From Prevotella sp. (GTDB lineage Bacteria; Bacteroidota; Bacteroidia; Bacteroidales; Bacteroidaceae): 54,573 nucleotides of DNA. Location: NCBI GenBank assembly GCA_017619445.1, contig JAFZSI010000025.1:1-54573 (forward strand), in the 5' to 3' direction. How positions within the stretch are numbered: position 1 is the first letter of the stretch; each line of letters starts with the position of its first letter. The notes beneath the pieces were generated by a model. That model did not search any database and was not told where the DNA came from. It was given only the letters and a program-made list of their open reading frames with translations. A program made the position numbers and the translations under genes. Positions 1-54,573 of the stretch are shown here, one piece after another.

Positions 1-1308
1 CTCCTTCTTGGTCGGGATGTTGTGCCGATGGGTAAAGCTCCTTCGGGCCACAGCGGTCATGTTGTACTTCTGTTCTATATCGTCGCAGGTGTACCACTCT
101 GTGATATTCTCTACAGAGGTGTATTTGCTGAAGAGTTCGTCAACCACCTTCTCGTCGTAGAACAGGAATCCGGCCTTCTGAACACGAGGCACACGCTTGG
201 TTCTTGTCAGATAGTGAACCCATTTCTTGCTCTGCTTAAATCGCTCGGCAATCTCCTCGGCACTGATATAGCCTGGAACTTTGCCGTAGTTCCCATCATC
301 CTCTTCAGTACCATCATCGGAATATGGGACAATCTCGATGGGGTTCTCCAACTTTTCTTTTTCGGCTCTTACTTCCTGTCCTTCCTCAATCTTGGCGTTG
401 AGTTCGGCTATTGTAATGCTGCCGTTCATGCGCTCCCTGATAATACGGTCAAAGTCTTCGCGTCTTACCAGTGTAAACACACCTCGTTTCTTGCGCTCAA
501 TATGATATGTGTGCATATAGTAGTTAATCTGGTCTTTGTTGAACCCGAACTTATCCCTGATTTCCTGATAGGTGTAGAATAGGGGATCCAGCTTCTCTCC
601 AGTTGCTTTCACACTGTCAATATGAGCTTTCGAGTAATATACAATTTTGCTCCTGGTTTTTCTGGGAATGTTATGCCTACGGGCAAATGCCACTACTGCC
701 TGGTGGGTCATGTTATACTTTTCCATTACCTCTTCAACAGTATAGTAGAAATCTGAATTCAAATCCTCTGTCAGTTCGTTAAAATATTTATCGATGTCTG
801 CACATTTGTACGAGACATTCCTTCCATGCATGATTTTCGGGATGTCGAACTTATCAATCCTTCTTTCTGCAACACGTTTTGAAACCTTGTATTTCTTCAT
901 GATGTCATGCATAGTATAAGTCTCTCCCTCCATTCTGGTTTTGCAGTTATTTCTTTTTATATAGACGGGAGGATTCTCAAACAATGCTTCTATATCAGAT
1001 CTCCTAACAATAGTCTTGGCTGGAGTCCTGAACACTTTTATAACACCTTGTTCCATATATCTGTACATAGAGCTTTTTCCTATTCCCAATAGCTTTGCAG
1101 CTTCTCTTGGAGTCATAAATTCCTTATTCCCCAAGCTCTCAACAACAGGAAATGCAGATTCCACCTCCAGTACTTTCTCTTCGCGTTTCTTTTGTCTCAG
1201 TTTGGCTCTGTAGGCCTTGTCCCAACATGCCTTGGAACAGTACAGAGTCGTCATTTTGTGTGCAATGTACGGTTCTCCGCACCACTGACATCGCTTCTTA
1301 TATTCCAT
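1..1308 (-). CDS. Multi-HTH DNA-binding protein with zinc-finger-like N-terminus (partial, C-terminus beyond window)
   Basis: The reading frame is open from an ATG at 1308 to the left edge, giving 436 residues without a stop. The N-terminus has a C-x2-C ... C-x3-C pattern (CQWCG and YCSKAC), probably a small zinc finger. After that come at least six units of about 45-60 residues. Each reads as an aromatic-T-x-x-E-[IV] start, a helix-turn-helix core such as EVMEKYNMTHQAV, and a basic loop followed by a short strand. This resembles the MerR/excisionase (HTH_17) fold. Such proteins often sit beside tyrosine recombinases in Bacteroidetes integrative elements, but no recombinase is visible here. 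It faces away from mnmE behind its own promoter. DNA binding is well supported; the role (excision control, repression) is inferred. Confidence 0.75.
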   Translation of the reverse strand, partial: MEYKKRCQWCGEPYIAHKMTTLYCSKACWDKAYRAKLRQKKREEKVLEVESAFPVVESLGNKEFMTPREAAKLLGIGKSSMYRYMEQGVIKVFRTPAKTIVRRSDIEALFENPPVYIKRNNCKTRMEGETYTMHDIMKKYKVSKRVAERRIDKFDIPKIMHGRNVSYKCADIDKYFNELTEDLNSDFYYTVEEVMEKYNMTHQAVVAFARRHNIPRKTRSKIVYYSKAHIDSVKATGEKLDPLFYTYQEIRDKFGFNKDQINYYMHTYHIERKKRGVFTLVRREDFDRIIRERMNGSITIAELNAKIEEGQEVRAEKEKLENPIEIVPYSDDGTEEDDGNYGKVPGYISAEEIAERFKQSKKWVHYLTRTKRVPRVQKAGFLFYDEKVVDELFSKYTSVENITEWYTCDDIEQKYNMTAVARRSFTHRHNIPTKKE

Positions 1309-1360
1309 ATTTTACTTAACTAATAGCCGTCATTATGTTACTTTTGTTCAGCAAATTCCG

Positions 1361-1445
1361 TCCCATGGTGTCCCACTGTGTCCCACTGTGTCCCACATTG
1401 CACCGTCGGCGACATTTCATCAGATTCCCACTGTGTCCCACCGTT
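1361..1445. repeat. Array of 10-bp repeats (TCCCACTGTG) in the leader of the multi-HTH gene
   Basis: Units start at 1361, 1371, 1381 and 1391, spaced exactly 10 bp, and again at 1426 and 1436. The consensus is TCCCACTGTG. The last two units of each cluster are followed by TTGCACC or nearly so, so a block of about 24 bp is duplicated at a 45-bp offset. The array lies between the promoter at 1514-1545 and the start codon at 1308. One helical turn per unit suggests a protein-binding array. The HTH-string protein encoded just downstream is an obvious candidate ligand (inference). Confidence 0.7.
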
Positions 1446-1513
1446 GCACCTTGAAAGACGGTAAAATGCCCTAAATTTTGCCCCAATTTTAGCCTCGGGG
1501 TAGAAATAGGGTA

Positions 1514-1545
1514 CAAAAATAGCTAAAATAACTTGGAATAACAAA
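1514..1545 (-). promoter_or_regulatory. Promoter of the multi-HTH gene
   Basis: Reading the minus strand, TTTG (1545-1542) is followed after 20 bp by TATTTTTG (1521-1514), an exact match to the Bacteroidetes -33/-7 consensus. Transcription would start near 1507, leaving a leader of about 200 nt that includes the decamer array. Confidence 0.6.
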
Positions 1546-1570
1546 AAGCAATTAGGAGTTGTTAACAAAG

Positions 1571-1596
1571 AAAAAGCCCTCAAAATGAGGACTTTA
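1571..1596 (-). terminator. Intrinsic terminator after mnmE
   Basis: On the minus strand an AAAG-CCTCA / TGAGG-CTTT hairpin is followed by a short T run. It lies 40 bp beyond the mnmE stop codon and closes the PD40-phosphorylase-mnmE unit. Confidence 0.6.
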
Positions 1597-1637
1597 GTTA
1601 TAGTTTATCTAAATTGTTCTAAGTTGCTGATAATCAA

Positions 1638-3104
1638 TTACTTACCCACGCAGAAATGCTTAAAGATGTTGTTGAGCGTTTCCTGTGGAGTAATCTGACC
1701 ACCAGTTATTTCCGCAAGGGTGTCGAGGGTGAGGCGGAGGTCTTCGGCAAGGAGGTCGCCGCTGAGGTTAGTGTTGAGACCGTAAAGAACGCGCTGAAGG
1801 TGGGAATGGGCGCGGATGAGAGCGTCGTAGTGGCGGGCGTTGGTGACGATGACGTCGGATTCGGAGAGGGTGGGGAGGTTGGCAGCTGCGTAGATGGCAT
1901 CTTCGAGGGCGTCAAGGCCTTGGTTGTGCTTGGCGGAGATGGGAATAAGGGGAAGGGTTGCGATATTATCGCGACCAACTGGACTGCAAACAGGATTGGA
2001 AGCGGAACGGGATTCAGAGTGGGACTCCGAACGGGATTCAGGACATGCAGAAAGACCGGGAAGCGAGGCTTGCGTTGGTGCGGCGTTTATGTCGGTTTTG
2101 TTCCAGACGGGAATGAGGGTGCGGCCAAGGCTTCGCTGGGTAATGTCGGCGATTTCTGCCTGTGTGGGCATTGCGTCGAGAAGCCAGAGCACGATTCGTG
2201 CTTTGCTGATGGCGGCGTAGGTGCGGTTGATGCCTATCTGCTCCACTTCGTCGTTTGTCTGCCGAATGCCTGCCGTATCAATGAAGCGGAACTGAATACC
2301 CTGTATGTTGATGGTGTCCTCGATGGTGTCGCGCGTGGTACCGTGAATGTCGCTTACAATGGCGCGGTCGTCTTTCAACAGGGCATTGAGAAGGGTGCTC
2401 TTGCCCACGTTGGTCTTGCCGATGATGGCCACGGGAATGCCTTGCTTGATGGCTTGTCCGATTTCGAAGGAACGCGAAAGGCGCGTAATGTGGGCATCTA
2501 TTGATTGTGCCAGTTGCAGGAGTTCTTCGCGGTTGGCAAATTCGAGGTCCTCGTGGTCAGAGAAGTCGAGTTCCAATTCGAGCAGGGAGGTGAGGTTTAG
2601 CAGTTGCTCGCGCAAGCGGTCGAGCTCGTTGGTAATGCCTCCTCGTAATTGGCTCATGGCCAGTTGATGAGTGGCTCGGTTGGTTGAGGCTATGAGGTCG
2701 GCCACAGCCTCGGCTTGGCTGAGGTCGAGTTTTCCGTTGAGGTAGGCGCGCATGGTATATTCGCCAGGACGGGCCATGCGGCAGCCGTTCTGAACCAGCA
2801 GTTCTAAAACTTTGTTCAAGATGTATTGGGAGCCGTGGCAGGAAATCTCAACACAGTCTTCGCCTGTATAGCTTCTGGGAGCCTTGAAGACTGTTACCAT
2901 GGCCTCGTCGATGACTTCGGGCTTCGACTGAGTCGAAGCATACGGAGAAACGAGGCGGGTGAAATGGGTGGTGTTGGCAGCGCAATTGGCGCAATTGACA
3001 GAACAAATGGAAGTAACCGCGTCAAAGGCTTTAGGGCCAGAGACGCGGATGATGCCTATGGCGCCACCAGGAGCGGTGGCAAGAGCGCAAATGGTTTCGT
3101 TCAT
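1638..3104 (-). CDS. mnmE: tRNA modification GTPase MnmE
   Basis: MnmE works with MnmG to install the carboxymethylaminomethyl group on the wobble uridine of certain tRNAs. The 488-residue protein has the N-terminal folate-binding domain, a helical domain interrupted by the G domain, and the C-terminal CVGK (C-x-G-K). G-domain motifs: GKTNVGKS at 229-236, TTRD at 256-259, DTAG at 276-279, NKTD at 335-338 and SAK at 390-392. The family is usually about 450-460 residues. The excess lies between NKTD and SAK, where residues 340-384 form a low-complexity insert rich in Ser-Glu-Arg repeats. The ATG directly follows the TAA of the phosphorylase gene (TAAATG), so translation is probably coupled. Confidence 0.96.
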   Translation of the reverse strand: MNETICALATAPGGAIGIIRVSGPKAFDAVTSICSVNCANCAANTTHFTRLVSPYASTQSKPEVIDEAMVTVFKAPRSYTGEDCVEISCHGSQYILNKVLELLVQNGCRMARPGEYTMRAYLNGKLDLSQAEAVADLIASTNRATHQLAMSQLRGGITNELDRLREQLLNLTSLLELELDFSDHEDLEFANREELLQLAQSIDAHITRLSRSFEIGQAIKQGIPVAIIGKTNVGKSTLLNALLKDDRAIVSDIHGTTRDTIEDTINIQGIQFRFIDTAGIRQTNDEVEQIGINRTYAAISKARIVLWLLDAMPTQAEIADITQRSLGRTLIPVWNKTDINAAPTQASLPGLSACPESRSESHSESRSASNPVCSPVGRDNIATLPLIPISAKHNQGLDALEDAIYAAANLPTLSESDVIVTNARHYDALIRAHSHLQRVLYGLNTNLSGDLLAEDLRLTLDTLAEITGGQITPQETLNNIFKHFCVGK

Positions 3105-3980
3105 TTAAATGCGGTCGAGCACTTTCTCGATGAGCGTGTCGATGGAGTTTTTGTACTCAGTGTTCATCTTCTTCGCATAACGGTTGGCAATGACCATGCA
3201 GCATGTCATGGCCCTATGACCCAAGAGCGAAGCCATGCCTGCAAGAGCCGACGATTCCATCTCGAAGTTACAGATTTTCATTCCGTCGTATTCGAACGAC
3301 TCAATCTTCTCGTTCTGCTTGGGGTCGGCAATGTCAGCGCGCAGCACTCGGCCTTGTGGACCATAGAATCCGCCACACGAGATGGTGTAACCGCGCACCA
3401 TGTCTTCCTGAGCAATTTGGTTGATGAGGTCAGCGTCGGCCACGGCCACGTATGGAGCACCCTTGATGGGATTCCAATCCATGTGTTGCTTGAATGCCTC
3501 CTCGAGTTTCAGGTCACAAACATCGTTGCGTCCGGCATAATAGTTCAGCAGGCCGTCAAAGCCTATGCTCTTGACGCTGGCCACGAAGCATCCCGTTGGT
3601 GTGTAGGGTTGCAGACCTCCGCAGGTGCCAATGCGCACCATGGTGAGTGTGCGATGTTCAGGCCTTTCGGTACGAGTGTTGTAGTCGATGTTAGCCAGCG
3701 TGTCAAGTTCGTTGGCCACGATGTCGATGTTGTCGCATCCTATGCCGTGGCTCTGGCATGTGATACGTTTGCCCTTATACATACCCGTGATGGTGTGGAA
3801 CTCGCGGCTGCTAACCTCACACTCAATCGAGTCGAAGTGGGCTGCCACGGTGTTAACACGGGCAGGGTCACCCACAAGCACCACACGGTCGGCCAGCTGT
3901 TCGGGCTTCAGGTGCAGATGGAAACATGAGCCGTCAGCATTGATGATGAGCTCTGATTCTGGAAAATGTTTTTGTGCCAT
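3105..3980 (-). CDS. Nucleoside phosphorylase (PNP/UDP family, uridine phosphorylase-like)
   Basis: The 291-residue protein belongs to the PNP_UDP_1 family, which cleaves nucleosides with phosphate to the free base and ribose-1-phosphate. Visible features are the phosphate/ribose-binding GDPARV near residue 37, the RIGTCGGL strand-loop near 116, and the substrate-loop segment FEMESSALAGMASLLG near 240. FEMESSAL resembles the NEMESS signature of uridine phosphorylases, but substrate choice between uridine and purines cannot be settled from sequence. It is second in a three-gene unit: 14 bp after the PD40 gene and abutting mnmE. Confidence 0.85.
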   Translation of the reverse strand: MAQKHFPESELIINADGSCFHLHLKPEQLADRVVLVGDPARVNTVAAHFDSIECEVSSREFHTITGMYKGKRITCQSHGIGCDNIDIVANELDTLANIDYNTRTERPEHRTLTMVRIGTCGGLQPYTPTGCFVASVKSIGFDGLLNYYAGRNDVCDLKLEEAFKQHMDWNPIKGAPYVAVADADLINQIAQEDMVRGYTISCGGFYGPQGRVLRADIADPKQNEKIESFEYDGMKICNFEMESSALAGMASLLGHRAMTCCMVIANRYAKKMNTEYKNSIDTLIEKVLDRI

Positions 3981-3994
3981 AGTTGTAAGGATTT

Positions 3995-5173
3995 TTATTG
4001 GGTTAATAATAGGTTTTCTGCGTTTCTGATTGAGATTTCCTGCGCCCTTATTTCTGCTTTCAGCTTTTCCAGGGCACGTTCGGCGGCAATAACCTCGGGC
4101 CTCATTCGCTCCCGTTGTGGCGCCTCGGCATAGTGATAACGCTCACGCAACTGCTCCATTCTTTGCTCATCGTCCGATGCCTGCTTGTAGAGTTGTGCCA
4201 ATAGGCGGTATTTATCAGCGTTGCCTGCCGCGCGGAAGTCGGAAACAGAGCGATAGACCACATTGTCGTTGATGACAAACCGAATGGCATCAGCCGATTT
4301 GGCCGAAGACATGTTTCTTTGTGTCATCTGATAAACCCGTTGCATGGCCCTCTCGCGTTCAGCCTCCGAGGGCCATGTGTCGCGAATTTGGCTGATGGCC
4401 GCCAGTTTCCTCATGCGAGGCTCCGGCGTGTCGCTCAGGTCATAGTTCTCGCGCGTCTCGTTGGGAATGAAAGTGTAGATGCACACCTTGCCTTCAGGCT
4501 GGTTTCTGTCGGTTACAAACCATGCCAGCCCGTCCAGGTCGTCTTCAATATACAGATAGTCGTTGGCCGACGAGTTGAAGGGCAGTCCGATGTTCTCAGG
4601 CTTCAGGTAGCGTCCGTTCTCTGCATCATATCGGGTGACGAAGATGTCGTAGCCACCCACGCTTTCCTTCCCCTTGGCCGCGAAATACAGGGTGTTTCCG
4701 TCAGACATCATGAACGGGAAGCTCATCTCGTCCGCAAAGCCGCTGATACCCTCAAGCGATTGCGGTTTCGACCAGCTGTTGCCCACCTTGTCGCGCGTGA
4801 AGAGTTTCGCGTTGCCTACCGAGTCGGGTTCAGAGTAGAAACATTTGTTGCCGAAACCGTTGACATAGACAATATGCCCGTCGTTGTCCAGAGTGTTGAA
4901 AAACTCGTTATAGCTAACCAGCGTTCCGTTCTCCTTCGGGTTGGGAATGGCGTTCAGGATTTCCTCTTTGTCAACCACGACGCTGTCTATTACAAACACC
5001 TTTTGCGTGTTCGGCAGCATGTTGTCAAACAATATTTTACCTGGCGAAGGTGCGGCAGCCGCTGGTTTGGGGGTGTTTTTTGCAGCCTTACGGCTGTTGC
5101 GCGACTGAGCCGACACGTTCAGCGCCACCGTGGCAGCCAACAGCACCGAGATGAGTATCCTTGATGGTTTCAT
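3995..5173 (-). CDS. Exported PD40 (TolB-like beta-propeller) protein
   Basis: I take the ATG at 5173 as the start because it begins a clean signal peptide (MKPSRILISVLLAATVALNV, cut after SAQ). An upstream in-frame ATG at 5245 lies behind the promoter at 5218-5225. The 392-residue product is periplasmic or outer-membrane associated. It holds PD40/WD40-like blades (SFPFMMSDGNTLYFAAKG, then GYDIFVTRY) as in TolB and OmpA-associated proteins. The C-terminal third is charged and probably helical, ending in ALEKLKAEIRAQEISIRNAE. Function is unknown; such proteins often scaffold envelope complexes. It is first in the unit with the phosphorylase and mnmE. Confidence 0.75.
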   Translation of the reverse strand: MKPSRILISVLLAATVALNVSAQSRNSRKAAKNTPKPAAAAPSPGKILFDNMLPNTQKVFVIDSVVVDKEEILNAIPNPKENGTLVSYNEFFNTLDNDGHIVYVNGFGNKCFYSEPDSVGNAKLFTRDKVGNSWSKPQSLEGISGFADEMSFPFMMSDGNTLYFAAKGKESVGGYDIFVTRYDAENGRYLKPENIGLPFNSSANDYLYIEDDLDGLAWFVTDRNQPEGKVCIYTFIPNETRENYDLSDTPEPRMRKLAAISQIRDTWPSEAERERAMQRVYQMTQRNMSSAKSADAIRFVINDNVVYRSVSDFRAAGNADKYRLLAQLYKQASDDEQRMEQLRERYHYAEAPQRERMRPEVIAAERALEKLKAEIRAQEISIRNAENLLLTQ

Positions 5174-5217
5174 TGTCCTTATGGGTGTTTTCAAAACAGA
5201 TTCTACTTTTGAATTAA

Positions 5218-5225
5218 CAAAGATA
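5218..5225 (-). promoter_or_regulatory. -7 box of the PD40-phosphorylase-mnmE unit
   Basis: On the minus strand TATCTTTG matches TAnnTTTG exactly. No good -33 TTTG is seen. The predicted start near 5210 gives a leader of about 37 nt and rules out the longer reading of the PD40 gene. Confidence 0.5.
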
Positions 5226-5386
5226 CAACCTTTTCTTGAAAACAAGTGCCATATAACCGTAAAATTAATTCAATTTAACGTGCTACCCATAAAGCAAGAG
5301 GGCGAAGCCACTTTTCATGGCTCTGTTGCGGTTATAACCAACTTTTTAGAACCCTTTCAATTACTTGATTTCTGATATTATTGCCA

Positions 5387-6406
5387 CTATAGAGTGGATA
5401 CAAATTTATATGCATCGTCTAGTGCTATTATTTCTTTTTCAGCTGTTACTACCCCAGAAGATAAAAGGCCAACAAATTTTTTACTATTGATAATGGGAAA
5501 CAACGCCTCTAAAGAATACTTGTTTATTGAAATGTATAGTTTTTGTAAACCAAGTGAAAGAAGGGCGTTAGCAGAAATAAAGAAAAGATCTTGTTGAAGT
5601 AAAACATCATAGAACAAATCAGCTCGTGGTCCAGAAGTCGAACCTTGTATTGTGGGAGGCAACATGTCACATTCACGACCTCCAATGACCAAGAACTTTG
5701 CACGTTTTATACTATCGTCAACTTGTTCTAATTCCGTTTCATATGCAATCATCTGGGACTCATATCTGCCTTCTGCCATCATATGGTTGAAATCAACTTT
5801 CGTTTCAGCGACAAAAAGGTATTTGTCTCTTGTATTTAGTAGGGTTACGTCTAATCTTCCACCTCTATCCCTTTGATATATTTTTAAACCAACTTCTAAA
5901 GACAAACGAGGTTCAAATGAGGTACTCAAGAATTTCATAGCATTAGCTGTCCAAACAGCGATGTTTTTTGTCTCGTCAACAGCAGTAAAAGATTCAAAAC
6001 TTTTATATTTTACAGACAATTGACTAGTGAGAACCTTTGGTAAATGGATAAATGTTCCCTTGAATAATTTGGAAGCCATCCTTTCAAGTTCCGCTAATTC
6101 TTCTTTTGTTATGTCATAGCAAAAAGTCTTGGGATGAAATCTGTCTGATAAAAGGATTCTGTTTCCCACACAACCAAAAATACAGAACATACAGTTGATG
6201 CAGTATTCATCCTTAACGGAAAACTTACTAACACTATCTTCTTCCTTTTTTATACAACGAATTAAAAGAGGGATGCTGTGGTTTTGTATTCCTTTTGAAT
6301 GCTTTTCGTCTTTTAAAAAATTAGCAAGATAAGAGTACTTGTACATTTTTATATATGCACAAGGAGCATCTTTCTGGTTATCAGCATATAAACAAAATTT
6401 ACCCAT
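5387..6406 (-). CDS. Probable PD-(D/E)xK restriction endonuclease with ferredoxin-like Cys cluster
   Basis: The last gene of the restriction-modification operon encodes 339 residues. A nuclease core is suggested by E171, D186 (in GGRLDVTLL) and E201-T-K203 (in FVAETKVDF), the spacing of a PD-(D/E)xK active site; Q218 in ESQMIAYE may also belong to it. Upstream, residues 69-79 read C-x2-C-x2-C-x3-C (CINCMFCIFGC), the pattern of a 4Fe-4S ferredoxin loop, which is unusual for a type II enzyme. Its start overlaps the preceding gene by 8 bp. Nuclease assignment rests on motif and context; no family name is recognised. It could instead be an Mrr-like or defence effector nuclease. Confidence 0.55.
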   Translation of the reverse strand: MGKFCLYADNQKDAPCAYIKMYKYSYLANFLKDEKHSKGIQNHSIPLLIRCIKKEEDSVSKFSVKDEYCINCMFCIFGCVGNRILLSDRFHPKTFCYDITKEELAELERMASKLFKGTFIHLPKVLTSQLSVKYKSFESFTAVDETKNIAVWTANAMKFLSTSFEPRLSLEVGLKIYQRDRGGRLDVTLLNTRDKYLFVAETKVDFNHMMAEGRYESQMIAYETELEQVDDSIKRAKFLVIGGRECDMLPPTIQGSTSGPRADLFYDVLLQQDLFFISANALLSLGLQKLYISINKYSLEALFPIINSKKFVGLLSSGVVTAEKEIIALDDAYKFVSTL

Positions 6407-7580
6407 TATAACTATATTGGTTTAGAAAGTTAATAACATCTTGAGGAGCTCCAGATTGCAATTCGTTCATATTTATTCCTTTTGTTGGCTGAAGATAACA
6501 TTTCCCGTTCATGTTTCTTATTACATAAGGTATACCTGCCATAAATGCTATTTCAATTTCTGTCGAGACAGTTTCTTCTAAGAATTCCTCTGAAACTACA
6601 AACATATTTTTATTTGCCTTCAAGACTTCTATGATATCATTTAAGGCTAATGCTGTATGATTATGAAAAGCGAGATTTAATAAAAAAAGGATAGCAAATC
6701 GTCGATTCTTTATTTTTGTTTCATAGTATCGTGTGGCTTCACGTACAGCTGACTGACCATTTTCTCTTAAACAGAAATTCATCTTTGTAAGATTGTCATA
6801 ATTTAGAGGCTTATCAGTTATCTCAGTATTTGGGAACTCTATAATTTCATAGACTTGCCCCATTCTATGTTCGCTATTAATGTAATCACGATATGCGATG
6901 TGTGGGTATGGGGAATTAGAAGGCACAAAATGAACAGGTTTGATATAACCACCTTGAGTCAACCAAGCCAATATACATGATTTTGTTCTCGTGTTTGAGT
7001 CTTGTGTTGAACCAGCAGATAGTTCTATCAAAGAACCATTGTGGTTAACAAACTCAGCTGGTGAAGGATAGCCGACACATATTTCATTTACGTTAAAAGT
7101 GTCACCAGGATTGTATCTTGCTAGACTATTCATTACACCTATTACGGGACCATAGTTTATAACTGCTTTTTTTATTATCGCTTGCATATCTGCTGTTCCG
7201 TATGAGGCTTTTGCAAATCTGACGCCAAAAGAGGTTATTCTAACAATCCTGCCTACTCGCTCTACAAAACCTAAAGCATGCATAGCATTAATAGTATTAC
7301 TAACTTCTTTTGATTTTGTAGTATCACTTAAAATACCGTTAGTAATCGAACAACCTGCGTCGTCAAGCGGATTCTCTTTAAACCTACAATACTTTCCAAC
7401 AAGTTCATCTTCAAGGAGCAACGTACAGTATTTGTGAATGTTTATGGCGTTGCGATCAAATTTGACATCCTTGAGGTTAAAAGGCTTACCATAACTTCCA
7501 TATTTTTCCACAATCAATTGAGCAAGTGCATGAAGACACTCAATTCTTGCAGCTGCTGTACGATTTATGAGAAATGCCAT
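6399..7580 (-). CDS. Unknown protein of the restriction-modification operon, possible winged-helix DNA recognition subunit
   Basis: I do not recognise a family for this 393-residue soluble protein. Its N-terminal third has a segment that reads like a winged helix: SNTINAMHALGFVERVGRIV followed by RITSFGVRFAKA, near residues 92-125. The rest is mixed alpha/beta with no nuclease or ATPase motif that I can see. It overlaps the nuclease gene downstream by 8 bp and follows the small upstream gene by 2 bp. That coupling, and an N-terminal DNA-binding look, make a target-recognition partner of the nuclease the simplest guess. No signal peptide or membrane segment is present. Confidence 0.45.
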   Translation of the reverse strand: MAFLINRTAAARIECLHALAQLIVEKYGSYGKPFNLKDVKFDRNAINIHKYCTLLLEDELVGKYCRFKENPLDDAGCSITNGILSDTTKSKEVSNTINAMHALGFVERVGRIVRITSFGVRFAKASYGTADMQAIIKKAVINYGPVIGVMNSLARYNPGDTFNVNEICVGYPSPAEFVNHNGSLIELSAGSTQDSNTRTKSCILAWLTQGGYIKPVHFVPSNSPYPHIAYRDYINSEHRMGQVYEIIEFPNTEITDKPLNYDNLTKMNFCLRENGQSAVREATRYYETKIKNRRFAILFLLNLAFHNHTALALNDIIEVLKANKNMFVVSEEFLEETVSTEIEIAFMAGIPYVIRNMNGKCYLQPTKGINMNELQSGAPQDVINFLNQYSYNG

Positions 7581-7582
7581 AA

Positions 7583-8026
7583 TTATACTATTGTTTGAAA
7601 ATCTACATCAAGCTTAAGTGATTCTAATGTTTGGCGAACGCTTTTTTCTTCTATTCGCTCAGAATATAAAAGAACACACTTTACAATCAAATTAGGGAAT
7701 GATTTCATTACACTATCTTTTATTCGAGATAAATCGATGGCATTGCTGTCAGTCGAGAACTTTGAAGACTTTTTGTAAAGAGTAATTGTGTTTTGTTCTT
7801 TCGAGACCAAGTCAATTCTTCTAGCCCTTAAACCATATTCCCAATCATAGTTAACTCTTATAAAAATTGATCTGTCTTTTGATTCCAAGTTGCTTGCAAA
7901 AAACAACAAGGTATCCAATTCTTTTTTACAAGGATGGTGATAAAAGAATTGTTTGTTTTCGCCATCAGATGAATTGTTTATTATAGACTTTAATGTGCTA
8001 TTTATGTTTCCTCGGTAAATAGGCAT
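7583..8026 (-). CDS. Small unknown protein of the restriction-modification operon
   Basis: This 147-residue protein is not recognised. It contains the stretch ARRIDLVSKEQNTITLYKKS near residues 68-87, which has the strand-D-strand-x-x-K rhythm of a PD-(D/E)xK fold, but the usual Glu before x-K is replaced (LYK), so activity is doubtful. Its start overlaps the end of the upstream methyltransferase by 25 bp, in the manner of translationally coupled genes. It could be a second nuclease-fold subunit that dimerises with the nuclease at 5387-6406, or an accessory specificity factor. Confidence 0.5.
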   Translation of the reverse strand: MPIYRGNINSTLKSIINNSSDGENKQFFYHHPCKKELDTLLFFASNLESKDRSIFIRVNYDWEYGLRARRIDLVSKEQNTITLYKKSSKFSTDSNAIDLSRIKDSVMKSFPNLIVKCVLLYSERIEEKSVRQTLESLKLDVDFQTIV

Positions 8027-8844
8027 TGTTGTGTGACTATAGGATTAAGTTTCTTGTTTATTAGTTTTATGTATTCTGGATTAAGTTCAAAACCAATGGA
8101 TTTTCTTCCAAGCTCTTGGGCCGCAAGCAATGTTGTACCAGTTCCGGCAAAAGGATCTAAAACAGTATCTCCCCAAAAACTATATAACTTGATTAATCGA
8201 GCCGGCAGTTCTTTGGGAAATGGGGCTGGATGCCCTTCCTTTTTTGCTTTTGCTGGTTGCATTTCCCAAATGGAGTTAATCGCCCACTTCTGCCACTCTT
8301 CTGTAGTTAATTTTGATTTCTCTTTAACCTCCTTCGATACAGGCTTTCGTTTCCCTTTTTTAGAGAATACTGTAATCCACTCATAAGGGTATGTGGAGAA
8401 AATATTGGGGGGATAGGGATAGCTACCAAAAGAGCTAAATCTGGCGATTTTCCGCTTATCCCAAATATATAGACCAAATTGATACATGCAGCCCGTTGTA
8501 TTCATGAAGGCTTCTAAATCTCCTAATACTAATCGCGTTTCACGTCGCTCAAATCGAGCTGCTTTACCAGTCAACAAAAAAGGCATAATGTTAATGCAAA
8601 TCTTTCCATCGGGAGTTAATACGCGTACGCACTCTTTCCATACTTTATTTAGCTCACTAATGTAATAATCATAAGAACTACTTCCTTTTCCGATTTGCCC
8701 ATCAACATCATAATCTTTTAGTGTCCAATATGGTGGACTTGTGATAATTAAATGAATACTCTCGTCTGGAATCATTTTCATATCACTAGAATCATGATTG
8801 AAAATGGTGGAATTGCCCAATATCATTTTTTCTATTTTGTCCAT
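8002..8844 (-). CDS. DNA methyltransferase, beta-class (SPPY, probably N4-cytosine)
   Basis: The 280-residue protein has catalytic motif IV TSPPYW at 35-40 before the AdoMet-binding motif I DPFAGTGT at 230-237. This is the beta-class order, and SPPY is most often linked to N4-methylcytosine, although N6-adenine activity cannot be excluded. The target-recognition part should lie in residues 95-200. It overlaps the upstream methyltransferase gene by 13 bp and the small downstream gene by 25 bp. Two different methyltransferases beside one nuclease usually mean an asymmetric recognition site, each enzyme modifying one strand; this is inference. Confidence 0.88.
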   Translation of the reverse strand: MDKIEKMILGNSTIFNHDSSDMKMIPDESIHLIITSPPYWTLKDYDVDGQIGKGSSSYDYYISELNKVWKECVRVLTPDGKICINIMPFLLTGKAARFERRETRLVLGDLEAFMNTTGCMYQFGLYIWDKRKIARFSSFGSYPYPPNIFSTYPYEWITVFSKKGKRKPVSKEVKEKSKLTTEEWQKWAINSIWEMQPAKAKKEGHPAPFPKELPARLIKLYSFWGDTVLDPFAGTGTTLLAAQELGRKSIGFELNPEYIKLINKKLNPIVTQQCLFTEET

Positions 8845-9866
8845 ATTACTATCTGTTCTTTTCTTTCGGTATTATTTATTGCGTCAAACACCTTGGAACT
8901 TGTTCCCGAATATTTTCTTTCAACTATGTGATAGCTCCCAAAAGGACTTATCCTTTGAAAGAACTCTGCGCCATTTATTACCTTACCATGTATTTTCTTG
9001 TCACCAACAACAAAAATTACTTGCCCACCAGTTTTTAGGATTTTATATAGCTTGTCAAGAACTATCTTCATGTCATTTTCATAGTTGTTAAAACTTTGGA
9101 TAAGACGTGACCTTATTTGTAGTCTTTCATAACCCAAAATGTCATAAACAATTCTTGCATAATAGGCCGTGTAATCAAGACAGTCGAAATAGGGTGGGCT
9201 TGAAAAAATAAAATCAACGGAATTGGGTTGAATTATTTTGTCTATATTCCGAGTGTCTTCATAATATACAATGCTGTCATTTTTTATAGGTAGAAAGTGC
9301 TTTTTTACCTTTTGTCGTAATTTGTCATAAAAGGGAATATATCTTTTAGGTTCAATATTTTTACCCACTGTACTTGAAGTCCATTTGTAATGATTACATC
9401 CTCGAGCTGTTAGGGCTATAGTACCAAGAAAACACGCTTTTACATAATCGGTCATCTCTTCATAGAAAACAGACATTCTCATGATTTCACAAAGTGATTC
9501 TTTGTGAAAGAGAGATGTTGAATAGTTTGAGGCAGGAGGAATAGATTTCAGGGTTTTAGCTCTATCAATTAATGATTCTACTTCGCTTGTAACTTCATTA
9601 AGTGATAAGGGAATATGTATTTTCCCATTTGACAATGCAACTGCTATAGGATTTGCATCAACACCAATTGTATGAAGGCCATATTTTAGACCTTCATAGA
9701 CAATTGTACCAGAGCCACAAAAAGGATCAAGTACAATGCTGCCTTTAGGCATCTGAGACATTATTTGCTCAGCATCTATTGCGGAAATCTTTCCACGATA
9801 GGGATATATTCCATGTATGGAACGTGGATTATTTACAGATTTCAGCTCTTTGATTACAAAATCCAT
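8832..9866 (-). CDS. DNA methyltransferase with motif I before SPPY (second methylase of the system)
   Basis: First gene of the operon, 344 residues. AdoMet motif I DPFCGSGT is at 47-54, ahead of catalytic motif IV SSPPYFD at 222-228, so the order is opposite to that of the partner methyltransferase at 8002-8844. SPPY again favours N4-cytosine methylation. The N-terminal HGIYPYRGKISA segment is seen in methyltransferases of the same general type. The ATG at 9866 is preceded by one base and then a strong hairpin (9868-9891), so the ribosome-binding region is likely buried. The operon is AT-rich compared with its flanks, suggesting transfer. Confidence 0.87.
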   Translation of the reverse strand: MDFVIKELKSVNNPRSIHGIYPYRGKISAIDAEQIMSQMPKGSIVLDPFCGSGTIVYEGLKYGLHTIGVDANPIAVALSNGKIHIPLSLNEVTSEVESLIDRAKTLKSIPPASNYSTSLFHKESLCEIMRMSVFYEEMTDYVKACFLGTIALTARGCNHYKWTSSTVGKNIEPKRYIPFYDKLRQKVKKHFLPIKNDSIVYYEDTRNIDKIIQPNSVDFIFSSPPYFDCLDYTAYYARIVYDILGYERLQIRSRLIQSFNNYENDMKIVLDKLYKILKTGGQVIFVVGDKKIHGKVINGAEFFQRISPFGSYHIVERKYSGTSSKVFDAINNTERKEQIVIWTK

Positions 9867-10192
9867 CTACGCATATAGCTTTATAAGCGTAAGGACTATC
9901 TGTTCGGATGATTATGGGCTCGTAACAAAGAACCTTAGGACATGAAAAAGCGTGAAACCGCCTTATCGATGTCCCAAGGTCCTTGCAAAACCCACTACGA
10001 AGATAAGTCCAGTCCACGCTATGCGTAGACGTTGGCACTTATTCGTTTCGTAGGTGTCATATGAATTTGCAAGGTTCAGGGACATCACCGAATATAGCAC
10101 TAACGCTATGTTAAAACCGCAAAATAGTGTTACCACCCTGCGCTCAGGGAATCTTGCTGTAGCAAGCGTCGTTTACGACGATTGGCAATACG
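9867..10192 (-). ncRNA. Highly structured leader RNA of the restriction-modification operon (candidate new RNA)
   Basis: The stretch between the -7 box at 10199-10206 and the methyltransferase ATG is packed with inverted repeats. In plus coordinates they are: 9868-9872/9887-9891; 9933-9943/9969-9979 (10 of 11 pairs); 9981-9989/10066-10074 (9 of 9), which encloses 9993-10001/10047-10056, 10002-10008/10037-10044 and 10012-10019/10023-10030; 10101-10109/10124-10132 (8 of 9); and three consecutive tetraloop hairpins at 10136-10149, 10153-10166 and 10167-10180. That is about ten stems in 325 nt. It is not tmRNA, RNase P, SRP or 6S RNA by any landmark I can find. Promoter position favours the minus strand, but stem wobbles do not settle it. 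Confidence 0.6.
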
Positions 10193-10198
10193 TCTCTG

Positions 10199-10206
10199 CA
10201 AAGATA
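10199..10206 (-). promoter_or_regulatory. -7 box for the structured leader and restriction-modification operon
   Basis: TATCTTTG on the minus strand matches TAnnTTTG exactly and would start transcription near 10192, at the edge of the first tetraloop hairpin. No TTTG at the correct upstream distance is seen, so a regulator may assist. Confidence 0.5.
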
Positions 10207-10324
10207 ATAAGTTTTTCTGATAATCATGCTTTTCAACAAAGAAAAAAAATAAAAACCGTTGATTTCTACATTTCTATAAATATACAATTAGACATATAGT
10301 CCTTGGGACATAGAGTTAGCGGAC

Positions 10325-10530
10325 AAATGAGAAATGAGAAATGAGGAATGAGAAATGTTAAAATCGGAAATTCTGTGCACATCTTGTGCACAAATCAGAT
10401 TATTGCATCCTTTGATGGGGTTATCGGCGTAGTGTAATGAGTTACGAAAATAAACCTATGCTTTACGTTCACAAAGTGGCACTTTACGAGCACAAAGCAT
10501 CAGTTTACGAATAAATTCTCTAGAAAATTT
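10325..10530. repeat. Dispersed intergenic element, copy A
   Basis: Begins with a tandem 7-bp array (GAAATGA type, 10325-10356). It then carries GTTAAAATCG followed by paired palindromes TGTGCACA-TCT-TGTGCACA (10374-10392). A spacer with several AAAGTGGCACTTTACGA-like words follows, and it ends in AAATTCTCTAGAAAATTT (10513-10530). The same modules recur at 24511-24664, 35425-35670 and 52981-53135. No open reading frame is present, so it looks like a non-coding mobile or regulatory repeat. Confidence 0.65.
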
Positions 10531-10582
10531 GATTGTTTTGCAGGGGGTTGGTTTTTCGAGGTCGGTTTTCGCGTTGACTACG

Positions 10583-11347
10583 CTACTCGTTGTCGCCGTC
10601 GTCAACCAGTTTGCCGGCTTTCTTCAAGGCGTTCCAGATGCTGAAACGGGCTTCGCTGTTGAGTTGCTCCACCTGGTTGAACAGTTGGGCGATGGCGCGG
10701 CGGTGGGTATCGTGCTCGTAGGGACAATGCTTCACCTGCTTCTCGTAGCCGCGTTCTTCGGCGTATGCCTTGATTTGCTTTTCGTGGCAGAGGCATAGGG
10801 GGCGGATGATGGTCAGGGGCATTTTCTTCATCGCGAGCCTGACGGGCATACCCTCGAAGCGGCCTTGGAAAAACTCGTTCAGCAGGGTGGTGTGGATGAT
10901 GTCGTCCATGTGGTGGCCGAGGGCGATTTTGTTGCAATGCAACGCTTGTGCGAGGTTGAAAATCTGCTTGCGGCGGTTCCACGAACACAGAAAGCAGGGC
11001 GTCTTCTGCTTGTGGAGCATCTGGCTTCTGGTTGTTGACGGGGCAGCATCAGCATCATCGCCAATCTCGAAGCGTGTGGTGAGCACGTGGAGCGTCACGC
11101 CCATATGCTGACAGAAGCGTTCAAGGTAGTCGGTTGAGGTCTCGTAGGTGATGTTCTCCATGCGGACATGCACGGCCTCGACGCTGAACTTGGGTTTGTG
11201 GATGCGCGACTGACGGGCCATCATTTCCAGCAGGCACAACGAGTCCTTGCCACCGGAGAGGGCAACCAGAATGTGGTCACCATCTTCGATGAGCTGGTAA
11301 TCGGAACACGCTTTGCGAAAGCGTTTTACGATTTGTTGTTCAAGCAA
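10583..11347 (-). CDS. TtcA-like PP-loop ATPase (tRNA thiolation family)
   Basis: PP-loop ATP pyrophosphatase with SGGKDS near residue 31. It has CFLC in the middle and a later single Cys in KHCPYEH, matching the three cluster-ligating cysteines of TtcA, which thiolates cytidine 32 of tRNAs. No ATG lies between the end of the neighbouring DUF486 gene and the PP-loop. The best in-frame start is a TTG at 11347, giving 254 residues beginning just before EQQIVKRFRKA, as homologues do. A longer reading from 11533 would overlap DUF486 by about 130 bp and translate a tandem repeat, so I reject it. Exact tRNA substrate is unproven. Confidence 0.8.
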   Translation of the reverse strand: MLEQQIVKRFRKACSDYQLIEDGDHILVALSGGKDSLCLLEMMARQSRIHKPKFSVEAVHVRMENITYETSTDYLERFCQHMGVTLHVLTTRFEIGDDADAAPSTTRSQMLHKQKTPCFLCSWNRRKQIFNLAQALHCNKIALGHHMDDIIHTTLLNEFFQGRFEGMPVRLAMKKMPLTIIRPLCLCHEKQIKAYAEERGYEKQVKHCPYEHDTHRRAIAQLFNQVEQLNSEARFSIWNALKKAGKLVDDGDNE

Positions 11348-11363
11348 TGGTTGTGGTTCGATT

Positions 11364-11398
11364 TTTGAACTTTGAACTATGAACTGTGAGTTTTGAAC
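11364..11398. repeat. Five 7-bp tandem units (TTTGAAC) between DUF486 and ttcA-like genes
   Basis: Units TTTGAAC, TTTGAAC, TATGAAC, TGTGAGT, TTTGAAC follow each other without gaps and fill the short spacer upstream of the ttcA-like gene. Confidence 0.6.
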
Positions 11399-11406
11399 TG
11401 TGCCGC

Positions 11407-11775
11407 CTATTTCATAAAAACGAGATAGACGGCACAGATGATGAGGAGGAATGCCAGAATGTGGTTCCAATGCAGGTGAGTGCCCTGAAAGAGAATGTTG
11501 GCCACGATGGCGAACACGGCCAGCGAGATGCACTCCTGCACTACCTTGAGCTGAACGAGATTAAAAGGTCCGCCGTTTTCAACGAAGCCCATACGATTGG
11601 CAGGCACCTGACAGCAGTACTCGAAAAAGGCGATGCCCCACGAAAAAGCAATTACGCCGAGGAGTGGCCAGTGGCTGCTGACACCTGTCTCCTGCAATTT
11701 TAAATGCCCGTACCAGGCAAGTGTCATAAACACGTTGCTTAGTACGAGCAGAATGATGGTATAAAGTCCGTTCAT
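11407..11775 (-). CDS. DUF486 (DMT-superfamily) membrane protein
   Basis: A 122-residue protein with four hydrophobic helices, starting MNGLYTIILLVLSNVFMTLA. It contains the family hallmarks MTLAWYGHLK, SWGIAFFEYCCQVPANR and QLKVVQEC. DUF486 proteins are small inner-membrane proteins related to drug/metabolite transporters; no substrate is established. It lies 14 bp downstream of the NfnAB-like fusion gene on the same strand and is probably co-transcribed with it. Length is normal for the family and the ATG is the only sensible start. Confidence 0.85.
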   Translation of the reverse strand: MNGLYTIILLVLSNVFMTLAWYGHLKLQETGVSSHWPLLGVIAFSWGIAFFEYCCQVPANRMGFVENGGPFNLVQLKVVQECISLAVFAIVANILFQGTHLHWNHILAFLLIICAVYLVFMK

Positions 11776-11789
11776 TTCTTTGTCAAATC

Positions 11790-14147
11790 TTATTTAGCTT
11801 GCAACTGAGCGTCCATGCTGGCGGCAGCACGACGGCCGTCGCCCATGGCAAGAATGACGGTGGCACCTCCGCGCACGATGTCGCCACCTGCAAAAATCTC
11901 CGGACGGCTCGACTGCATGCCTTCGTTCACCACGATAGTGTTCTTGCGGCCGAGTTCCAATCCCTCGATGCTCTTCGGCACCAGCGGGTTGGGGCTCACG
12001 CCTACGGCGACTATCACCTGGTCAACATCCAGCTCAACGGTCTTGCCCTCAACGGGAACGGGAGAGCGGCGGCCGCTGGCATCGGGCTCACCAAGCTCCA
12101 TCACCTGAAGGATGGCCTTGCAGACGGCTCCGTTCTCGTCGGCTTTATACTCAATGGGATTGTGCAGGGTGAGGAAGTTGATGCCTTCTTCCTTGGCATG
12201 TTTCACCTCTTCCAAACGTGCGGGCATTTCGGCCTCTGAACGGCGATAGACGAGGGTCACATTTCCGCCCAAGCGCTTGGCTGTGCGGCAAGAGTCCATG
12301 GCGGTGTTTCCTCCGCCCACCACAAGCACGTTCTTGCCCAGATTGATGGGTGTGTCGGTGGCCGGATTGGCGGCGTCCATGAGGTTGACACGGGTGAGAT
12401 ACTCGTTCGACGACATGATGTTGATGCTGTTCTCGCCAGGAATGTTCATGAAATTGGGCAAACCAGCACCCGAACCAACAAAGATTCCCTTGAATCCTAA
12501 CTGCTCGAGCTGCTCCACGCTGATGGTCTTGCCCACAATGACGTCGGTCTGGAAGTGGACACCCATCTTTGCCAAGTTCTCAATCTCAACATCCACAATC
12601 TTGTTGGGCAGACGGAACTCGGGGATGCCGTATTTCAGCACACCGCCAATCTCATGGAGGGCTTCAAACACATACACGTCGTATCCCTTCTTCACCATGT
12701 CACCAGCGAACGAGAGGCCCGAAGGTCCTGAGCCCACCACGGCAATCTTGATGCCGTTGGCAGGGGCAATGTCGGGCAACGAAATATTGCCACTCTCGCG
12801 CTCGTAATCGGCGGCAAAGCGCTCCAGATAGCCAATGGCCACAGCGGGCTCGTTCATCTTCAGGTGGATGCAGCGGGCTTCGCATTGTTTCTCCTGCGGG
12901 CATACGCGGCCACAAACTGCAGGCAGGGCCGAAGTATCCTTCAGCACCTTGGCGGCAGCGAGGAACTGCCCGCGCTCGATGTTCTTGATGAACGAGGGAA
13001 TATTGATGTTAACCGGACAGCCTTCCACGCACGTCGGCTTCGCACAGTCAAGGCAACGCTTGGCCTCGGTCATGGCCATTTCCTTGGTGAGACCGATGTT
13101 CACCTCCTCGGTGCGGACAGTAGCACGATAAACGGGGTCGAGCTCAGGCATCTTCACCCGCTCAATCTGAGTGCGCTCCTTGGGTTTCATGCTCTTGCGA
13201 ATCTCCTGGCGCCACTCCGCGTTGCGGTCGGTAAGAACTTCGATGGGGTCATCGGTAGGCTCGGTTTCCATGGCGACATTGCCGGCAGTCTTGCCCTCGG
13301 CATTGTTGTCGGTTGCAAGGTTGCCCATGTGTTCCTCGAAATGTTCCATTTCTTCCAGCTCAGCACGCTTGAAGGTTCCCATGCGCTTGAACATCTCGTC
13401 CCAATCCACCAGAGCACCGTCGAACTCAGGACCGTCGATGCACACGAACTTGGTCTTGCCGCCGATGGTGAGTCGGCAGGCACCACACATGCCCGTTCCG
13501 TCCACCATGATGGTGTTAAGAGAAACTTCACAGGGAATGTCGTGCTTCTGGGCGGTGAGGTTGGAGAATTTCATCATGATGGGCGGGCCAATGGCAAACA
13601 CCTTGTCAACGTGCTCCTGCTCGATGAATTTCTCAATTCCTACGGTCACCACGCCTTTCTCGCCATAGCTGCCGTCGTCGGTCATGATGATGACTTCGTC
13701 GCTCGACTCGCGCACCTTGTCCTCCAGGATAATGAGGTCTTTGCTACGTCCGGCCATGACGCTCAGCACGCGGTTGCCTGCGGCTTTGAGAGCCTGAATG
13801 ATGGGCAGCATGGGAGCCACACCCAAGCCTCCGCCAGCACAGACGACGGTGCCGAAATTCTCAATGTGAGTGGGGTTGCCCAAGGGACCTACAACGTCGG
13901 CCACCGAGTCGCCCTCGTTGAGCAGACAGAGTTTCTTTGACGAGAGGCCGACCTGTTGTACGACAATCGTGATGGTGCCTCTGTCGATATCGGCTCCGGC
14001 GATGGTCAGGGGCATGCGCTCGCCTCGCTTGTCAACACGCACAATGACGAAGTTGCCTGCCTTGCGGCTCTTGGCAATCAGCGGAGCCTCTATCTCGAAA
14101 AGAAAAACCTTTTCAGAAAACTGTTCTTTCCTAACAATCTTGTTCAT
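11790..14147 (-). CDS. NfnAB-like fusion: PyrK-type ferredoxin-NAD(P) reductase plus GltD-type flavoprotein
   Basis: One 785-residue chain joins two proteins that are separate in many bacteria. Residues 1-275 form a FAD/NAD reductase of the PyrK/SudB type with a 2Fe-2S site (MCGACRLTIG, then a later Cys in FVCIDG). Residues 330-785 are the glutamate-synthase small subunit type: two 4Fe-4S ligand sets (CLDCAKPTCVEGCP and CGRVCPQEKQCEARC), a FAD-binding VVGSGPSGL and an NADPH-binding VVGGGNTAMD. The same pairing makes up NfnAB, which couples ferredoxin, NADH and NADPH. Annotation pipelines call this a dihydroorotate dehydrogenase B/glutamate synthase fusion. Neither pyrD nor gltB is nearby, so a transhydrogenase-like redox role is more likely. 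Confidence 0.85.
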   Translation of the reverse strand: MNKIVRKEQFSEKVFLFEIEAPLIAKSRKAGNFVIVRVDKRGERMPLTIAGADIDRGTITIVVQQVGLSSKKLCLLNEGDSVADVVGPLGNPTHIENFGTVVCAGGGLGVAPMLPIIQALKAAGNRVLSVMAGRSKDLIILEDKVRESSDEVIIMTDDGSYGEKGVVTVGIEKFIEQEHVDKVFAIGPPIMMKFSNLTAQKHDIPCEVSLNTIMVDGTGMCGACRLTIGGKTKFVCIDGPEFDGALVDWDEMFKRMGTFKRAELEEMEHFEEHMGNLATDNNAEGKTAGNVAMETEPTDDPIEVLTDRNAEWRQEIRKSMKPKERTQIERVKMPELDPVYRATVRTEEVNIGLTKEMAMTEAKRCLDCAKPTCVEGCPVNINIPSFIKNIERGQFLAAAKVLKDTSALPAVCGRVCPQEKQCEARCIHLKMNEPAVAIGYLERFAADYERESGNISLPDIAPANGIKIAVVGSGPSGLSFAGDMVKKGYDVYVFEALHEIGGVLKYGIPEFRLPNKIVDVEIENLAKMGVHFQTDVIVGKTISVEQLEQLGFKGIFVGSGAGLPNFMNIPGENSINIMSSNEYLTRVNLMDAANPATDTPINLGKNVLVVGGGNTAMDSCRTAKRLGGNVTLVYRRSEAEMPARLEEVKHAKEEGINFLTLHNPIEYKADENGAVCKAILQVMELGEPDASGRRSPVPVEGKTVELDVDQVIVAVGVSPNPLVPKSIEGLELGRKNTIVVNEGMQSSRPEIFAGGDIVRGGATVILAMGDGRRAAASMDAQLQAK

Positions 14148-14188
14148 AATGTTTTTGTCTGGTGTATTTTAGGGTTTTTAGTGTTCGT

Positions 14189-15517
14189 TTATTCCTCGTC
14201 GCCAATCATGTCGAAACCGCAGTAGGGTACCAGGGCAGCAGGAATGCGGATTCCCTCAGCTGTCTGGTTGTTTTCCAGAATGGCTGCCACGATGCGGGGC
14301 AGGGCAAGTGCCGAGCCGTTGAGCGTGTGGCAAAGCTCGGTCTTCTTGGTTTCGGCGTTGCGGTAGCGGCACTTCAGACGGTTGGCCTGATAGCTGTCGA
14401 AATTGCTCACCGACGATACTTCCAGCCAACGGCCCTGTGCCTCGCTATAGACCTCGAAGTCGTAGCAGATGGCCGAGGTGAAGCTCTGGTCGCCTCCGCA
14501 AAGCAGCAGGATGCGATAGGGCAGTTCCAGCTTTTTGAGCAGTCCTTCCACGTGCTCCAGCATTTCCTTATGGCTCTCCTTCGAGTGACTGGGCTTGTCG
14601 ATGCGCACAATTTCAATCTTGGAGAACTCGTGCAGGCGGTTCAAGCCGCGCACGTCCTTACCGTAGGAGCCAGCCTCGCGGCGGAAGCACTCTGTGTAGG
14701 CACAGTTCTTGATGGGCAGATCTTTCTCGTCGATAATCACATCGCGGTAGATGTTTGTCACGGGAACCTCGGCGGTGGGGATGAGATAGAAGTCGTCCAC
14801 CTCGCAATGGTACATCTGTCCCTCTTTGTCGGGCAACTGGCCTGTACCATAGCCACTGGCTGCGTTTACTACCGTTGGCGGCATCACCTCTGTGTAGCCG
14901 CTCTTGCGGGCCTCGTCAAGGAAGAAGTTGATGAGTGCGCGCTGCAGGCGTGCACCCTTGCCGATATAGACGGGGAAGCCTGCGCCCGTGATTTTCACGC
15001 CGAGGTCGAAGTCAATGAGGTTATACTTCTTGGCCAGTTCCCAATGGGGCAGGGGATTCTCGATGCCCAGCGTGGAATTCACGTCCCAGTTGCCAACGGT
15101 GTCGCCCTCGACACACTCCTTGAGGTTCGACTTCACCACGTGGTTGTCCTCTGCTGCTGCCCCTTCGGGCACTTCGTCGTAGGCAATATTCGGAATTTGG
15201 CAGAGCAGGGTGGTGAGTTCTTCTTCGGCGGCCGATTTCTCGGCTTCCAGCTGTTTGTTGGTTTCTTTCAGCTGTGCCACCGTGTTTTTTATTTGTTCAG
15301 CCTCGGCGCGCTGGCCTTGTTTCATGAGCTGACCAATCTGAGCTGCCATTTTCTTTGCCTCAGAAAGGTTGTTGTCTAACTTCTGTTGAGTTTCGCGTCG
15401 GCGCTTGTCAACGTCAAGCACCTGTTCAATAGCCTCGCGCGCTCCTTTGAAGTGTTTCTTTTCCAGACTTGCAATCACGCGTTGCGTTTCCTCGGTAATG
15501 AGTTTAAGTGTAAGCAT
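14189..15517 (-). CDS. serS: Seryl-tRNA synthetase
   Basis: Charges tRNA-Ser with serine. The 442-residue product starts MLTLKLITEETQRVI at an ATG at 15517, the usual N-terminus; a frame-compatible ATG 51 bp upstream adds residues homologues lack. Residues 30-115 form the long antiparallel coiled-coil arm that grips the tRNA variable arm. Class II motif 2 (FRREAGSYGKDVRGLNRLHEF) and motif 3 (NGSALALPRIVAAILENNQ) are intact. The gene has its own promoter and a leader of about 110 nt. A tRNA-Ser gene lies at 43270-43357. Confidence 0.95.
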   Translation of the reverse strand: MLTLKLITEETQRVIASLEKKHFKGAREAIEQVLDVDKRRRETQQKLDNNLSEAKKMAAQIGQLMKQGQRAEAEQIKNTVAQLKETNKQLEAEKSAAEEELTTLLCQIPNIAYDEVPEGAAAEDNHVVKSNLKECVEGDTVGNWDVNSTLGIENPLPHWELAKKYNLIDFDLGVKITGAGFPVYIGKGARLQRALINFFLDEARKSGYTEVMPPTVVNAASGYGTGQLPDKEGQMYHCEVDDFYLIPTAEVPVTNIYRDVIIDEKDLPIKNCAYTECFRREAGSYGKDVRGLNRLHEFSKIEIVRIDKPSHSKESHKEMLEHVEGLLKKLELPYRILLLCGGDQSFTSAICYDFEVYSEAQGRWLEVSSVSNFDSYQANRLKCRYRNAETKKTELCHTLNGSALALPRIVAAILENNQTAEGIRIPAALVPYCGFDMIGDEE

Positions 15518-15634
15518 AATAATATTTACTATTTTACGGATTTTTTCGCGGAGCTCAAGGAACTCCAATTGACAGATTTACTCTTTTCAGATTCAATTAT
15601 TTACGGATTTTCGGAAATAATGAGTTTCAAGTTG

Positions 15635-15642
15635 CAAAAGTA
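15635..15642 (-). promoter_or_regulatory. -7 box of serS
   Basis: TACTTTTG on the minus strand matches TAnnTTTG. Predicted start near 15628. No T-box-like element is seen in the leader. Confidence 0.45.
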
Positions 15643-15679
15643 CAAAATAATTTTGTAACAAGGATATAAAATGGCAAAA

Positions 15680-15707
15680 ATCCCAAATCTCTGTTGAGAA
15701 TTGGGAT
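15680..15707 (-). terminator. Intrinsic terminator after rpmA
   Basis: ATCCCAA/TTGGGAT with an inner TCTC/GAGA stem forms a strong hairpin. On the minus strand it is followed by TTTTTG, ending the rplU-rpmA transcript before the serS promoter. Confidence 0.8.
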
Positions 15708-15777
15708 TCTTGTTGTTTGTTTGGAATAAGTTTGTTTGTGTTGCAGCGGCCTGCAAGTGTGAGGCCTGTCTGTCTGT

Positions 15778-16041
15778 TTAAGCTTCAGCCTCGGGTATTA
15801 CGCTGACCGTGCTCTTATCGCGACGTCCCTTGCGGAATTCCACCGTACCGTCAACCAGAGCATAGAGCGTGTCGTCCTTGCCCATGCCGACGTTACGTCC
15901 GGGATTGTGCTTTGAGCCGCGCTGGCGAACGATGATGTTGCCTGCTACGCACTTTTGGCCACCGAAAATCTTAATACCAAGTCGCTTAGATTCTGATTCG
16001 CGTCCGTTCTTAGAACTACCGACACCTTTTTTATGAGCCAT
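15778..16041 (-). CDS. rpmA: 50S ribosomal protein L27
   Basis: Structural protein of the large ribosomal subunit whose N-terminus reaches the peptidyl-transferase centre. The 87 residues begin [20 protein letters not shown], the conserved L27 start without any cleaved leader, and continue with the family signature [21 protein letters not shown]. It lies 18 bp after rplU, the universal order, and is followed by a clear terminator. Confidence 0.97.
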
Positions 16042-16059
16042 TCTCTGTCCTCCTAAAGT

Positions 16060-16377
16060 TTAAGCGATTACTGATTTAACTTCTACCTGTGTGAACTGCT
16101 GGCGATGTCCGTTCTTCTTGCGAGAGTCCTTGCGGCGCTTCATCTTGAAGACAATCACCTTGTCGCCCTTCACGAGCGGGTTCAACACTTCTACTACTAC
16201 CTTGGCACCTTCTACGGTTGGTGCGCCTACCGTGACGGCACCCTCGTTGTCAACGAGCAGCACCTTGTCAAATTCAACAGTTTTGCCTTCCTCGGCATCT
16301 TTGATGTGGTTCACAAAGAGCTTCTGTCCTTGCTGAACCTTAAACTGCTGACCCATGATTTCTACAATTGCGTACAT
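16060..16377 (-). CDS. rplU: 50S ribosomal protein L21
   Basis: Large-subunit ribosomal protein binding 23S rRNA. The 105-residue protein starts [20 protein letters not shown], has the [10 protein letters not shown] turn, and ends with the basic [19 protein letters not shown] rRNA-binding tail typical of L21. It is the first gene of the rplU-rpmA operon with a well-matched promoter (16473-16503) and a leader of about 90 nt holding a strong hairpin (16420-16441) that may serve autogenous control. Confidence 0.97.
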
Positions 16378-16419
16378 TTTTTGTTTAAAATTGTGTATAA
16401 ATAGGGGTTTTTCCGCCAG

Positions 16420-16441
16420 GCGTTTGGCCTCGTGCCAACGC
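16420..16441 (-). promoter_or_regulatory. Hairpin in the rplU leader
   Basis: Minus strand GCGTTGGC pairs with GCCAAACGC around the loop ACGAG, between the rplU promoter and start codon. Ribosomal-protein leaders are commonly used for feedback; no match to a named leader family is claimed. Confidence 0.4.
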
Positions 16442-16472
16442 TTGATTAGGCCTGTACGGACTAAATCGGCTG

Positions 16473-16503
16473 CAAAATTACAACAAATAATTGAAATGGC
16501 AAA
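16473..16503 (-). promoter_or_regulatory. Promoter of rplU-rpmA
   Basis: TTTG (16503-16500), 19 bp, TAATTTTG (16480-16473) on the minus strand: both elements and the spacing fit the Bacteroidetes consensus. Confidence 0.65.
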
Positions 16504-16555
16504 GGTTTTTCAAAAAATAATTTTAAATGGAACCTTTTATTTCGTGGAAATGAGT

Positions 16556-16563
16556 TAACTTTG
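16556..16563 (+). promoter_or_regulatory. -7 box immediately before the DUF5715 start codon
   Basis: TAACTTTG ends only 5 bp before the GTG at 16569, so the transcript should begin at or beside the start codon (leaderless). Confidence 0.5.
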
Positions 16564-16568
16564 CAGCC

Positions 16569-17474
16569 GTGAAAATAACCAAAGCTATATATCTGAAATC
16601 TTTCGCCGCCATTGTGTTAGTGCTGGCGTTGACGCGTTGCATCTTTCCCGGCATTGCCGAGCCACGGGGCGATATGTCTTCGAATCAGGACTATCGTAAC
16701 AATCCCGATAGTGCTGTTCTGGCTAAGGCTGACAGCGTAAACCTGGCTAAAATCGAAGAACAAAAGAAGAAAGAAATTGAAAAGAGAAAAGTTGAAGAGG
16801 AGGGAAGCAAAATACAAGAAAATGAAAAAAGTAATGACGTTCAAAGTCCAGTGAGCACAACTTACCGTTCACCTCGGTTTTATAATGCCGACGGGTCGTT
16901 GGTGAAGCACCGCATTTGGAGCGTTCCGAGTTATGCTGACGCCTTTCCCGATTTACAGGAAGTGCAGATTGCCGCCGCAAACAAATATGGCGTCTCGCCC
17001 GTTCAGAACCGTGCAGAGGCAGAACGTCGGAAAATGGAGCTTGTGTATGTCGGTGCCAATCCCTATTTCTTTGTTGAGCCCCTGCGCAGCAGCATTCCAT
17101 ACCTTGTGCCCCGTGCCGCAGTATTGCTTCAGGACATTGGCCATAACTTCTTCGACAGCTTGCAGATAAAGGGTGTGCCATTGAACAAAATTATCGTCAC
17201 AAGTGTGCTTCGTAGCAAGGACGACGTAAACCGACTTCGCGGTCATAACGGCAATGCCACCGAAAACTCGTGTCACCTCTACGGCACCACTTTCGACATT
17301 TGCTACAACCGCTACAAGACCGTTGCCGATCCCAAAGGTCCCCGCATGCGCCTAGTTCAAAACGACACCTTGAAGTGGGTGCTTTGCGAAGTCCTCAACG
17401 ACCTTCGCCGGCAAGGACGGTGCTATGTGAAATATGAGGTGAAACAGGGTTGCTTCCACATCACCACGCGCTGA
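16569..17474 (+). CDS. DUF5715 family exported protein (peptidase M15-like)
   Basis: A 301-residue envelope protein starting with GTG at 16569. The N-terminal hydrophobic stretch (SFAAIVLVLALTRCIFPG) is a membrane anchor or signal. Residues 60-85 form a charged helix (KIEEQKKKEIEKRKVEEEG). The C-terminal domain carries TSVLRSKDDVNRLRGHNGN, then CHLYGTTFDI, and finally CFHIT. The H-x3-G-x3-D-like pattern and closing H recall zinc D,D-peptidases of the VanY/M15 group, so cell-wall peptide cleavage is plausible but not shown. Its reading frame overlaps the upstream end of the longer form of the next gene, a CAT-like acetyltransferase. Confidence 0.7.
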   Translation: MKITKAIYLKSFAAIVLVLALTRCIFPGIAEPRGDMSSNQDYRNNPDSAVLAKADSVNLAKIEEQKKKEIEKRKVEEEGSKIQENEKSNDVQSPVSTTYRSPRFYNADGSLVKHRIWSVPSYADAFPDLQEVQIAAANKYGVSPVQNRAEAERRKMELVYVGANPYFFVEPLRSSIPYLVPRAAVLLQDIGHNFFDSLQIKGVPLNKIIVTSVLRSKDDVNRLRGHNGNATENSCHLYGTTFDICYNRYKTVADPKGPRMRLVQNDTLKWVLCEVLNDLRRQGRCYVKYEVKQGCFHITTR

Positions 17475-17524
17475 AGAGCGTCTATGCTAATAGTTACCTT
17501 ATGAATCGAAACAAGAAAAACAAC

Positions 17525-18151
17525 ATGAAATACGAACCTATTGACATCAACAGCTGGGAAAGGAGAGAACTATACGCCCATTTCTCCTCACTGAAAATGC
17601 CTCACTATGCTGTGGCGGCATATATTGATGTGACGAGGCTGTTGGAATATAAGCGTAAGGAAGGCTTGTCGTTCTATCTTTCACTCATTTATCTTGTAAC
17701 AGGAGTGCTGAACAGCATCGAGAATTTTCGCCTGCGCATTATTGACGGGCAAGTCGTCCTCTGCGACAGAATAGAAACCAATTTCACGCATAAGCGTCCG
17801 GAAGAACAAGTGTTCCGCTATCATACTGCACCCTTTGAGGGAACGCTTCGCGAGTATGTGGAAACCACTTCTAAGGCCATAGCGCTACAGGATACTCTCT
17901 TTGGCGGTCTGGGTGACATACCGAATGTAGCCTATTGTTCGTGTGCACCAAATCTTGATGCCACGTCAATTTTAAATCCTGGTATGGAAAACCCCGACGA
18001 TGCCATCCCTCGCATCAATTGGGGCAAGTACGTGTTGCGCGATGGCCGATGGATGATAAATGTTACTTTGACAGTTAATCACCGTTTCATCGACGGTTAT
18101 CATGTCGGATTGTTCTTCGAGCGTTTACAAGAGGCTATCAACGCGTTGTAA
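17525..18151 (+). CDS. Chloramphenicol acetyltransferase-family protein (CatA-like)
   Basis: The 208-residue protein belongs to the CAT family of trimeric acetyl-CoA-dependent acetyltransferases. The catalytic HxxxDG is present as NHRFIDGYHVGLFFERLQ near the C-terminus, and the N-terminus reads MKYEPIDINSWERRELYAHF as in the family. I use the ATG at 17525; an in-frame ATG at 17501 adds eight residues. Chromosomal CAT-like proteins of Bacteroidetes are common and need not confer chloramphenicol resistance; the natural substrate is unknown. It is followed by a bidirectional terminator. Confidence 0.85.
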   Translation: MKYEPIDINSWERRELYAHFSSLKMPHYAVAAYIDVTRLLEYKRKEGLSFYLSLIYLVTGVLNSIENFRLRIIDGQVVLCDRIETNFTHKRPEEQVFRYHTAPFEGTLREYVETTSKAIALQDTLFGGLGDIPNVAYCSCAPNLDATSILNPGMENPDDAIPRINWGKYVLRDGRWMINVTLTVNHRFIDGYHVGLFFERLQEAINAL

Positions 18152-18215
18152 TGAGCACGTAAGTCGTTTGCAGTGGCGTTAGCAAAACAATGATTAAAGG
18201 ATGACATGATAAACA

Positions 18216-18248
18216 CAACGCACGATGAGGGATTCTCACCGTGCGTTG
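18216..18248. terminator. Terminator between convergent CAT-like and zinc-ribbon genes
   Basis: CAACGCACG and CGTGCGTTG form a perfect 9-bp stem with a partly paired loop, followed on the plus strand by ATTTTATTG. Likely serves the plus-strand gene and possibly both. Confidence 0.65.
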
Positions 18249-18272
18249 ATTTTATTGTTATGTTTGAGAATA

Positions 18273-19757
18273 TTAGTTTTTCTTTGTCTCGGCAGGCTTT
18301 GAAGAAGATGTCGTAGCGGGCTTCTTTGTTTCTGCCGGTTTTGAAGAGGTAGTGGCTGGCTTTGAAGTGGTTGTTGCCGGTTTAGATGTGGTTGATGCAG
18401 CAGGTTTTGAATTTGAGGAAGTCGTTGCGGGTTTCTTTGTTTCCGCTGGTTTTGTTGTTGTTGATGATGTTGCGGGTTTCTGAGTATTTGCAGGCTTAGC
18501 TTCGGTCTTTTGCTCTGCAGGAGCTGAAGATTCCGATTTCTTCTCTGCATTTTCCGGATTAGCAGGCTGTTCCACAATCTTTGTCATATTGAAGCCTGAA
18601 ATCTTGCCTTCGGGCGAAACGGTTGCGCGAATGCGGTAACGGTTTTTCTCGGTTTTCCCCTCGCGCTCCACACTCTGTCCTGCAGAGAATGTGACACTAT
18701 ACTCGAATGCACCCGTGTCGCTCGACTTCTTGTCGATGCTGAAGTCGTTGTTCAGGTTGAAGTTCATATTGGTCATGTCGTCTCGGTAGATTTTGTGCAG
18801 GAAGTTGACTACATCGCCTGAGTTGGCATTCTCTTTACCGAGGAAAGTCTTCAGAATAGAAGTAACAGTGGTGAGCAGTGAGCTTTCATCCTTGGAGTTG
18901 ATGCTCTGGAAATACTTCTTGAAAAGCCCCTTCACCATGTCGATGTCCTCCTGAGTGACCACCGTGGCCAGCAGACGGTCGTAAATTTGCTTGGCTTCAG
19001 CAAAGTGCTCACCGTCGCTGTGCTGTTCAATGTATTCCTTGAACGCTTCCAGGCTATTCTGATTCTGTGCTACGGTCCAGTCGAGAGAGTCAATCTTGTG
19101 AATGGCCTCAATGCGGTGGGTGCTATTGGGGTGAATGCGCAGGTAGTCTTCAATGGCTGCTCGCGAACCGCTTACCACGGCATTTGTCCAGTCGCGGTCG
19201 CCCTGTTTGATGGCATTCAGGTGAGCGGTGATTGAGTCGCGGTGGGCTTCGGGAGCCTGTTTAAAGCTGTCGAGATAGGTTTGCAGCACCAATGGGTCGT
19301 TGCTCTGCATGGCAAACTCATATTCCTCGCGCTCTTTGTTGTTGTTGGCCTGCTGATAGAAATAGAAGCAGATGGCGCAGATGATGAGTGCTATGACAAA
19401 CGAGACGATGAGTGGTGCGTGGTTTTTGCGTGGCTCACCGTTGACGGGTGGTGGGGTGGTGCGCATAGTTCTGCGCGCCGGTGTCTTTGATGAAGTATCA
19501 ACAGCGGCTGCTGGCGGAACAGGCAGTTGCATCTTGCGCTGTTCTGGCTGTTCTGTTGTGATGTTTTCGTTTTGCAGCGGCTGGTACTCGTCGTTGTGAC
19601 GGTGGCAGTTGGGGCATGTCTCCTCATCTTTGAAATAAACGTTGAAGCAGTCGGGACATTTGACCACCTTGCCTGCTATCTCAACCCCGCAGTTGGGGCA
19701 TGTGGGTGCTTTGTCGCTGATTTGCCGACCGCACTCCGGACATTTGATGATTGCCAT
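18273..19757 (-). CDS. Zinc-ribbon membrane protein with repetitive Thr/Ser/Pro/Lys tail
   Basis: A 494-residue protein with two zinc ribbons at its N-terminus (CPECG/CPNCG at about 5-24 and CPDC/CPNC at about 34-52). A single membrane helix follows near residues 115-135 (PLIVSFVIALIICAICFYFY). A folded middle region comes next, with helices up to about 275 and then a beta-rich domain. The last 90 residues are a low-complexity tail of KPATTSSKPAETK-type repeats. Zinc-ribbon plus one helix proteins usually place the large domain outside the cytoplasm. Function unknown. The tail DNA is itself repetitive and probably varies in length between strains. Confidence 0.7.
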   Translation of the reverse strand: MAIIKCPECGRQISDKAPTCPNCGVEIAGKVVKCPDCFNVYFKDEETCPNCHRHNDEYQPLQNENITTEQPEQRKMQLPVPPAAAVDTSSKTPARRTMRTTPPPVNGEPRKNHAPLIVSFVIALIICAICFYFYQQANNNKEREEYEFAMQSNDPLVLQTYLDSFKQAPEAHRDSITAHLNAIKQGDRDWTNAVVSGSRAAIEDYLRIHPNSTHRIEAIHKIDSLDWTVAQNQNSLEAFKEYIEQHSDGEHFAEAKQIYDRLLATVVTQEDIDMVKGLFKKYFQSINSKDESSLLTTVTSILKTFLGKENANSGDVVNFLHKIYRDDMTNMNFNLNNDFSIDKKSSDTGAFEYSVTFSAGQSVEREGKTEKNRYRIRATVSPEGKISGFNMTKIVEQPANPENAEKKSESSAPAEQKTEAKPANTQKPATSSTTTKPAETKKPATTSSNSKPAASTTSKPATTTSKPATTSSKPAETKKPATTSSSKPAETKKN

Positions 19758-19765
19758 ATTGGATT

Positions 19766-19800
19766 ATTTACTATTTACTATTTACAATTTACAATTTACT
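19766..19800. repeat. Five 7-bp tandem units (ATTTACT/ATTTACA)
   Basis: Exact heptamers fill the spacer directly upstream of the zinc-ribbon gene, with decayed units continuing to about 19812. Confidence 0.65.
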
Positions 19801-19833
19801 GATTTACGATTTCTTGTATACTCCAAACTCCTA

Positions 19834-20529
19834 TCAATGTCTTCTATACCTGAGTTCGCGTAGGCTATGATTGCCCATGAAACGGCTTTTATCCACGTAG
19901 GTGTTGATGCCGTTGATGCGCCCTTTGGCCGAATACTGCCATGCCAGATAGTCGCGCTCGTCAATCAGCGTGGGTGGGTCGTCTGTGTACTGGGCTATCA
20001 TGAGTTTGTAGTCGTCCACTTTGTATGCCAGGTTGGCATTGTAGAAGTTGCGCCCCGTATAGAGTAGGGGCTTTTGTTTGTAGGCTTTCTCTACCAGGTC
20101 TAAGAATTTGAACAACGAGTCGCAGAACGCTTCGGTCGAAAGACCACCTTTGGTTTCGATGTCAATCATCGGAATGAGGTCTTGGTCACCCGGGCGGCAT
20201 TGTGCCTTGAAGTTCTCCAGTTGGCGTTTCTGGTCGGTAAGCGGACGGTAGAAATGATAGGAGCCCACCTTCAGTCCGTGCTTGTGGGCCAGTCGGATGT
20301 TTTCCTCGTATGTGTGGTCAATCCGGTCGCCTCCTTCAGTGGCTTTCAGATAGACGTATGCCATTTTGCTGTTGTCGCCTACTGCCTCCCAGAACACTCG
20401 GCCCTGATAGTGGCTAAGGTCTATGCCGTGGATATGGGTGCAAGTGTCCTCACAATTCACGAAAGTGTCTTGCGCGTTGATTTCCAGAATGGTAAATATA
20501 GTGATGATAATGCCTATGATTCTTTTCAT
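19834..20529 (-). CDS. Glycoside hydrolase family 25 lysozyme
   Basis: Secreted muramidase that cleaves the MurNAc-GlcNAc bond of peptidoglycan. The 231 residues begin with a signal peptide (MKRIIGIIITIFTILEINAQ). The TIM-barrel signature HGIDLSHYQGRVFWEAV, the KATEGG strand, SYHFYRP and the acidic MIDIE match GH25, where Asp/Glu of DxE act in catalysis. The end of the barrel (AWQYSAKGRINGINTYVD) is also canonical. The ATG lies 5 bp after a perfect -7 box, so the mRNA is probably leaderless. Role in wall remodelling is likely. Confidence 0.9.
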   Translation of the reverse strand: MKRIIGIIITIFTILEINAQDTFVNCEDTCTHIHGIDLSHYQGRVFWEAVGDNSKMAYVYLKATEGGDRIDHTYEENIRLAHKHGLKVGSYHFYRPLTDQKRQLENFKAQCRPGDQDLIPMIDIETKGGLSTEAFCDSLFKFLDLVEKAYKQKPLLYTGRNFYNANLAYKVDDYKLMIAQYTDDPPTLIDERDYLAWQYSAKGRINGINTYVDKSRFMGNHSLRELRYRRH

Positions 20530-20534
20530 AGGTG

Positions 20535-20542
20535 CAAAGGTA
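20535..20542 (-). promoter_or_regulatory. -7 box immediately before the GH25 start codon
   Basis: TACCTTTG on the minus strand ends 5 bp before ATG 20529; no clear -33 element. Leaderless transcript expected. Confidence 0.5.
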
Positions 20543-20675
20543 CGAAAAAAGATTAAAGATTGAAGATGAAAAACGAAAAAATATTGTCAGCGGAGTGTTT
20601 TTTTGATTTATAAGGTGTATTGCAGATGTAAATCGGCTTTTTTACGGCATTTGGGAGCACTGAAACCGCCTTTGT

Positions 20676-21497
20676 TTATTCCTCGATTTCAGACAATGTT
20701 TTTATGAAATTATTGAAGAAGTTGCTGGTTGTTTCCACCGGGTAATAGGCAAAGTAACGCATGCTCCGCCGCAGGTTGCGTCTGAGTACTTTTGAGTTGT
20801 TCTGCACAAAGCCGAGGCTCGACTGACGGAAGTGCCATTCCTCTGCCGTGTCCTTGGCCGTGTGACTAAGGGTGCGGATGGTGAGTTTGTATGCTGCAGG
20901 TTCCTCATGATGCACGAATGGCAGTTCGTCTTGTTCGAAATTGAACACGGCCATCAGTATGCTTCCTTCCAATTGTGCCATGCGTTTCATGCCCAGCTTT
21001 TCGAGCCAGTTGTCGAGTTTTACAAAATCCACCCTGTTGCCTTTGGTGCGCAAGAATCGTCCCAGTTCGATGATGCCGTGCAGACTGATGCCGCTGCTCA
21101 GAATGTGGTTCACATTGTAGATGATGATGTTGAGCAACTGCATAGTTTCCCCTGAGCAGTCGATGCTGTGCCGCTCGGCGTTCATGATTTTCTTCAGTCG
21201 GCGGTTCAGGAAGAAGTTCGACAGTTCAAACGTGGCTAATGGCGAGTTTACGATGGTACGTTTCTCGCTGTTGCGGGCAGCCTCCTGCCATTGTTCCATC
21301 ATTCCGCCGGGCAGTTCCAGGTTGGGGTCTGCCGCATGGTTGTCAACACCCTTGAGGGTTGTGGGCGCCACATCTTGCGCCTCAACCATCTGGAACAGTC
21401 GTTTCCATTTGAAGGGCGACATGGGCTCAATGGCATCGCGGTCGTCATAAGCACCGGAGCGCAGCAGCCTGAAGAAATTTCGCTGAATGATGTCCAT
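20676..21497 (-). CDS. Nucleotidyltransferase-family-like protein (NTP_transf_5 type, core apparently missing)
   Basis: The 273-residue protein resembles the uncharacterised nucleotidyltransferase family at its ends. The N-terminus FFRLLRSGAYDDRD...FKWKRLFQMVEAQDV matches the usual opening helix pair. The second half (GIIELGRFLRTKG..VDFVKLDNWLEKLGMKRMAQLEGSIL) matches the closing helical region. The G-S-x-D-x-D catalytic strand that should lie between them is not visible, so it is probably inactive or specialised. It is last in the minus-strand series after nhaC, separated by a decamer array. Confidence in the family link is moderate. Confidence 0.5.
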   Translation of the reverse strand: MDIIQRNFFRLLRSGAYDDRDAIEPMSPFKWKRLFQMVEAQDVAPTTLKGVDNHAADPNLELPGGMMEQWQEAARNSEKRTIVNSPLATFELSNFFLNRRLKKIMNAERHSIDCSGETMQLLNIIIYNVNHILSSGISLHGIIELGRFLRTKGNRVDFVKLDNWLEKLGMKRMAQLEGSILMAVFNFEQDELPFVHHEEPAAYKLTIRTLSHTAKDTAEEWHFRQSSLGFVQNNSKVLRRNLRRSMRYFAYYPVETTSNFFNNFIKTLSEIEE

Positions 21498-21515
21498 GTG
21501 GGATGATAGGGGTGT

Positions 21516-21569
21516 ATGGGAGTTGATGGGAATGAACGGGAACTATGGGAATGAATGGGAGTTGATGGG
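21516..21569. repeat. 10-bp tandem array (ATGGGAGTTG/ATGGGAATGA)
   Basis: Five to six units of about 10 bp, one shortened to 9 bp, fill the spacer between nhaC and the nucleotidyltransferase-like gene. Confidence 0.6.
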
Positions 21570-21592
21570 TAGGAGCCAAACAATGCGCATTG

Positions 21593-22873
21593 CTATGAAT
21601 AGCGCCGCGGGTAGCGGAGCAAAATGGAGAGTGTTGCCGCCATGCCTATGGCCATGGGGTAGTAGAGGTAGGGCAGAATCTGCATGGGGTTGAGCTTGGC
21701 CAGCCCAGCTGCAAGCAACATCTGTACACCGTAGGGAATGAGTCCCTGCACCGTACACGAGAAGGTGTCCAAAATGCTGGCCGCCTTTTTGTTATCCACG
21801 CCGTATCGGTCGCCAATCTTCTTGGCAATGCCGCCGACGGTGAGGATGGCAATGGTGTTGTTGGCCGTGCAGAGGTTGACCAGGCTCACCAGTCCAGCGA
21901 TTGACAGTTCTGCGCCCCGTTTGCCGCTCACCCGCGTTGTCAGGCGGCTGATGATATAGTCGATACCGCCGTTCTCGCGAATGAGTTCCAACATACCGCC
22001 CGCCAGCATGGCGACAATGATGAGCTCGCCCATGCCTTTCACGCCGTCGCCCATGGCTCCGAGCCATCCGAACAGGTCGTAGGAGCCGTCGATGAGGCCA
22101 ATGACCCCGCATAGCACGATGCCGAGCACCAAAACCGCCATGACGTTCATGCCTAGAATGGCAGCCAGAAGCACCACCACGTAGGGCAGCACCTTGGTGT
22201 AGGCCACGGTGCGCGTTTCTGGCGGAATATGCACATCGGCCCCCATCACGGCGTAGATGATGAGAATGACCAGTGCGGCAGGTGCGACGATGAATGCGTT
22301 CACGCGGAATTTATCGCTCATGCGGCAACCCTGTGTGCTGGTGGCCACGACGGTGGTGTCGCTGATGAACGACAGGTTGTCGCCAAAGTATGCACCGCCC
22401 ACGATGATGGCCGTGATGAGCGGCAGGCTGCTGCCCGTCTGCTGGGCAATGCCCACGGCGATGGGCACCAATGCCACCACGGTTCCCACGCTGGTGCCTA
22501 TGGAAATGCTGATGAAGCATGCGGCGAGGAACAGTCCCGGCAACAGCCACCCCGAAGGCAGCACGTTGAGGGCCAGATTGACCGTGGCGTCAATACTTCC
22601 CATGGTTTTCGCCGATGCAGCAAAGGCTCCTGCCAACACGTATATCCATAGCATGAGCAACAGGTTGCCGGAACTGGCACCGCGGCTGAAAATATCCACG
22701 CGCTTCTGCAGCGGCAGCCCGTAGGTGATGACCACGGCATAGATGCTGGCAATCATGAAGATGACCGTTATGGGCACCTTGTAAAAATCGCCTGCAATAA
22801 CCGATAGCACCACGTAGAGCAGCATGAACACTACGAGTGGCGAGAGTGCCAGTAGGCCTTTCTTGTTGGACAT
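21593..22873 (-). CDS. NhaC-family Na+/H+ antiporter-like transporter
   Basis: A 426-residue integral membrane protein with about eleven hydrophobic helices. NhaC-family landmarks include GTSVGTVVALVPIAVGIAQQ, GGAYFGDNLSFISDTTVVA and the later NNTIAILTVGGIAKKIGDR. Members exchange Na+ for H+, and some exchange organic acids. It lies 81 bp downstream of uxaA on the same strand with a nonamer array between them, so co-expression with the hexuronate genes is likely. A role in uronate uptake or ion balance during uronate use is inference. Confidence 0.8.
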   Translation of the reverse strand: MSNKKGLLALSPLVVFMLLYVVLSVIAGDFYKVPITVIFMIASIYAVVITYGLPLQKRVDIFSRGASSGNLLLMLWIYVLAGAFAASAKTMGSIDATVNLALNVLPSGWLLPGLFLAACFISISIGTSVGTVVALVPIAVGIAQQTGSSLPLITAIIVGGAYFGDNLSFISDTTVVATSTQGCRMSDKFRVNAFIVAPAALVILIIYAVMGADVHIPPETRTVAYTKVLPYVVVLLAAILGMNVMAVLVLGIVLCGVIGLIDGSYDLFGWLGAMGDGVKGMGELIIVAMLAGGMLELIRENGGIDYIISRLTTRVSGKRGAELSIAGLVSLVNLCTANNTIAILTVGGIAKKIGDRYGVDNKKAASILDTFSCTVQGLIPYGVQMLLAAGLAKLNPMQILPYLYYPMAIGMAATLSILLRYPRRYS

Positions 22874-22898
22874 ACTTTGGTTTTTATTATTCTAAACA

Positions 22899-22952
22899 CT
22901 ATAGATGCTCTAGATGTTCTAGATTTTCTAGATTCTCTAGAGGCTATAGATT
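22899..22952. repeat. Six perfect-register 9-bp units (YTCTAGATK) between uxaA and nhaC
   Basis: CTATAGATG, CTCTAGATG, TTCTAGATT, TTCTAGATT, CTCTAGAGG and CTATAGATT follow without gaps and end 2 bp before the uxaA stop codon. Each unit contains the TCTAGA or TATAGA core. Confidence 0.75.
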
Positions 22953-22954
22953 CT

Positions 22955-24451
22955 TCAGAGCGTCACCCCGTTTTTGAAGATAGAAATCTCGCGGTAGCCG
23001 TTCTCTTCGTTGCGGGTCAGCTCACCGTTGGCCACAGCAATAATCTTGTCGGCAAAGCGCGGCAACAGCTCGTTCATGGGCGTACCTTCCACCAGTTCGC
23101 CCGCATTGAAGTCAATCCAGTTGGGCTTGTTATGGAACAGGGTGCTGTTGGTTGAAATCTTCATCGTGGGGATGAAGGTGCCGAAGGGCGTGCCGCGGCC
23201 TGTGGTGAACAGCACTATCTGGCAGCCACACGAAGCCAAGGCTGTAGCGGCCACGAGGTCGTTGCCGGGAGCCGAAAGCAAGTTCAGACCGTTGGCCTGC
23301 AGGCGGTCGCCATATTCCAGCACACCGCTCACCGGCGCGCGTCCGCATTTCTGGGTGCAACCGAGGGCTTTGTCCTCCAGCGTGCTGATGCCGCCCGCCT
23401 TGTTGCCCGGACTGGGGTTCTCGCCCACGGGTTCGCCGTGGCTGAGGAAATACTCTTTGAAGTTGTTGATGAGGCTGACGGTCTTGTCAAACAGCTCGGG
23501 CGTCTCGCAGCGGTTCATCAGGATGGTCTCAGCACCAAACATCTCGGGCACTTCGGTCAGCACGCTGGTGCCGCCCTGTGCCACCAACCAGTCGCTGAAC
23601 TCTCCCACGAGGGGGTTGGCAGTGATGCCGCTGAAACCGTCGCTGCCGCCGCACTTGAGGCCCACGCGCAATTTGCTGAGCGGACAATCCTCGCGCCGGT
23701 CTTGCTTGGCCAGCGCGTAAAGCTCGCGCAGCAGGCGCATACCTTCTTCCACCTCGTCGCCCTTCACCTTCTGCGTCACCAGCAGGCGGATTCGCTGGCG
23801 GTCGTAGTCGCCCAGGAGTTGCATAAAGTCGTCGGGCTGATTGTTCTCACAGCCTAAGCCCAGTACGAGCACGGCACCGGCGTTGGGGTGCAGCACAATG
23901 TCGCGCAGCACCTTGCGGGTATTCTCGTGGTCGCCCGAAAGCTGCGAGCAGCCGTAATTATGGTGCCAGGCATGAACGGCGTCGATGCCCTCAAGCCCTG
24001 TTTCCTTCTCTAATTGTGCGGCCAGCCGCTCGGCAATGCCGTTGACGCATCCCACGGTGGGCACAATCCACACCTCGTTGCGAATGCCCACCTCGCCATT
24101 CTTGCGCACGTAGCCCCGGAAGGTGCGGTGTTCGTTTGCAATGTTGAGCTTTTCGTCCACGGGATGGTACTCGTAGCTGAGTGTGCCTTCGAGATTGGTT
24201 TTCAGGTTGTTCTCGTTCACCCACTCACCCGCCTTCAGGTCTTCGCGGGCATGGCCGATGGGATAGCCGTATTTAATAATGTTGTCGCCCTGCCTTGTGT
24301 CTGTGATGAGCACCTTGTGTCCGGCGGGCGTGTCTTGCAGCAATGTTACGTTGTTGCCGTCAACTGTAATGGTGTCGCCTTGCTTCATGGGCTGGAGACA
24401 CACCACCACGGTGTCGGCAGGGTTGATTTTCAGAAATGTTTGTAGCTTCAT
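22955..24451 (-). CDS. uxaA: Altronate dehydratase (UxaA)
   Basis: Dehydrates D-altronate to 2-keto-3-deoxygluconate in galacturonate catabolism. The 498-residue protein has the small N-terminal SAF-like domain (1-95, with GYPIGHA near 62) and the large UxaA domain, starting FRGYVRKNGEVGIRNEVWI. The large domain carries HNYGCSQL, GLGCENNQ, KCGGSDGFSG and CGCQIVLFTTGRGTPFG, the Cys/His-rich motifs of this metal-dependent family. The product feeds KdgK and Eda encoded at 26022-27759, and the LacI-type regulator lies upstream, so this is one hexuronate locus. Confidence 0.93.
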   Translation of the reverse strand: MKLQTFLKINPADTVVVCLQPMKQGDTITVDGNNVTLLQDTPAGHKVLITDTRQGDNIIKYGYPIGHAREDLKAGEWVNENNLKTNLEGTLSYEYHPVDEKLNIANEHRTFRGYVRKNGEVGIRNEVWIVPTVGCVNGIAERLAAQLEKETGLEGIDAVHAWHHNYGCSQLSGDHENTRKVLRDIVLHPNAGAVLVLGLGCENNQPDDFMQLLGDYDRQRIRLLVTQKVKGDEVEEGMRLLRELYALAKQDRREDCPLSKLRVGLKCGGSDGFSGITANPLVGEFSDWLVAQGGTSVLTEVPEMFGAETILMNRCETPELFDKTVSLINNFKEYFLSHGEPVGENPSPGNKAGGISTLEDKALGCTQKCGRAPVSGVLEYGDRLQANGLNLLSAPGNDLVAATALASCGCQIVLFTTGRGTPFGTFIPTMKISTNSTLFHNKPNWIDFNAGELVEGTPMNELLPRFADKIIAVANGELTRNEENGYREISIFKNGVTL

Positions 24452-24510
24452 AGTTTGTTGTTTCTTGATGTTATTAGTTTGTTTTTTCAGTATGTTTTTT
24501 CAATGTCGTG

Positions 24511-24664
24511 CTTTATGCTCAAATTTTCTAGAGAATTTCTGCGTAACTATGCGAGTTGTGCTCACCATTCAATGCTTTACGTTCGTAACGATACACTTGG
24601 CGGAAATAAAGCATAGGTTTACGCTCAGATTTTCTAAAGAATTTCAACGTGGCGTGCCACGTTG
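24511..24664. repeat. Dispersed intergenic element, copy B
   Basis: Contains AAATTTTCTAGAGAATTT (24521-24538), the exact reverse complement of the 18-mer in copies A and D, a second decayed version near 24628, and ATGCTTTACGTTCGTAA-like words. The TGTGCACA pair is absent. It ends in a perfect hairpin CAACGTGG-CGTG-CCACGTTG (24645-24664). It fills the spacer between the regulator gene and uxaA. Confidence 0.6.
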
Positions 24665-24696
24665 TTCTTGTGACAGTTCCTGATGCCGTCGTGGAG

Positions 24697-25758
24697 TTAG
24701 GAGTTGCGGCGGTAGAAATCCACGTTCTCCTTGCTAAGCAGCTCGATGGGCATGTAGTTGACGGGGTTCACCTTCTTGCGCAACACAATGGCCTGGAAAA
24801 GCGTGTCCACACACTCATGACCCTGCATGAAGGCGTGCTGGGCAATGAGGAAGGAGATGCTGCCCTCGCGCAGGCACTTGGCATTCTTGGCCACCATGTC
24901 GTAGCCCATAATCTGAATGTCGCGGCGGTTGGTGCGCAACAGGTATTCGCCCACGATGTGGGCCTTGGAGTTGACGGTGATGCAATGGTGCACGTTGGGG
25001 TGGGTGTCGAAGAAGTGCTGCAGAATGTTGTCGTAGTCGTTCTTGTCGATATCCAGCGGTAGGTCAACCACGTGAATGGCCACATGCGGGAAATGCTCGT
25101 GCATGTAGTGGCGGAAACCCACCTCTCGGTTGTCCTGCTGCTTGCTTGCCACCTTTCCGTTTTTCATTTGCTTCATCAGCATAATCTCTGTTTCGTCCCG
25201 TGCAATGAGCATGAGCATCTTGGCGGCGAAATAGCCGCTGGAGAACGAGTCTTGTCCGTAGAACGAGAGGGGATTGAGGTCGGGCATGTAGCTGTCCAAG
25301 AGTATGAACGGGATTTTGCGCTCGTGCAGCTGGTCGGTGAACTGGCGTGTGACTTCCAAATCAGATGGAACCACGATTACGCCGTCGGGATTCTGTGCAA
25401 GGCATTCCTCATAAGTGTTGACAAACGTGTCGGTTTCGAATCGCTTGTAGTACATAATGCGCACGTCGATACTAAAGTCTCTCAGCTTCTCGCTGGCCTT
25501 CAGTGCCCCCTTCTCAATTTCCTCCCAATAGGCCTCAGAGGCGTGCTTGGGCATTATTATAAAAAAGGTATAAGACTTGTTGTAGGCCAGTGCGCTGGCA
25601 TACATGTTTGGCTGGTAGTTGATTTCCTTGAGAACTTTTTCCACTTTCTCGCGTGCAGTTTTCGAAACGTTGGGTCGGTTGTGCAGCACACGGTCAACGG
25701 TACCAACCGAAACGCCTGAGCGCTCGGCGATGTCTTTAATTCTGATTTTGTCGTTCAT
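24697..25758 (-). CDS. LacI-family transcriptional regulator (hexuronate locus)
   Basis: A 353-residue repressor-type regulator. Residues 5-50 form the LacI helix-turn-helix and hinge helix (IRIKDIAERSGVSVGTVDRVL and KVLKEINYQPNMYASAL). The remainder is a periplasmic-binding-protein-like sensor domain of the kind that binds sugars (DGVIVVPSDLEVTRQF, RDIQIMGYDMVAKN). It is transcribed away from kdgK-eda across a 263-bp region holding a perfect 14-bp palindrome, and towards uxaA. The likely inducer is a uronate intermediate such as 2-keto-3-deoxygluconate; this is inferred from neighbours only. Confidence 0.88.
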   Translation of the reverse strand: MNDKIRIKDIAERSGVSVGTVDRVLHNRPNVSKTAREKVEKVLKEINYQPNMYASALAYNKSYTFFIIMPKHASEAYWEEIEKGALKASEKLRDFSIDVRIMYYKRFETDTFVNTYEECLAQNPDGVIVVPSDLEVTRQFTDQLHERKIPFILLDSYMPDLNPLSFYGQDSFSSGYFAAKMLMLIARDETEIMLMKQMKNGKVASKQQDNREVGFRHYMHEHFPHVAIHVVDLPLDIDKNDYDNILQHFFDTHPNVHHCITVNSKAHIVGEYLLRTNRRDIQIMGYDMVAKNAKCLREGSISFLIAQHAFMQGHECVDTLFQAIVLRKKVNPVNYMPIELLSKENVDFYRRNS

Positions 25759-25869
25759 AATGGGGTTTTTGCCTGTTCGTTTGACGGCTTCATCGGCCTG
25801 ATTCTATCGTGGCCCAATGGGGTGTTTTTGCGATTATGTGCTGCAAAAATAGTAATAAAAACCGAATTG

Positions 25870-25883
25870 TGTGTACGTACACA
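25870..25883. promoter_or_regulatory. Candidate LacI-type operator (TGTGTACGTACACA)
   Basis: A perfect 14-bp palindrome in the divergent regulator/kdgK spacer, about 64 bp upstream of the kdgK -7 box. LacI-family operators are palindromes with a central CG, as here (TAC-GTA). Assignment to the adjacent regulator is inference. Confidence 0.55.
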
Positions 25884-25946
25884 GTTAAAATTTCGCAAAA
25901 ACTGCATTTTTTCTTTGTTTTATTTCGGAATTAGCGAAAATAGTAC

Positions 25947-25954
25947 TATTTTTG
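25947..25954 (+). promoter_or_regulatory. -7 box of kdgK-eda
   Basis: TATTTTTG matches TAnnTTTG. The -33 position reads ATTTCG instead of TTTG, a weak match that would suit a regulated promoter. Leader about 60 nt. Confidence 0.5.
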
Positions 25955-26021
25955 TGCTCGTAAACAAAAAAACAAACAAAATTAATCTCAGAACATTTAA
26001 GATTTAAAAACAGAAAAAACA

Positions 26022-27044
26022 ATGGCAAAGATTGTAACTTTAGGCGAGATTATGCTGCGCCTGTCGCCTCAGGGCAACGACCGTTTTATTCAGAGTGAGT
26101 CATTCCGCATCATCCCTGGTGGTGGTGAGGCAAATGTGGCCGTGAGTGTGGCCAACTATGGCCATGAGGCTTACTATGTGACGAAACTTCCCAAGCACGA
26201 GATAGGACAGATTGCCGTAAACGCGCTGCGCCGTTACGGTGTGAACACCGACTACATTGCCCGCGGCGGCAACCGCATCGGTCTTTACTATGCTGAGACG
26301 GGAGCCTCGATGCGCCCCTCGAAAGTCATCTACGACCGTGCTAATAGTGCTATTGCCGAGGCTGACCCCAGCGATTTCGACTTTGACGCCATCATGGAAG
26401 GTGCCGCATGGTTCCATTGGAGTGGCATTACTCCGGCCATCAGCGACAAGGCTGCCGAGCTTACCCGCCTGGCCTGTGAGGCTGCCAAGCGCCACGGCGT
26501 TACTGTGAGCGTTGACCTCAACTTCCGCAAGAAGCTCTGGACTTCTGAGAAAGCCATTTCGGTGATGCGCCCCCTGATGAAATATGTTGACGTGTGCATT
26601 GGCAACGAAGAAGACGCTGAGCTTTGCCTCGGTTTCAAGCCCGACGCTGATGTGGAAGGCGGAAAGACCGATGCCGCTGGCTACGAGGGCATCTTCAAGC
26701 AGATGATGAAGGAATTTGGATTCAAGTATGTGGCTTCCACGCTCCGCGAGTCTTATAGCGCCACATTCAACGGATGGAAAGCCCTCATCTACGACGGCAA
26801 GGAGTTCTATCAGTCGAAACGTTATGAGATTAATCCCATCATCGACCGCGTGGGCGGTGGCGATTCGTTCTCGGGTGGCCTCATTCACGGTCTGCTGACC
26901 AAGAAGACGCAGGGCGAGGCACTGGAGTTTGCCGTGGCAGCCAGCGCGCTGAAGCACACCATCAACGGTGACTTCAACCTTGTGACGGCCGATGAAGTGG
27001 AAAGTCTGGCCGGTGGTAATGCCAGCGGACGTGTGCAAAGATAA
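26022..27044 (+). CDS. kdgK: 2-keto-3-deoxygluconate kinase (PfkB family)
   Basis: Phosphorylates 2-keto-3-deoxygluconate to KDPG with ATP. The 340-residue protein starts [18 protein letters not shown] and has the PfkB substrate motif [15 protein letters not shown] near 32. The C-terminal PfkB signature [20 protein letters not shown] carries the catalytic Asp. The enzyme joins UxaA (encoded at 22955-24451) to Eda (47 bp downstream), completing the lower hexuronate pathway. The promoter is divergent from the LacI-type regulator. Confidence 0.92.
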
Positions 27045-27090
27045 AAACAGCTGTAGGAAATACTTACTCTATAATATCCAAGAAGAAACT

Positions 27091-27759
27091 ATGGCAAAGT
27101 TTGACAAAATAGCTGTTTTACAGAAAATTGGCGACACGGGCATGGTGCCTGTGTTCTACAATAAAGACCTGGAAATTTGCAAAAACGTGGTGAAAGCCTG
27201 CTACGAGGGCGGTGTACGTGCATTTGAGTTCACCAACCGTGGCGACTTCGCGCAGGAAGTGTTCGGCGAACTGGTGAAATGGGCCGACAAAGAGTGCCCC
27301 GAGCTGGCGCTTGGCATTGGTTCTGTTGTTGATGCTCCCACGGCAGCCATGTATATTCAGTTGGGCGCCTGCTTTGTGGTTGGCCCACTGTTCAATCCCG
27401 ACATCGCACCCGTGTGCAACCGTCGCCTTGTGCCCTATTGCCCTGGTTGCGGCAGTGTCAGCGAGATAGGCAAGGCACAGGAGTTGGGCTGCGACCTGAC
27501 AAAACTGTTCCCCGGCGATGTTTATGGTCCGAACATGGTGAAAGGCCTGAAGGCTCCTATGCCTTGGTCGAAAATCATGGTGACTGGCGGCGTTGCTCCT
27601 GAGGAAGACAATCTGAAGGCGTGGTTCAAGGCCGGTGTCTATTGCGTTGGAATGGGTTCAAAACTCTTCCCCAACGACAAGGTTGCTGCTGGTGACTGGC
27701 AGTATGTCACCGACAAGTGCAAGGAAGCGCTGGGCTATGTGGCCAAGGCCCGTGCCTGA
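27091..27759 (+). CDS. eda: KDPG/KHG aldolase
   Basis: Cleaves 2-keto-3-deoxy-6-phosphogluconate to pyruvate and glyceraldehyde-3-phosphate. The 222 residues contain the class I aldolase features of the family: FEFTNRG with the catalytic Glu region near 48, GPLFNPD, VPYCPGC, the Schiff-base Lys in [11 protein letters not shown], and the phosphate-binding TGGVAPE. The ATG at 27091 begins the homologous region ([13 protein letters not shown]); a longer in-frame reading starts inside kdgK and is rejected. It is followed 60 bp later by a long terminator-like inverted repeat. Confidence 0.93.
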
Positions 27760-27819
27760 CCGCCGTTTTTGGCAATACAACGTGCGTTCCGTTGTGGACA
27801 CGCGCAAACAATAATCCTG

Positions 27820-27910
27820 AAAAAATGAAAGAATGAAAAACACTGCCCCTTCAGCAAAAGAGCATGACGCCTTTCTGAATCTGAAAGGAGCAGGCATTCT
27901 TTCATTTTTT
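27820..27910 (+). terminator. Terminator-like 16-bp inverted repeat overlapping the start of the kinase gene
   Basis: AAAAAATGAAAGAATG (27820-27835) is perfectly complementary to CATTCTTTCATTTTTT (27895-27910), with a T run at the 3' side. CTGC/GCAG extends the stem and a nested CCTTTC/GAAAGG hairpin (27870-27888) sits in the loop. It fits a terminator for kdgK-eda, but the apparent start codon of the kinase gene (27833) lies in its left arm. Confidence 0.6.
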
Positions 27911-30900
27911 TGTTCTTCGTCACCTCTACTTTCTTTTCTGTTTTTGGTAGTGTCGGGTTGCGCCGTTCTTAGTCTTGTGGCTTGTTCGCAAACCGACATT
28001 GAGCAGGTGGACAAACTCAACGACAAGGCCTACGCCTTTCATTACCGCAACCTTGACTCCACACTTTATTATGCCCAAAAGGCAATGGACTGTTCGCAAC
28101 GCTATGATGCAGGCCGAGCAGAGGCCATGAACAACCTGGCGTTTGTACATATCATGCGCATGGAGTATGACGAGGCTTTCAAAATTCTACAGCAGGTTGA
28201 AAGGACCACCAACAGCCAGATTGAACTCTATGTAGCCGACGTTTTGCAGATGCGTCTGTGCCAACGACGGTCGAAAAACAAGGAATTCTACGACTATCGC
28301 GAAAAGGTAATGCATTGCCAGCGGCGAATAGAAGGCGAGCGGTCCACACTTACACCACGAGAGAACCGACGGCTGCTCTATGCCCAAAGCGAATATGCAA
28401 TAGTGCTCTCTACCTATTATTATTATGTGGGACTCGAACAGCAGTCTGTTGATGCGCTCAACGCCATTGATGCCAACGAACTGGAGGAAGACAGCACCCA
28501 GTTCATGGCCTATCTCTATAATGTGGGTGCGGGAGGCATTCTGACTAAAGGAACTCAGGAGGAAATCAATCAGCGCGAGTTTGACTATCTGCTTCGCTGC
28601 TATGTGATGGCACAGCAGACGGATTGTCCTTTCTGGCTCGCCAACTCCATGCAGGCAATCAGCGAACATCTGATGGGGAAACCGCAATACGAGAAACTGA
28701 TTGCCGACAACCTGCCAGCCATGAAGTTTCTCAATCCCGACGAGATGCCCGATTCGCTCATGGCGGGTTATCTGGCGCAAAAGTCGCTCGGCATTTTCGA
28801 ACGATATGGTGATGTTTATCAGATTGCTGGCTCGTTCCGTACACTTGCCTCCTGCTATATGACCGTTGATGACTACAATTCGGCACTCTACTGTCTGAAA
28901 AAGGCACTCGAAACCAATAAGGCCATTGAACAGGCTCCCGACTTGGTGGCAAGCATACGCGAACAGCTTAGCGTGGCGTATTCCGCCATAGACGATAAAC
29001 CCAACAGCGACAAGAACCGCAACCTCTATCTTGACATGCAGGAGCTTACTCGTCAGGACAGACAGCTGGAAGCACGTGCCGAACAGTTGGAACGCTCGTC
29101 AAAGCAGCTCAATCTGATGATGTTGGCGGTGGTGCTGATGATTCTTGCCGTGATTATCCTGCTCTGGCTTTTCGCCATGCTCAGGCGGCGCAACGACCGT
29201 CGTCATTCGTTGGACCAGCTGTTGCAGCCGCTTAACGAGTGGAAAGTGCAGAACGACCGTCAGCTTGAGACAATCAACGAGCATTGTGAGGAAGTGAACG
29301 AAGCGCGCGCGCTAAGTCTCGTGCATATTGCCACCAACAAGAAACGGAATTTGGAGAACCGTGCCAAAATCTTCCTCGTGAACAGCATCACGCCTTTCAT
29401 CGACCGCATGATTCATGAGGTAAACAAGTTGGAAACCGACAACGAAAGTCCGGCGAAGCGAAGCGAACGCTATGAGTATATTACGGAGTTGACCGACAAA
29501 ATCAACGATTACAACAATGTGCTCACGCAGTGGATTCAGCTGCGTCAGGGTGAGCTCAGCCTGCACATTGAGAGTTTCCCGTTGCAGTCGTTGTTTGATA
29601 CTGTCCAGCGTGGCCGCATGTCATTCCAGCTGAAAGACATCTCGCTGGAGGTGAAGCCCACCGAAGCAGTTGTGAAGGCCGACCGAATCCTCACGCTGTT
29701 TATGATTAACACCATGGCCGACAACGCCCGTAAGTTCACACCGGCAGGTGGCCGTGTGCAGGTGTATGCCGACGAGACACCAAGCTATGTGGAAATCAGC
29801 GTGAGCGATACGGGTTGTGGCATGACAACCGACGAACTGGCCAACGTATTCAAGCATCAGGTGGTTTCCGACAGTCATTCCGCCGCAACAACTTCCGTAC
29901 AGAGTTCGCATGGCTATGGACTGATGAACTGCAAGGGCATCATTGAGAAATATCGCAAGGTGAGCCAGATTTTCAACGTCTGCCATATAGCTGCTGAGAG
30001 CGAACAGGGTAAGGGTAGCCGTTTCTACTTCCGTCTGCCTAAAGGCGTTGTGAAAATTGTGGGGTGTTTATTGATTTTATTGGGATGGTGCTTGCCGTCA
30101 CAAGCAGACGTGAATATCAACAGACAGATGGCGGCGCAATTTGCAGATAGTGCTTATTTCAGCAATATTGCGGGCAGTTTTGAGCGGACGCTTCAGTTTG
30201 CCGACAGCGTGAGACAATATGTCAACAAAGAGTATCGTCGTTTGGTTGTGGGCGGTACCGACACGCTTTTGCCCATTAGCGACCTTTCTGCTGAACAGCC
30301 CGAAATCAGATGGTTGCACGACAGTGTTAAGGTTGATTACAATGTGATTCTCGACATACGCAACGAGAGTGCCGTAGCGGCTTTGGCCTTGCACGACTGG
30401 CCATTGTACCGCTACAACAACAAAGTCTATACGCAATTGTTCAAAGAAACTTCGGCCGACAACAGCTTAGGGCAGTATTGCCGTATGATGCAGAAGTCAG
30501 AGAGCAACAAGATGATGGCTGTGGCCATTTTGGTGCTGTTGTTGTTTTTGCTGTTGCCCGCATATTATTTGCTCTATTACCGTCACCGAATTTTCTACCG
30601 TTTCTGCCTGGACCGAGTGCAGCGCATCAACGGCATCCTGCTTACCGATTCTGAGCCGGAAGAAAAACTGGAGCGCATCAAGCCACTGACTTCAGAGAAG
30701 TATCCGTTGGAACTTCAGCGGGTGGTGGAACAAATCAAACAGACACTCAACGAGTCGATAGCGACGAAAAACATGAGCCACACCAACCTTGAATTGGCTG
30801 AGGATGAGTATCGTCGCGCTGAGTTTGAGAACGAAAAGCTGCACATCAGCAACAGCGTGCTCGACAATTGCCTGAGCACGCTGAAACATGAGACCATGTA

Positions 30901-31432
30901 CTATCCGTCGCGCATACGCCAGTTGGTGGACGGAACCGACCAGAACCTGAATGCCATCAGCGAGCTTGCAAACTATTATAAGGAACTCTACACCCAGCTC
31001 AGCGCGCAGGCCATGCGACAGGTTGACAACGTGAAGTTTGACTGTCGCCCCGTTGCCCTGGACGAAGTGTTTGCCAAGCGCGATGTGGTGAATACCAATG
31101 GCTTGGGTGTGCTCGGCGATGCCGACATGCTGCGTTTTCTCTTTGACATTCTCAGGCAGCAGTCGGGCGACCATCTGCTACATGCCTCAGCCACCCAGCG
31201 TGGCAATCACTATGTGGATGTCACGGTGGCCATGCCGGGCCTGCAACTCACCGATGAGGAGTGCCAACAGCTGTTCACTCCCTCGATGAACAATGTGCCC
31301 TATATGCTTTGCCGCCAGATTGTGCGCGACCATAGCCAACTGACCGCACGACGCGGATGCGGCATCATGGCCGAGCCTGCTGCAGACGGCGGAACAAACA
31401 TTATCGTAACCTTAACGAAAGCAACAATATGA
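27833..31432 (+). CDS. Large TPR sensor kinase with two kinase-like modules (DUF5112/DUF5113 type)
   Basis: The 1199-residue protein begins with a lipoprotein-like signal (VVSGCAVLSLVAC), then a TPR-rich sensor region to about residue 410 and a membrane helix near 430-450. A first kinase module holds an ATPase domain with N (NTMADNARKF), G1 (DTGCGM) and G2 (GYGLMNCKGI) boxes. A second hydrophobic stretch near 745 and a helix near 895-915 (MMAVAILVLLLFLLLPAYYLLYY) precede a second dimerisation-like segment (LDNCLSTLKHETMYYPSRI) and a degenerate ATPase-like end. Its stop overlaps the response regulator start by 4 bp (ATGA). The extreme N-terminus is encoded in a terminator-like repeat, so the true start may be a downstream TTG or GTG near 27944. 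Confidence 0.8.
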   Translation: MKNTAPSAKEHDAFLNLKGAGILSFFCSSSPLLSFLFLVVSGCAVLSLVACSQTDIEQVDKLNDKAYAFHYRNLDSTLYYAQKAMDCSQRYDAGRAEAMNNLAFVHIMRMEYDEAFKILQQVERTTNSQIELYVADVLQMRLCQRRSKNKEFYDYREKVMHCQRRIEGERSTLTPRENRRLLYAQSEYAIVLSTYYYYVGLEQQSVDALNAIDANELEEDSTQFMAYLYNVGAGGILTKGTQEEINQREFDYLLRCYVMAQQTDCPFWLANSMQAISEHLMGKPQYEKLIADNLPAMKFLNPDEMPDSLMAGYLAQKSLGIFERYGDVYQIAGSFRTLASCYMTVDDYNSALYCLKKALETNKAIEQAPDLVASIREQLSVAYSAIDDKPNSDKNRNLYLDMQELTRQDRQLEARAEQLERSSKQLNLMMLAVVLMILAVIILLWLFAMLRRRNDRRHSLDQLLQPLNEWKVQNDRQLETINEHCEEVNEARALSLVHIATNKKRNLENRAKIFLVNSITPFIDRMIHEVNKLETDNESPAKRSERYEYITELTDKINDYNNVLTQWIQLRQGELSLHIESFPLQSLFDTVQRGRMSFQLKDISLEVKPTEAVVKADRILTLFMINTMADNARKFTPAGGRVQVYADETPSYVEISVSDTGCGMTTDELANVFKHQVVSDSHSAATTSVQSSHGYGLMNCKGIIEKYRKVSQIFNVCHIAAESEQGKGSRFYFRLPKGVVKIVGCLLILLGWCLPSQADVNINRQMAAQFADSAYFSNIAGSFERTLQFADSVRQYVNKEYRRLVVGGTDTLLPISDLSAEQPEIRWLHDSVKVDYNVILDIRNESAVAALALHDWPLYRYNNKVYTQLFKETSADNSLGQYCRMMQKSESNKMMAVAILVLLLFLLLPAYYLLYYRHRIFYRFCLDRVQRINGILLTDSEPEEKLERIKPLTSEKYPLELQRVVEQIKQTLNESIATKNMSHTNLELAEDEYRRAEFENEKLHISNSVLDNCLSTLKHETMYYPSRIRQLVDGTDQNLNAISELANYYKELYTQLSAQAMRQVDNVKFDCRPVALDEVFAKRDVVNTNGLGVLGDADMLRFLFDILRQQSGDHLLHASATQRGNHYVDVTVAMPGLQLTDEECQQLFTPSMNNVPYMLCRQIVRDHSQLTARRGCGIMAEPAADGGTNIIVTLTKATI

Positions 31433-32151
31433 AGAATTTTAAAGTCATTGTCGTCGAGGACGTGCCCTTAGAGTTGAAAGGCACCCTCGGCATCATCAAA
31501 AATGAGATTCCAGAGGCCGAAATCATTGGAACAGCCGACAGCGAGTCTGCCTACTGGAAGCTACTCAAACAGCAGAAACCAGACTTGCTGTTGCTTGACC
31601 TGGGGCTTGGCGGCTCCACGACCATTGGTGTTGAGATTTGCCGTCAGACCAAGGAGATGTACCCCAACATCAAGGTGCTGATATTCACGGGCGAGATTCT
31701 CAACGAGAAATTATGGGTGGATGTACTCGACGCTGGTTGCGACGGCATCATTCTCAAAAGCGGCGAATTGCTTACCCGGGGCGACGTGGCCAGCGTGATG
31801 GACGGCAAGCGGTTGGTGTTCAATCAGCCTATTCTTGAGAAAGTGGTGGAGCGTTTCAAACGCAGCGTCAATTCACAGCTGATGCGTCAGGAGGCATTGG
31901 TGAACTACGAGATAGACGAGTATGATGAGCGTTTCCTTCGCCATCTTGCATTGGGCTACACCAAGGAGCAAATCACCAATCTGCGCGGAATGCCTTTTGG
32001 AGTTAAGAGTTTGGAGAAACGACAGAACGAACTGGTGCAGAAACTGTTTCCCAATGGCAACGGAGGTGTGGGCATCAATGCCACCCGTCTGGTAGTCAGG
32101 GCTTGCGAACTGCGCATTTTGGATATTGACAATCTGCATCCAGATGAGTAA
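31429..32151 (+). CDS. Response regulator with DUF5932-like output domain
   Basis: A 240-residue partner of the upstream kinase. Residues 1-125 form the receiver domain (KVIVVEDVPLELKG, acidic pocket ED, phospho-Asp in DLLLLDLGLGG, then LIFTGE and the conserved Lys in IILKSGE). The C-terminal region (RFLRHLALGYTKEQITNLRG...GVKSLEKRQNELVQKLF) looks like a LuxR/NarL-type helix-turn-helix variant. The ATG overlaps the kinase stop codon, so the two are translated together. Targets are unknown; the locus gives no strong hint. Confidence 0.85.
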   Translation: MKNFKVIVVEDVPLELKGTLGIIKNEIPEAEIIGTADSESAYWKLLKQQKPDLLLLDLGLGGSTTIGVEICRQTKEMYPNIKVLIFTGEILNEKLWVDVLDAGCDGIILKSGELLTRGDVASVMDGKRLVFNQPILEKVVERFKRSVNSQLMRQEALVNYEIDEYDERFLRHLALGYTKEQITNLRGMPFGVKSLEKRQNELVQKLFPNGNGGVGINATRLVVRACELRILDIDNLHPDE

Positions 32152-32156
32152 TTTTG

Positions 32157-32175
32157 GCCCCGATAGAATCGGGGC
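32157..32175 (+). terminator. Hairpin after the response regulator gene
   Basis: GCCCCGAT-AGA-ATCGGGGC is a perfect 8-bp stem with a 3-nt loop 5 bp after the stop codon. No T run follows, so it may protect the 3' end instead of terminating. A 20-bp direct repeat (CATACAGCAAC...) follows at 32174-32213. Confidence 0.45.
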
Positions 32176-32253
32176 ATACAGCAACAAAGAAGGACATACA
32201 GCAACGAAAAAGGATAGGGGAGAAGAAGGAGGAAAAACAGAAATAAGGAAACG

Positions 32254-32871
32254 ATGAAGCAACTACGGAAATATGTAGGTCGGCTTGCATCAGTGCTTTT
32301 CGCACTGCAGCTGTTGCTATTCTTGGTGTCATGGCTGTTAGCAGCCGTTTCACCGGGCACGTCGGTGCGCTCGTTGTTGGCAGGTGAAGGAGTGCGTTGG
32401 TTTTTCGGGCGCTTTGTTGACAACCTTGCCACTCCGCTGCTCGTATGGCTGTTGTTGGCCGCATTGGCCTACGGTGCTCTGCGCAGCAGTGGTTTGCTGC
32501 CCACGCTCCGTCAGTTGTTGTCTGGCCCGCGTCTGCCGTTCCGCAGTCGCTATGGCCTGACCATCGTGCTTGTTGAAGTGATTTTGGTGGTGGTGGTCAT
32601 GGTATTGCTCACTGCCATACCACACGCCGTGCTGCTCAGTGCCACCGGCCATCTGTTTCCCAGCAGTTTCAGCCGCAGTTTAGTGCCCGTTGTCTGTTTC
32701 GCGGTCATTCTGGTCAGTGTCAGTTTCGGTTTGGCCACCGGCCGGTTCCGCAGTTCCGATGACGTTTTCAACGCCCTCAGCAGTGGGGTTGCCAGTTGGT
32801 TGCCCCTGTGGTTGCTCTATGTGCTGGCCGTTCAGTTCTACTGCTCTGTCTGTTACGTGTTTTTTGGTTAA
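32254..32871 (+). CDS. Multi-span membrane protein, possibly AbgT-related
   Basis: A 205-residue protein with five to six hydrophobic helices, starting MKQLRKYVGRLASVLFALQL. The segment GVRWFFGRFVDNLATPLLVWLLLAALAYGALRSSG recalls the N-terminal part of AbgT-type transporters, but the protein is less than half their length. Function is therefore uncertain. Its last 192 bp are antisense to the C-terminal coding part of the TPR gene on the other strand. The overlapped part encodes convincing membrane helices (VPVVCFAVILVSVSFGLA, LPLWLLYVLAVQFYC), so this gene appears to be the original occupant. Confidence 0.55.
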   Translation: MKQLRKYVGRLASVLFALQLLLFLVSWLLAAVSPGTSVRSLLAGEGVRWFFGRFVDNLATPLLVWLLLAALAYGALRSSGLLPTLRQLLSGPRLPFRSRYGLTIVLVEVILVVVVMVLLTAIPHAVLLSATGHLFPSSFSRSLVPVVCFAVILVSVSFGLATGRFRSSDDVFNALSSGVASWLPLWLLYVLAVQFYCSVCYVFFG

Positions 32872-33516
32872 CTGCAACAGCAGGGGCATTTGGCTCTCAA
32901 TTTGCTGTTGCCATTCTTCGCGGCGGGCTTGTTGCAGCTGTTTGTCGAGTCCGCCAATCATTTTTCTCAGTTGCGTGATGCGCGCCTGCAGGTCGGGAGT
33001 ATTGCGGTGTTGCAGATAGTGTTGCAGAGCCAGCTCGAAATGATTCCGTGCTTGCTGCCAGTCATCCTCAAACATATCACAAAAGCCGATGCGATAGTAA
33101 GCGTCGGCTTTTTCGTTCTTGTGACAGACTTCGAGCATCATGTTGTAGAGCGTGTCGGCCTGCTCATATTGTTTCAGGTTGAAATGGCTTTCCGCAGCGG
33201 CATAGTAATACATTGAACGTTCGTGGGGTGCATAGGTGCCTATTTGCGGAATCACCTCGTCGAGCAGTTCGCAGGCTTTCTCGTAGTTCCACTCGTAGTA
33301 GTGGCACAATCCCATGTAGGCGTGTATGCGGTTGTTCAGTGCATACTTCTTGTCGAATTTCTGGAAGATGATGAGTGCCTCGTGATATTTTCCGCTGGTG
33401 AAATACTCCATGGCTCGCCCGAACATCTCGTCCTCCGACATGTTCTCGTCTTGTGCGCAAATGCTGCTGAAACCTGCCAACACGAGCATCATCACCACAA
33501 CGGTACGTCTAAGCAT
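32680..33516 (-). CDS. Exported TPR protein with disordered tail antisense to the membrane-protein gene
   Basis: A 278-residue periplasmic protein with signal peptide (MLRRTVVVMMLVLAGFSSICAQ) and tetratricopeptide repeats between about 25 and 185 (AMEYFTSGKYHEALIIFQKF, AAAESHFNLKQYEQADTLYN, CDMFEDDWQQARNHFELAL). The last 60 residues are polar and disordered (GQPTGNPTAEG..., TETDTDQNDRETDNGH) and coincide exactly with the antisense overlap at 32680-32871. TPR proteins mediate assembly; partner unknown. It sits 22 bp downstream of the M64 peptidase gene and is likely co-transcribed with it. Confidence 0.7.
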   Translation of the reverse strand: MLRRTVVVMMLVLAGFSSICAQDENMSEDEMFGRAMEYFTSGKYHEALIIFQKFDKKYALNNRIHAYMGLCHYYEWNYEKACELLDEVIPQIGTYAPHERSMYYYAAAESHFNLKQYEQADTLYNMMLEVCHKNEKADAYYRIGFCDMFEDDWQQARNHFELALQHYLQHRNTPDLQARITQLRKMIGGLDKQLQQARREEWQQQIESQMPLLLQLTKKHVTDRAVELNGQHIEQPQGQPTGNPTAEGVENVIGTAEPAGGQTETDTDQNDRETDNGH

Positions 33517-33538
33517 ATTTTTTCTAATTCCTTACTCT

Positions 33539-34828
33539 TCACTCTTTGGTATAGAAATCTATCACCCGTCGGATGGCCTGCTGGCACACGGCACAAAACT
33601 CCGGATTCTCGTTGGTGCGCATACGGCAGTCCTGCACGCCGCGGTAGGCTCCTTTCGTCTGGTAACCAGCGCCCTCAAACAATCCCACGCGCGTCTGAAT
33701 GGTTTTCGGGTCTTTGCTTTCGGGTGTTGGCAGTGGCGTACCTTTTTTGATAAGGTTTTCCCATTTGCCATTGAAATCCACGCGCGTCGTGATGTTGGGT
33801 TCCCACGGCTCCACGTCGGTGGGATACATGTCGAGGTTCTCGTTGTCGTAAGCATACTCGTCGGCAAGTCCGGCAAAGCTGTGTCCGAACTCATGCACCA
33901 CCACGGGGCGGAACTTCTCATGGTGCGTCATGCTGAGGTTGTAGCTGTTCAGAATGCCCCCGCCGCCATAACGGTCGGTGTTCACCAGCACGATGATGTG
34001 CTCGTAGGGAATGCCTGCCAGCACGTCGTGCAAGTCTTTCAGGTGGAGCGTGGTCAGGTAGCGGTTCATGTAGAACGTGTCGAAGTGCGAGTGCAGCGCG
34101 GTGTTCTTCCAGATGCCCTTGTTGGGCTCGCTGGTGCCACTCTCCTTCGATTCTGCCATCACGGCCACCACTGTAAAGCGGTCGCGCATGCTCTTGAACG
34201 GCTCATGCTCGAACATGGCCTCGTGGGCCACATCCACATCGTTGAGAAACACCTGCATCTCATCCTTTTGATAGCCTTCGGCCACGTAGGCAATCTTGAT
34301 GCAGCGCGTAGTGTCGGTAGCCTGCTGCACATAGCAGAAAGGAGTCACGTCGTGCTCGCCAATGTGCCGAATCAGAATGTCGGTGGGCACCACCGTATGC
34401 GTCAGTGCAGCCGTCACCTGCCGCCGGTTGTTGCGCAGTTCAACCGTCACGTCCACCGTGTCGCGCGGCATGGGTACCAGAAACACATTCTCAAACGCCT
34501 TTGTAATGCTTGTTGCCTCGGGATTGGTAATCCACTCCTGAAACAGCGTAGAGAACGAGTAGCGGTATATCACCTTGCCCGTACTATGCTGTCGCACCGT
34601 CACCTGTCCGTTGCCCTCCATGGGCAGTTCAGCCATCCGGATGCGCTTGCCATACCAGTGCGGGCTGACGCTCAGCTGATCAACACTGATGTGCTGTTCC
34701 TTGGCGTTGCCTGCGAAGATGTAGTCAAGCCGAAGTGTCTTGTCCTCGAAATACTTCTCAAAATTCTGTGCGCCAGCGTAGCACCACGAAACCATTGCTA
34801 CGATGATGAATAACAGCCCCTTTTTCAT
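33539..34828 (-). CDS. Peptidase M64 family (IgA peptidase-like) secreted metalloprotease
   Basis: A 429-residue zinc metallopeptidase with signal peptide MKKGLLFIIVAMVSWCYAGA. The N-terminal half is the beta-rich M64 N domain (about 21-135). The catalytic part has AYVAEGYQKDEM and the zinc signature HEFGHSFAGLADEY near residue 300, with a metal-binding third ligand downstream. Late Cys residues (CRMR, FCAVCQQAIRR) are typical of the family. M64 is named after a Clostridium IgA protease, but Bacteroidetes members are widespread and their substrates unknown. It is followed by the TPR gene. Confidence 0.88.
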   Translation of the reverse strand: MKKGLLFIIVAMVSWCYAGAQNFEKYFEDKTLRLDYIFAGNAKEQHISVDQLSVSPHWYGKRIRMAELPMEGNGQVTVRQHSTGKVIYRYSFSTLFQEWITNPEATSITKAFENVFLVPMPRDTVDVTVELRNNRRQVTAALTHTVVPTDILIRHIGEHDVTPFCYVQQATDTTRCIKIAYVAEGYQKDEMQVFLNDVDVAHEAMFEHEPFKSMRDRFTVVAVMAESKESGTSEPNKGIWKNTALHSHFDTFYMNRYLTTLHLKDLHDVLAGIPYEHIIVLVNTDRYGGGGILNSYNLSMTHHEKFRPVVVHEFGHSFAGLADEYAYDNENLDMYPTDVEPWEPNITTRVDFNGKWENLIKKGTPLPTPESKDPKTIQTRVGLFEGAGYQTKGAYRGVQDCRMRTNENPEFCAVCQQAIRRVIDFYTKE

Positions 34829-34877
34829 TTACTATTTTCAGATTTACAATTAAATATTCCCAATTATCTTATTTCAC

Positions 34878-34917
34878 AATTGTCCAATTGTCCAATAGTC
34901 CATTAGTCAAATTGTCA
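34878..34917. repeat. Five 8-bp tandem units (AATTGTCC) at the folK 3' end
   Basis: Units AATTGTCC, AATTGTCC, AATAGTCC, ATTAGTCA, AATTGTCA. The array supplies the last codons and stop of folK. The same unit forms the array at 42533-42564. Confidence 0.7.
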
Positions 34918-35290
34918 AATGGTTCAGTTCCTCGCTCAGCTCCTGTATGTAGTCTCGCTGCCAGTCGTCTGGCTTGTAGCGTCGGCTGCCCAACAGCAAC
35001 AGGTCGATGTCCATTGTAATTATGTTTTGGCAACGCAGCTCGCGCGTGTCACCGCACAGTCTTTCCGTCTTCTTCAGCACGGTGCGCAGTTCCGATGCTG
35101 TCATTGTGGTGTTGCCCACGGCCATTGCGTTGAGAAACGGCGGTGAGCTGATGCCAATCGGCTCTGTCCTCACGATGCGGCTCATCCGCATGTCGCCCAA
35201 CCGACAGCCCAGCATCTCCACAGCCTGACGGATAACCGCCTCGCCGCCGCTGTTTGTGCCAAATGCCAAAACGAATCTGCGCTCTTTCAT
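34907..35290 (-). CDS. folK: HPPK-like protein (folate pathway pyrophosphokinase), short form
   Basis: Resembles 2-amino-4-hydroxy-6-hydroxymethyldihydropteridine pyrophosphokinase: an opening LAFGTNSGGEAVIRQAVEML, then RTEPIG, FLNAMAVGNT, and the signature end MDIDLLLLG corresponding to the metal-binding D-x-D. At 127 residues it is shorter than typical HPPK (about 155-165), and the usual HPR/W segment before the DxD is altered (RCQNIIT). Activity is therefore uncertain. The final residues and the stop codon come from a tandem 8-bp array, suggesting that the 3' end was replaced. Confidence 0.7.
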   Translation of the reverse strand: MKERRFVLAFGTNSGGEAVIRQAVEMLGCRLGDMRMSRIVRTEPIGISSPPFLNAMAVGNTTMTASELRTVLKKTERLCGDTRELRCQNIITMDIDLLLLGSRRYKPDDWQRDYIQELSEELNHLTI

Positions 35291-35424
35291 TGTTGCAAAT
35301 ATACAAACTATTATTGAATTAGCGACATAAAACTCCCTTTTTCTTGATACGACGCTTCAAATCCAGCTTTACACCTCATAACAAATCAATCCCATTATCA
35401 TAGATTAGAAGTGAATGGATTTTT

Positions 35425-35670
35425 TGTGCACATATTGTGCACACTTTTCTCGATTTTAACATTTCCAAACCACAAGCAACGTTTTATTTCCGTGGAATTA
35501 AGGCTTGCGGGCATATACGTATGCTTTACGATTGTAAAGTGTGGGTTTACGGATGAATTTTGTAGAGAATTATATAGTAATGCGTGGGATAGTGGTAAAT
35601 TTTCTAGAGAATTTGAGTGTAAAGTGGCACTTTGGAGTCGTGGAGTGGCACTTTGTAGTCGTAAAGTGTA
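35425..35670. repeat. Dispersed intergenic element, copy C (inverted)
   Basis: TGTGCACA-TAT-TGTGCACA (35425-35443) followed by CGATTTTAACAT, the reverse complement of the sequence flanking the pair in copies A and D, so this copy is inverted. AAATTTTCTAGAGAATTT is at 35597-35614, with several AAAGTGGCACTTTG words after it. The element fills most of the 549-bp gap between folK and the helicase gene; nothing coding is seen there. Confidence 0.65.
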
Positions 35671-35688
35671 GGTTTATGGGTTGGGCGT

Positions 35689-35721
35689 TGGAACCCACCC
35701 CAGCCCTCCCCAAGGAAGGGG
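35689..35721. repeat. REP-like GC-rich palindrome
   Basis: AACCCACCCCAGCCCTCCCC followed by AAGG and AGGGGG: the same 33-bp sequence, inverted and with one change, as the two copies at 51481-51563. The core CCCTCCCCAAGGAAGGGGG forms a short hairpin. Confidence 0.65.
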
Positions 35722-35803
35722 GTAGTGGTGTTGGGTTTGACTGCTGAAAATGCAGGTTTGCTCTATGGGTAAATGGGTTGCAAATGAGAATTATTGCAAA
35801 TAA

Positions 35804-35835
35804 TTTGCATGGAATTGATATTTGCAGTACCTTTG
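35804..35835 (+). promoter_or_regulatory. Promoter of the DbpA-like helicase gene (leaderless)
   Basis: TTTG (35804-35807), 20 bp, TACCTTTG (35828-35835): full consensus. The -7 box ends 4 bp before ATG 35840, so transcription should begin at the start codon. Confidence 0.7.
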
Positions 35836-35839
35836 CACC

Positions 35840-37156
35840 ATGATTCAGAAGATACTTGAAAAGCTGGGAATCAATGAGCTGAACATGATGCAGCAGGAGG
35901 CTGTGAATGCCATTCTGCGGACTGACCGCGACGTGCTGGTGCTGTCGCCTACGGGCACGGGCAAGACGCTGGCCTATCTGTTGCCGCTGGCTGAGCTGAT
36001 TGATGCCAAGAGCGATGCGCTGCAAGCTGTGGTGGTGGTGCCGGGGCGCGAGCTGGCGCTTCAGTCGGCTACTGTGCTGAAGGACATGGGCAGCGGCCTG
36101 CGCACGATGAGCCTCTACGGTGGCCGTCCCACGATGGATGAGCACCGGCAGTTGCGTGAGGTGAAGCCGCAGATTGTGTTTGCCACGCCTGGCCGTCTGA
36201 ACGACCATTTGGACAAGGGCAATCTTGACGGCTGGGGCGTTAGGTTTCTGGTCATCGACGAGTTTGACAAGTGTCTGCAGATGGGCTTTCTCGGCGAGAT
36301 GTCGGCACTGGCTGGCAAACTGCCGCGCGTGGAGCGGCGCATTCTGCTGTCTGCTACGAATGCTGCCGAGATTCCGCGCTTTCTGAACATGGGCCGCACC
36401 GAGCGTGTGGAGTTTCTTGACGAAGAAGAGCAGGTGTCCACGCGCGTACATATATATTATGTGCGCAGCGAGCAGAAGGACAAGCTCGAGGCGTTGCAAC
36501 GGTTGCTTCTCACCTTGGGTCAGCAGAGCAGCATTGTTTTCCTGAACTACCGCGACAGTGTGGAGCGTACCGACGGTTTCCTGCGCGAGTGCGGATTCTA
36601 TACCAGTGCGTTTCATGGCGGCATGGAGCAGAAGCAGCGCGAGGACGCGCTCTACAAGTTCTCCAACGGCTCGGCAAACGTGATGGTGAGCACCGACCTG
36701 GCTTCGCGCGGGCTGGACATTCCCGACATCGAGAACATCATTCACTACCACCTGCCTGAGAGCGAGGAGGGCTACATTCACCGTGTTGGGCGCACAGCCC
36801 GCTGGGACAAGGGCGGACGCGCATTCTTCATTCTCGGTCCCGACGAGGAGATTCCTTCATACGTCGATGCCGAGGTGGAGGCTTTCCAGCCAAATCCCGA
36901 CGATGACAAGCCCGCTGAGCCGCGCATGGCCACCGTCTATATAGGCAAGGGAAAGAAAGACAAGATTTCCAAGGGCGACATTGTGGGATTCCTCTGCAAG
37001 AAAGGCGGTCTGCTGAGCAGTGAGATAGGGCGCATTGACGTGAAAGACCGTTATGCATACGCAGCCGTTAGTCGCGACAAGTTGCGCCAGGTGCTCAAAA
37101 ACACGCAGGGAGAAAAGATAAAAGGCATAAAAACGCTATGTGAAGTTGTCAAATAG
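35840..37156 (+). CDS. DEAD-box-family RNA helicase with DbpA-type RNA-binding domain
   Basis: A 438-residue ATP-dependent RNA helicase. Motif I is SPTGTGKT near 39, Ia is PGRELA, Ib is TPGRL, III is SAT, V is ASRGLDIPD and VI is HRVGRTAR. Motif II reads DEFD in VIDEFDKCL instead of DEAD. The C-terminus (VYIGKGKKDKISKGDIVGFL...DVKDRYAYAAVS) matches the DbpA RNA-binding domain that targets 23S rRNA in E. coli, so ribosome assembly is the likely role. I use ATG 35840, six codons inside the longest frame, because it directly follows a consensus promoter. Confidence 0.88.
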   Translation: MIQKILEKLGINELNMMQQEAVNAILRTDRDVLVLSPTGTGKTLAYLLPLAELIDAKSDALQAVVVVPGRELALQSATVLKDMGSGLRTMSLYGGRPTMDEHRQLREVKPQIVFATPGRLNDHLDKGNLDGWGVRFLVIDEFDKCLQMGFLGEMSALAGKLPRVERRILLSATNAAEIPRFLNMGRTERVEFLDEEEQVSTRVHIYYVRSEQKDKLEALQRLLLTLGQQSSIVFLNYRDSVERTDGFLRECGFYTSAFHGGMEQKQREDALYKFSNGSANVMVSTDLASRGLDIPDIENIIHYHLPESEEGYIHRVGRTARWDKGGRAFFILGPDEEIPSYVDAEVEAFQPNPDDDKPAEPRMATVYIGKGKKDKISKGDIVGFLCKKGGLLSSEIGRIDVKDRYAYAAVSRDKLRQVLKNTQGEKIKGIKTLCEVVK

Positions 37157-37196
37157 ATACCTTTAGAGGCTGTTTTTCAAACTTTTTGCTAAAATA

Positions 37197-37228
37197 TTTG
37201 CCTGTGTGGAATAAAAAGTGTAACTTCG
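37197..37228 (+). promoter_or_regulatory. Promoter of serC-serA
   Basis: TTTG (37197-37200), 20 bp, TAACTTCG (37221-37228), one mismatch from TAnnTTTG. Leader about 105 nt. Confidence 0.55.
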
Positions 37229-37341
37229 CACTCGTTTTCAGAGCATATAGGTATTCGTGTTCGTTGCAGTAGTGCAATAACAAGGAAAAAAGAACAATAA
37301 ACATTCATTATAACACAAACATTCAACAAACCAAAAGTGAA

Positions 37342-38409
37342 ATGAAGAAGTACAACTTTAATGCAGGTCCTTCGATGCTTCCTCGCGAAGTGATTGAGAA
37401 CACTGCGAAACAGTGTTTAGACTTTAATGGTAGTGGTCTTTCATTGATGGAAATCAGCCATCGCGCAAAGGATTTCCAGCCTGTGGTCGATGAGGCAGTT
37501 GCCCTGGTCAAAGAGCTGCTGCAGGTTCCCGAAGGCTACTCAGTTATCTTCTTGGGCGGCGGTGCCAGCCTTGAGTTCTGCATGATTCCTTACAACTTCC
37601 TGATCAAGAAAGCTGCCTACCTGAACACGGGTGTATGGGCAAAGAAAGCCATGAAGGAAGCCAAATTGTTCGGCGAGGTGGTTGAGGTGGCTTCTTCAGC
37701 CGATGCCAACTACACATTCATTCCCAAGGGCTGGACGGTGCCTGCTGATGCCGACTATCTGCACATCACCACCAACAACACCATTTACGGTACAGAAATA
37801 CGCAAAGACCTCGACGTGCCCGTTCGACTGATTGCCGACATGTCGTCAGACATCTTCAGCCGCCCCATCGACGTGGCAAAATACGATGCCATTTATGCCG
37901 GCGCACAGAAAAACCTCGCCATGGCTGGCGTGACCATCATCATCGTGAAGGAAGACGCACTGGGCAAGGCTCCCCGCGAGATTCCCACCATGCTCGACTA
38001 CCGCACACACGTTGACAAGGGTTCTATGTTCAACACTCCTCCTGTGGTGCCCATCTATTCGGCTTTGGAGACACTGCGCTGGATTAAGGCTCAGGGCGGC
38101 GTAGAGGCTATGGACAAGCTGGCTCATCAGCGCGCAGAGATTGTTTATGGCGAGATTGACCGCAACAAACTGTTCCGCGGAACAGCAGTTGAGGAGGACC
38201 GTTCGCTGATGAACCTCTGCTTCGTCATGGCTGACGAATACAAAGAGCTCGAAAAAGACTTCCTCGACTTCGCTACTTCAAAAGGAATGGTGGGCGTGAA
38301 AGGTCATCGTTCTGTGGGAGGTTTCCGTGCTTCGTGCTACAACGCACAGACCATTGAAGGCTGCAACGCACTCGTGGCTTGTATGAAGGAGTTTGAGGCT
38401 AACCATTAA
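37342..38409 (+). CDS. serC: Phosphoserine aminotransferase
   Basis: PLP-dependent class V aminotransferase that converts 3-phosphohydroxypyruvate and glutamate to phosphoserine and 2-oxoglutarate; it can also act in pyridoxal phosphate synthesis. The 355-residue product starts [19 protein letters not shown], contains [10 protein letters not shown] near 72, TNNTIYGTE, and the PLP lysine in [13 protein letters not shown] near 195. [14 protein letters not shown] closes the protein. It is followed after 50 bp by serA, so serine synthesis from 3-phosphoglycerate is encoded by one operon, lacking only serB here. Confidence 0.96.
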
Positions 38410-38422
38410 GTAACTGATGTAT

Positions 38423-38441
38423 GCTGCGACTGAGTCGCAGC
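38423..38441. repeat. Perfect palindrome between serC and serA
   Basis: GCTGCGACT-G-AGTCGCAGC, 9-bp arms around one base. A related palindrome with the same CGACTGAGTCG core lies inside mnmE (GCTTCGACT-G-AGTCGAAGC at about 2922-2941). Confidence 0.5.
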
Positions 38442-38459
38442 CACAAAACAAGAATAACA

Positions 38460-39377
38460 ATGAAAGTATTAGTAGCAACAGAAAAGCCTTTTGCAGCAGC
38501 TGCTGTAGAGGGCATTCGCAAAGAAGTTGAGGCAGCTGGCAACGAGCTGGTTCTGCTTGAGAAATATACAGAGAAGGCACAGCTCTTAGATGCTGTAAAG
38601 GATGCCGACGCACTGATTATTCGCAGCGACAAAGTGGATGCTGAGGTGCTCGATGCCGCCAAGCAACTGAAGATTGTGGTTCGTGCAGGTGCCGGTTACG
38701 ACAACATCGACCTTGCCGCTGCTACCGCCCACAACGTGGTGGCCGAGAACACACCCGGACAGAATGCCAATGCCGTGGCCGAACTGGTGTTTGGACTGTT
38801 GGTGATGGCCGTTCGTGGATTCTACAACGGCAAGAGTGGCAGCGAGCTGCTCGGCAAGAAGTTGGGCATTCTGGCCTTCGGTAACGTTGGCCGCAACGTG
38901 GCCCGCATTGCCAAGGGCTTCGGCATGGATGTTTATGCCTTCGATGCCTATTGTCCCGCTGAGGTGATTGAGGCTGCAGGCGTTCACGCCGTGGAGAACC
39001 AGGACGCCTTGTTTGAGCAGTGCGACGTGGTTTCGCTTCACATTCCCGCAACGGCTGAGACAAAGCAGAGCATCAACTATGCTTTGGTAGGCAAGATGAA
39101 GAAGGGTGGCATCCTGGTGAACACAGCTCGCAAGGAGGTCATCAACGAGCCTGAACTCATCAAACTGATGCAGGAGCGCGAAGACCTGAAGTTTGTCACC
39201 GACATTATGCCCGATGCCAACGCAGAATTCGCACAGTTCGAGGGTCGTTATTTCTCCACACCGAAGAAGATGGGTGCGCAGACCGCCGAGGCCAACATCA
39301 ATGCCGGCATTGCCGCTGCCCGTCAGATTAACGCTTTCTTCAAGGATGGCGACACCAAATTCCAGGTGAACAAGTAA
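38460..39377 (+). CDS. serA: D-3-phosphoglycerate dehydrogenase (short form)
   Basis: Oxidises 3-phosphoglycerate to phosphohydroxypyruvate with NAD, the first step of serine synthesis. The 305 residues start MKVLVATEKPFAAAAVEGI and show the D-2-hydroxyacid dehydrogenase layout. Landmarks are VRAGAGYDNIDLAAA, an NAD-binding LAFGNVGRNVARIAKGFGM near 140, and the catalytic Arg/Glu/His region (NTARKEVINEPEL onwards). No ACT regulatory domain follows, as usual for Bacteroidetes short forms. Co-transcribed with serC and followed by a strong terminator. Confidence 0.94.
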   Translation: MKVLVATEKPFAAAAVEGIRKEVEAAGNELVLLEKYTEKAQLLDAVKDADALIIRSDKVDAEVLDAAKQLKIVVRAGAGYDNIDLAAATAHNVVAENTPGQNANAVAELVFGLLVMAVRGFYNGKSGSELLGKKLGILAFGNVGRNVARIAKGFGMDVYAFDAYCPAEVIEAAGVHAVENQDALFEQCDVVSLHIPATAETKQSINYALVGKMKKGGILVNTARKEVINEPELIKLMQEREDLKFVTDIMPDANAEFAQFEGRYFSTPKKMGAQTAEANINAGIAAARQINAFFKDGDTKFQVNK

Positions 39378-39435
39378 TTGAAAGCAAAATAAGTATTGAC
39401 TTAACGGTCAAATATTTGCAAGCAAGACGGAATCA

Positions 39436-39467
39436 AAAAAGCCCCACCAAACGGTGAGGCTTTTTTA
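39436..39467. terminator. Bidirectional terminator between serA and the GH5 gene
   Basis: AAAAAAGCCCCACC / GGTGAGGCTTTTTT around AAAC forms a hairpin with A and T runs on both sides, serving both convergent genes. Confidence 0.85.
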
Positions 39468-39493
39468 TGCTTTGATTGGTGATACTCCTGTTT

Positions 39494-41137
39494 CTATTTC
39501 ACCAAAATCTTTTTGCCGTTTCTGATATAAATGCCCCGCTGCGGATTCCTTACACGTCGTCCGCTGAGGTCGTAATATTGGTCATCGGCAAACGGAACAA
39601 CAATAGGACGAATGCCTGTGAAGATTTCCTCAACAGAGCATCCCCAGAACGGATAAACGGTGCAGGCAGTCTTTGTGCCGTCTTTCTTTACCAGTTGCAC
39701 GCTCTTTACGCTGGTCTTATAGCCCGCAGCAGATGCTTGCAGGGTGATTTGTGTGATGCTTTGACCATGAGTGGAGGTATTGAACACCAATGTGCTCTTT
39801 TCGCTGGTTATTGACTGGTATTTCTGCGTTGGATAAACCTTGAGGCTGAATTGACCTGACGCGGGCTTTTCGGCCAGTTCCACCTCTAACTGCTTGTAAT
39901 CGGCTGTTTTGATGGCGTTAGGTATGAGGTTCAGTTCGCCCCACTGATCGCTATACGTCACCTGAAAGTAAGAATCGCCGAAGTCTTCACGTGTGGGGAA
40001 TTTGAATCCATCGCTTGAACCGTAGAATGCTTTCATCATAGTCTCAGCCAAGTCGGGTTGGTTGAAGGCGGGCAGCGTACGGGAACTGCCGTCAGAGATG
40101 CCCATCCAGTAGAACATTCCGAGGCCTTTTTTCTTGGCTTCCTTCACGAAGAAGTCGATAAACTCCAGATACTTCGCGCGGTCGCGCTCATAGTCGGGAA
40201 CGTCGGCATCTACATTGCTCGTTGCCCATTCGCCGATGATGACCGGTCCGCCCTTGGCCACAAGATAGGTGTTCAGGTCTTTGAACATCTGGGTTATTGA
40301 GTTCTTTGCCGAATTAAGGTCGTTGATGTTGGGGTATGTGTGTACTTGGAATGCTATATGGCCGGCGCCTGCAGGGTCATTAGGATACTTCATTTCCTTC
40401 AGCGGGTCCAACAGGTGGGCGTTCCAGTTGCCTTCGCCGCAGCATGCACCGTAGGTGTTGACGATGAGGTTGCGCTGGGCATTGTTGCCACCCGTGGCAC
40501 GCACGGTGCTGACGAAACTCTGTGCAAAGCTGTTGATAGCCTGATAGGCATCAGCAGCATCAGTAGCATTATATCTGCCCGACGCATTAAACGACGCAAA
40601 GCACCATGAGTTGTATTTGTCGAGCATCTCGTTGTAAGACTCGAAAAGCAGCTTTTCTCCATAATCCTTAAACTCGGTGGCAATCTGTTGCCAGAGAGCC
40701 TCGTAACGCGCCTTTTGATTGTTATAAACATCCATGCTGGCATGAAGCCACTGTGAGCCGCTTCCTGTGTCGTGATGTACGTTGATGATGCAGTACATGC
40801 CTTGATTGAGGACGTAGTCAACCACCTCGTGCACACGCTTCATCCACTCGGAATTCACCTGATTGCCGTTCATGTGGTTGTACCAAGTGACGGGCACACG
40901 GATGGCTCCAAAGCCTGCCTCTTTCATCATTTTCATCAGTTCGGGCTTCGTGTAGGGCTGTCCCCAGTATGTTTCAGACTCCAGGCCTTGTGTGCCGTTG
41001 CTGCACGCATCAAGGGTGTTGCCGAGGTTCCAGCCCACCTTCATGTTAGCCACGGCTGTAGTGGCATTTTCGAAACTCTGGGCACCGATGGTAAGGGTTG
41101 TCAGTAGCATGACAAAACAAAAAATAAACCTTCTCAT
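39494..41137 (-). CDS. Secreted GH5 endoglucanase/glycanase
   Basis: A 547-residue polysaccharide-degrading enzyme with signal peptide MRRFIFCFVMLLTTLTIGAQ. The GH5 TIM barrel (about 30-365) opens with KVGWNLGNTLDA. It contains IRVPVTWYNHM, the acid/base Glu in LFESYNEML, HTYPN, and the nucleophile Glu in VIIGEWATS. A beta-rich region (390-490) follows. The end YYDLSGRRV...GIYIRNGKKILVK is the C-terminal tail common on secreted Prevotella proteins and related to type IX secretion signals. Beta-glucan or cellulose is the probable substrate. It is divergent from DUF1015 and interrupts an otherwise same-strand serC-serA-DUF1015 series. Confidence 0.9.
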   Translation of the reverse strand: MRRFIFCFVMLLTTLTIGAQSFENATTAVANMKVGWNLGNTLDACSNGTQGLESETYWGQPYTKPELMKMMKEAGFGAIRVPVTWYNHMNGNQVNSEWMKRVHEVVDYVLNQGMYCIINVHHDTGSGSQWLHASMDVYNNQKARYEALWQQIATEFKDYGEKLLFESYNEMLDKYNSWCFASFNASGRYNATDAADAYQAINSFAQSFVSTVRATGGNNAQRNLIVNTYGACCGEGNWNAHLLDPLKEMKYPNDPAGAGHIAFQVHTYPNINDLNSAKNSITQMFKDLNTYLVAKGGPVIIGEWATSNVDADVPDYERDRAKYLEFIDFFVKEAKKKGLGMFYWMGISDGSSRTLPAFNQPDLAETMMKAFYGSSDGFKFPTREDFGDSYFQVTYSDQWGELNLIPNAIKTADYKQLEVELAEKPASGQFSLKVYPTQKYQSITSEKSTLVFNTSTHGQSITQITLQASAAGYKTSVKSVQLVKKDGTKTACTVYPFWGCSVEEIFTGIRPIVVPFADDQYYDLSGRRVRNPQRGIYIRNGKKILVK

Positions 41138-41171
41138 AATAAAATAATGTAGTCTAGTTGAAATTTCGATG

Positions 41172-41179
41172 CAAAGATA
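41172..41179 (-). promoter_or_regulatory. -7 box of the GH5 gene
   Basis: TATCTTTG on the minus strand matches TAnnTTTG; leader about 27 nt. It lies 22 bp from the divergent DUF1015 box, so the two promoters share DNA. Confidence 0.5.
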
Positions 41180-41201
41180 CGAATAATTCGGAAATTAGCT
41201 G

Positions 41202-41209
41202 TACCTTTG
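41202..41209 (+). promoter_or_regulatory. -7 box of the DUF1015 gene
   Basis: TACCTTTG matches TAnnTTTG. Predicted start near 41215; leader about 42 nt before ATG 41257. This supports ATG 41257 over a longer frame starting at 41158. Confidence 0.5.
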
Positions 41210-41256
41210 CGTCAAATTTTTTACAAGAGATTTTCAAATCAAGGAAACTTATTATT

Positions 41257-42507
41257 ATGGCAATCGTAAAACCATTCAAAGGAATCCGCCCGCCTAAAGA
41301 ACTGGTGGAGCAAGTGGAGAGCCGTCCCTACGACGTGCTCGACAGCGAAGAAGCCCGCGCTGAGGCCGGCGACAACGAAAAGAGTCTTTATCACATCATT
41401 AAGCCCGAGATTGATTTCCCCGTGGGTACCAGCGAGTACGACCCGCGTGTGTATGAGAAGGCTGCTGAGAATTTCCAGAAATTCCAGGACCGCGGCTGGC
41501 TCGTGCAGGACTACAAGGAGCAATACTATATATATGCGCAGACGATGAACGACAAGACGCAATTCGGCCTTGTTGTTTGCGCACATACCGACGATTACAT
41601 GAAGGGCAACATCAAGAAACATGAGCTCACACGCCGCGACAAGGAAGAGGACCGCATGAAGCATGTCCGCGTGAACAACGCCAACATCGAGCCTGTATTT
41701 TTTGCCTATCCTGATAATGAAGTGCTTGATGCGCTCATCAACCGCTATGCTGTCACACAGCCCGAATACGACTTCATTGCTCCGATTGACGGTTTTCGTC
41801 ACCGTTTCTGGTGTGTGGCCGATGATAATGACATCAAGACCATCACCGCCGAGTTTGCCAAGATGCCGACGCTCTACATAGCCGACGGTCATCATCGTTC
41901 GGCTGCCGCTGCATTAGTAGGTGCAGAAAAGCAAAAACAAAATCCCAATCACCGCGGCGATGAGGAGTACAACTATTTCATGGCTGTATGCTTCCAGGCC
42001 AGTCAGCTCACCATCCTCGACTACAACCGCGTGGTGAAAGACCTCAACGGCCTCACCTCAGAACAGTTTCTGCAGGCACTGGCCAAGAATTTCATCGTGG
42101 AGGACAAGGGCACAGACATCTACAAGCCCGCCCGCCTGCACGAGTTTTCGCTCTATCTCGACAGCCATTGGTACAGCCTCACTGCCAAGCCGGGAACCTT
42201 TGACGACAGTGATGCCATCGGCGTGCTCGATGTTGACATCTCAAGCCGACTGATTTTGCAGGATATTCTCAACATTGGCGACCTGCGTTCCAGCCAACGC
42301 ATCGATTTCGTGGGTGGTCTGCGCGGTCTGGGTGAGCTGAAACGTCGAGTAGATAGTGGAGAAATGCGCATGGCACTGGCTCTTTATCCCGTCTCGATGA
42401 AACAAATCATGGACATTGCCGACAGCGGGAAAATCATGCCGCCAAAGGCCACGTGGTTTGAGCCGAAACTGCGCTCAGGCCTCGTCATTCACAAATTGTC
42501 GTATTAA
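41257..42507 (+). CDS. DUF1015 family protein
   Basis: A 416-residue cytoplasmic protein starting MAIVKPFKGIRPPKELVEQV, the standard DUF1015 opening, with VESRPYDVLDSEEARAEAG, YDPRVYEKAAENF, and the conserved YIADGHHRSAAAALV near 210. The molecular role of DUF1015 is not firmly established. The family is often encoded next to serine biosynthesis genes, as here with serC-serA upstream, which suggests a link to serine or phosphoserine metabolism (inference). Start chosen from the promoter and from family alignment. Confidence 0.88.
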   Translation: MAIVKPFKGIRPPKELVEQVESRPYDVLDSEEARAEAGDNEKSLYHIIKPEIDFPVGTSEYDPRVYEKAAENFQKFQDRGWLVQDYKEQYYIYAQTMNDKTQFGLVVCAHTDDYMKGNIKKHELTRRDKEEDRMKHVRVNNANIEPVFFAYPDNEVLDALINRYAVTQPEYDFIAPIDGFRHRFWCVADDNDIKTITAEFAKMPTLYIADGHHRSAAAALVGAEKQKQNPNHRGDEEYNYFMAVCFQASQLTILDYNRVVKDLNGLTSEQFLQALAKNFIVEDKGTDIYKPARLHEFSLYLDSHWYSLTAKPGTFDDSDAIGVLDVDISSRLILQDILNIGDLRSSQRIDFVGGLRGLGELKRRVDSGEMRMALALYPVSMKQIMDIADSGKIMPPKATWFEPKLRSGLVIHKLSY

Positions 42508-42532
42508 TATTTCACTTATTGTATTATTTCAC

Positions 42533-42564
42533 TATTGTCCAATAGTCTAATAGTCCAATAGTCA
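42533..42564. repeat. Four 8-bp tandem units (AATAGTCC) ending at the yigZ start
   Basis: TATTGTCC, AATAGTCT, AATAGTCC, AATAGTCA, with the yigZ ATG beginning at 42566. Same unit family as 34878-34917. Confidence 0.7.
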
Positions 42565-42565
42565 A

Positions 42566-43159
42566 ATGATAATGACCGACACCTATAAGACCATCACCAA
42601 CACTATAGGCGAGGGCTACTACACCGAGAAGCGTAGTAAGTTCCTCGCCTTTGCCCACCACGTTGAGACCATCGACGAGGTGAAGGAAATTGTGGCTCGA
42701 TACCGTAAAGAGTACTATGATGCCCGCCATGTCTGCTATGCCTACATGCTCGGGGCTGCGCGGACAGACTTCCGGGCTAACGACGATGGAGAACCCAGTT
42801 CCACAGCAGGCAAGCCCATTCTCGGCCAAATCAATGCCAACGAGCTGACCAACGTGCTCATCATCGTTGTGCGCTATTATGGCGGCGTGAACCTTGGCAC
42901 AGGTGGACTCATCGTGGCCTACAAAACCGCAGCCGCCGATGCCATTGCCCATTGTCAGATAGAGGAGCGTCAAGTGGAGGAGATTGTCAGCTACACCTTT
43001 GCCTATCCCATGATGAACGACGTGATGCGCATTGTCAAGGAGATGAATCCCCGTATTGTAAGCCAGACCTACGACAACACCTGCGAGATAAAGCTCAGCA
43101 TCCGGCAAAGTCAAGCCGAACAACTTCGGAGCCGTCTGCAAAAACTTTCTTTCGAATAA
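42566..43159 (+). CDS. yigZ: YigZ/IMPACT family protein
   Basis: A 197-residue protein of the UPF0029/IMPACT family. The N-terminal domain has EKRSKFLAFAHHV, HVCYAYMLG and the signature DDGEPSSTAGKPIL followed by VVRYYGGVNLGTGGL; the C-terminal domain (about 130-197) is the small DUF1949-like ferredoxin fold. In eukaryotes IMPACT regulates translation under stress; the bacterial role is unclear but nucleic-acid or ribosome binding is suspected. The ATG is embedded at the end of an 8-bp tandem array; a second ATG lies two codons later. Confidence 0.9.
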   Translation: MIMTDTYKTITNTIGEGYYTEKRSKFLAFAHHVETIDEVKEIVARYRKEYYDARHVCYAYMLGAARTDFRANDDGEPSSTAGKPILGQINANELTNVLIIVVRYYGGVNLGTGGLIVAYKTAAADAIAHCQIEERQVEEIVSYTFAYPMMNDVMRIVKEMNPRIVSQTYDNTCEIKLSIRQSQAEQLRSRLQKLSFE

Positions 43160-43225
43160 TCTGTGTAAGTAAGAACAAAGAAAGTTCGTTTTTCTTTGCC
43201 GAACGTGAAGATTTTATTCAATAAT

Positions 43226-43256
43226 TTTGTTATTTCGAAAACTATTATTATCTTTG
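43226..43256 (+). promoter_or_regulatory. Promoter of tRNA-Ser
   Basis: TTTG (43226-43229), 19 bp, TATCTTTG (43249-43256), full consensus, 13 bp before the tRNA 5' end. Confidence 0.7.
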
Positions 43257-43269
43257 CACCCGCGAATTA

Positions 43270-43357
43270 GGAAGGTTGGCAGAGTGAACGATCGCGCTGG
43301 ACTCGAAATCCGGTATACCCTTTTCGGGTATCGGGGGTTTGAATCCCTCACCTTCCG
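43270..43357 (+). tRNA. tRNA-Ser (anticodon CGA)
   Basis: An 88-nt class II tRNA. The acceptor GGAAGGT pairs with ACCTTCC and the discriminator base is G. The anticodon stem-loop CTGGA-CTCGAAA-TCCGG gives anticodon CGA, reading UCG. The long variable arm TACCC...GGGTA is typical of tRNA-Ser. The T arm GGGGGTTTGAATCCCTC is regular. CCA is not encoded. A terminator follows 13 bp later, so it is transcribed alone. Confidence 0.95.
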
Positions 43358-43370
43358 CGAAAACAACAAT

Positions 43371-43405
43371 AGAGAGAGTCTTAACGGCTCTCTTTTCTTT
43401 TTTTA
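43371..43405 (+). terminator. Terminator of tRNA-Ser
   Basis: AGAGAG...CTCTCT stem followed by TTTTCTTTTTTT. Confidence 0.8.
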
Positions 43406-43418
43406 ATACACGAAGTCT

Positions 43419-44174
43419 ATGTTTATAAGATGCTTGATGCTTAATACGGCAACGTTCGTTTTCTGCCTATTGCTGATGGGTTGTGGCAATGTGCAGGATA
43501 ATAATGCCCAGAAAGTGATTGACGCATATCCTGCGTTTAACATCAAGTATGCTGACAACAAACTTCTATTTCCCGATGGAACAGCCATTGTCTATGATGA
43601 TGGAAAAACAAAGAGTTTCACACAACAGCTGGACAATAGCGACATTGAAGATATGTTCTCAATGACGTATGAGGTTGGTGATTCTGTTCCTGCCTATCTC
43701 AACGATTGTGGACGAAGCAGAAACGAGGCGCTATTCAAGAAAATGTATGGCGACAGCAAAGCAGCAGTCCGAAAGAACTTGGTGAAAGTAAACTGGTTTG
43801 GGCGGATGATTCCATTTACAAGGGTTAATGGCGCTTCCGTGCAGCTGCGCAAAGTAGCATACGAGTTAGCAAGGCTTCCCCATCTTCGGCACTATCTTAC
43901 CAATGCTTCTTCCTTCAACTGGCGAAAGGTGAGAGGCGCAAACCGTCAGAGCGCGCATAGCTATGGAATAGCCATCGACATCAATACCGTGTTCTCAGAC
44001 TATTGGCTGTGGAAAAATCCAAACTGTACGGAAACTGATACCCTGATATACCAGAACAGAATCCCAAAAGAGATTGTCAATGTGTTTGAGAAGTATGGTT
44101 TTATTTGGGGCGGCAGGTGGTATCACTACGACACCATGCACTTTGAATATAGGCCTGAATTGTTAAGGAAGTAA
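43419..44174 (+). CDS. M15-family D,D-peptidase-like lipoprotein (VanY type)
   Basis: A 251-residue exported lipoprotein: signal MFIRCLMLNTATFVFCLLLMGC with the lipobox LLMGC. The catalytic domain carries the zinc motif of peptidase M15: SAHSYGIAIDIN (H-x6-D) near 192 and GGRWYHYDTMHFEYRPELL (catalytic Asp and final His ligand) at the end. Such enzymes remove the terminal D-Ala of peptidoglycan stems or act as endopeptidases. No promoter is evident; transcription may follow read-through of the tRNA terminator. Confidence 0.85.
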   Translation: MFIRCLMLNTATFVFCLLLMGCGNVQDNNAQKVIDAYPAFNIKYADNKLLFPDGTAIVYDDGKTKSFTQQLDNSDIEDMFSMTYEVGDSVPAYLNDCGRSRNEALFKKMYGDSKAAVRKNLVKVNWFGRMIPFTRVNGASVQLRKVAYELARLPHLRHYLTNASSFNWRKVRGANRQSAHSYGIAIDINTVFSDYWLWKNPNCTETDTLIYQNRIPKEIVNVFEKYGFIWGGRWYHYDTMHFEYRPELLRK

Positions 44175-44260
44175 AGTATAGTAAAGGTGATTCACACTTT
44201 ACCCCAATAGTTTATCAAAGCATCCCAGTTTTTCACAATTCTGATTTCTTTTTTAGTTCG

Positions 44261-44285
44261 CAGCGTTGCATTCTCTGAAACGCTG
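44261..44285 (+). terminator. Hairpin downstream of the M15 gene
   Basis: CAGCGTT / AACGCTG, perfect 7-bp stem with an 11-nt loop, then a GC-rich stretch and TTTTT. Probable terminator in the 295-bp spacer, which otherwise shows nothing clear. Confidence 0.5.
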
Positions 44286-44469
44286 TGCGCGGTTGTTTTT
44301 ATGTTTTTCGTCTGTTTTTCCCGTTTTTCGTGAACGATTGCCATGTTTCTGTGTATGCATTAGTGGAGAATGGAGTTAAGGGCTTTTGGAGGAATTAACG
44401 AGTTGTAAAAAAGTTGAATCGTAGAATAATAGCATATCAGAAAACGTTTAATCATTAAAGAAAACGGAA

Positions 44470-45627
44470 ATGAGACGAAAAAGGTTTTTATCAAGTGTCG
44501 TAGCCATGATGTTGGCTGCCAGTTCGTGGTCGCAGACCATGGCTGTACGTGTGGAAAGTCCGATTGTGACGGAGAAGGACTTCGTGTGGTATGTGGAGCA
44601 GAAAGAGGCGTGGAAGGCGCTGACGGAGAAAGAGCCGCAGAACGAGACGGCCTGGCTGAACTACTACCATGCGGCTCGCTACATGAGCTGGTTTCAGCAA
44701 GGTGACTCGACTGCCAAACAGGTGGTAAGCGACATGGAAAAGACCATTCCCGAATCTTACACCTTTAACCTGTGCGCCTACCGCGAATCTGTGTCCGGAA
44801 AGGGATATGGTGAATCTAAGAAGTATGCTGAGGCTGCGCTGACGAAGCTGCCCGACGAGATGCAGTTTTTCGATTATGATCAGTGGGTGTGCTACCTGGC
44901 CATGCAGGGCGACGAGGCCAGAATGAGGCCGATGGCAAAACGCTATTTTGACAGTGGCATCTACTCGGAGGCGGTGCTGCGCTACAGCTACAACGAGCTG
45001 GCTGGCATGGACGAGGGCGGCATCTACATTTCAAGCGGCGACGCTGTCATTATCCCGAAGTGGCTCATTCAGGAGGGCATGAACGTGCACAAGGACAAGA
45101 CCATTGTGTGTGCGCCGTTCCTGGCGGTGAAGGAATACCGCGAGTGGCTGTTCCACAAATTGGGTGTCGCGTTGCCAGCACTAAAGGAACCTGCCTCCGC
45201 AGAGGACTATGACACCAACGAGCATGCGCTGTTGCAGGCCATCATCGACAAGTATGGCAGCAAGGTGTATTTCTCTACCACCACACCCTCCGGAATAATG
45301 GAACCATGGGAGCAGCATCTCTATAACGAGGGGCTGTTGCTGAAATACTCGAAGAAACCGTATGACAACCTCAGTGTGAAGCGGCGCAATGTGGAGGAGC
45401 GCTATATGCTGGAGTATCTGCTCGTGTCGTTTCGTCCGGAATGGACCAGTGGTCAGCGCATGTCAGCCAATTATGCCGTGCTACTTGCCGACTTGTTGCC
45501 CTATTATGCCAAGCACGACAAGAAACGCTACGACTGGTTGATGAGACTGCTGGTGAGCGGCATAACAAACACTTCGCTGAGCGAGGAACAGAAGGAACAG
45601 TTCATGAACCAGTTGAAAAACAAGTAG
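44470..45627 (+). CDS. Exported protein of unknown function upstream of an ECF sigma gene
   Basis: A 385-residue protein with a signal peptide (MRRKRFLSSVVAMMLAASSW, cleaved near SQ). The mature part is largely helical with TPR-like segments (AWLNYYHAARYMSWFQQGD, AEAALTKLPDEMQFFDYDQW). It then has an alpha/beta portion, YISSGDAVIIPKWLIQEGM, that resembles a short catalytic-like fold. No family is recognised with confidence. It ends 3 bp before the sigma factor ATG, so the three genes 44470-46597 form one unit and the product may be an input or target of the sigma system. Confidence 0.6.
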   Translation: MRRKRFLSSVVAMMLAASSWSQTMAVRVESPIVTEKDFVWYVEQKEAWKALTEKEPQNETAWLNYYHAARYMSWFQQGDSTAKQVVSDMEKTIPESYTFNLCAYRESVSGKGYGESKKYAEAALTKLPDEMQFFDYDQWVCYLAMQGDEARMRPMAKRYFDSGIYSEAVLRYSYNELAGMDEGGIYISSGDAVIIPKWLIQEGMNVHKDKTIVCAPFLAVKEYREWLFHKLGVALPALKEPASAEDYDTNEHALLQAIIDKYGSKVYFSTTTPSGIMEPWEQHLYNEGLLLKYSKKPYDNLSVKRRNVEERYMLEYLLVSFRPEWTSGQRMSANYAVLLADLLPYYAKHDKKRYDWLMRLLVSGITNTSLSEEQKEQFMNQLKNK

Positions 45628-45630
45628 GCC

Positions 45631-46200
45631 ATGCTGATTCCCCTAAGACTGTCGGCACAGACAGATGAACAGTTGATGCAGCGGTCAGCCCGTGGAAGTG
45701 ACCGTGCCTTCGAAGAGCTCTACAGCCGCCATGCCAGGCGGTTGCAGGGTTTCTTTGTCAGACGCTTGGGAAGCGATGCTGACTTGGCTGCCGACCTGAT
45801 GCACGACACGTTTCTCAGACTGTATGCAGCCCGTGAAAAATACCGTGAGGGAAACTGTTTCCGTGCCTGGCTCTACACCATTGCCTACAACCTGCTGAAG
45901 AACCATCACAGAAGAAACCTTATGGTGGAGTCGTCGCCAACTATCATGGAGAGTGAGATTGCAGACGACAGCAACATTGAGATTGATATGGATGCCACGA
46001 TTCTTCGCAATGCCCTTCGCCATGCGCTCAGCAGGTTGCCCGAGCCATACGCCATGCTCTTTTCACTTCACTATGAAGAAGAACTGACCATACCGCAGAT
46101 TGCGCAAATCACCCAGTTGCCCGAGGGCACCGTGAAGTCGCGCCTGCACAAAGCAATGACAATAATAAAAACAATGATTAAGCAATATGAAAATTACTGA
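45631..46200 (+). CDS. ECF (extracytoplasmic function) RNA polymerase sigma factor
   Basis: A 189-residue sigma-70-family factor. Region 2 spans about 25-95 (AFEELYSRHARRLQGFFVRRL, LMHDTFLRLYAAREKYREGNCFRAWLYTIAYN). Region 4 lies near 130-185 (ALSRLPEPYAMLFSLHYEEELTIPQIAQITQLPEGTVKSRL). No region 1.1 or 3 is present, as expected for ECF factors. The gene follows the exported protein gene by 3 bp and overlaps the next gene by 14 bp. The first residues (MLIPLRLSAQ) look poorly conserved, and a shorter start is possible. Confidence 0.92.
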   Translation: MLIPLRLSAQTDEQLMQRSARGSDRAFEELYSRHARRLQGFFVRRLGSDADLAADLMHDTFLRLYAAREKYREGNCFRAWLYTIAYNLLKNHHRRNLMVESSPTIMESEIADDSNIEIDMDATILRNALRHALSRLPEPYAMLFSLHYEEELTIPQIAQITQLPEGTVKSRLHKAMTIIKTMIKQYENY

Positions 46201-46597
46201 ACAAGACATCATCCGCACGGCCAGAAAGTTGCGTGACGAGGAAAACCAGCAGCTTCAGGTGCGAACCAAGTTCAACAATGGCCGCCCTCATCGACATTTT
46301 CCTGCGTGGCTTGCTGCTGTTCCGGCTGCCGCAGTCATTGGGTTTATGCTTGGCATCTGGACCAAGTCGAACCTGCAGAACGATTCACCGCTGACGGCAA
46401 TTGTAGATACTGTTTATATAAAAGTACACGATGAACCGACCACTCCCGACACGGCTGTCCATGTAGAGGTTTCTCAAAAGGCCCCAACCGTGAAGCGTGT
46501 CAGGCATTCAACGGCAGTCAGGCATGAACAAAAAAGTGTATCTGGAAAACCAATGGCCGACGACAACATTCGCTATGACCTGTTGGTGAAAGATTGA
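46187..46597 (+). CDS. Single-span membrane protein, probable anti-sigma factor
   Basis: A 136-residue protein whose gene overlaps the ECF sigma gene by 14 bp. It has a charged cytoplasmic N-terminus (about 1-40), one membrane helix (AWLAAVPAAAVIGFMLGIW near 41-60) and a short polar periplasmic part. That topology and coupling fit a small anti-sigma factor, although no zinc-binding HxxxCxxC motif is present, so the mechanism would differ from ZAS-type proteins. It ends 8 bp before the convergent ABC-F gene ends. Confidence 0.6.
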   Translation: MKITEQDIIRTARKLRDEENQQLQVRTKFNNGRPHRHFPAWLAAVPAAAVIGFMLGIWTKSNLQNDSPLTAIVDTVYIKVHDEPTTPDTAVHVEVSQKAPTVKRVRHSTAVRHEQKSVSGKPMADDNIRYDLLVKD

Positions 46598-46605
46598 AGT
46601 GCAGG

Positions 46606-48420
46606 CTAAGCCAATTCAGAGAGCTCCAGCCAGCGCATGCTTTTCTCGTCGAGTTCCTCCTTCAGCACAGGCAGTCGTTTGCTCTTTTCGGTGAGTGCCT
46701 CAATGCTGAGCGTGCCGCTGCAAAGCTGCTCTTCAAGTTCGTGCTGCTCTGCTTCAAGTGCGGCTATGTCTTTCTCCAACTGCTCAAATTCAAACCTCTC
46801 TTTGAATGTCATGCGGCGGCGTGTGTCATTGCGGTATGATGCCTTGCTGGTTTTGGGGGTTGCGCTTTGAGGTTTTTGTTTTGATTTTTGTGCTTTTTCT
46901 TTTGCGGCATCGGCAGACTTCATGGTCGACCATTGGCGGTATTGGGTGTAGTTGCCAGGAAAATCCTGCACATGGCCTTCACCATGAAACACCAGCAGGT
47001 GGTCAACAACCTTGTCGGTGAAGTAGCGGTCGTGGCTCACCACGATGACACAGCCTGGGAAGTCGGTGAGGTATTCTTCCAGTATCTGCAGGGTTTGAAT
47101 GTCAAGGTCGTTGGTGGGCTCGTCAAGGACAAGGAAATTGGGGTTGCGCATGAGCACGGTACAGAGGTAAAGCTTGCGTTTCTCACCGCCGCTGAGCTTA
47201 TAGACATAGTTGTGTTGCTGTTCAGGAGTAAAGAGAAAATGCTGCAGGAATTGTGAAGCAGACAAGTGGCGTCCGCTGCCCATGTCAATGTACTCGGCAA
47301 TGTCAGTAACTACATCGATAACCTTCTGTTGCTCATTGAATTGCAGACCTTCCTGCGAGAAATAGCCGAAGCGCACAGTATCACCAATATCAAAGCGTCC
47401 GCTGTCAATGGGTTCCAGTCCAAGAAGCATTTTGATGAAGGTTGATTTGCCTGTGCCGTTGCTTCCCACGATACCCATTTTCTCGAAGCGGGCAAAGTTG
47501 TAGTAGAAGTCTTTGAGGATGATTTTTTGTTGGTCGGTTGAGGAGGGATAAGCCTTAGATATGTATTGGCATTCGAATATTTTACTGCCAATGTAGATGT
47601 TGCTCGACTTCAACCGCATTTGGCGTTCCTCAATGCGCTGTTTGGCCACACGTTCCAATTCGTAGAAAGCCTCTTCTCGTGAGCGTGCTTTGTGACCTCG
47701 TGCTTGTGGCTGACGGCGCATCCATTCCAACTCACGTCGGTAGAGGTTGTTGGCTCGTGTTATTTCAGCGCGCATGTTGTCTATGCGCTCCTGTCGTTTT
47801 TCCAGATAGTAGGCATAGTTGCCTCGGTATGTGTATAGACTTTGGTTGTCAATCTCCAGGATAAGATTGCACACGCGGTCAAGGAAAAAACGGTCGTGGG
47901 TAACCATGAGCAGCGTGCGGTTGCCACGGCTCAGGAATCCTTCGAGCCACTCAATCATTTCAAGGTCAAGATGGTTGGTAGGCTCATCGAGAATCAGGAA
48001 GTCGGGGTCGGTAATGAGTGCGTTGGCTAACGCCACACGTTTTTGCTGTCCACCACTGAGTTGCCCCATGGGCTGGTTCAGGTCGCCTATTTTCAGCTGT
48101 GTGAGAATCTGTTTGGCGCGCAGTATTTTTTCTTCCTCGCCCTGATGGTTGAAACATGCGTCGAGCACCGACTCATCTGGGTCGAAGTGGGGTGACTGTT
48201 CCAGATAGCCAATGCGCAGGTCACGACGGTAAATGATGCTGCCATTCTCATAGCCTTCCTGCCCGGTGAGGATGGAAAGTAGCGTGGTCTTACCCGTTCC
48301 GTTTTGAGCAATCAGCCCCACGCGCTGCCCTTCGGCAATGCTGAAACTGATGTTGTTGAACAGTTCCTGCGCACCGAAATGCTTGGTGAGATTCTGAACG
48401 TCAAGAACGGGGCTTGGCAT
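46606..48420 (-). CDS. ABC-F family ATPase (Uup-like)
   Basis: A 604-residue soluble protein with two ABC ATPase domains and no membrane segment. Domain 1: Walker A AQNGTGKTT near 38, signature LSGGQQKR, Walker B LILDEPTNHLD. Domain 2: GSNGTGKST, LSGGEKRK, LVLDEPTNDLD. The linker between them is arginine-rich and helical (ERIDNMRAEITRANNLYRRELEW). A C-terminal coiled coil (EQLEKDIAALEAEQHELEEQL) is characteristic of the Uup subgroup. ABC-F proteins act on ribosomes; Uup is linked to DNA and ribosome quality functions. It lies 5 bp downstream of engB. Confidence 0.88.
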   Translation of the reverse strand: MPSPVLDVQNLTKHFGAQELFNNISFSIAEGQRVGLIAQNGTGKTTLLSILTGQEGYENGSIIYRRDLRIGYLEQSPHFDPDESVLDACFNHQGEEEKILRAKQILTQLKIGDLNQPMGQLSGGQQKRVALANALITDPDFLILDEPTNHLDLEMIEWLEGFLSRGNRTLLMVTHDRFFLDRVCNLILEIDNQSLYTYRGNYAYYLEKRQERIDNMRAEITRANNLYRRELEWMRRQPQARGHKARSREEAFYELERVAKQRIEERQMRLKSSNIYIGSKIFECQYISKAYPSSTDQQKIILKDFYYNFARFEKMGIVGSNGTGKSTFIKMLLGLEPIDSGRFDIGDTVRFGYFSQEGLQFNEQQKVIDVVTDIAEYIDMGSGRHLSASQFLQHFLFTPEQQHNYVYKLSGGEKRKLYLCTVLMRNPNFLVLDEPTNDLDIQTLQILEEYLTDFPGCVIVVSHDRYFTDKVVDHLLVFHGEGHVQDFPGNYTQYRQWSTMKSADAAKEKAQKSKQKPQSATPKTSKASYRNDTRRRMTFKERFEFEQLEKDIAALEAEQHELEEQLCSGTLSIEALTEKSKRLPVLKEELDEKSMRWLELSELA

Positions 48421-48425
48421 GTTTT

Positions 48426-49031
48426 CTATTTTTCTTCCAACTCCTTGTTAATCGACTCAATGTAGCTGAGCAGTTCGTCGCGGCCCATTTTTTTCTCTGC
48501 GCTGGTGATGAAGTAGGGCGGCATTTCTTCCCAGGTCTCAAACATCTTCTGTTCGTAGGCAGCCACACTTTCGCGAATCTTGGCGGTCGAAAGTTTGTCT
48601 GCCTTGGTGAAGACAATGGAGAAAGGAATGCCCGACTGTCCGAGCCAGTCCATAAACTCGCGGTCAATCAACTGCTGCTCATGACGGATGTCAACAAGCA
48701 CAAACACATTGGCCAGCTGTTTGCGCTGCAGGATGTAGGAGCTTATCATCTGCTCCAGTTTCTGCCGTTCGGTCTTGCTTCGTTTGGCGTAGCCATAGCC
48801 AGGCAAATCCACCAGATACCACTCGTTGTTGATGATGAAGTGGTTGATGAGCAGTGTTTTGCCCGGCGTTGCCGATGTTTTTGCAAGGTTCTTGTGGTTG
48901 CAAAGCATGTTGATGAGGCTCGACTTTCCAACGTTTGAGCGCCCAATGAACGCATACTCAGGCTTGTTGTCGGCTGGGCATTTAGAAACCGTGGGACTGC
49001 TGACAACAAATGCAGATTTAGTTATTTCCAT
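48426..49031 (-). CDS. engB: Ribosome biogenesis GTPase EngB (YihA/YsxC)
   Basis: A 201-residue GTPase required for late 50S subunit assembly. All G motifs are present: GRSNVGKSS (G1, near 31), TPGKT (G2), DLPGYG (G3), TKAD (G4) and TSAEK (G5). Length and layout match the family. It is the first gene of the engB-ABC-F operon, with both products expected to act on ribosomes, and is divergent from recR. Confidence 0.95.
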
Positions 49032-49056
49032 GTCGCTTGGTTTAAAATTTCTGCTG

Positions 49057-49064
49057 CAAAAGTA
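49057..49064 (-). promoter_or_regulatory. -7 box of engB
   Basis: TACTTTTG on the minus strand matches TAnnTTTG; leader about 20 nt. No matching -33 element. Confidence 0.4.
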
Positions 49065-49086
49065 CTGAAAATCTCTGAAAAAACAC

Positions 49087-49094
49087 TAACTTTG
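49087..49094 (+). promoter_or_regulatory. -7 box of recR
   Basis: TAACTTTG matches TAnnTTTG, 52 bp before the recR ATG, back to back with the engB box. Confidence 0.4.
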
Positions 49095-49146
49095 CACCAT
49101 TATTCTGCTCTGTAGCCATGAGAATGGACAATAGAAGTGCATAAAC

Positions 49147-49758
49147 ATGAACCAGTTATATCCTTCGCAACTGTTAGAGAAGGCGGTGGCCGAGTTTTCC
49201 AAACTGCCTGGAGTGGGGCGCAAGACAGCTTTGCGCCATGTGCTCCACATGCTCCGTCAGGACGATGAGGAGGTGAGGCGCTTTGCCGAGGCCATTGTCA
49301 GGCTGAAGGGCGAGGTGAAATACTGCTCGGTGTGCCACAACATCAGCGACACCGACATTTGCCCTATCTGTGCTGACCAGCGCCGCGACAGCAAAACCGT
49401 CTGTGTGGTGGAGAACATACAGGACGTCATGGCCATTGAGAATACCCAGCAGTACCACGGGCTCTACCATGTGTTGGGTGGCATCATTTCGCCCATGGAC
49501 GGCATAGGCCCTGCCGACATTGAGATTGACTCGCTCGTGAGAAGGGTAGAGCAGGGTGGAGTAGAGGAGGTGATACTGGCGCTGAGTTCCACCATGGAGG
49601 GCGACACCACCAATTTCTATATCTTCCGCAAGCTGGCTCATACCGACGTGAGGGTGAGTGTCATTGCGCGTGGCATCAGCGTGGGCAACGAGATAGAATA
49701 TACCGACGAGGTTACCTTGGGACGCTCCATTCAGAACCGCATACCGTTTGGAGGGTAG
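49147..49758 (+). CDS. recR: Recombination protein RecR
   Basis: RecR works with RecO/RecF to load RecA at gaps. The 203-residue protein has the N-terminal helix-hairpin-helix ([20 protein letters not shown]), the four-Cys zinc finger ([17 protein letters not shown] near 58-72), and the Toprim domain ([14 protein letters not shown], with acidic residues). It ends in the Walker-B-like region preceding [10 protein letters not shown]. Length is typical. The downstream membrane protein and glycosyltransferase genes follow on the same strand. Confidence 0.96.
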
Positions 49759-49810
49759 CCCCCCTGCATCCGAAGGCCATTAGCAACGAAGTTCAAAAGA
49801 AAAAGAAAAT

Positions 49811-50233
49811 ATGAAACAGACTCAAAAAATACTGATGACCCTTTTCATCGCCATTGTGGCGGTGGCACTTCTCATGGTGCTGCTTTTCGAAACCAATGTG
49901 ATTGAGCCCGGTTCGCTGGCAGGCAGAGAGAGTGTGGAGTTCAACGTGCTCTCCATTGTTGAGCTGGCCACCGTCTTCGCCATTCCCTTGGCTCTCCGTT
50001 TGTTTAGGTTCAAGAAAATCAAGAGTCAGCTCGTTGCCAGTCCGGCCAGCAAACTGAGGCTGTGGGGCATTGTGCGCCTGCTCATGCTGGGTTTGCCGCT
50101 GTTGGCTTGCGTGCTGTTCTACTATCTGTTTTTCATGAAAGCCGCCTTTGGCTATCTGGCCATCATCCTGCTGCTGAGCATGTTGTTTGTGTGGCCGTCA
50201 ATGGGCAAGTGCGAGTCTGAGACCACAGCATGA
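49811..50233 (+). CDS. Four-helix membrane protein of unknown function
   Basis: A 140-residue protein with hydrophobic helices at about 8-29 (LMTLFIAIVAVALLMVLLFE), 45-63 (VLSIVELATVFAIPLALRL), 86-109 and 113-131. No family is recognised. Its last codons overlap the start of the glycosyltransferase gene by 4 bp (ATGA), so it is translationally coupled. A supporting role in the same membrane process as the glycosyltransferase is possible. Confidence 0.6.
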   Translation: MKQTQKILMTLFIAIVAVALLMVLLFETNVIEPGSLAGRESVEFNVLSIVELATVFAIPLALRLFRFKKIKSQLVASPASKLRLWGIVRLLMLGLPLLACVLFYYLFFMKAAFGYLAIILLLSMLFVWPSMGKCESETTA

Positions 50234-51426
50234 AACTGAGCATCATCATCGTCAGCTACAACGTCAGGTACTACCTGCAGCAGTGCTTGGAGAGCGTTGA
50301 GAGAGCATCGGCAAATATCGATGCCGAAGTCATTGTGTATGACAATCATTCCAGCGACGACTCTGTGGGCTACCTGCAGCCTCTTTTCCCCAATGTGCGT
50401 TTCATTGAGGGCAACCACAACATAGGCTTTGCTCGAGGCAACAACGTGGCCATACGTCAGAGCAAGGGCGAATATGTGCTGCTGCTCAACCCCGACACAT
50501 TCATTGGCGAGGACGTGCTCAGCCAGACGCTGGCATTCATGGACCAGCATCCCAAGGCAGGTGCTTTGGGTGTGCAGATGCTCAACAACGATGGCACACG
50601 GGCCATGGAGTCACGCCGTGGCATACCTTCACCCATGACGGCTTTCTACAAGCTGAGTGGACTATGCCGCCGTTTTCCCAAGAGCCGCCGTTTTGGACAC
50701 TACTATATGGGCTACCTCTCCTGGGATGAGCCCCAGCAGATTGAGGTGGTCAGCGGAGCCTTCTGCCTGTTGCGCCGCGATGCACTCAACAAGGTGGGGC
50801 TGCTCGACGAGGACTTCTTTATGTATGGCGAGGACATCGACCTCTCTTACCGAATCCTGAAGGGTGGTTTCGAAAACTGGTACCATCCCGTGCGCATCCT
50901 TCACTACAAAGGCGAGAGCACAGAGAAGACCTCCTTCCGCTACGTGCATGTGTTCTACGAGGCCATGCTCATCTTCTTCCGCAAGCACTACAGCCATTTG
51001 GGACTCTTGGTGAGCATACCCATCCGTATTGCCGTGTGGCTCAAGGCCACCGCAGCCCTGTTCGGAATGCTGGTGACAAAGGCACGAAAGGCTCTTGGAC
51101 TTGCAGCCCGTCAACGCAGACAGGCTCCCGACTATGTGTTCGTAGGCACAGAGCAAGCCAGCCAGTCGTTCCTGCAGACCATAGAGAAAAAAGGTCTGGA
51201 GGCACGTACCATCATCGGCGACAGCCAGACCCTGCCCGAAGGACACAACGGCCAACTCAACCAGACAGACAGCCACAAGCAAGTGTGCGTGGTCTATGAC
51301 ACAGAGGCTTACGGCTACCGTGAGATACTCAACATCTTCGCGCACAACACACAGCCCAACGTCACCATAGGCACCTACAGCCAGCAGAACAACATCATCA
51401 TCACCAGCAAGGAGATTCTCACATGA
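50230..51426 (+). CDS. Glycosyltransferase family 2 protein
   Basis: A 398-residue GT-A fold transferase. The N-terminus is LSIIIVSYNVRYYLQQCLES; nucleotide-binding and metal residues lie in VYDNHSSDDS and LLNPDTFIGEDVL (near 30-95); and SGAFCLLRRDALNKVGLLDEDFFMYGEDIDLSYRI near 165-200 is typical of rhamnosyl-type GT2 enzymes. After a hydrophobic stretch near 265-285, a second C-terminal region (YVFVGTEQASQSFLQTIEKKG onwards) looks like a small Rossmann-like extension. Predicted to act in cell-surface polysaccharide synthesis. It overlaps both neighbours by 4 bp. Confidence 0.88.
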   Translation: MKLSIIIVSYNVRYYLQQCLESVERASANIDAEVIVYDNHSSDDSVGYLQPLFPNVRFIEGNHNIGFARGNNVAIRQSKGEYVLLLNPDTFIGEDVLSQTLAFMDQHPKAGALGVQMLNNDGTRAMESRRGIPSPMTAFYKLSGLCRRFPKSRRFGHYYMGYLSWDEPQQIEVVSGAFCLLRRDALNKVGLLDEDFFMYGEDIDLSYRILKGGFENWYHPVRILHYKGESTEKTSFRYVHVFYEAMLIFFRKHYSHLGLLVSIPIRIAVWLKATAALFGMLVTKARKALGLAARQRRQAPDYVFVGTEQASQSFLQTIEKKGLEARTIIGDSQTLPEGHNGQLNQTDSHKQVCVVYDTEAYGYREILNIFAHNTQPNVTIGTYSQQNNIIITSKEILT

Positions 51427-52070
51427 CAAACACCCGACACCCAACCTCCAACACCCAACAACCAACACCCAACACCACAACCCCCTCCCTTGGGGAGGGC
51501 TGGGGTGGGTTCCAACACCCGACACCACAACCCCCTCCCTTGGGGAGGGCTGGGGTGGGTTCCGTCACCCTGCGAGCCATGGAACCCGAGGACCTGCAGC
51601 TGCTCTACACCATTGAGAACGACCGGCAACTGTGGTGCATAGGCACGGCCAACGTGCCATACTCACGCTATCTGCTACGTGACTTCATAGAGCGACAGAC
51701 AGGCGACATCTACACCGACCGACAGGTGCGCCTCATGGTGGAAAACACCCAGGGCGAGGTAGTGGGCATGGCCGACCTCACTGACTTCAACCCCAGCCAC
51801 CAGCGCGCAGAGGTGGGCATTGTGGTGCTGCGCAGCCATCAGGGGAAAGGCTATGGAGCCGCAGCCCTTCAGCAACTCGAAAACTATGCCCGCGAAACCC
51901 TTCACCTCCATCAGCTCTACGCCATTGTGCCCGTGGCCCACACCGTTTCCGTCAGCCTCTTTGCACGCCTTGGCTACACCACCAACACCACGCTGCACGA
52001 ATGGCTCCACAACGGGGCAGGTTATCAGGACGCACTGCTCATGCAGAAACTCCTTTTGCCATGTGAATAA
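51423..52070 (+). CDS. GNAT N-acetyltransferase with a repeat-encoded N-terminal extension
   Basis: The GNAT domain runs from about residue 47 (VTLRAMEPEDLQLLYTIEND) to the end, with the acetyl-CoA loop in RSHQGKGYGAAALQQL and the closing RLGYTTNTTLHEW; it resembles RimJ/RimL-type enzymes. The first 46 residues (TNTRHPTSNTQQPTPNT..., SLGEGWGGF, PPPLGRAGVGS) are not protein-like. They are encoded by a C/A-rich tandem stretch and two 33-bp REP-like copies (51481-51563). The ATGA overlap with the glycosyltransferase stop suggests that the original start codon is retained and the repeats inserted in frame behind it. An internal ATG at 51580 is an alternative start. Confidence 0.8.
   Translation: MTNTRHPTSNTQQPTPNTTTPSLGEGWGGFQHPTPQPPPLGRAGVGSVTLRAMEPEDLQLLYTIENDRQLWCIGTANVPYSRYLLRDFIERQTGDIYTDRQVRLMVENTQGEVVGMADLTDFNPSHQRAEVGIVVLRSHQGKGYGAAALQQLENYARETLHLHQLYAIVPVAHTVSVSLFARLGYTTNTTLHEWLHNGAGYQDALLMQKLLLPCE
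51481..51563. repeat. Two REP-like 33-bp copies at 50-bp period inside the GNAT gene
   Basis: Identical copies at 51481-51513 and 51531-51563, each containing CCCTCCCTTGGGGAGGG, a 7-bp stem with a 3-nt loop. A third, inverted copy with one change is at 35689-35721. The 50-bp period shifts the frame, so the copies encode different peptides. Confidence 0.8.
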
Positions 52071-52254
52071 ACCTTTGTCACCTCCTAACATATATTATAC
52101 ACGGTAGTTATTATGTAATAGCTATAGTATTGTCAGTTAACTCCCTGAGCGGTTGAAAACCGCGATAACTTCAGCTAACTCCCGATAACTCCATGAATAA
52201 TTCAGGAAAAAAACAGCGTCGGCAAAAAAAGTAAGAAAAAAAGCAGATAAATAT

Positions 52255-52285
52255 TTTGGTAATCTAAAAATAATTCATACCTTTG
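52255..52285 (+). promoter_or_regulatory. Promoter of the tRNA-Asp pair
   Basis: TTTG (52255-52258), 19 bp, TACCTTTG (52278-52285), full consensus. Transcription would begin near 52291, exactly at the left arm of the flanking inverted repeat. Confidence 0.7.
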
Positions 52286-52290
52286 CATCC

Positions 52291-52358
52291 GCAAATTCGC
52301 GATTAAGCGAGAGCCAACCAAGTTTACTTGGAATTTGGCCGAGCAAAAGCGGATTATG
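52291..52358. repeat. Left arm of long inverted repeat flanking the tRNA-Asp pair
   Basis: A 28-bp core (52303-52330, beginning TTAAGCGAGAGCCAACCAAG) is perfectly inverted at 52754-52781. Similarity continues on both sides for about 68 bp in total. The core ends in a small palindrome, CCAAGT-TT-ACTTGG. Confidence 0.8.
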
Positions 52359-52381
52359 TAAATCAAATCAGTACCCCTTTT

Positions 52382-52455
52382 GGTGCGTTAGTTCAGTAGG
52401 TTAGAATGCCTGCCTGTCACGCAGGAGGTCACGAGTTCGAATCTCGTACGCACCG
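52382..52455 (+). tRNA. tRNA-Asp (anticodon GTC), copy 1
   Basis: A 74-nt tRNA with acceptor GGTGCGT/ACGCACC and discriminator G. The anticodon arm CCTGC-CTGTCAC-GCAGG gives GTC, and the T arm CGAGTTCGAATCTCG is regular. CCA is not encoded. Identical in sequence to copy 2, 21 bp downstream. Confidence 0.96.
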
Positions 52456-52476
52456 CACAACTGATTTAGATTTTCA

Positions 52477-52550
52477 GGTGCGTTAGTTCAGTAGGTTAGA
52501 ATGCCTGCCTGTCACGCAGGAGGTCACGAGTTCGAATCTCGTACGCACCG
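52477..52550 (+). tRNA. tRNA-Asp (anticodon GTC), copy 2
   Basis: Identical to copy 1 and separated from it by 21 bp, so the pair is a recent tandem duplication or is kept identical by conversion. Followed 10 bp later by a terminator. Confidence 0.96.
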
Positions 52551-52560
52551 CTGAACCAGA

Positions 52561-52590
52561 GGAAACCTTCAACGGGTTTCCTTTTTTTTG
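52561..52590 (+). terminator. Terminator of the tRNA-Asp transcript
   Basis: GGAAACC-TTCAAC-GGGTTTCC followed by TTTTTTT: a perfect rho-independent terminator. Confidence 0.9.
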
Positions 52591-52726
52591 TTGTCTTTCC
52601 CTGAGCGCAGCCAAGCATCACGCAGAGGTGCAGAGGTTGCAGAGTGGGTTCCACTTCTTGATGACGCTGAAAGCGTCGCCTATTAGTAACCGAGGGTATG
52701 AGCAGAGCGAGCACCCCCGGAAACTT

Positions 52727-52794
52727 CATAATCCGCTATCGCTCAGTCAATTGCAAGTAAACTTGGTTGGCTCTCGCTTAAACGCGGATTTGTC
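52727..52794. repeat. Right arm of long inverted repeat flanking the tRNA-Asp pair
   Basis: Inverted partner of 52291-52358; the core 52754-52781 is an exact reverse complement. It lies beyond the tRNA terminator, in non-coding DNA. The 52591-52726 stretch before it shows nothing recognisable. Confidence 0.8.
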
Positions 52795-52980
52795 CGTTAA
52801 CTTCAACCGACGCAGTCGGGTTAACTCCCATTAACTCCTGATAACTCCCCAACAATCGTTCCAACTCCTTCCCCTCCGTTCCTCTGTGTGCGAAAAAAGC
52901 CCCCACCGGGGGGGCAAGGGGGCTCACCATGCTAAGAGTTGTTCCCTACAAAATTTGCCTGGCCAAAACGACATCATGCT

Positions 52981-53135
52981 TTACGTACAAATTCTCTAGA
53001 AAATTTCAACGTAAACTCACACTTTGCTGTCGTAAAGCATAGGTATATGATTGCAAAGCGTATCTTTACGTTCATTACACGCGGGTTTAAGGCTCAAATG
53101 TTAAAATCGAAAATTCTGTGCACATATTGTGCACA
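52981..53135. repeat. Dispersed intergenic element, copy D
   Basis: AAATTCTCTAGAAAATTT (52989-53006), TCGTAAAGCATAGG-like words, then GTTAAAATCG and TGTGCACA-TAT-TGTGCACA (53117-53135). Modules are the same as in copy A, but their order is reversed while each keeps its strand. Confidence 0.65.
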
Positions 53136-53446
53136 AAAAACAGCCAGTCCATTCTGGTGGAAACAATGTTCTCTTGTCGATGGGGTATAAATATATTAAT
53201 TCGTTCGTAATGAGCATCAGCATTAGCAATGTGAAATAAAGGATAGTAAAGCGGATTATCTTATTTCATCGGCTTGCGATTGCTTAGTGCCCTTTGGTTC
53301 CGACAAAACCGGAACACCAGATAGACTTTGACGACACACGGCAAGTATTCGTGAAGCTGTAACAGCACACCATCACATCCTGAAATGGGGACAGGGGGAC
53401 AAAGGGACAACCTTTTTTCTCCCTGCCTTTTTTTTTGGTGTGTTCG
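53136..53446. other. Non-coding stretch before the BspA-like gene
   Basis: No convincing gene. A small hairpin GTTCCG-ACAAAAC-CGGAAC lies near 53297-53315. A minus-strand frame at 53261-53509 crosses the promoter of the next gene and has no recognisable protein features. Confidence 0.4.
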
Positions 53447-53478
53447 TTTGTTGTGTTCGAAAAACTTTTGTATATTTG
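53447..53478 (+). promoter_or_regulatory. Promoter of the BspA-like gene
   Basis: TTTG (53447-53450), 20 bp, TATATTTG (53471-53478), full consensus; leader about 35 nt. Confidence 0.65.
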
Positions 53479-53519
53479 CAAACGAATAATCAAGAAAACT
53501 AATAACCATTTAAACACTG

Positions 53520-54233
53520 ATGAATATGAAAAAGACTTTCCGATTATCTCTCTTGCTTGCTGTTGTTATGAGTATGGTGAGCAACAAAGCACATGCCTAT
53601 AATTACGATATTGCAGTAGAGAATGAAGATGGAGTGATGATTTATTATAACTATATCAACGGCGGGAAAGAACTGGAGGTGACGTGTTTGTATTTCAATT
53701 CTTATGAAAACCAGTATGCCTATCAAGGTACCGTGAGTATCCCCGAGGAAGTGACTTATGAAGGTAAAACACGAAAGGTGACAAGCATTGGAGACTACGC
53801 GTTCTCTTTTTGTGATGGCATCACTTCCATTACCATCCCCAACAATGTGGAAATAATTGGAGACTATGTTTTCCATGGCTGCTCCTGTCTAACATCCATC
53901 ACCATTCCCAACAGCGTGACGAGTATTGGAAACAATGCTTTCTGTTCTTGCTCCAGTCTCACCTCTATAGAAATCCCTAACAGCGTGACGAGCATTGGAT
54001 GGGGTGCTTTCTCTGGCTGTACCAGCCTCGCATCCATTACCATCCCCAATAGTGTGACCAGCATCGGAAATAGTGCGTTCGCTATGTGCTCCAGCCTCAC
54101 CTCAATTACCATTCCCAACAGTGTGACAACCATTAGCGATTATATGTTCTTAAGTTGCGAAGCCCTCCACTCCGTTGACATCCCTAATAGTGTGATAACA
54201 ATTGGCGATTATGCTTTTGCTTACTGTATTTAG
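53520..54233 (+). CDS. BspA-like leucine-rich repeat (LRR_5) surface protein, apparently truncated
   Basis: A 237-residue exported protein with signal peptide ([20 protein letters not shown], cleaved near AHA). A short beta domain is followed from about residue 85 by seven LRR_5 units of 23 residues with consensus [22 protein letters not shown]. Related proteins (BspA of Tannerella, Treponema and Trichomonas) bind host matrix or mucus. The frame stops right after GDYAFAYCI, one residue into what would be the next repeat, with no C-terminal domain or sorting tail. This suggests loss of the 3' part by a nonsense change or deletion. The start could also be the ATG two codons later. Confidence 0.8.
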
Positions 54234-54325
54234 AGACCTCTAAACAACCATAAACAATGAAAAACACATAGAGATAAACCACTGTATATCAATCACTTTT
54301 AGATTTTAACACTTCGGACTTGCTT

Positions 54326-54357
54326 TTTGGTGGTTCTCAAAAATCCGCTTACCTTTG
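54326..54357 (+). promoter_or_regulatory. Strong consensus promoter with no gene visible downstream
   Basis: TTTG (54326-54329), 20 bp, TACCTTTG (54350-54357). Transcription would start near 54363; no coding frame begins in the remaining 210 bp, so the product is either beyond the window or an RNA. Confidence 0.6.
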
Positions 54358-54413
54358 CAACGCATTTCTACCGCGGAGAATTTTGAGGGCTTTTATTTTG
54401 CCATCTCGTGGAC

Positions 54414-54547
54414 AAGGTTGACAAAGGTTGACAAGAGTGTACAACGGTTGACTGAGGAACGAGAGGGAAAGGAGCAAGGAAGTGACCTCATTTGAAGAAC
54501 GCATCATCGTGGAATGAGTTGACAAGGATTGTCAAAGATTGACGATA
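54414..54547. repeat. Cluster of TTGAC words downstream of the orphan promoter
   Basis: AAGGTTGACA occurs at 54414-54423 and 54424-54433, CGGTTGAC at 54445-54452, and TTGACA-AGGAT-TGTCAA (perfect inverted repeat) at 54519-54535, with another ATTGACG after it. No coding capacity is seen in 54234-54573. Confidence 0.5.
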
Positions 54548-54573
54548 GTTCACTCCGTGGCGGTTTGCAAGAA

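Follow-up and report, generated by a model that had tools for sequence, protein, structure and literature searches.

Restriction-modification (R-M) systems pose a timing question, in that nothing may be cut before methylation, yet the cell has to be defended when infected. In the available text of PMC3874152 and PMC12707154, this timing is described in terms of methyltransferase or controller proteins and of antisense RNA. The locus studied here raises the question at the level of a messenger. In the window (the whole stretch of DNA that was analyzed, 54,573 nt, contig JAFZSI010000025.1 of a Prevotella sp. genome), an interval of about 330 nt in front of a DNA-methyltransferase operon is tiled with potential stems. 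We ask whether this interval encodes an RNA, whether that RNA is conserved, and what it could do for the genes behind it.

The interval is the minus-strand 5' leader of the operon; its 3' end is followed immediately by the start codon of the first gene (ATG, 9866; table 1). The minus strand of 9867-10197 folds with a z-score of -6.17 and the plus strand with a z-score of -3.56, with 0 of 100 shuffles as good in either case; the plus strand was rejected as the RNA because its fold is the weaker of the two. The perfect -7 box of the original prediction is indeed perfect, but lies just beyond the edge of the interval rather than within it, and of 93 dereplicated copies of the leader, 88 have a perfect TAnnTTTG immediately before the 5' domain. 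We infer that the transcript starts at about 10198, just past the box. The proposed comparison with Rfam 15 was run, and none of its covariance models matched in the interval at the gathering score or even at E ≤ 10; 13 homologous loci gave two matches only, both at chance level and outside the leader. No direct repeat was found in the window leader. Downstream, a restriction subunit is presumed to be among the three further ORFs of the operon, which are candidates for a new subunit of this kind. Two window ORFs searched against plasmids by tblastn, and one searched by sequence against the PDB, gave no match. Elsewhere in the window (52382-52551) is a tandem pair of tRNA-Asp genes with an identical anticodon.

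Table 1. Features of the leader and of the operon behind it, in window coordinates
Feature	Position	Strand	Basis
Bacteroidota -7 promoter box, TATCTTTG	10199-10206	-	sequence; perfect TAnnTTTG in homologues
Structured leader RNA, ~330 nt	9867-10198	-	fold z-score, homologues; 3' end at the start codon
5' domain: P1 (10184-10191 with 10127-10134) closing P2, P3 and P4	10127-10191	-	covariation
Putative hairpin P5, ATAGC-GTTAGT-GCTAT	10094-10109	-	alignment
Segment A1, GATGTCCC; partner B2	10079-10086	-	covariation, phylogeny-aware null
Segment A3, CCTTGCAA; partner B1	10067-10074	-	covariation, null
Hairpin P8 with apical hairpin P8c (10012-10030)	10002-10044	-	covariation
Segment D, TGGGTT; pseudoknot with D'	9989-9994	-	own versus cross-sequence score, null
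Segment B1, TTGCAAGG; partner A3	9981-9988	-	covariation, null
Segment B2, GGGACATC; partner A1 or alternatively C	9968-9975	-	covariation, null
Segment C, ATGTCCTAAGGT; alternative partner of B2	9932-9943	-	covariation, null
Segment D', AGCCCA; pseudoknot partner of D	9915-9920	-	own versus cross-sequence score, null
Segment S, GATAGTCC; complementary to 3' strand of P8	9893-9900	-	own-minus-cross score; weak support
Segment T, 12 nt directly preceding the start codon; TATGCGTAG can pair with CTACGCATA of P8c	9867-9878	-	pairing tests
First gene, N6/N4 DNA methyltransferase, 344 aa	8832-9866	-	PF01555, 7e-14; PADLOC MTase_II
Second DNA methyltransferase, 280 aa	8002-8844	-	PF01555, 4e-48
Three further operon ORFs (147, 393 and 339 aa)	5387-8026	-	best match no better than E 0.009

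Copies of the leader are common in the genus and rare beyond the family. A DNA search of 149 genomes (own genome included) aligned ten places from nine further genomes across ~180-350 nt at 73-81% identity. It also yielded a second set of homologues, in which similarity is confined to roughly the first 75 nt although the leader is of similar length. Within the genus, covariance model R1, built on the 5' domain, matched in 103 of 398 genomes (185 places as summed from the result table); at higher ranks it matched in 17 of 301 genomes of the family (six genera), 2 of 295 genomes of the order, and 1 of 345 genomes of the phylum. Own genome is included at each level, being one of the two in the order and the only one in the phylum, and it holds two copies. 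An exact 23-nt pattern occurs in 59 stretches of named genomes, titled as Prevotella, Prevotellaceae, Bacteroidaceae or Bacteroidales; ruminant hosts appear in many of these titles, and two matches (L117 and L123) are in a cultured organism, Xylanibacter brevis ATCC 19188. In viral_contigs there were 0 exact pattern matches, the window leader was unmatched among 50,697 phage records, and its one match in plasmids (38 nt) is chance-like. Judged by sequence, the leader is a new RNA family with hardly any copies outside the bacterial family. The copies compared below are the best places per genome plus the exact pattern matches, out of ~185 places. They number 124 with that of the window, many from metagenome-assembled genomes, and 93 after near-identical (≥92%) and short ones were dropped; the relatives L039 and L041 are unmatched by R1 and hence stand outside the 124. 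In genome G077 (contig C53:25232-26183), a repeat array with a spacing of mostly ~77 bp matches only the promoter part of the leader query.

Comparison of the copies shows a predicted architecture with four elements: a cloverleaf, a segment B that pairs with A or with C, a D:D' pseudoknot, and an RNA end fixed at the start codon. Covariation among homologues, the check proposed in the original prediction, is strong. For helices of the 3' domain it was also assessed with our own script after the R-scape idea, using a phylogeny-aware null in which substitutions are re-dealt on the tree in 200 draws. In the 5' domain, the three consecutive tetraloop hairpins first noticed are present as P2 (10167-10180), P3 (10153-10166), and P4 (10136-10149), to which the comparison adds a further helix, P1, that closes them into a four-helix cloverleaf. 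Across 15 sequences and 23 pairs, 93.2% of cells are paired, 12 pairs have changes on both sides, and 0 of 500 shuffles score as high on any of five measures. In the 5' domain of L035 and L044, P2 is enlarged by an insert of ~45 nt; the full leader still follows in L035.

The 9-bp stem predicted at 9981-9989/10066-10074 corresponds to helix A3:B1. Alignment A4 consists of 71 of the 93 copies, preselected for at least 11 of 13 A:B pairs (B:C, P8c, D:D', and T were not selected for), and the A:B percentages are therefore inflated: all seven counted pairs of A3:B1 form in all 71 homologues, five with changes on both sides, and in A1:B2 all nine counted pairs have changes on both sides and 87.8% of cells are paired. 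The null reached neither helix in 200 draws. In a covariation scan of the 93 sequences, restricted to column pairs in which standard pairs make up 70% or more, A1:B2 and A3:B1 provide nine of the top ten pairs, and many lower ones fit no helix. Single pairs at E < 0.05 number seven (six in A:B) in a test of 56 RNAs and nine (eight in A:B) in a test of A:B, P8, and B:C; the odd one of each test fits no helix. Counts of further pair types in A:B and P8 are not above chance (489 of 500 shuffles at least as high). Among 22 divergent copies, A:B has a p of ~0.05 or less in 14 by crude shuffles, which miss the positive controls WIN and L046 too (p ~0.07). Of the remaining helices, P8c is paired in 98.6% of cells with a null of 0/200, and the lower part of P8 is weak, its null reaching 11/200. 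In L045, an extra ~40 nt lies in the P8 region of the 3' domain, before a PLD/Snf2-type helicase, and L139 of the same cluster is longer there too. The D:D' pseudoknot scores 16.7 on own sequences versus 13.6 across sequences (null 0/200; its columns and those of T were set by hand from the consensus), and for the closing UUCGG:CCGA helix the null reached 1/200. The own-minus-cross score of S is +1.99 (se 0.48) versus +0.28 (se 0.31) for a reversed control.

Segment B2 has a second conserved partner. In B:C, 86.4% of cells are paired and 9 of 12 pairs have changes on both sides; the null was reached in 0 of 200 draws, versus 69 and 90 of 200 for slid controls. This support is at the level of the helix, as none of its single pairs has E < 0.05 and further pair types are not above chance (77 of 500 shuffles at least as high). 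A:B and B:C are thus two conserved, mutually exclusive pairings that covary on the same B2 columns. The stems named in the original prediction exist, the 9-bp stem and the three tetraloop hairpins having been placed individually, but several are alternatives to one another and cannot tile the interval together. Since the pairings of B2 with A1 and with C are both conserved, the RNA looks built to switch. Of the 22 divergent leaders, 19 were tested for B:C; 12 have a clear partner (p ~0.01 or less) and follow the same logic with other letters, setting 9 bp of A:B against 9-18 bp of B:C. Seven show no clear one, L157 being among them because its ORF start is misplaced.

Strands next to the start codon take part in such pairings. 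The start codon lies 85-112 nt past the B2 region in 57 of 71 RNAs. Among these 57 main-class RNAs, in which the start codon has its usual position, T pairs with P8c at no fewer than 10 of 12 positions in 33, versus 18% for mismatched sequences, and at fewer than 10 in 24, L043-type leaders among them. In the phylogeny-aware test (56 RNAs, L160 dropped), the null was reached in 1 of 200 draws for T:P8c and in 21-42 of 200 for slid registers; a reversed-sequence control is mildly positive too (+1.49, se 0.48). In another class it is C that abuts the gene, ending 0-2 nt before the ATG in L103 and L132 and, from sequence, also in L141 (a near-duplicate of L132) and L157. L103 is the second, divergent copy of own genome (contig C75:16701-16752, minus strand, 1100-1620), with a methyltransferase-like ORF behind it. 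The comparison shows that strands bordering the start codon (T in a large part of the main class, C in the L103/L132 class) are complementary to internal segments and would be able to pair with them.

The genes behind the leader are of many types and of one theme. The first ORF, picked mechanically as the longest same-strand ORF in a set span, starts 157-349 nt past the 5' domain in the 87 copies in which it could be located, and 245-270 nt past it in 55. In six of the 93 it was not located, because the DNA ends (L049, L075, and L093) or despite sufficient DNA (L112, L115, and L145). R-M or related defence genes are the first ORF in 82 of the 87 and, with only two copies in own genome, the leader does not recur in unrelated places as a simple mobile repeat would. 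ORFs on the other, upstream side served as a negative control: no Pfam or PADLOC family occurs in more than 2 of 78, and a few are defence candidates (YhcG and PDC families). Grouped by similarity of their proteins, the 87 first ORFs fall into nine clusters and seven singletons. Clusters were named using family tallies across the full set (best 25 families) and scans of single members, so that some members were read only through their cluster. The set includes 24 PLD/Snf2-type helicases (an Eco57I-type methyltransferase is second in both operons checked), 13 type II methyltransferases, 10 type I HsdM, 8 type IIG enzymes, 8 type III-like methyltransferases, 6 EcoRI-like proteins, 5 methyltransferases of the D12 class, 3 N6 methyltransferases, 3 ResIII helicases, one cytosine methyltransferase, and the enzyme of the window, found once. 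The other five are L051 (a weak PADLOC match to PD-T4-5, a defence candidate), L066 (AMP-binding), L160 (SusD-like), and L153 and L106, which have no assigned family. With no Rfam match, strong covariation, and R-M genes behind its copies, the candidate new structured RNA heading an R-M operon is upheld, as is the expected association with similar operons.

Leaders and genes are not tied pair by pair. When five window proteins were searched against 20 loci by tblastn, a single weak local match resulted, so the leader is not bound to the window's own R-M system and goes with R-M generally. Identity of the window leader with those in front of Snf2-type helicases (L032 and L120) and of HsdM genes (L035, L147, and L099) is 82-86%, with no similarity in gene or upstream DNA, and across the pairs compared, leaders of unrelated genes are 82-90% identical with unrelated upstream DNA. 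The reverse holds for L147 and L155, whose HsdM proteins share 88% identity but whose leaders can be aligned across no more than 76 nt; in some other pairs with the same gene the leaders stay alike (e.g. L134 and L158), and all such pairs were chosen rather than drawn exhaustively. The leader is also optional for R-M systems, since only 6 of ~40 N6-methyltransferase genes stand behind one in 10 genomes checked, three of which were chosen because they have no copy. Eight copies with sufficient DNA have no recognized R-M gene. By eye, L051, L153, L115, and L145 have no recognizable 3' domain, L160, L112, and L066 have lost its end, and only L106 has it whole. Because seven of these eight lack the 3' domain or its end, it seems to be retained mainly where the gene is, in line with action in cis.

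We therefore read the leader, from comparison of sequences, as probably a cis-acting bistable 5' element that controls translation of the first gene of the R-M operon. It is co-directional with that gene and fixed in position relative to the start codon. B would pair either with A upstream or with C downstream, giving two rival folds, of which one would free the start codon and the other hide it; our guess is that the A:B fold would be the open, ON state. The trigger may be a shared cellular or infection signal, such as a metabolite, a regulator, or a phage factor. A shared signal is likelier than feedback from a single enzyme, given that proteins unrelated to one another have this leader in front of them.

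Riboswitches and other switching mRNA leaders of the sequestor/antisequestor type offer the nearest parallel. The leader resembles them in its upstream structured domain, the rival strands A, B, and C, a switching strand beside the start codon, and an end at the coding region. It differs from them in lacking an Rfam match, in heading many R-M types instead of one metabolic pathway, and in its length of ~330 nt with a pseudoknot. The D12-methyl RNA motif is reportedly a structured RNA upstream of D12-class DNA methyltransferases, described from metagenomic sequence only; by that description it is confined to one methyltransferase class, which the leader is not, and the leader has no match in Rfam, where the motif may or may not be represented.

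Control at translation has precedents among defence genes. The available text of PMC12707154 (2025) states that translational control of R-M exists, with mechanisms not always characterized, and reports hairpins that limit access to restriction-enzyme starts in single systems; these likewise hide the translation start of an R-M gene in mRNA structure, whereas the leader is a conserved, exchangeable RNA family. The terms "riboswitch" and "structured RNA" are absent from the main text of that review, as far as it was available, and "restriction" and "methyltransferase" are absent from the corresponding text of PMC8040213 and PMC2864571. According to excerpts of PMC2661086, translation of the phage-defence gene abiD1 of Lactococcus is held back via the start region of its mRNA and activated by a phage protein or low temperature, a similar restraint, but on one gene and with no conserved leader family. 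RptR, in the accessible part of PMC12255303, is a DNA-binding protein on promoters, strongly associated with type I systems; it too is one regulator common to many R-M systems, but a protein and not an RNA. The abiF RNA/RCd22 of Clostridioides is described in portions of PMC12373285 as an RNA of ~130 nt with a terminator and a repeated motif, likened to type III antitoxins, and, as predicted for the leader, it is structured and co-transcribed directly upstream of a defence gene. Identity with a type III toxin-antitoxin or abiF-like RNA was rejected, as the window leader has no tandem units and the genes are unrelated methyltransferases and helicases. Among the best-ranked open-licence papers, we found no RNA leader of R-M operons, an absence that is not proof.

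Alternatively, the leader could act on transcription. As an element of processive antitermination or of attenuation, comparable to EAR and put RNAs, it would help RNA polymerase to traverse long defence operons. A large structured leader heading operons of large genes would suit such a role. However, the family ends at the start codon, its start-adjacent strands pair with the leader, no terminator-like site was found in the window leader (minus strand), and copies also precede type IIG enzymes, in which both activities are in one protein. We consider this reading unlikely. It is quite improbable that the leader is released as a trans-acting or processed RNA and serves the defence system as guide, antitoxin, or protein partner. 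The cloverleaf-like 5' domain is strongly conserved in sequence, as such an RNA might be, and structured RNAs beside defence genes exist (abiF/RCd22, in the part of PMC12373285 available), but the same RNA stands before unrelated proteins, no terminator-like end was found in the window leader, and the 3' domain or its end is missing in seven of the eight copies without a recognized R-M gene. Among the options that the original prediction left side by side (regulatory leader, guide-like RNA, and trans-acting RNA), the cis-regulatory leader is favored over the other two, since the start codon marks the end of the family and strands beside that codon join in alternative pairings.

Segment S, which is AAGATATAGTCC in L039, resembles a 3' core element conserved in group I introns, and together with the pseudoknotted topology this could point to a self-processing RNA, a ribozyme or intron relative. 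Such a nature has very little probability in our view; several strands are alternatives instead of parts of one fixed fold, and a group I intron or ribozyme was rejected since no Rfam model fits even at E ≤ 10. That the leader is mainly a homology anchor for swapping defence cassettes by recombination, its fold a by-product, agrees with the modular exchange of leader and gene in the selected pairs but is highly improbable, given that compensatory changes preserve helices while the sequence diverges and that, of the two strands, the minus strand has the better fold.

As a leader common to R-M systems of types I, II, IIG, and III, this RNA would add a new layer to their control. An extension that we offer tentatively, and lean somewhat against, is an RNA-based "defence regulon" in Prevotella, in which an exchangeable riboswitch-like sensor would gate translation of R-M systems of every type in response to a common signal, be it infection, metabolite state, or a newly arrived operon. 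Restriction would then be timed through an RNA module whose evolution is separate from that of the enzymes. Identifying the ligand or partner of the leader would reveal the cue that turns restriction on.
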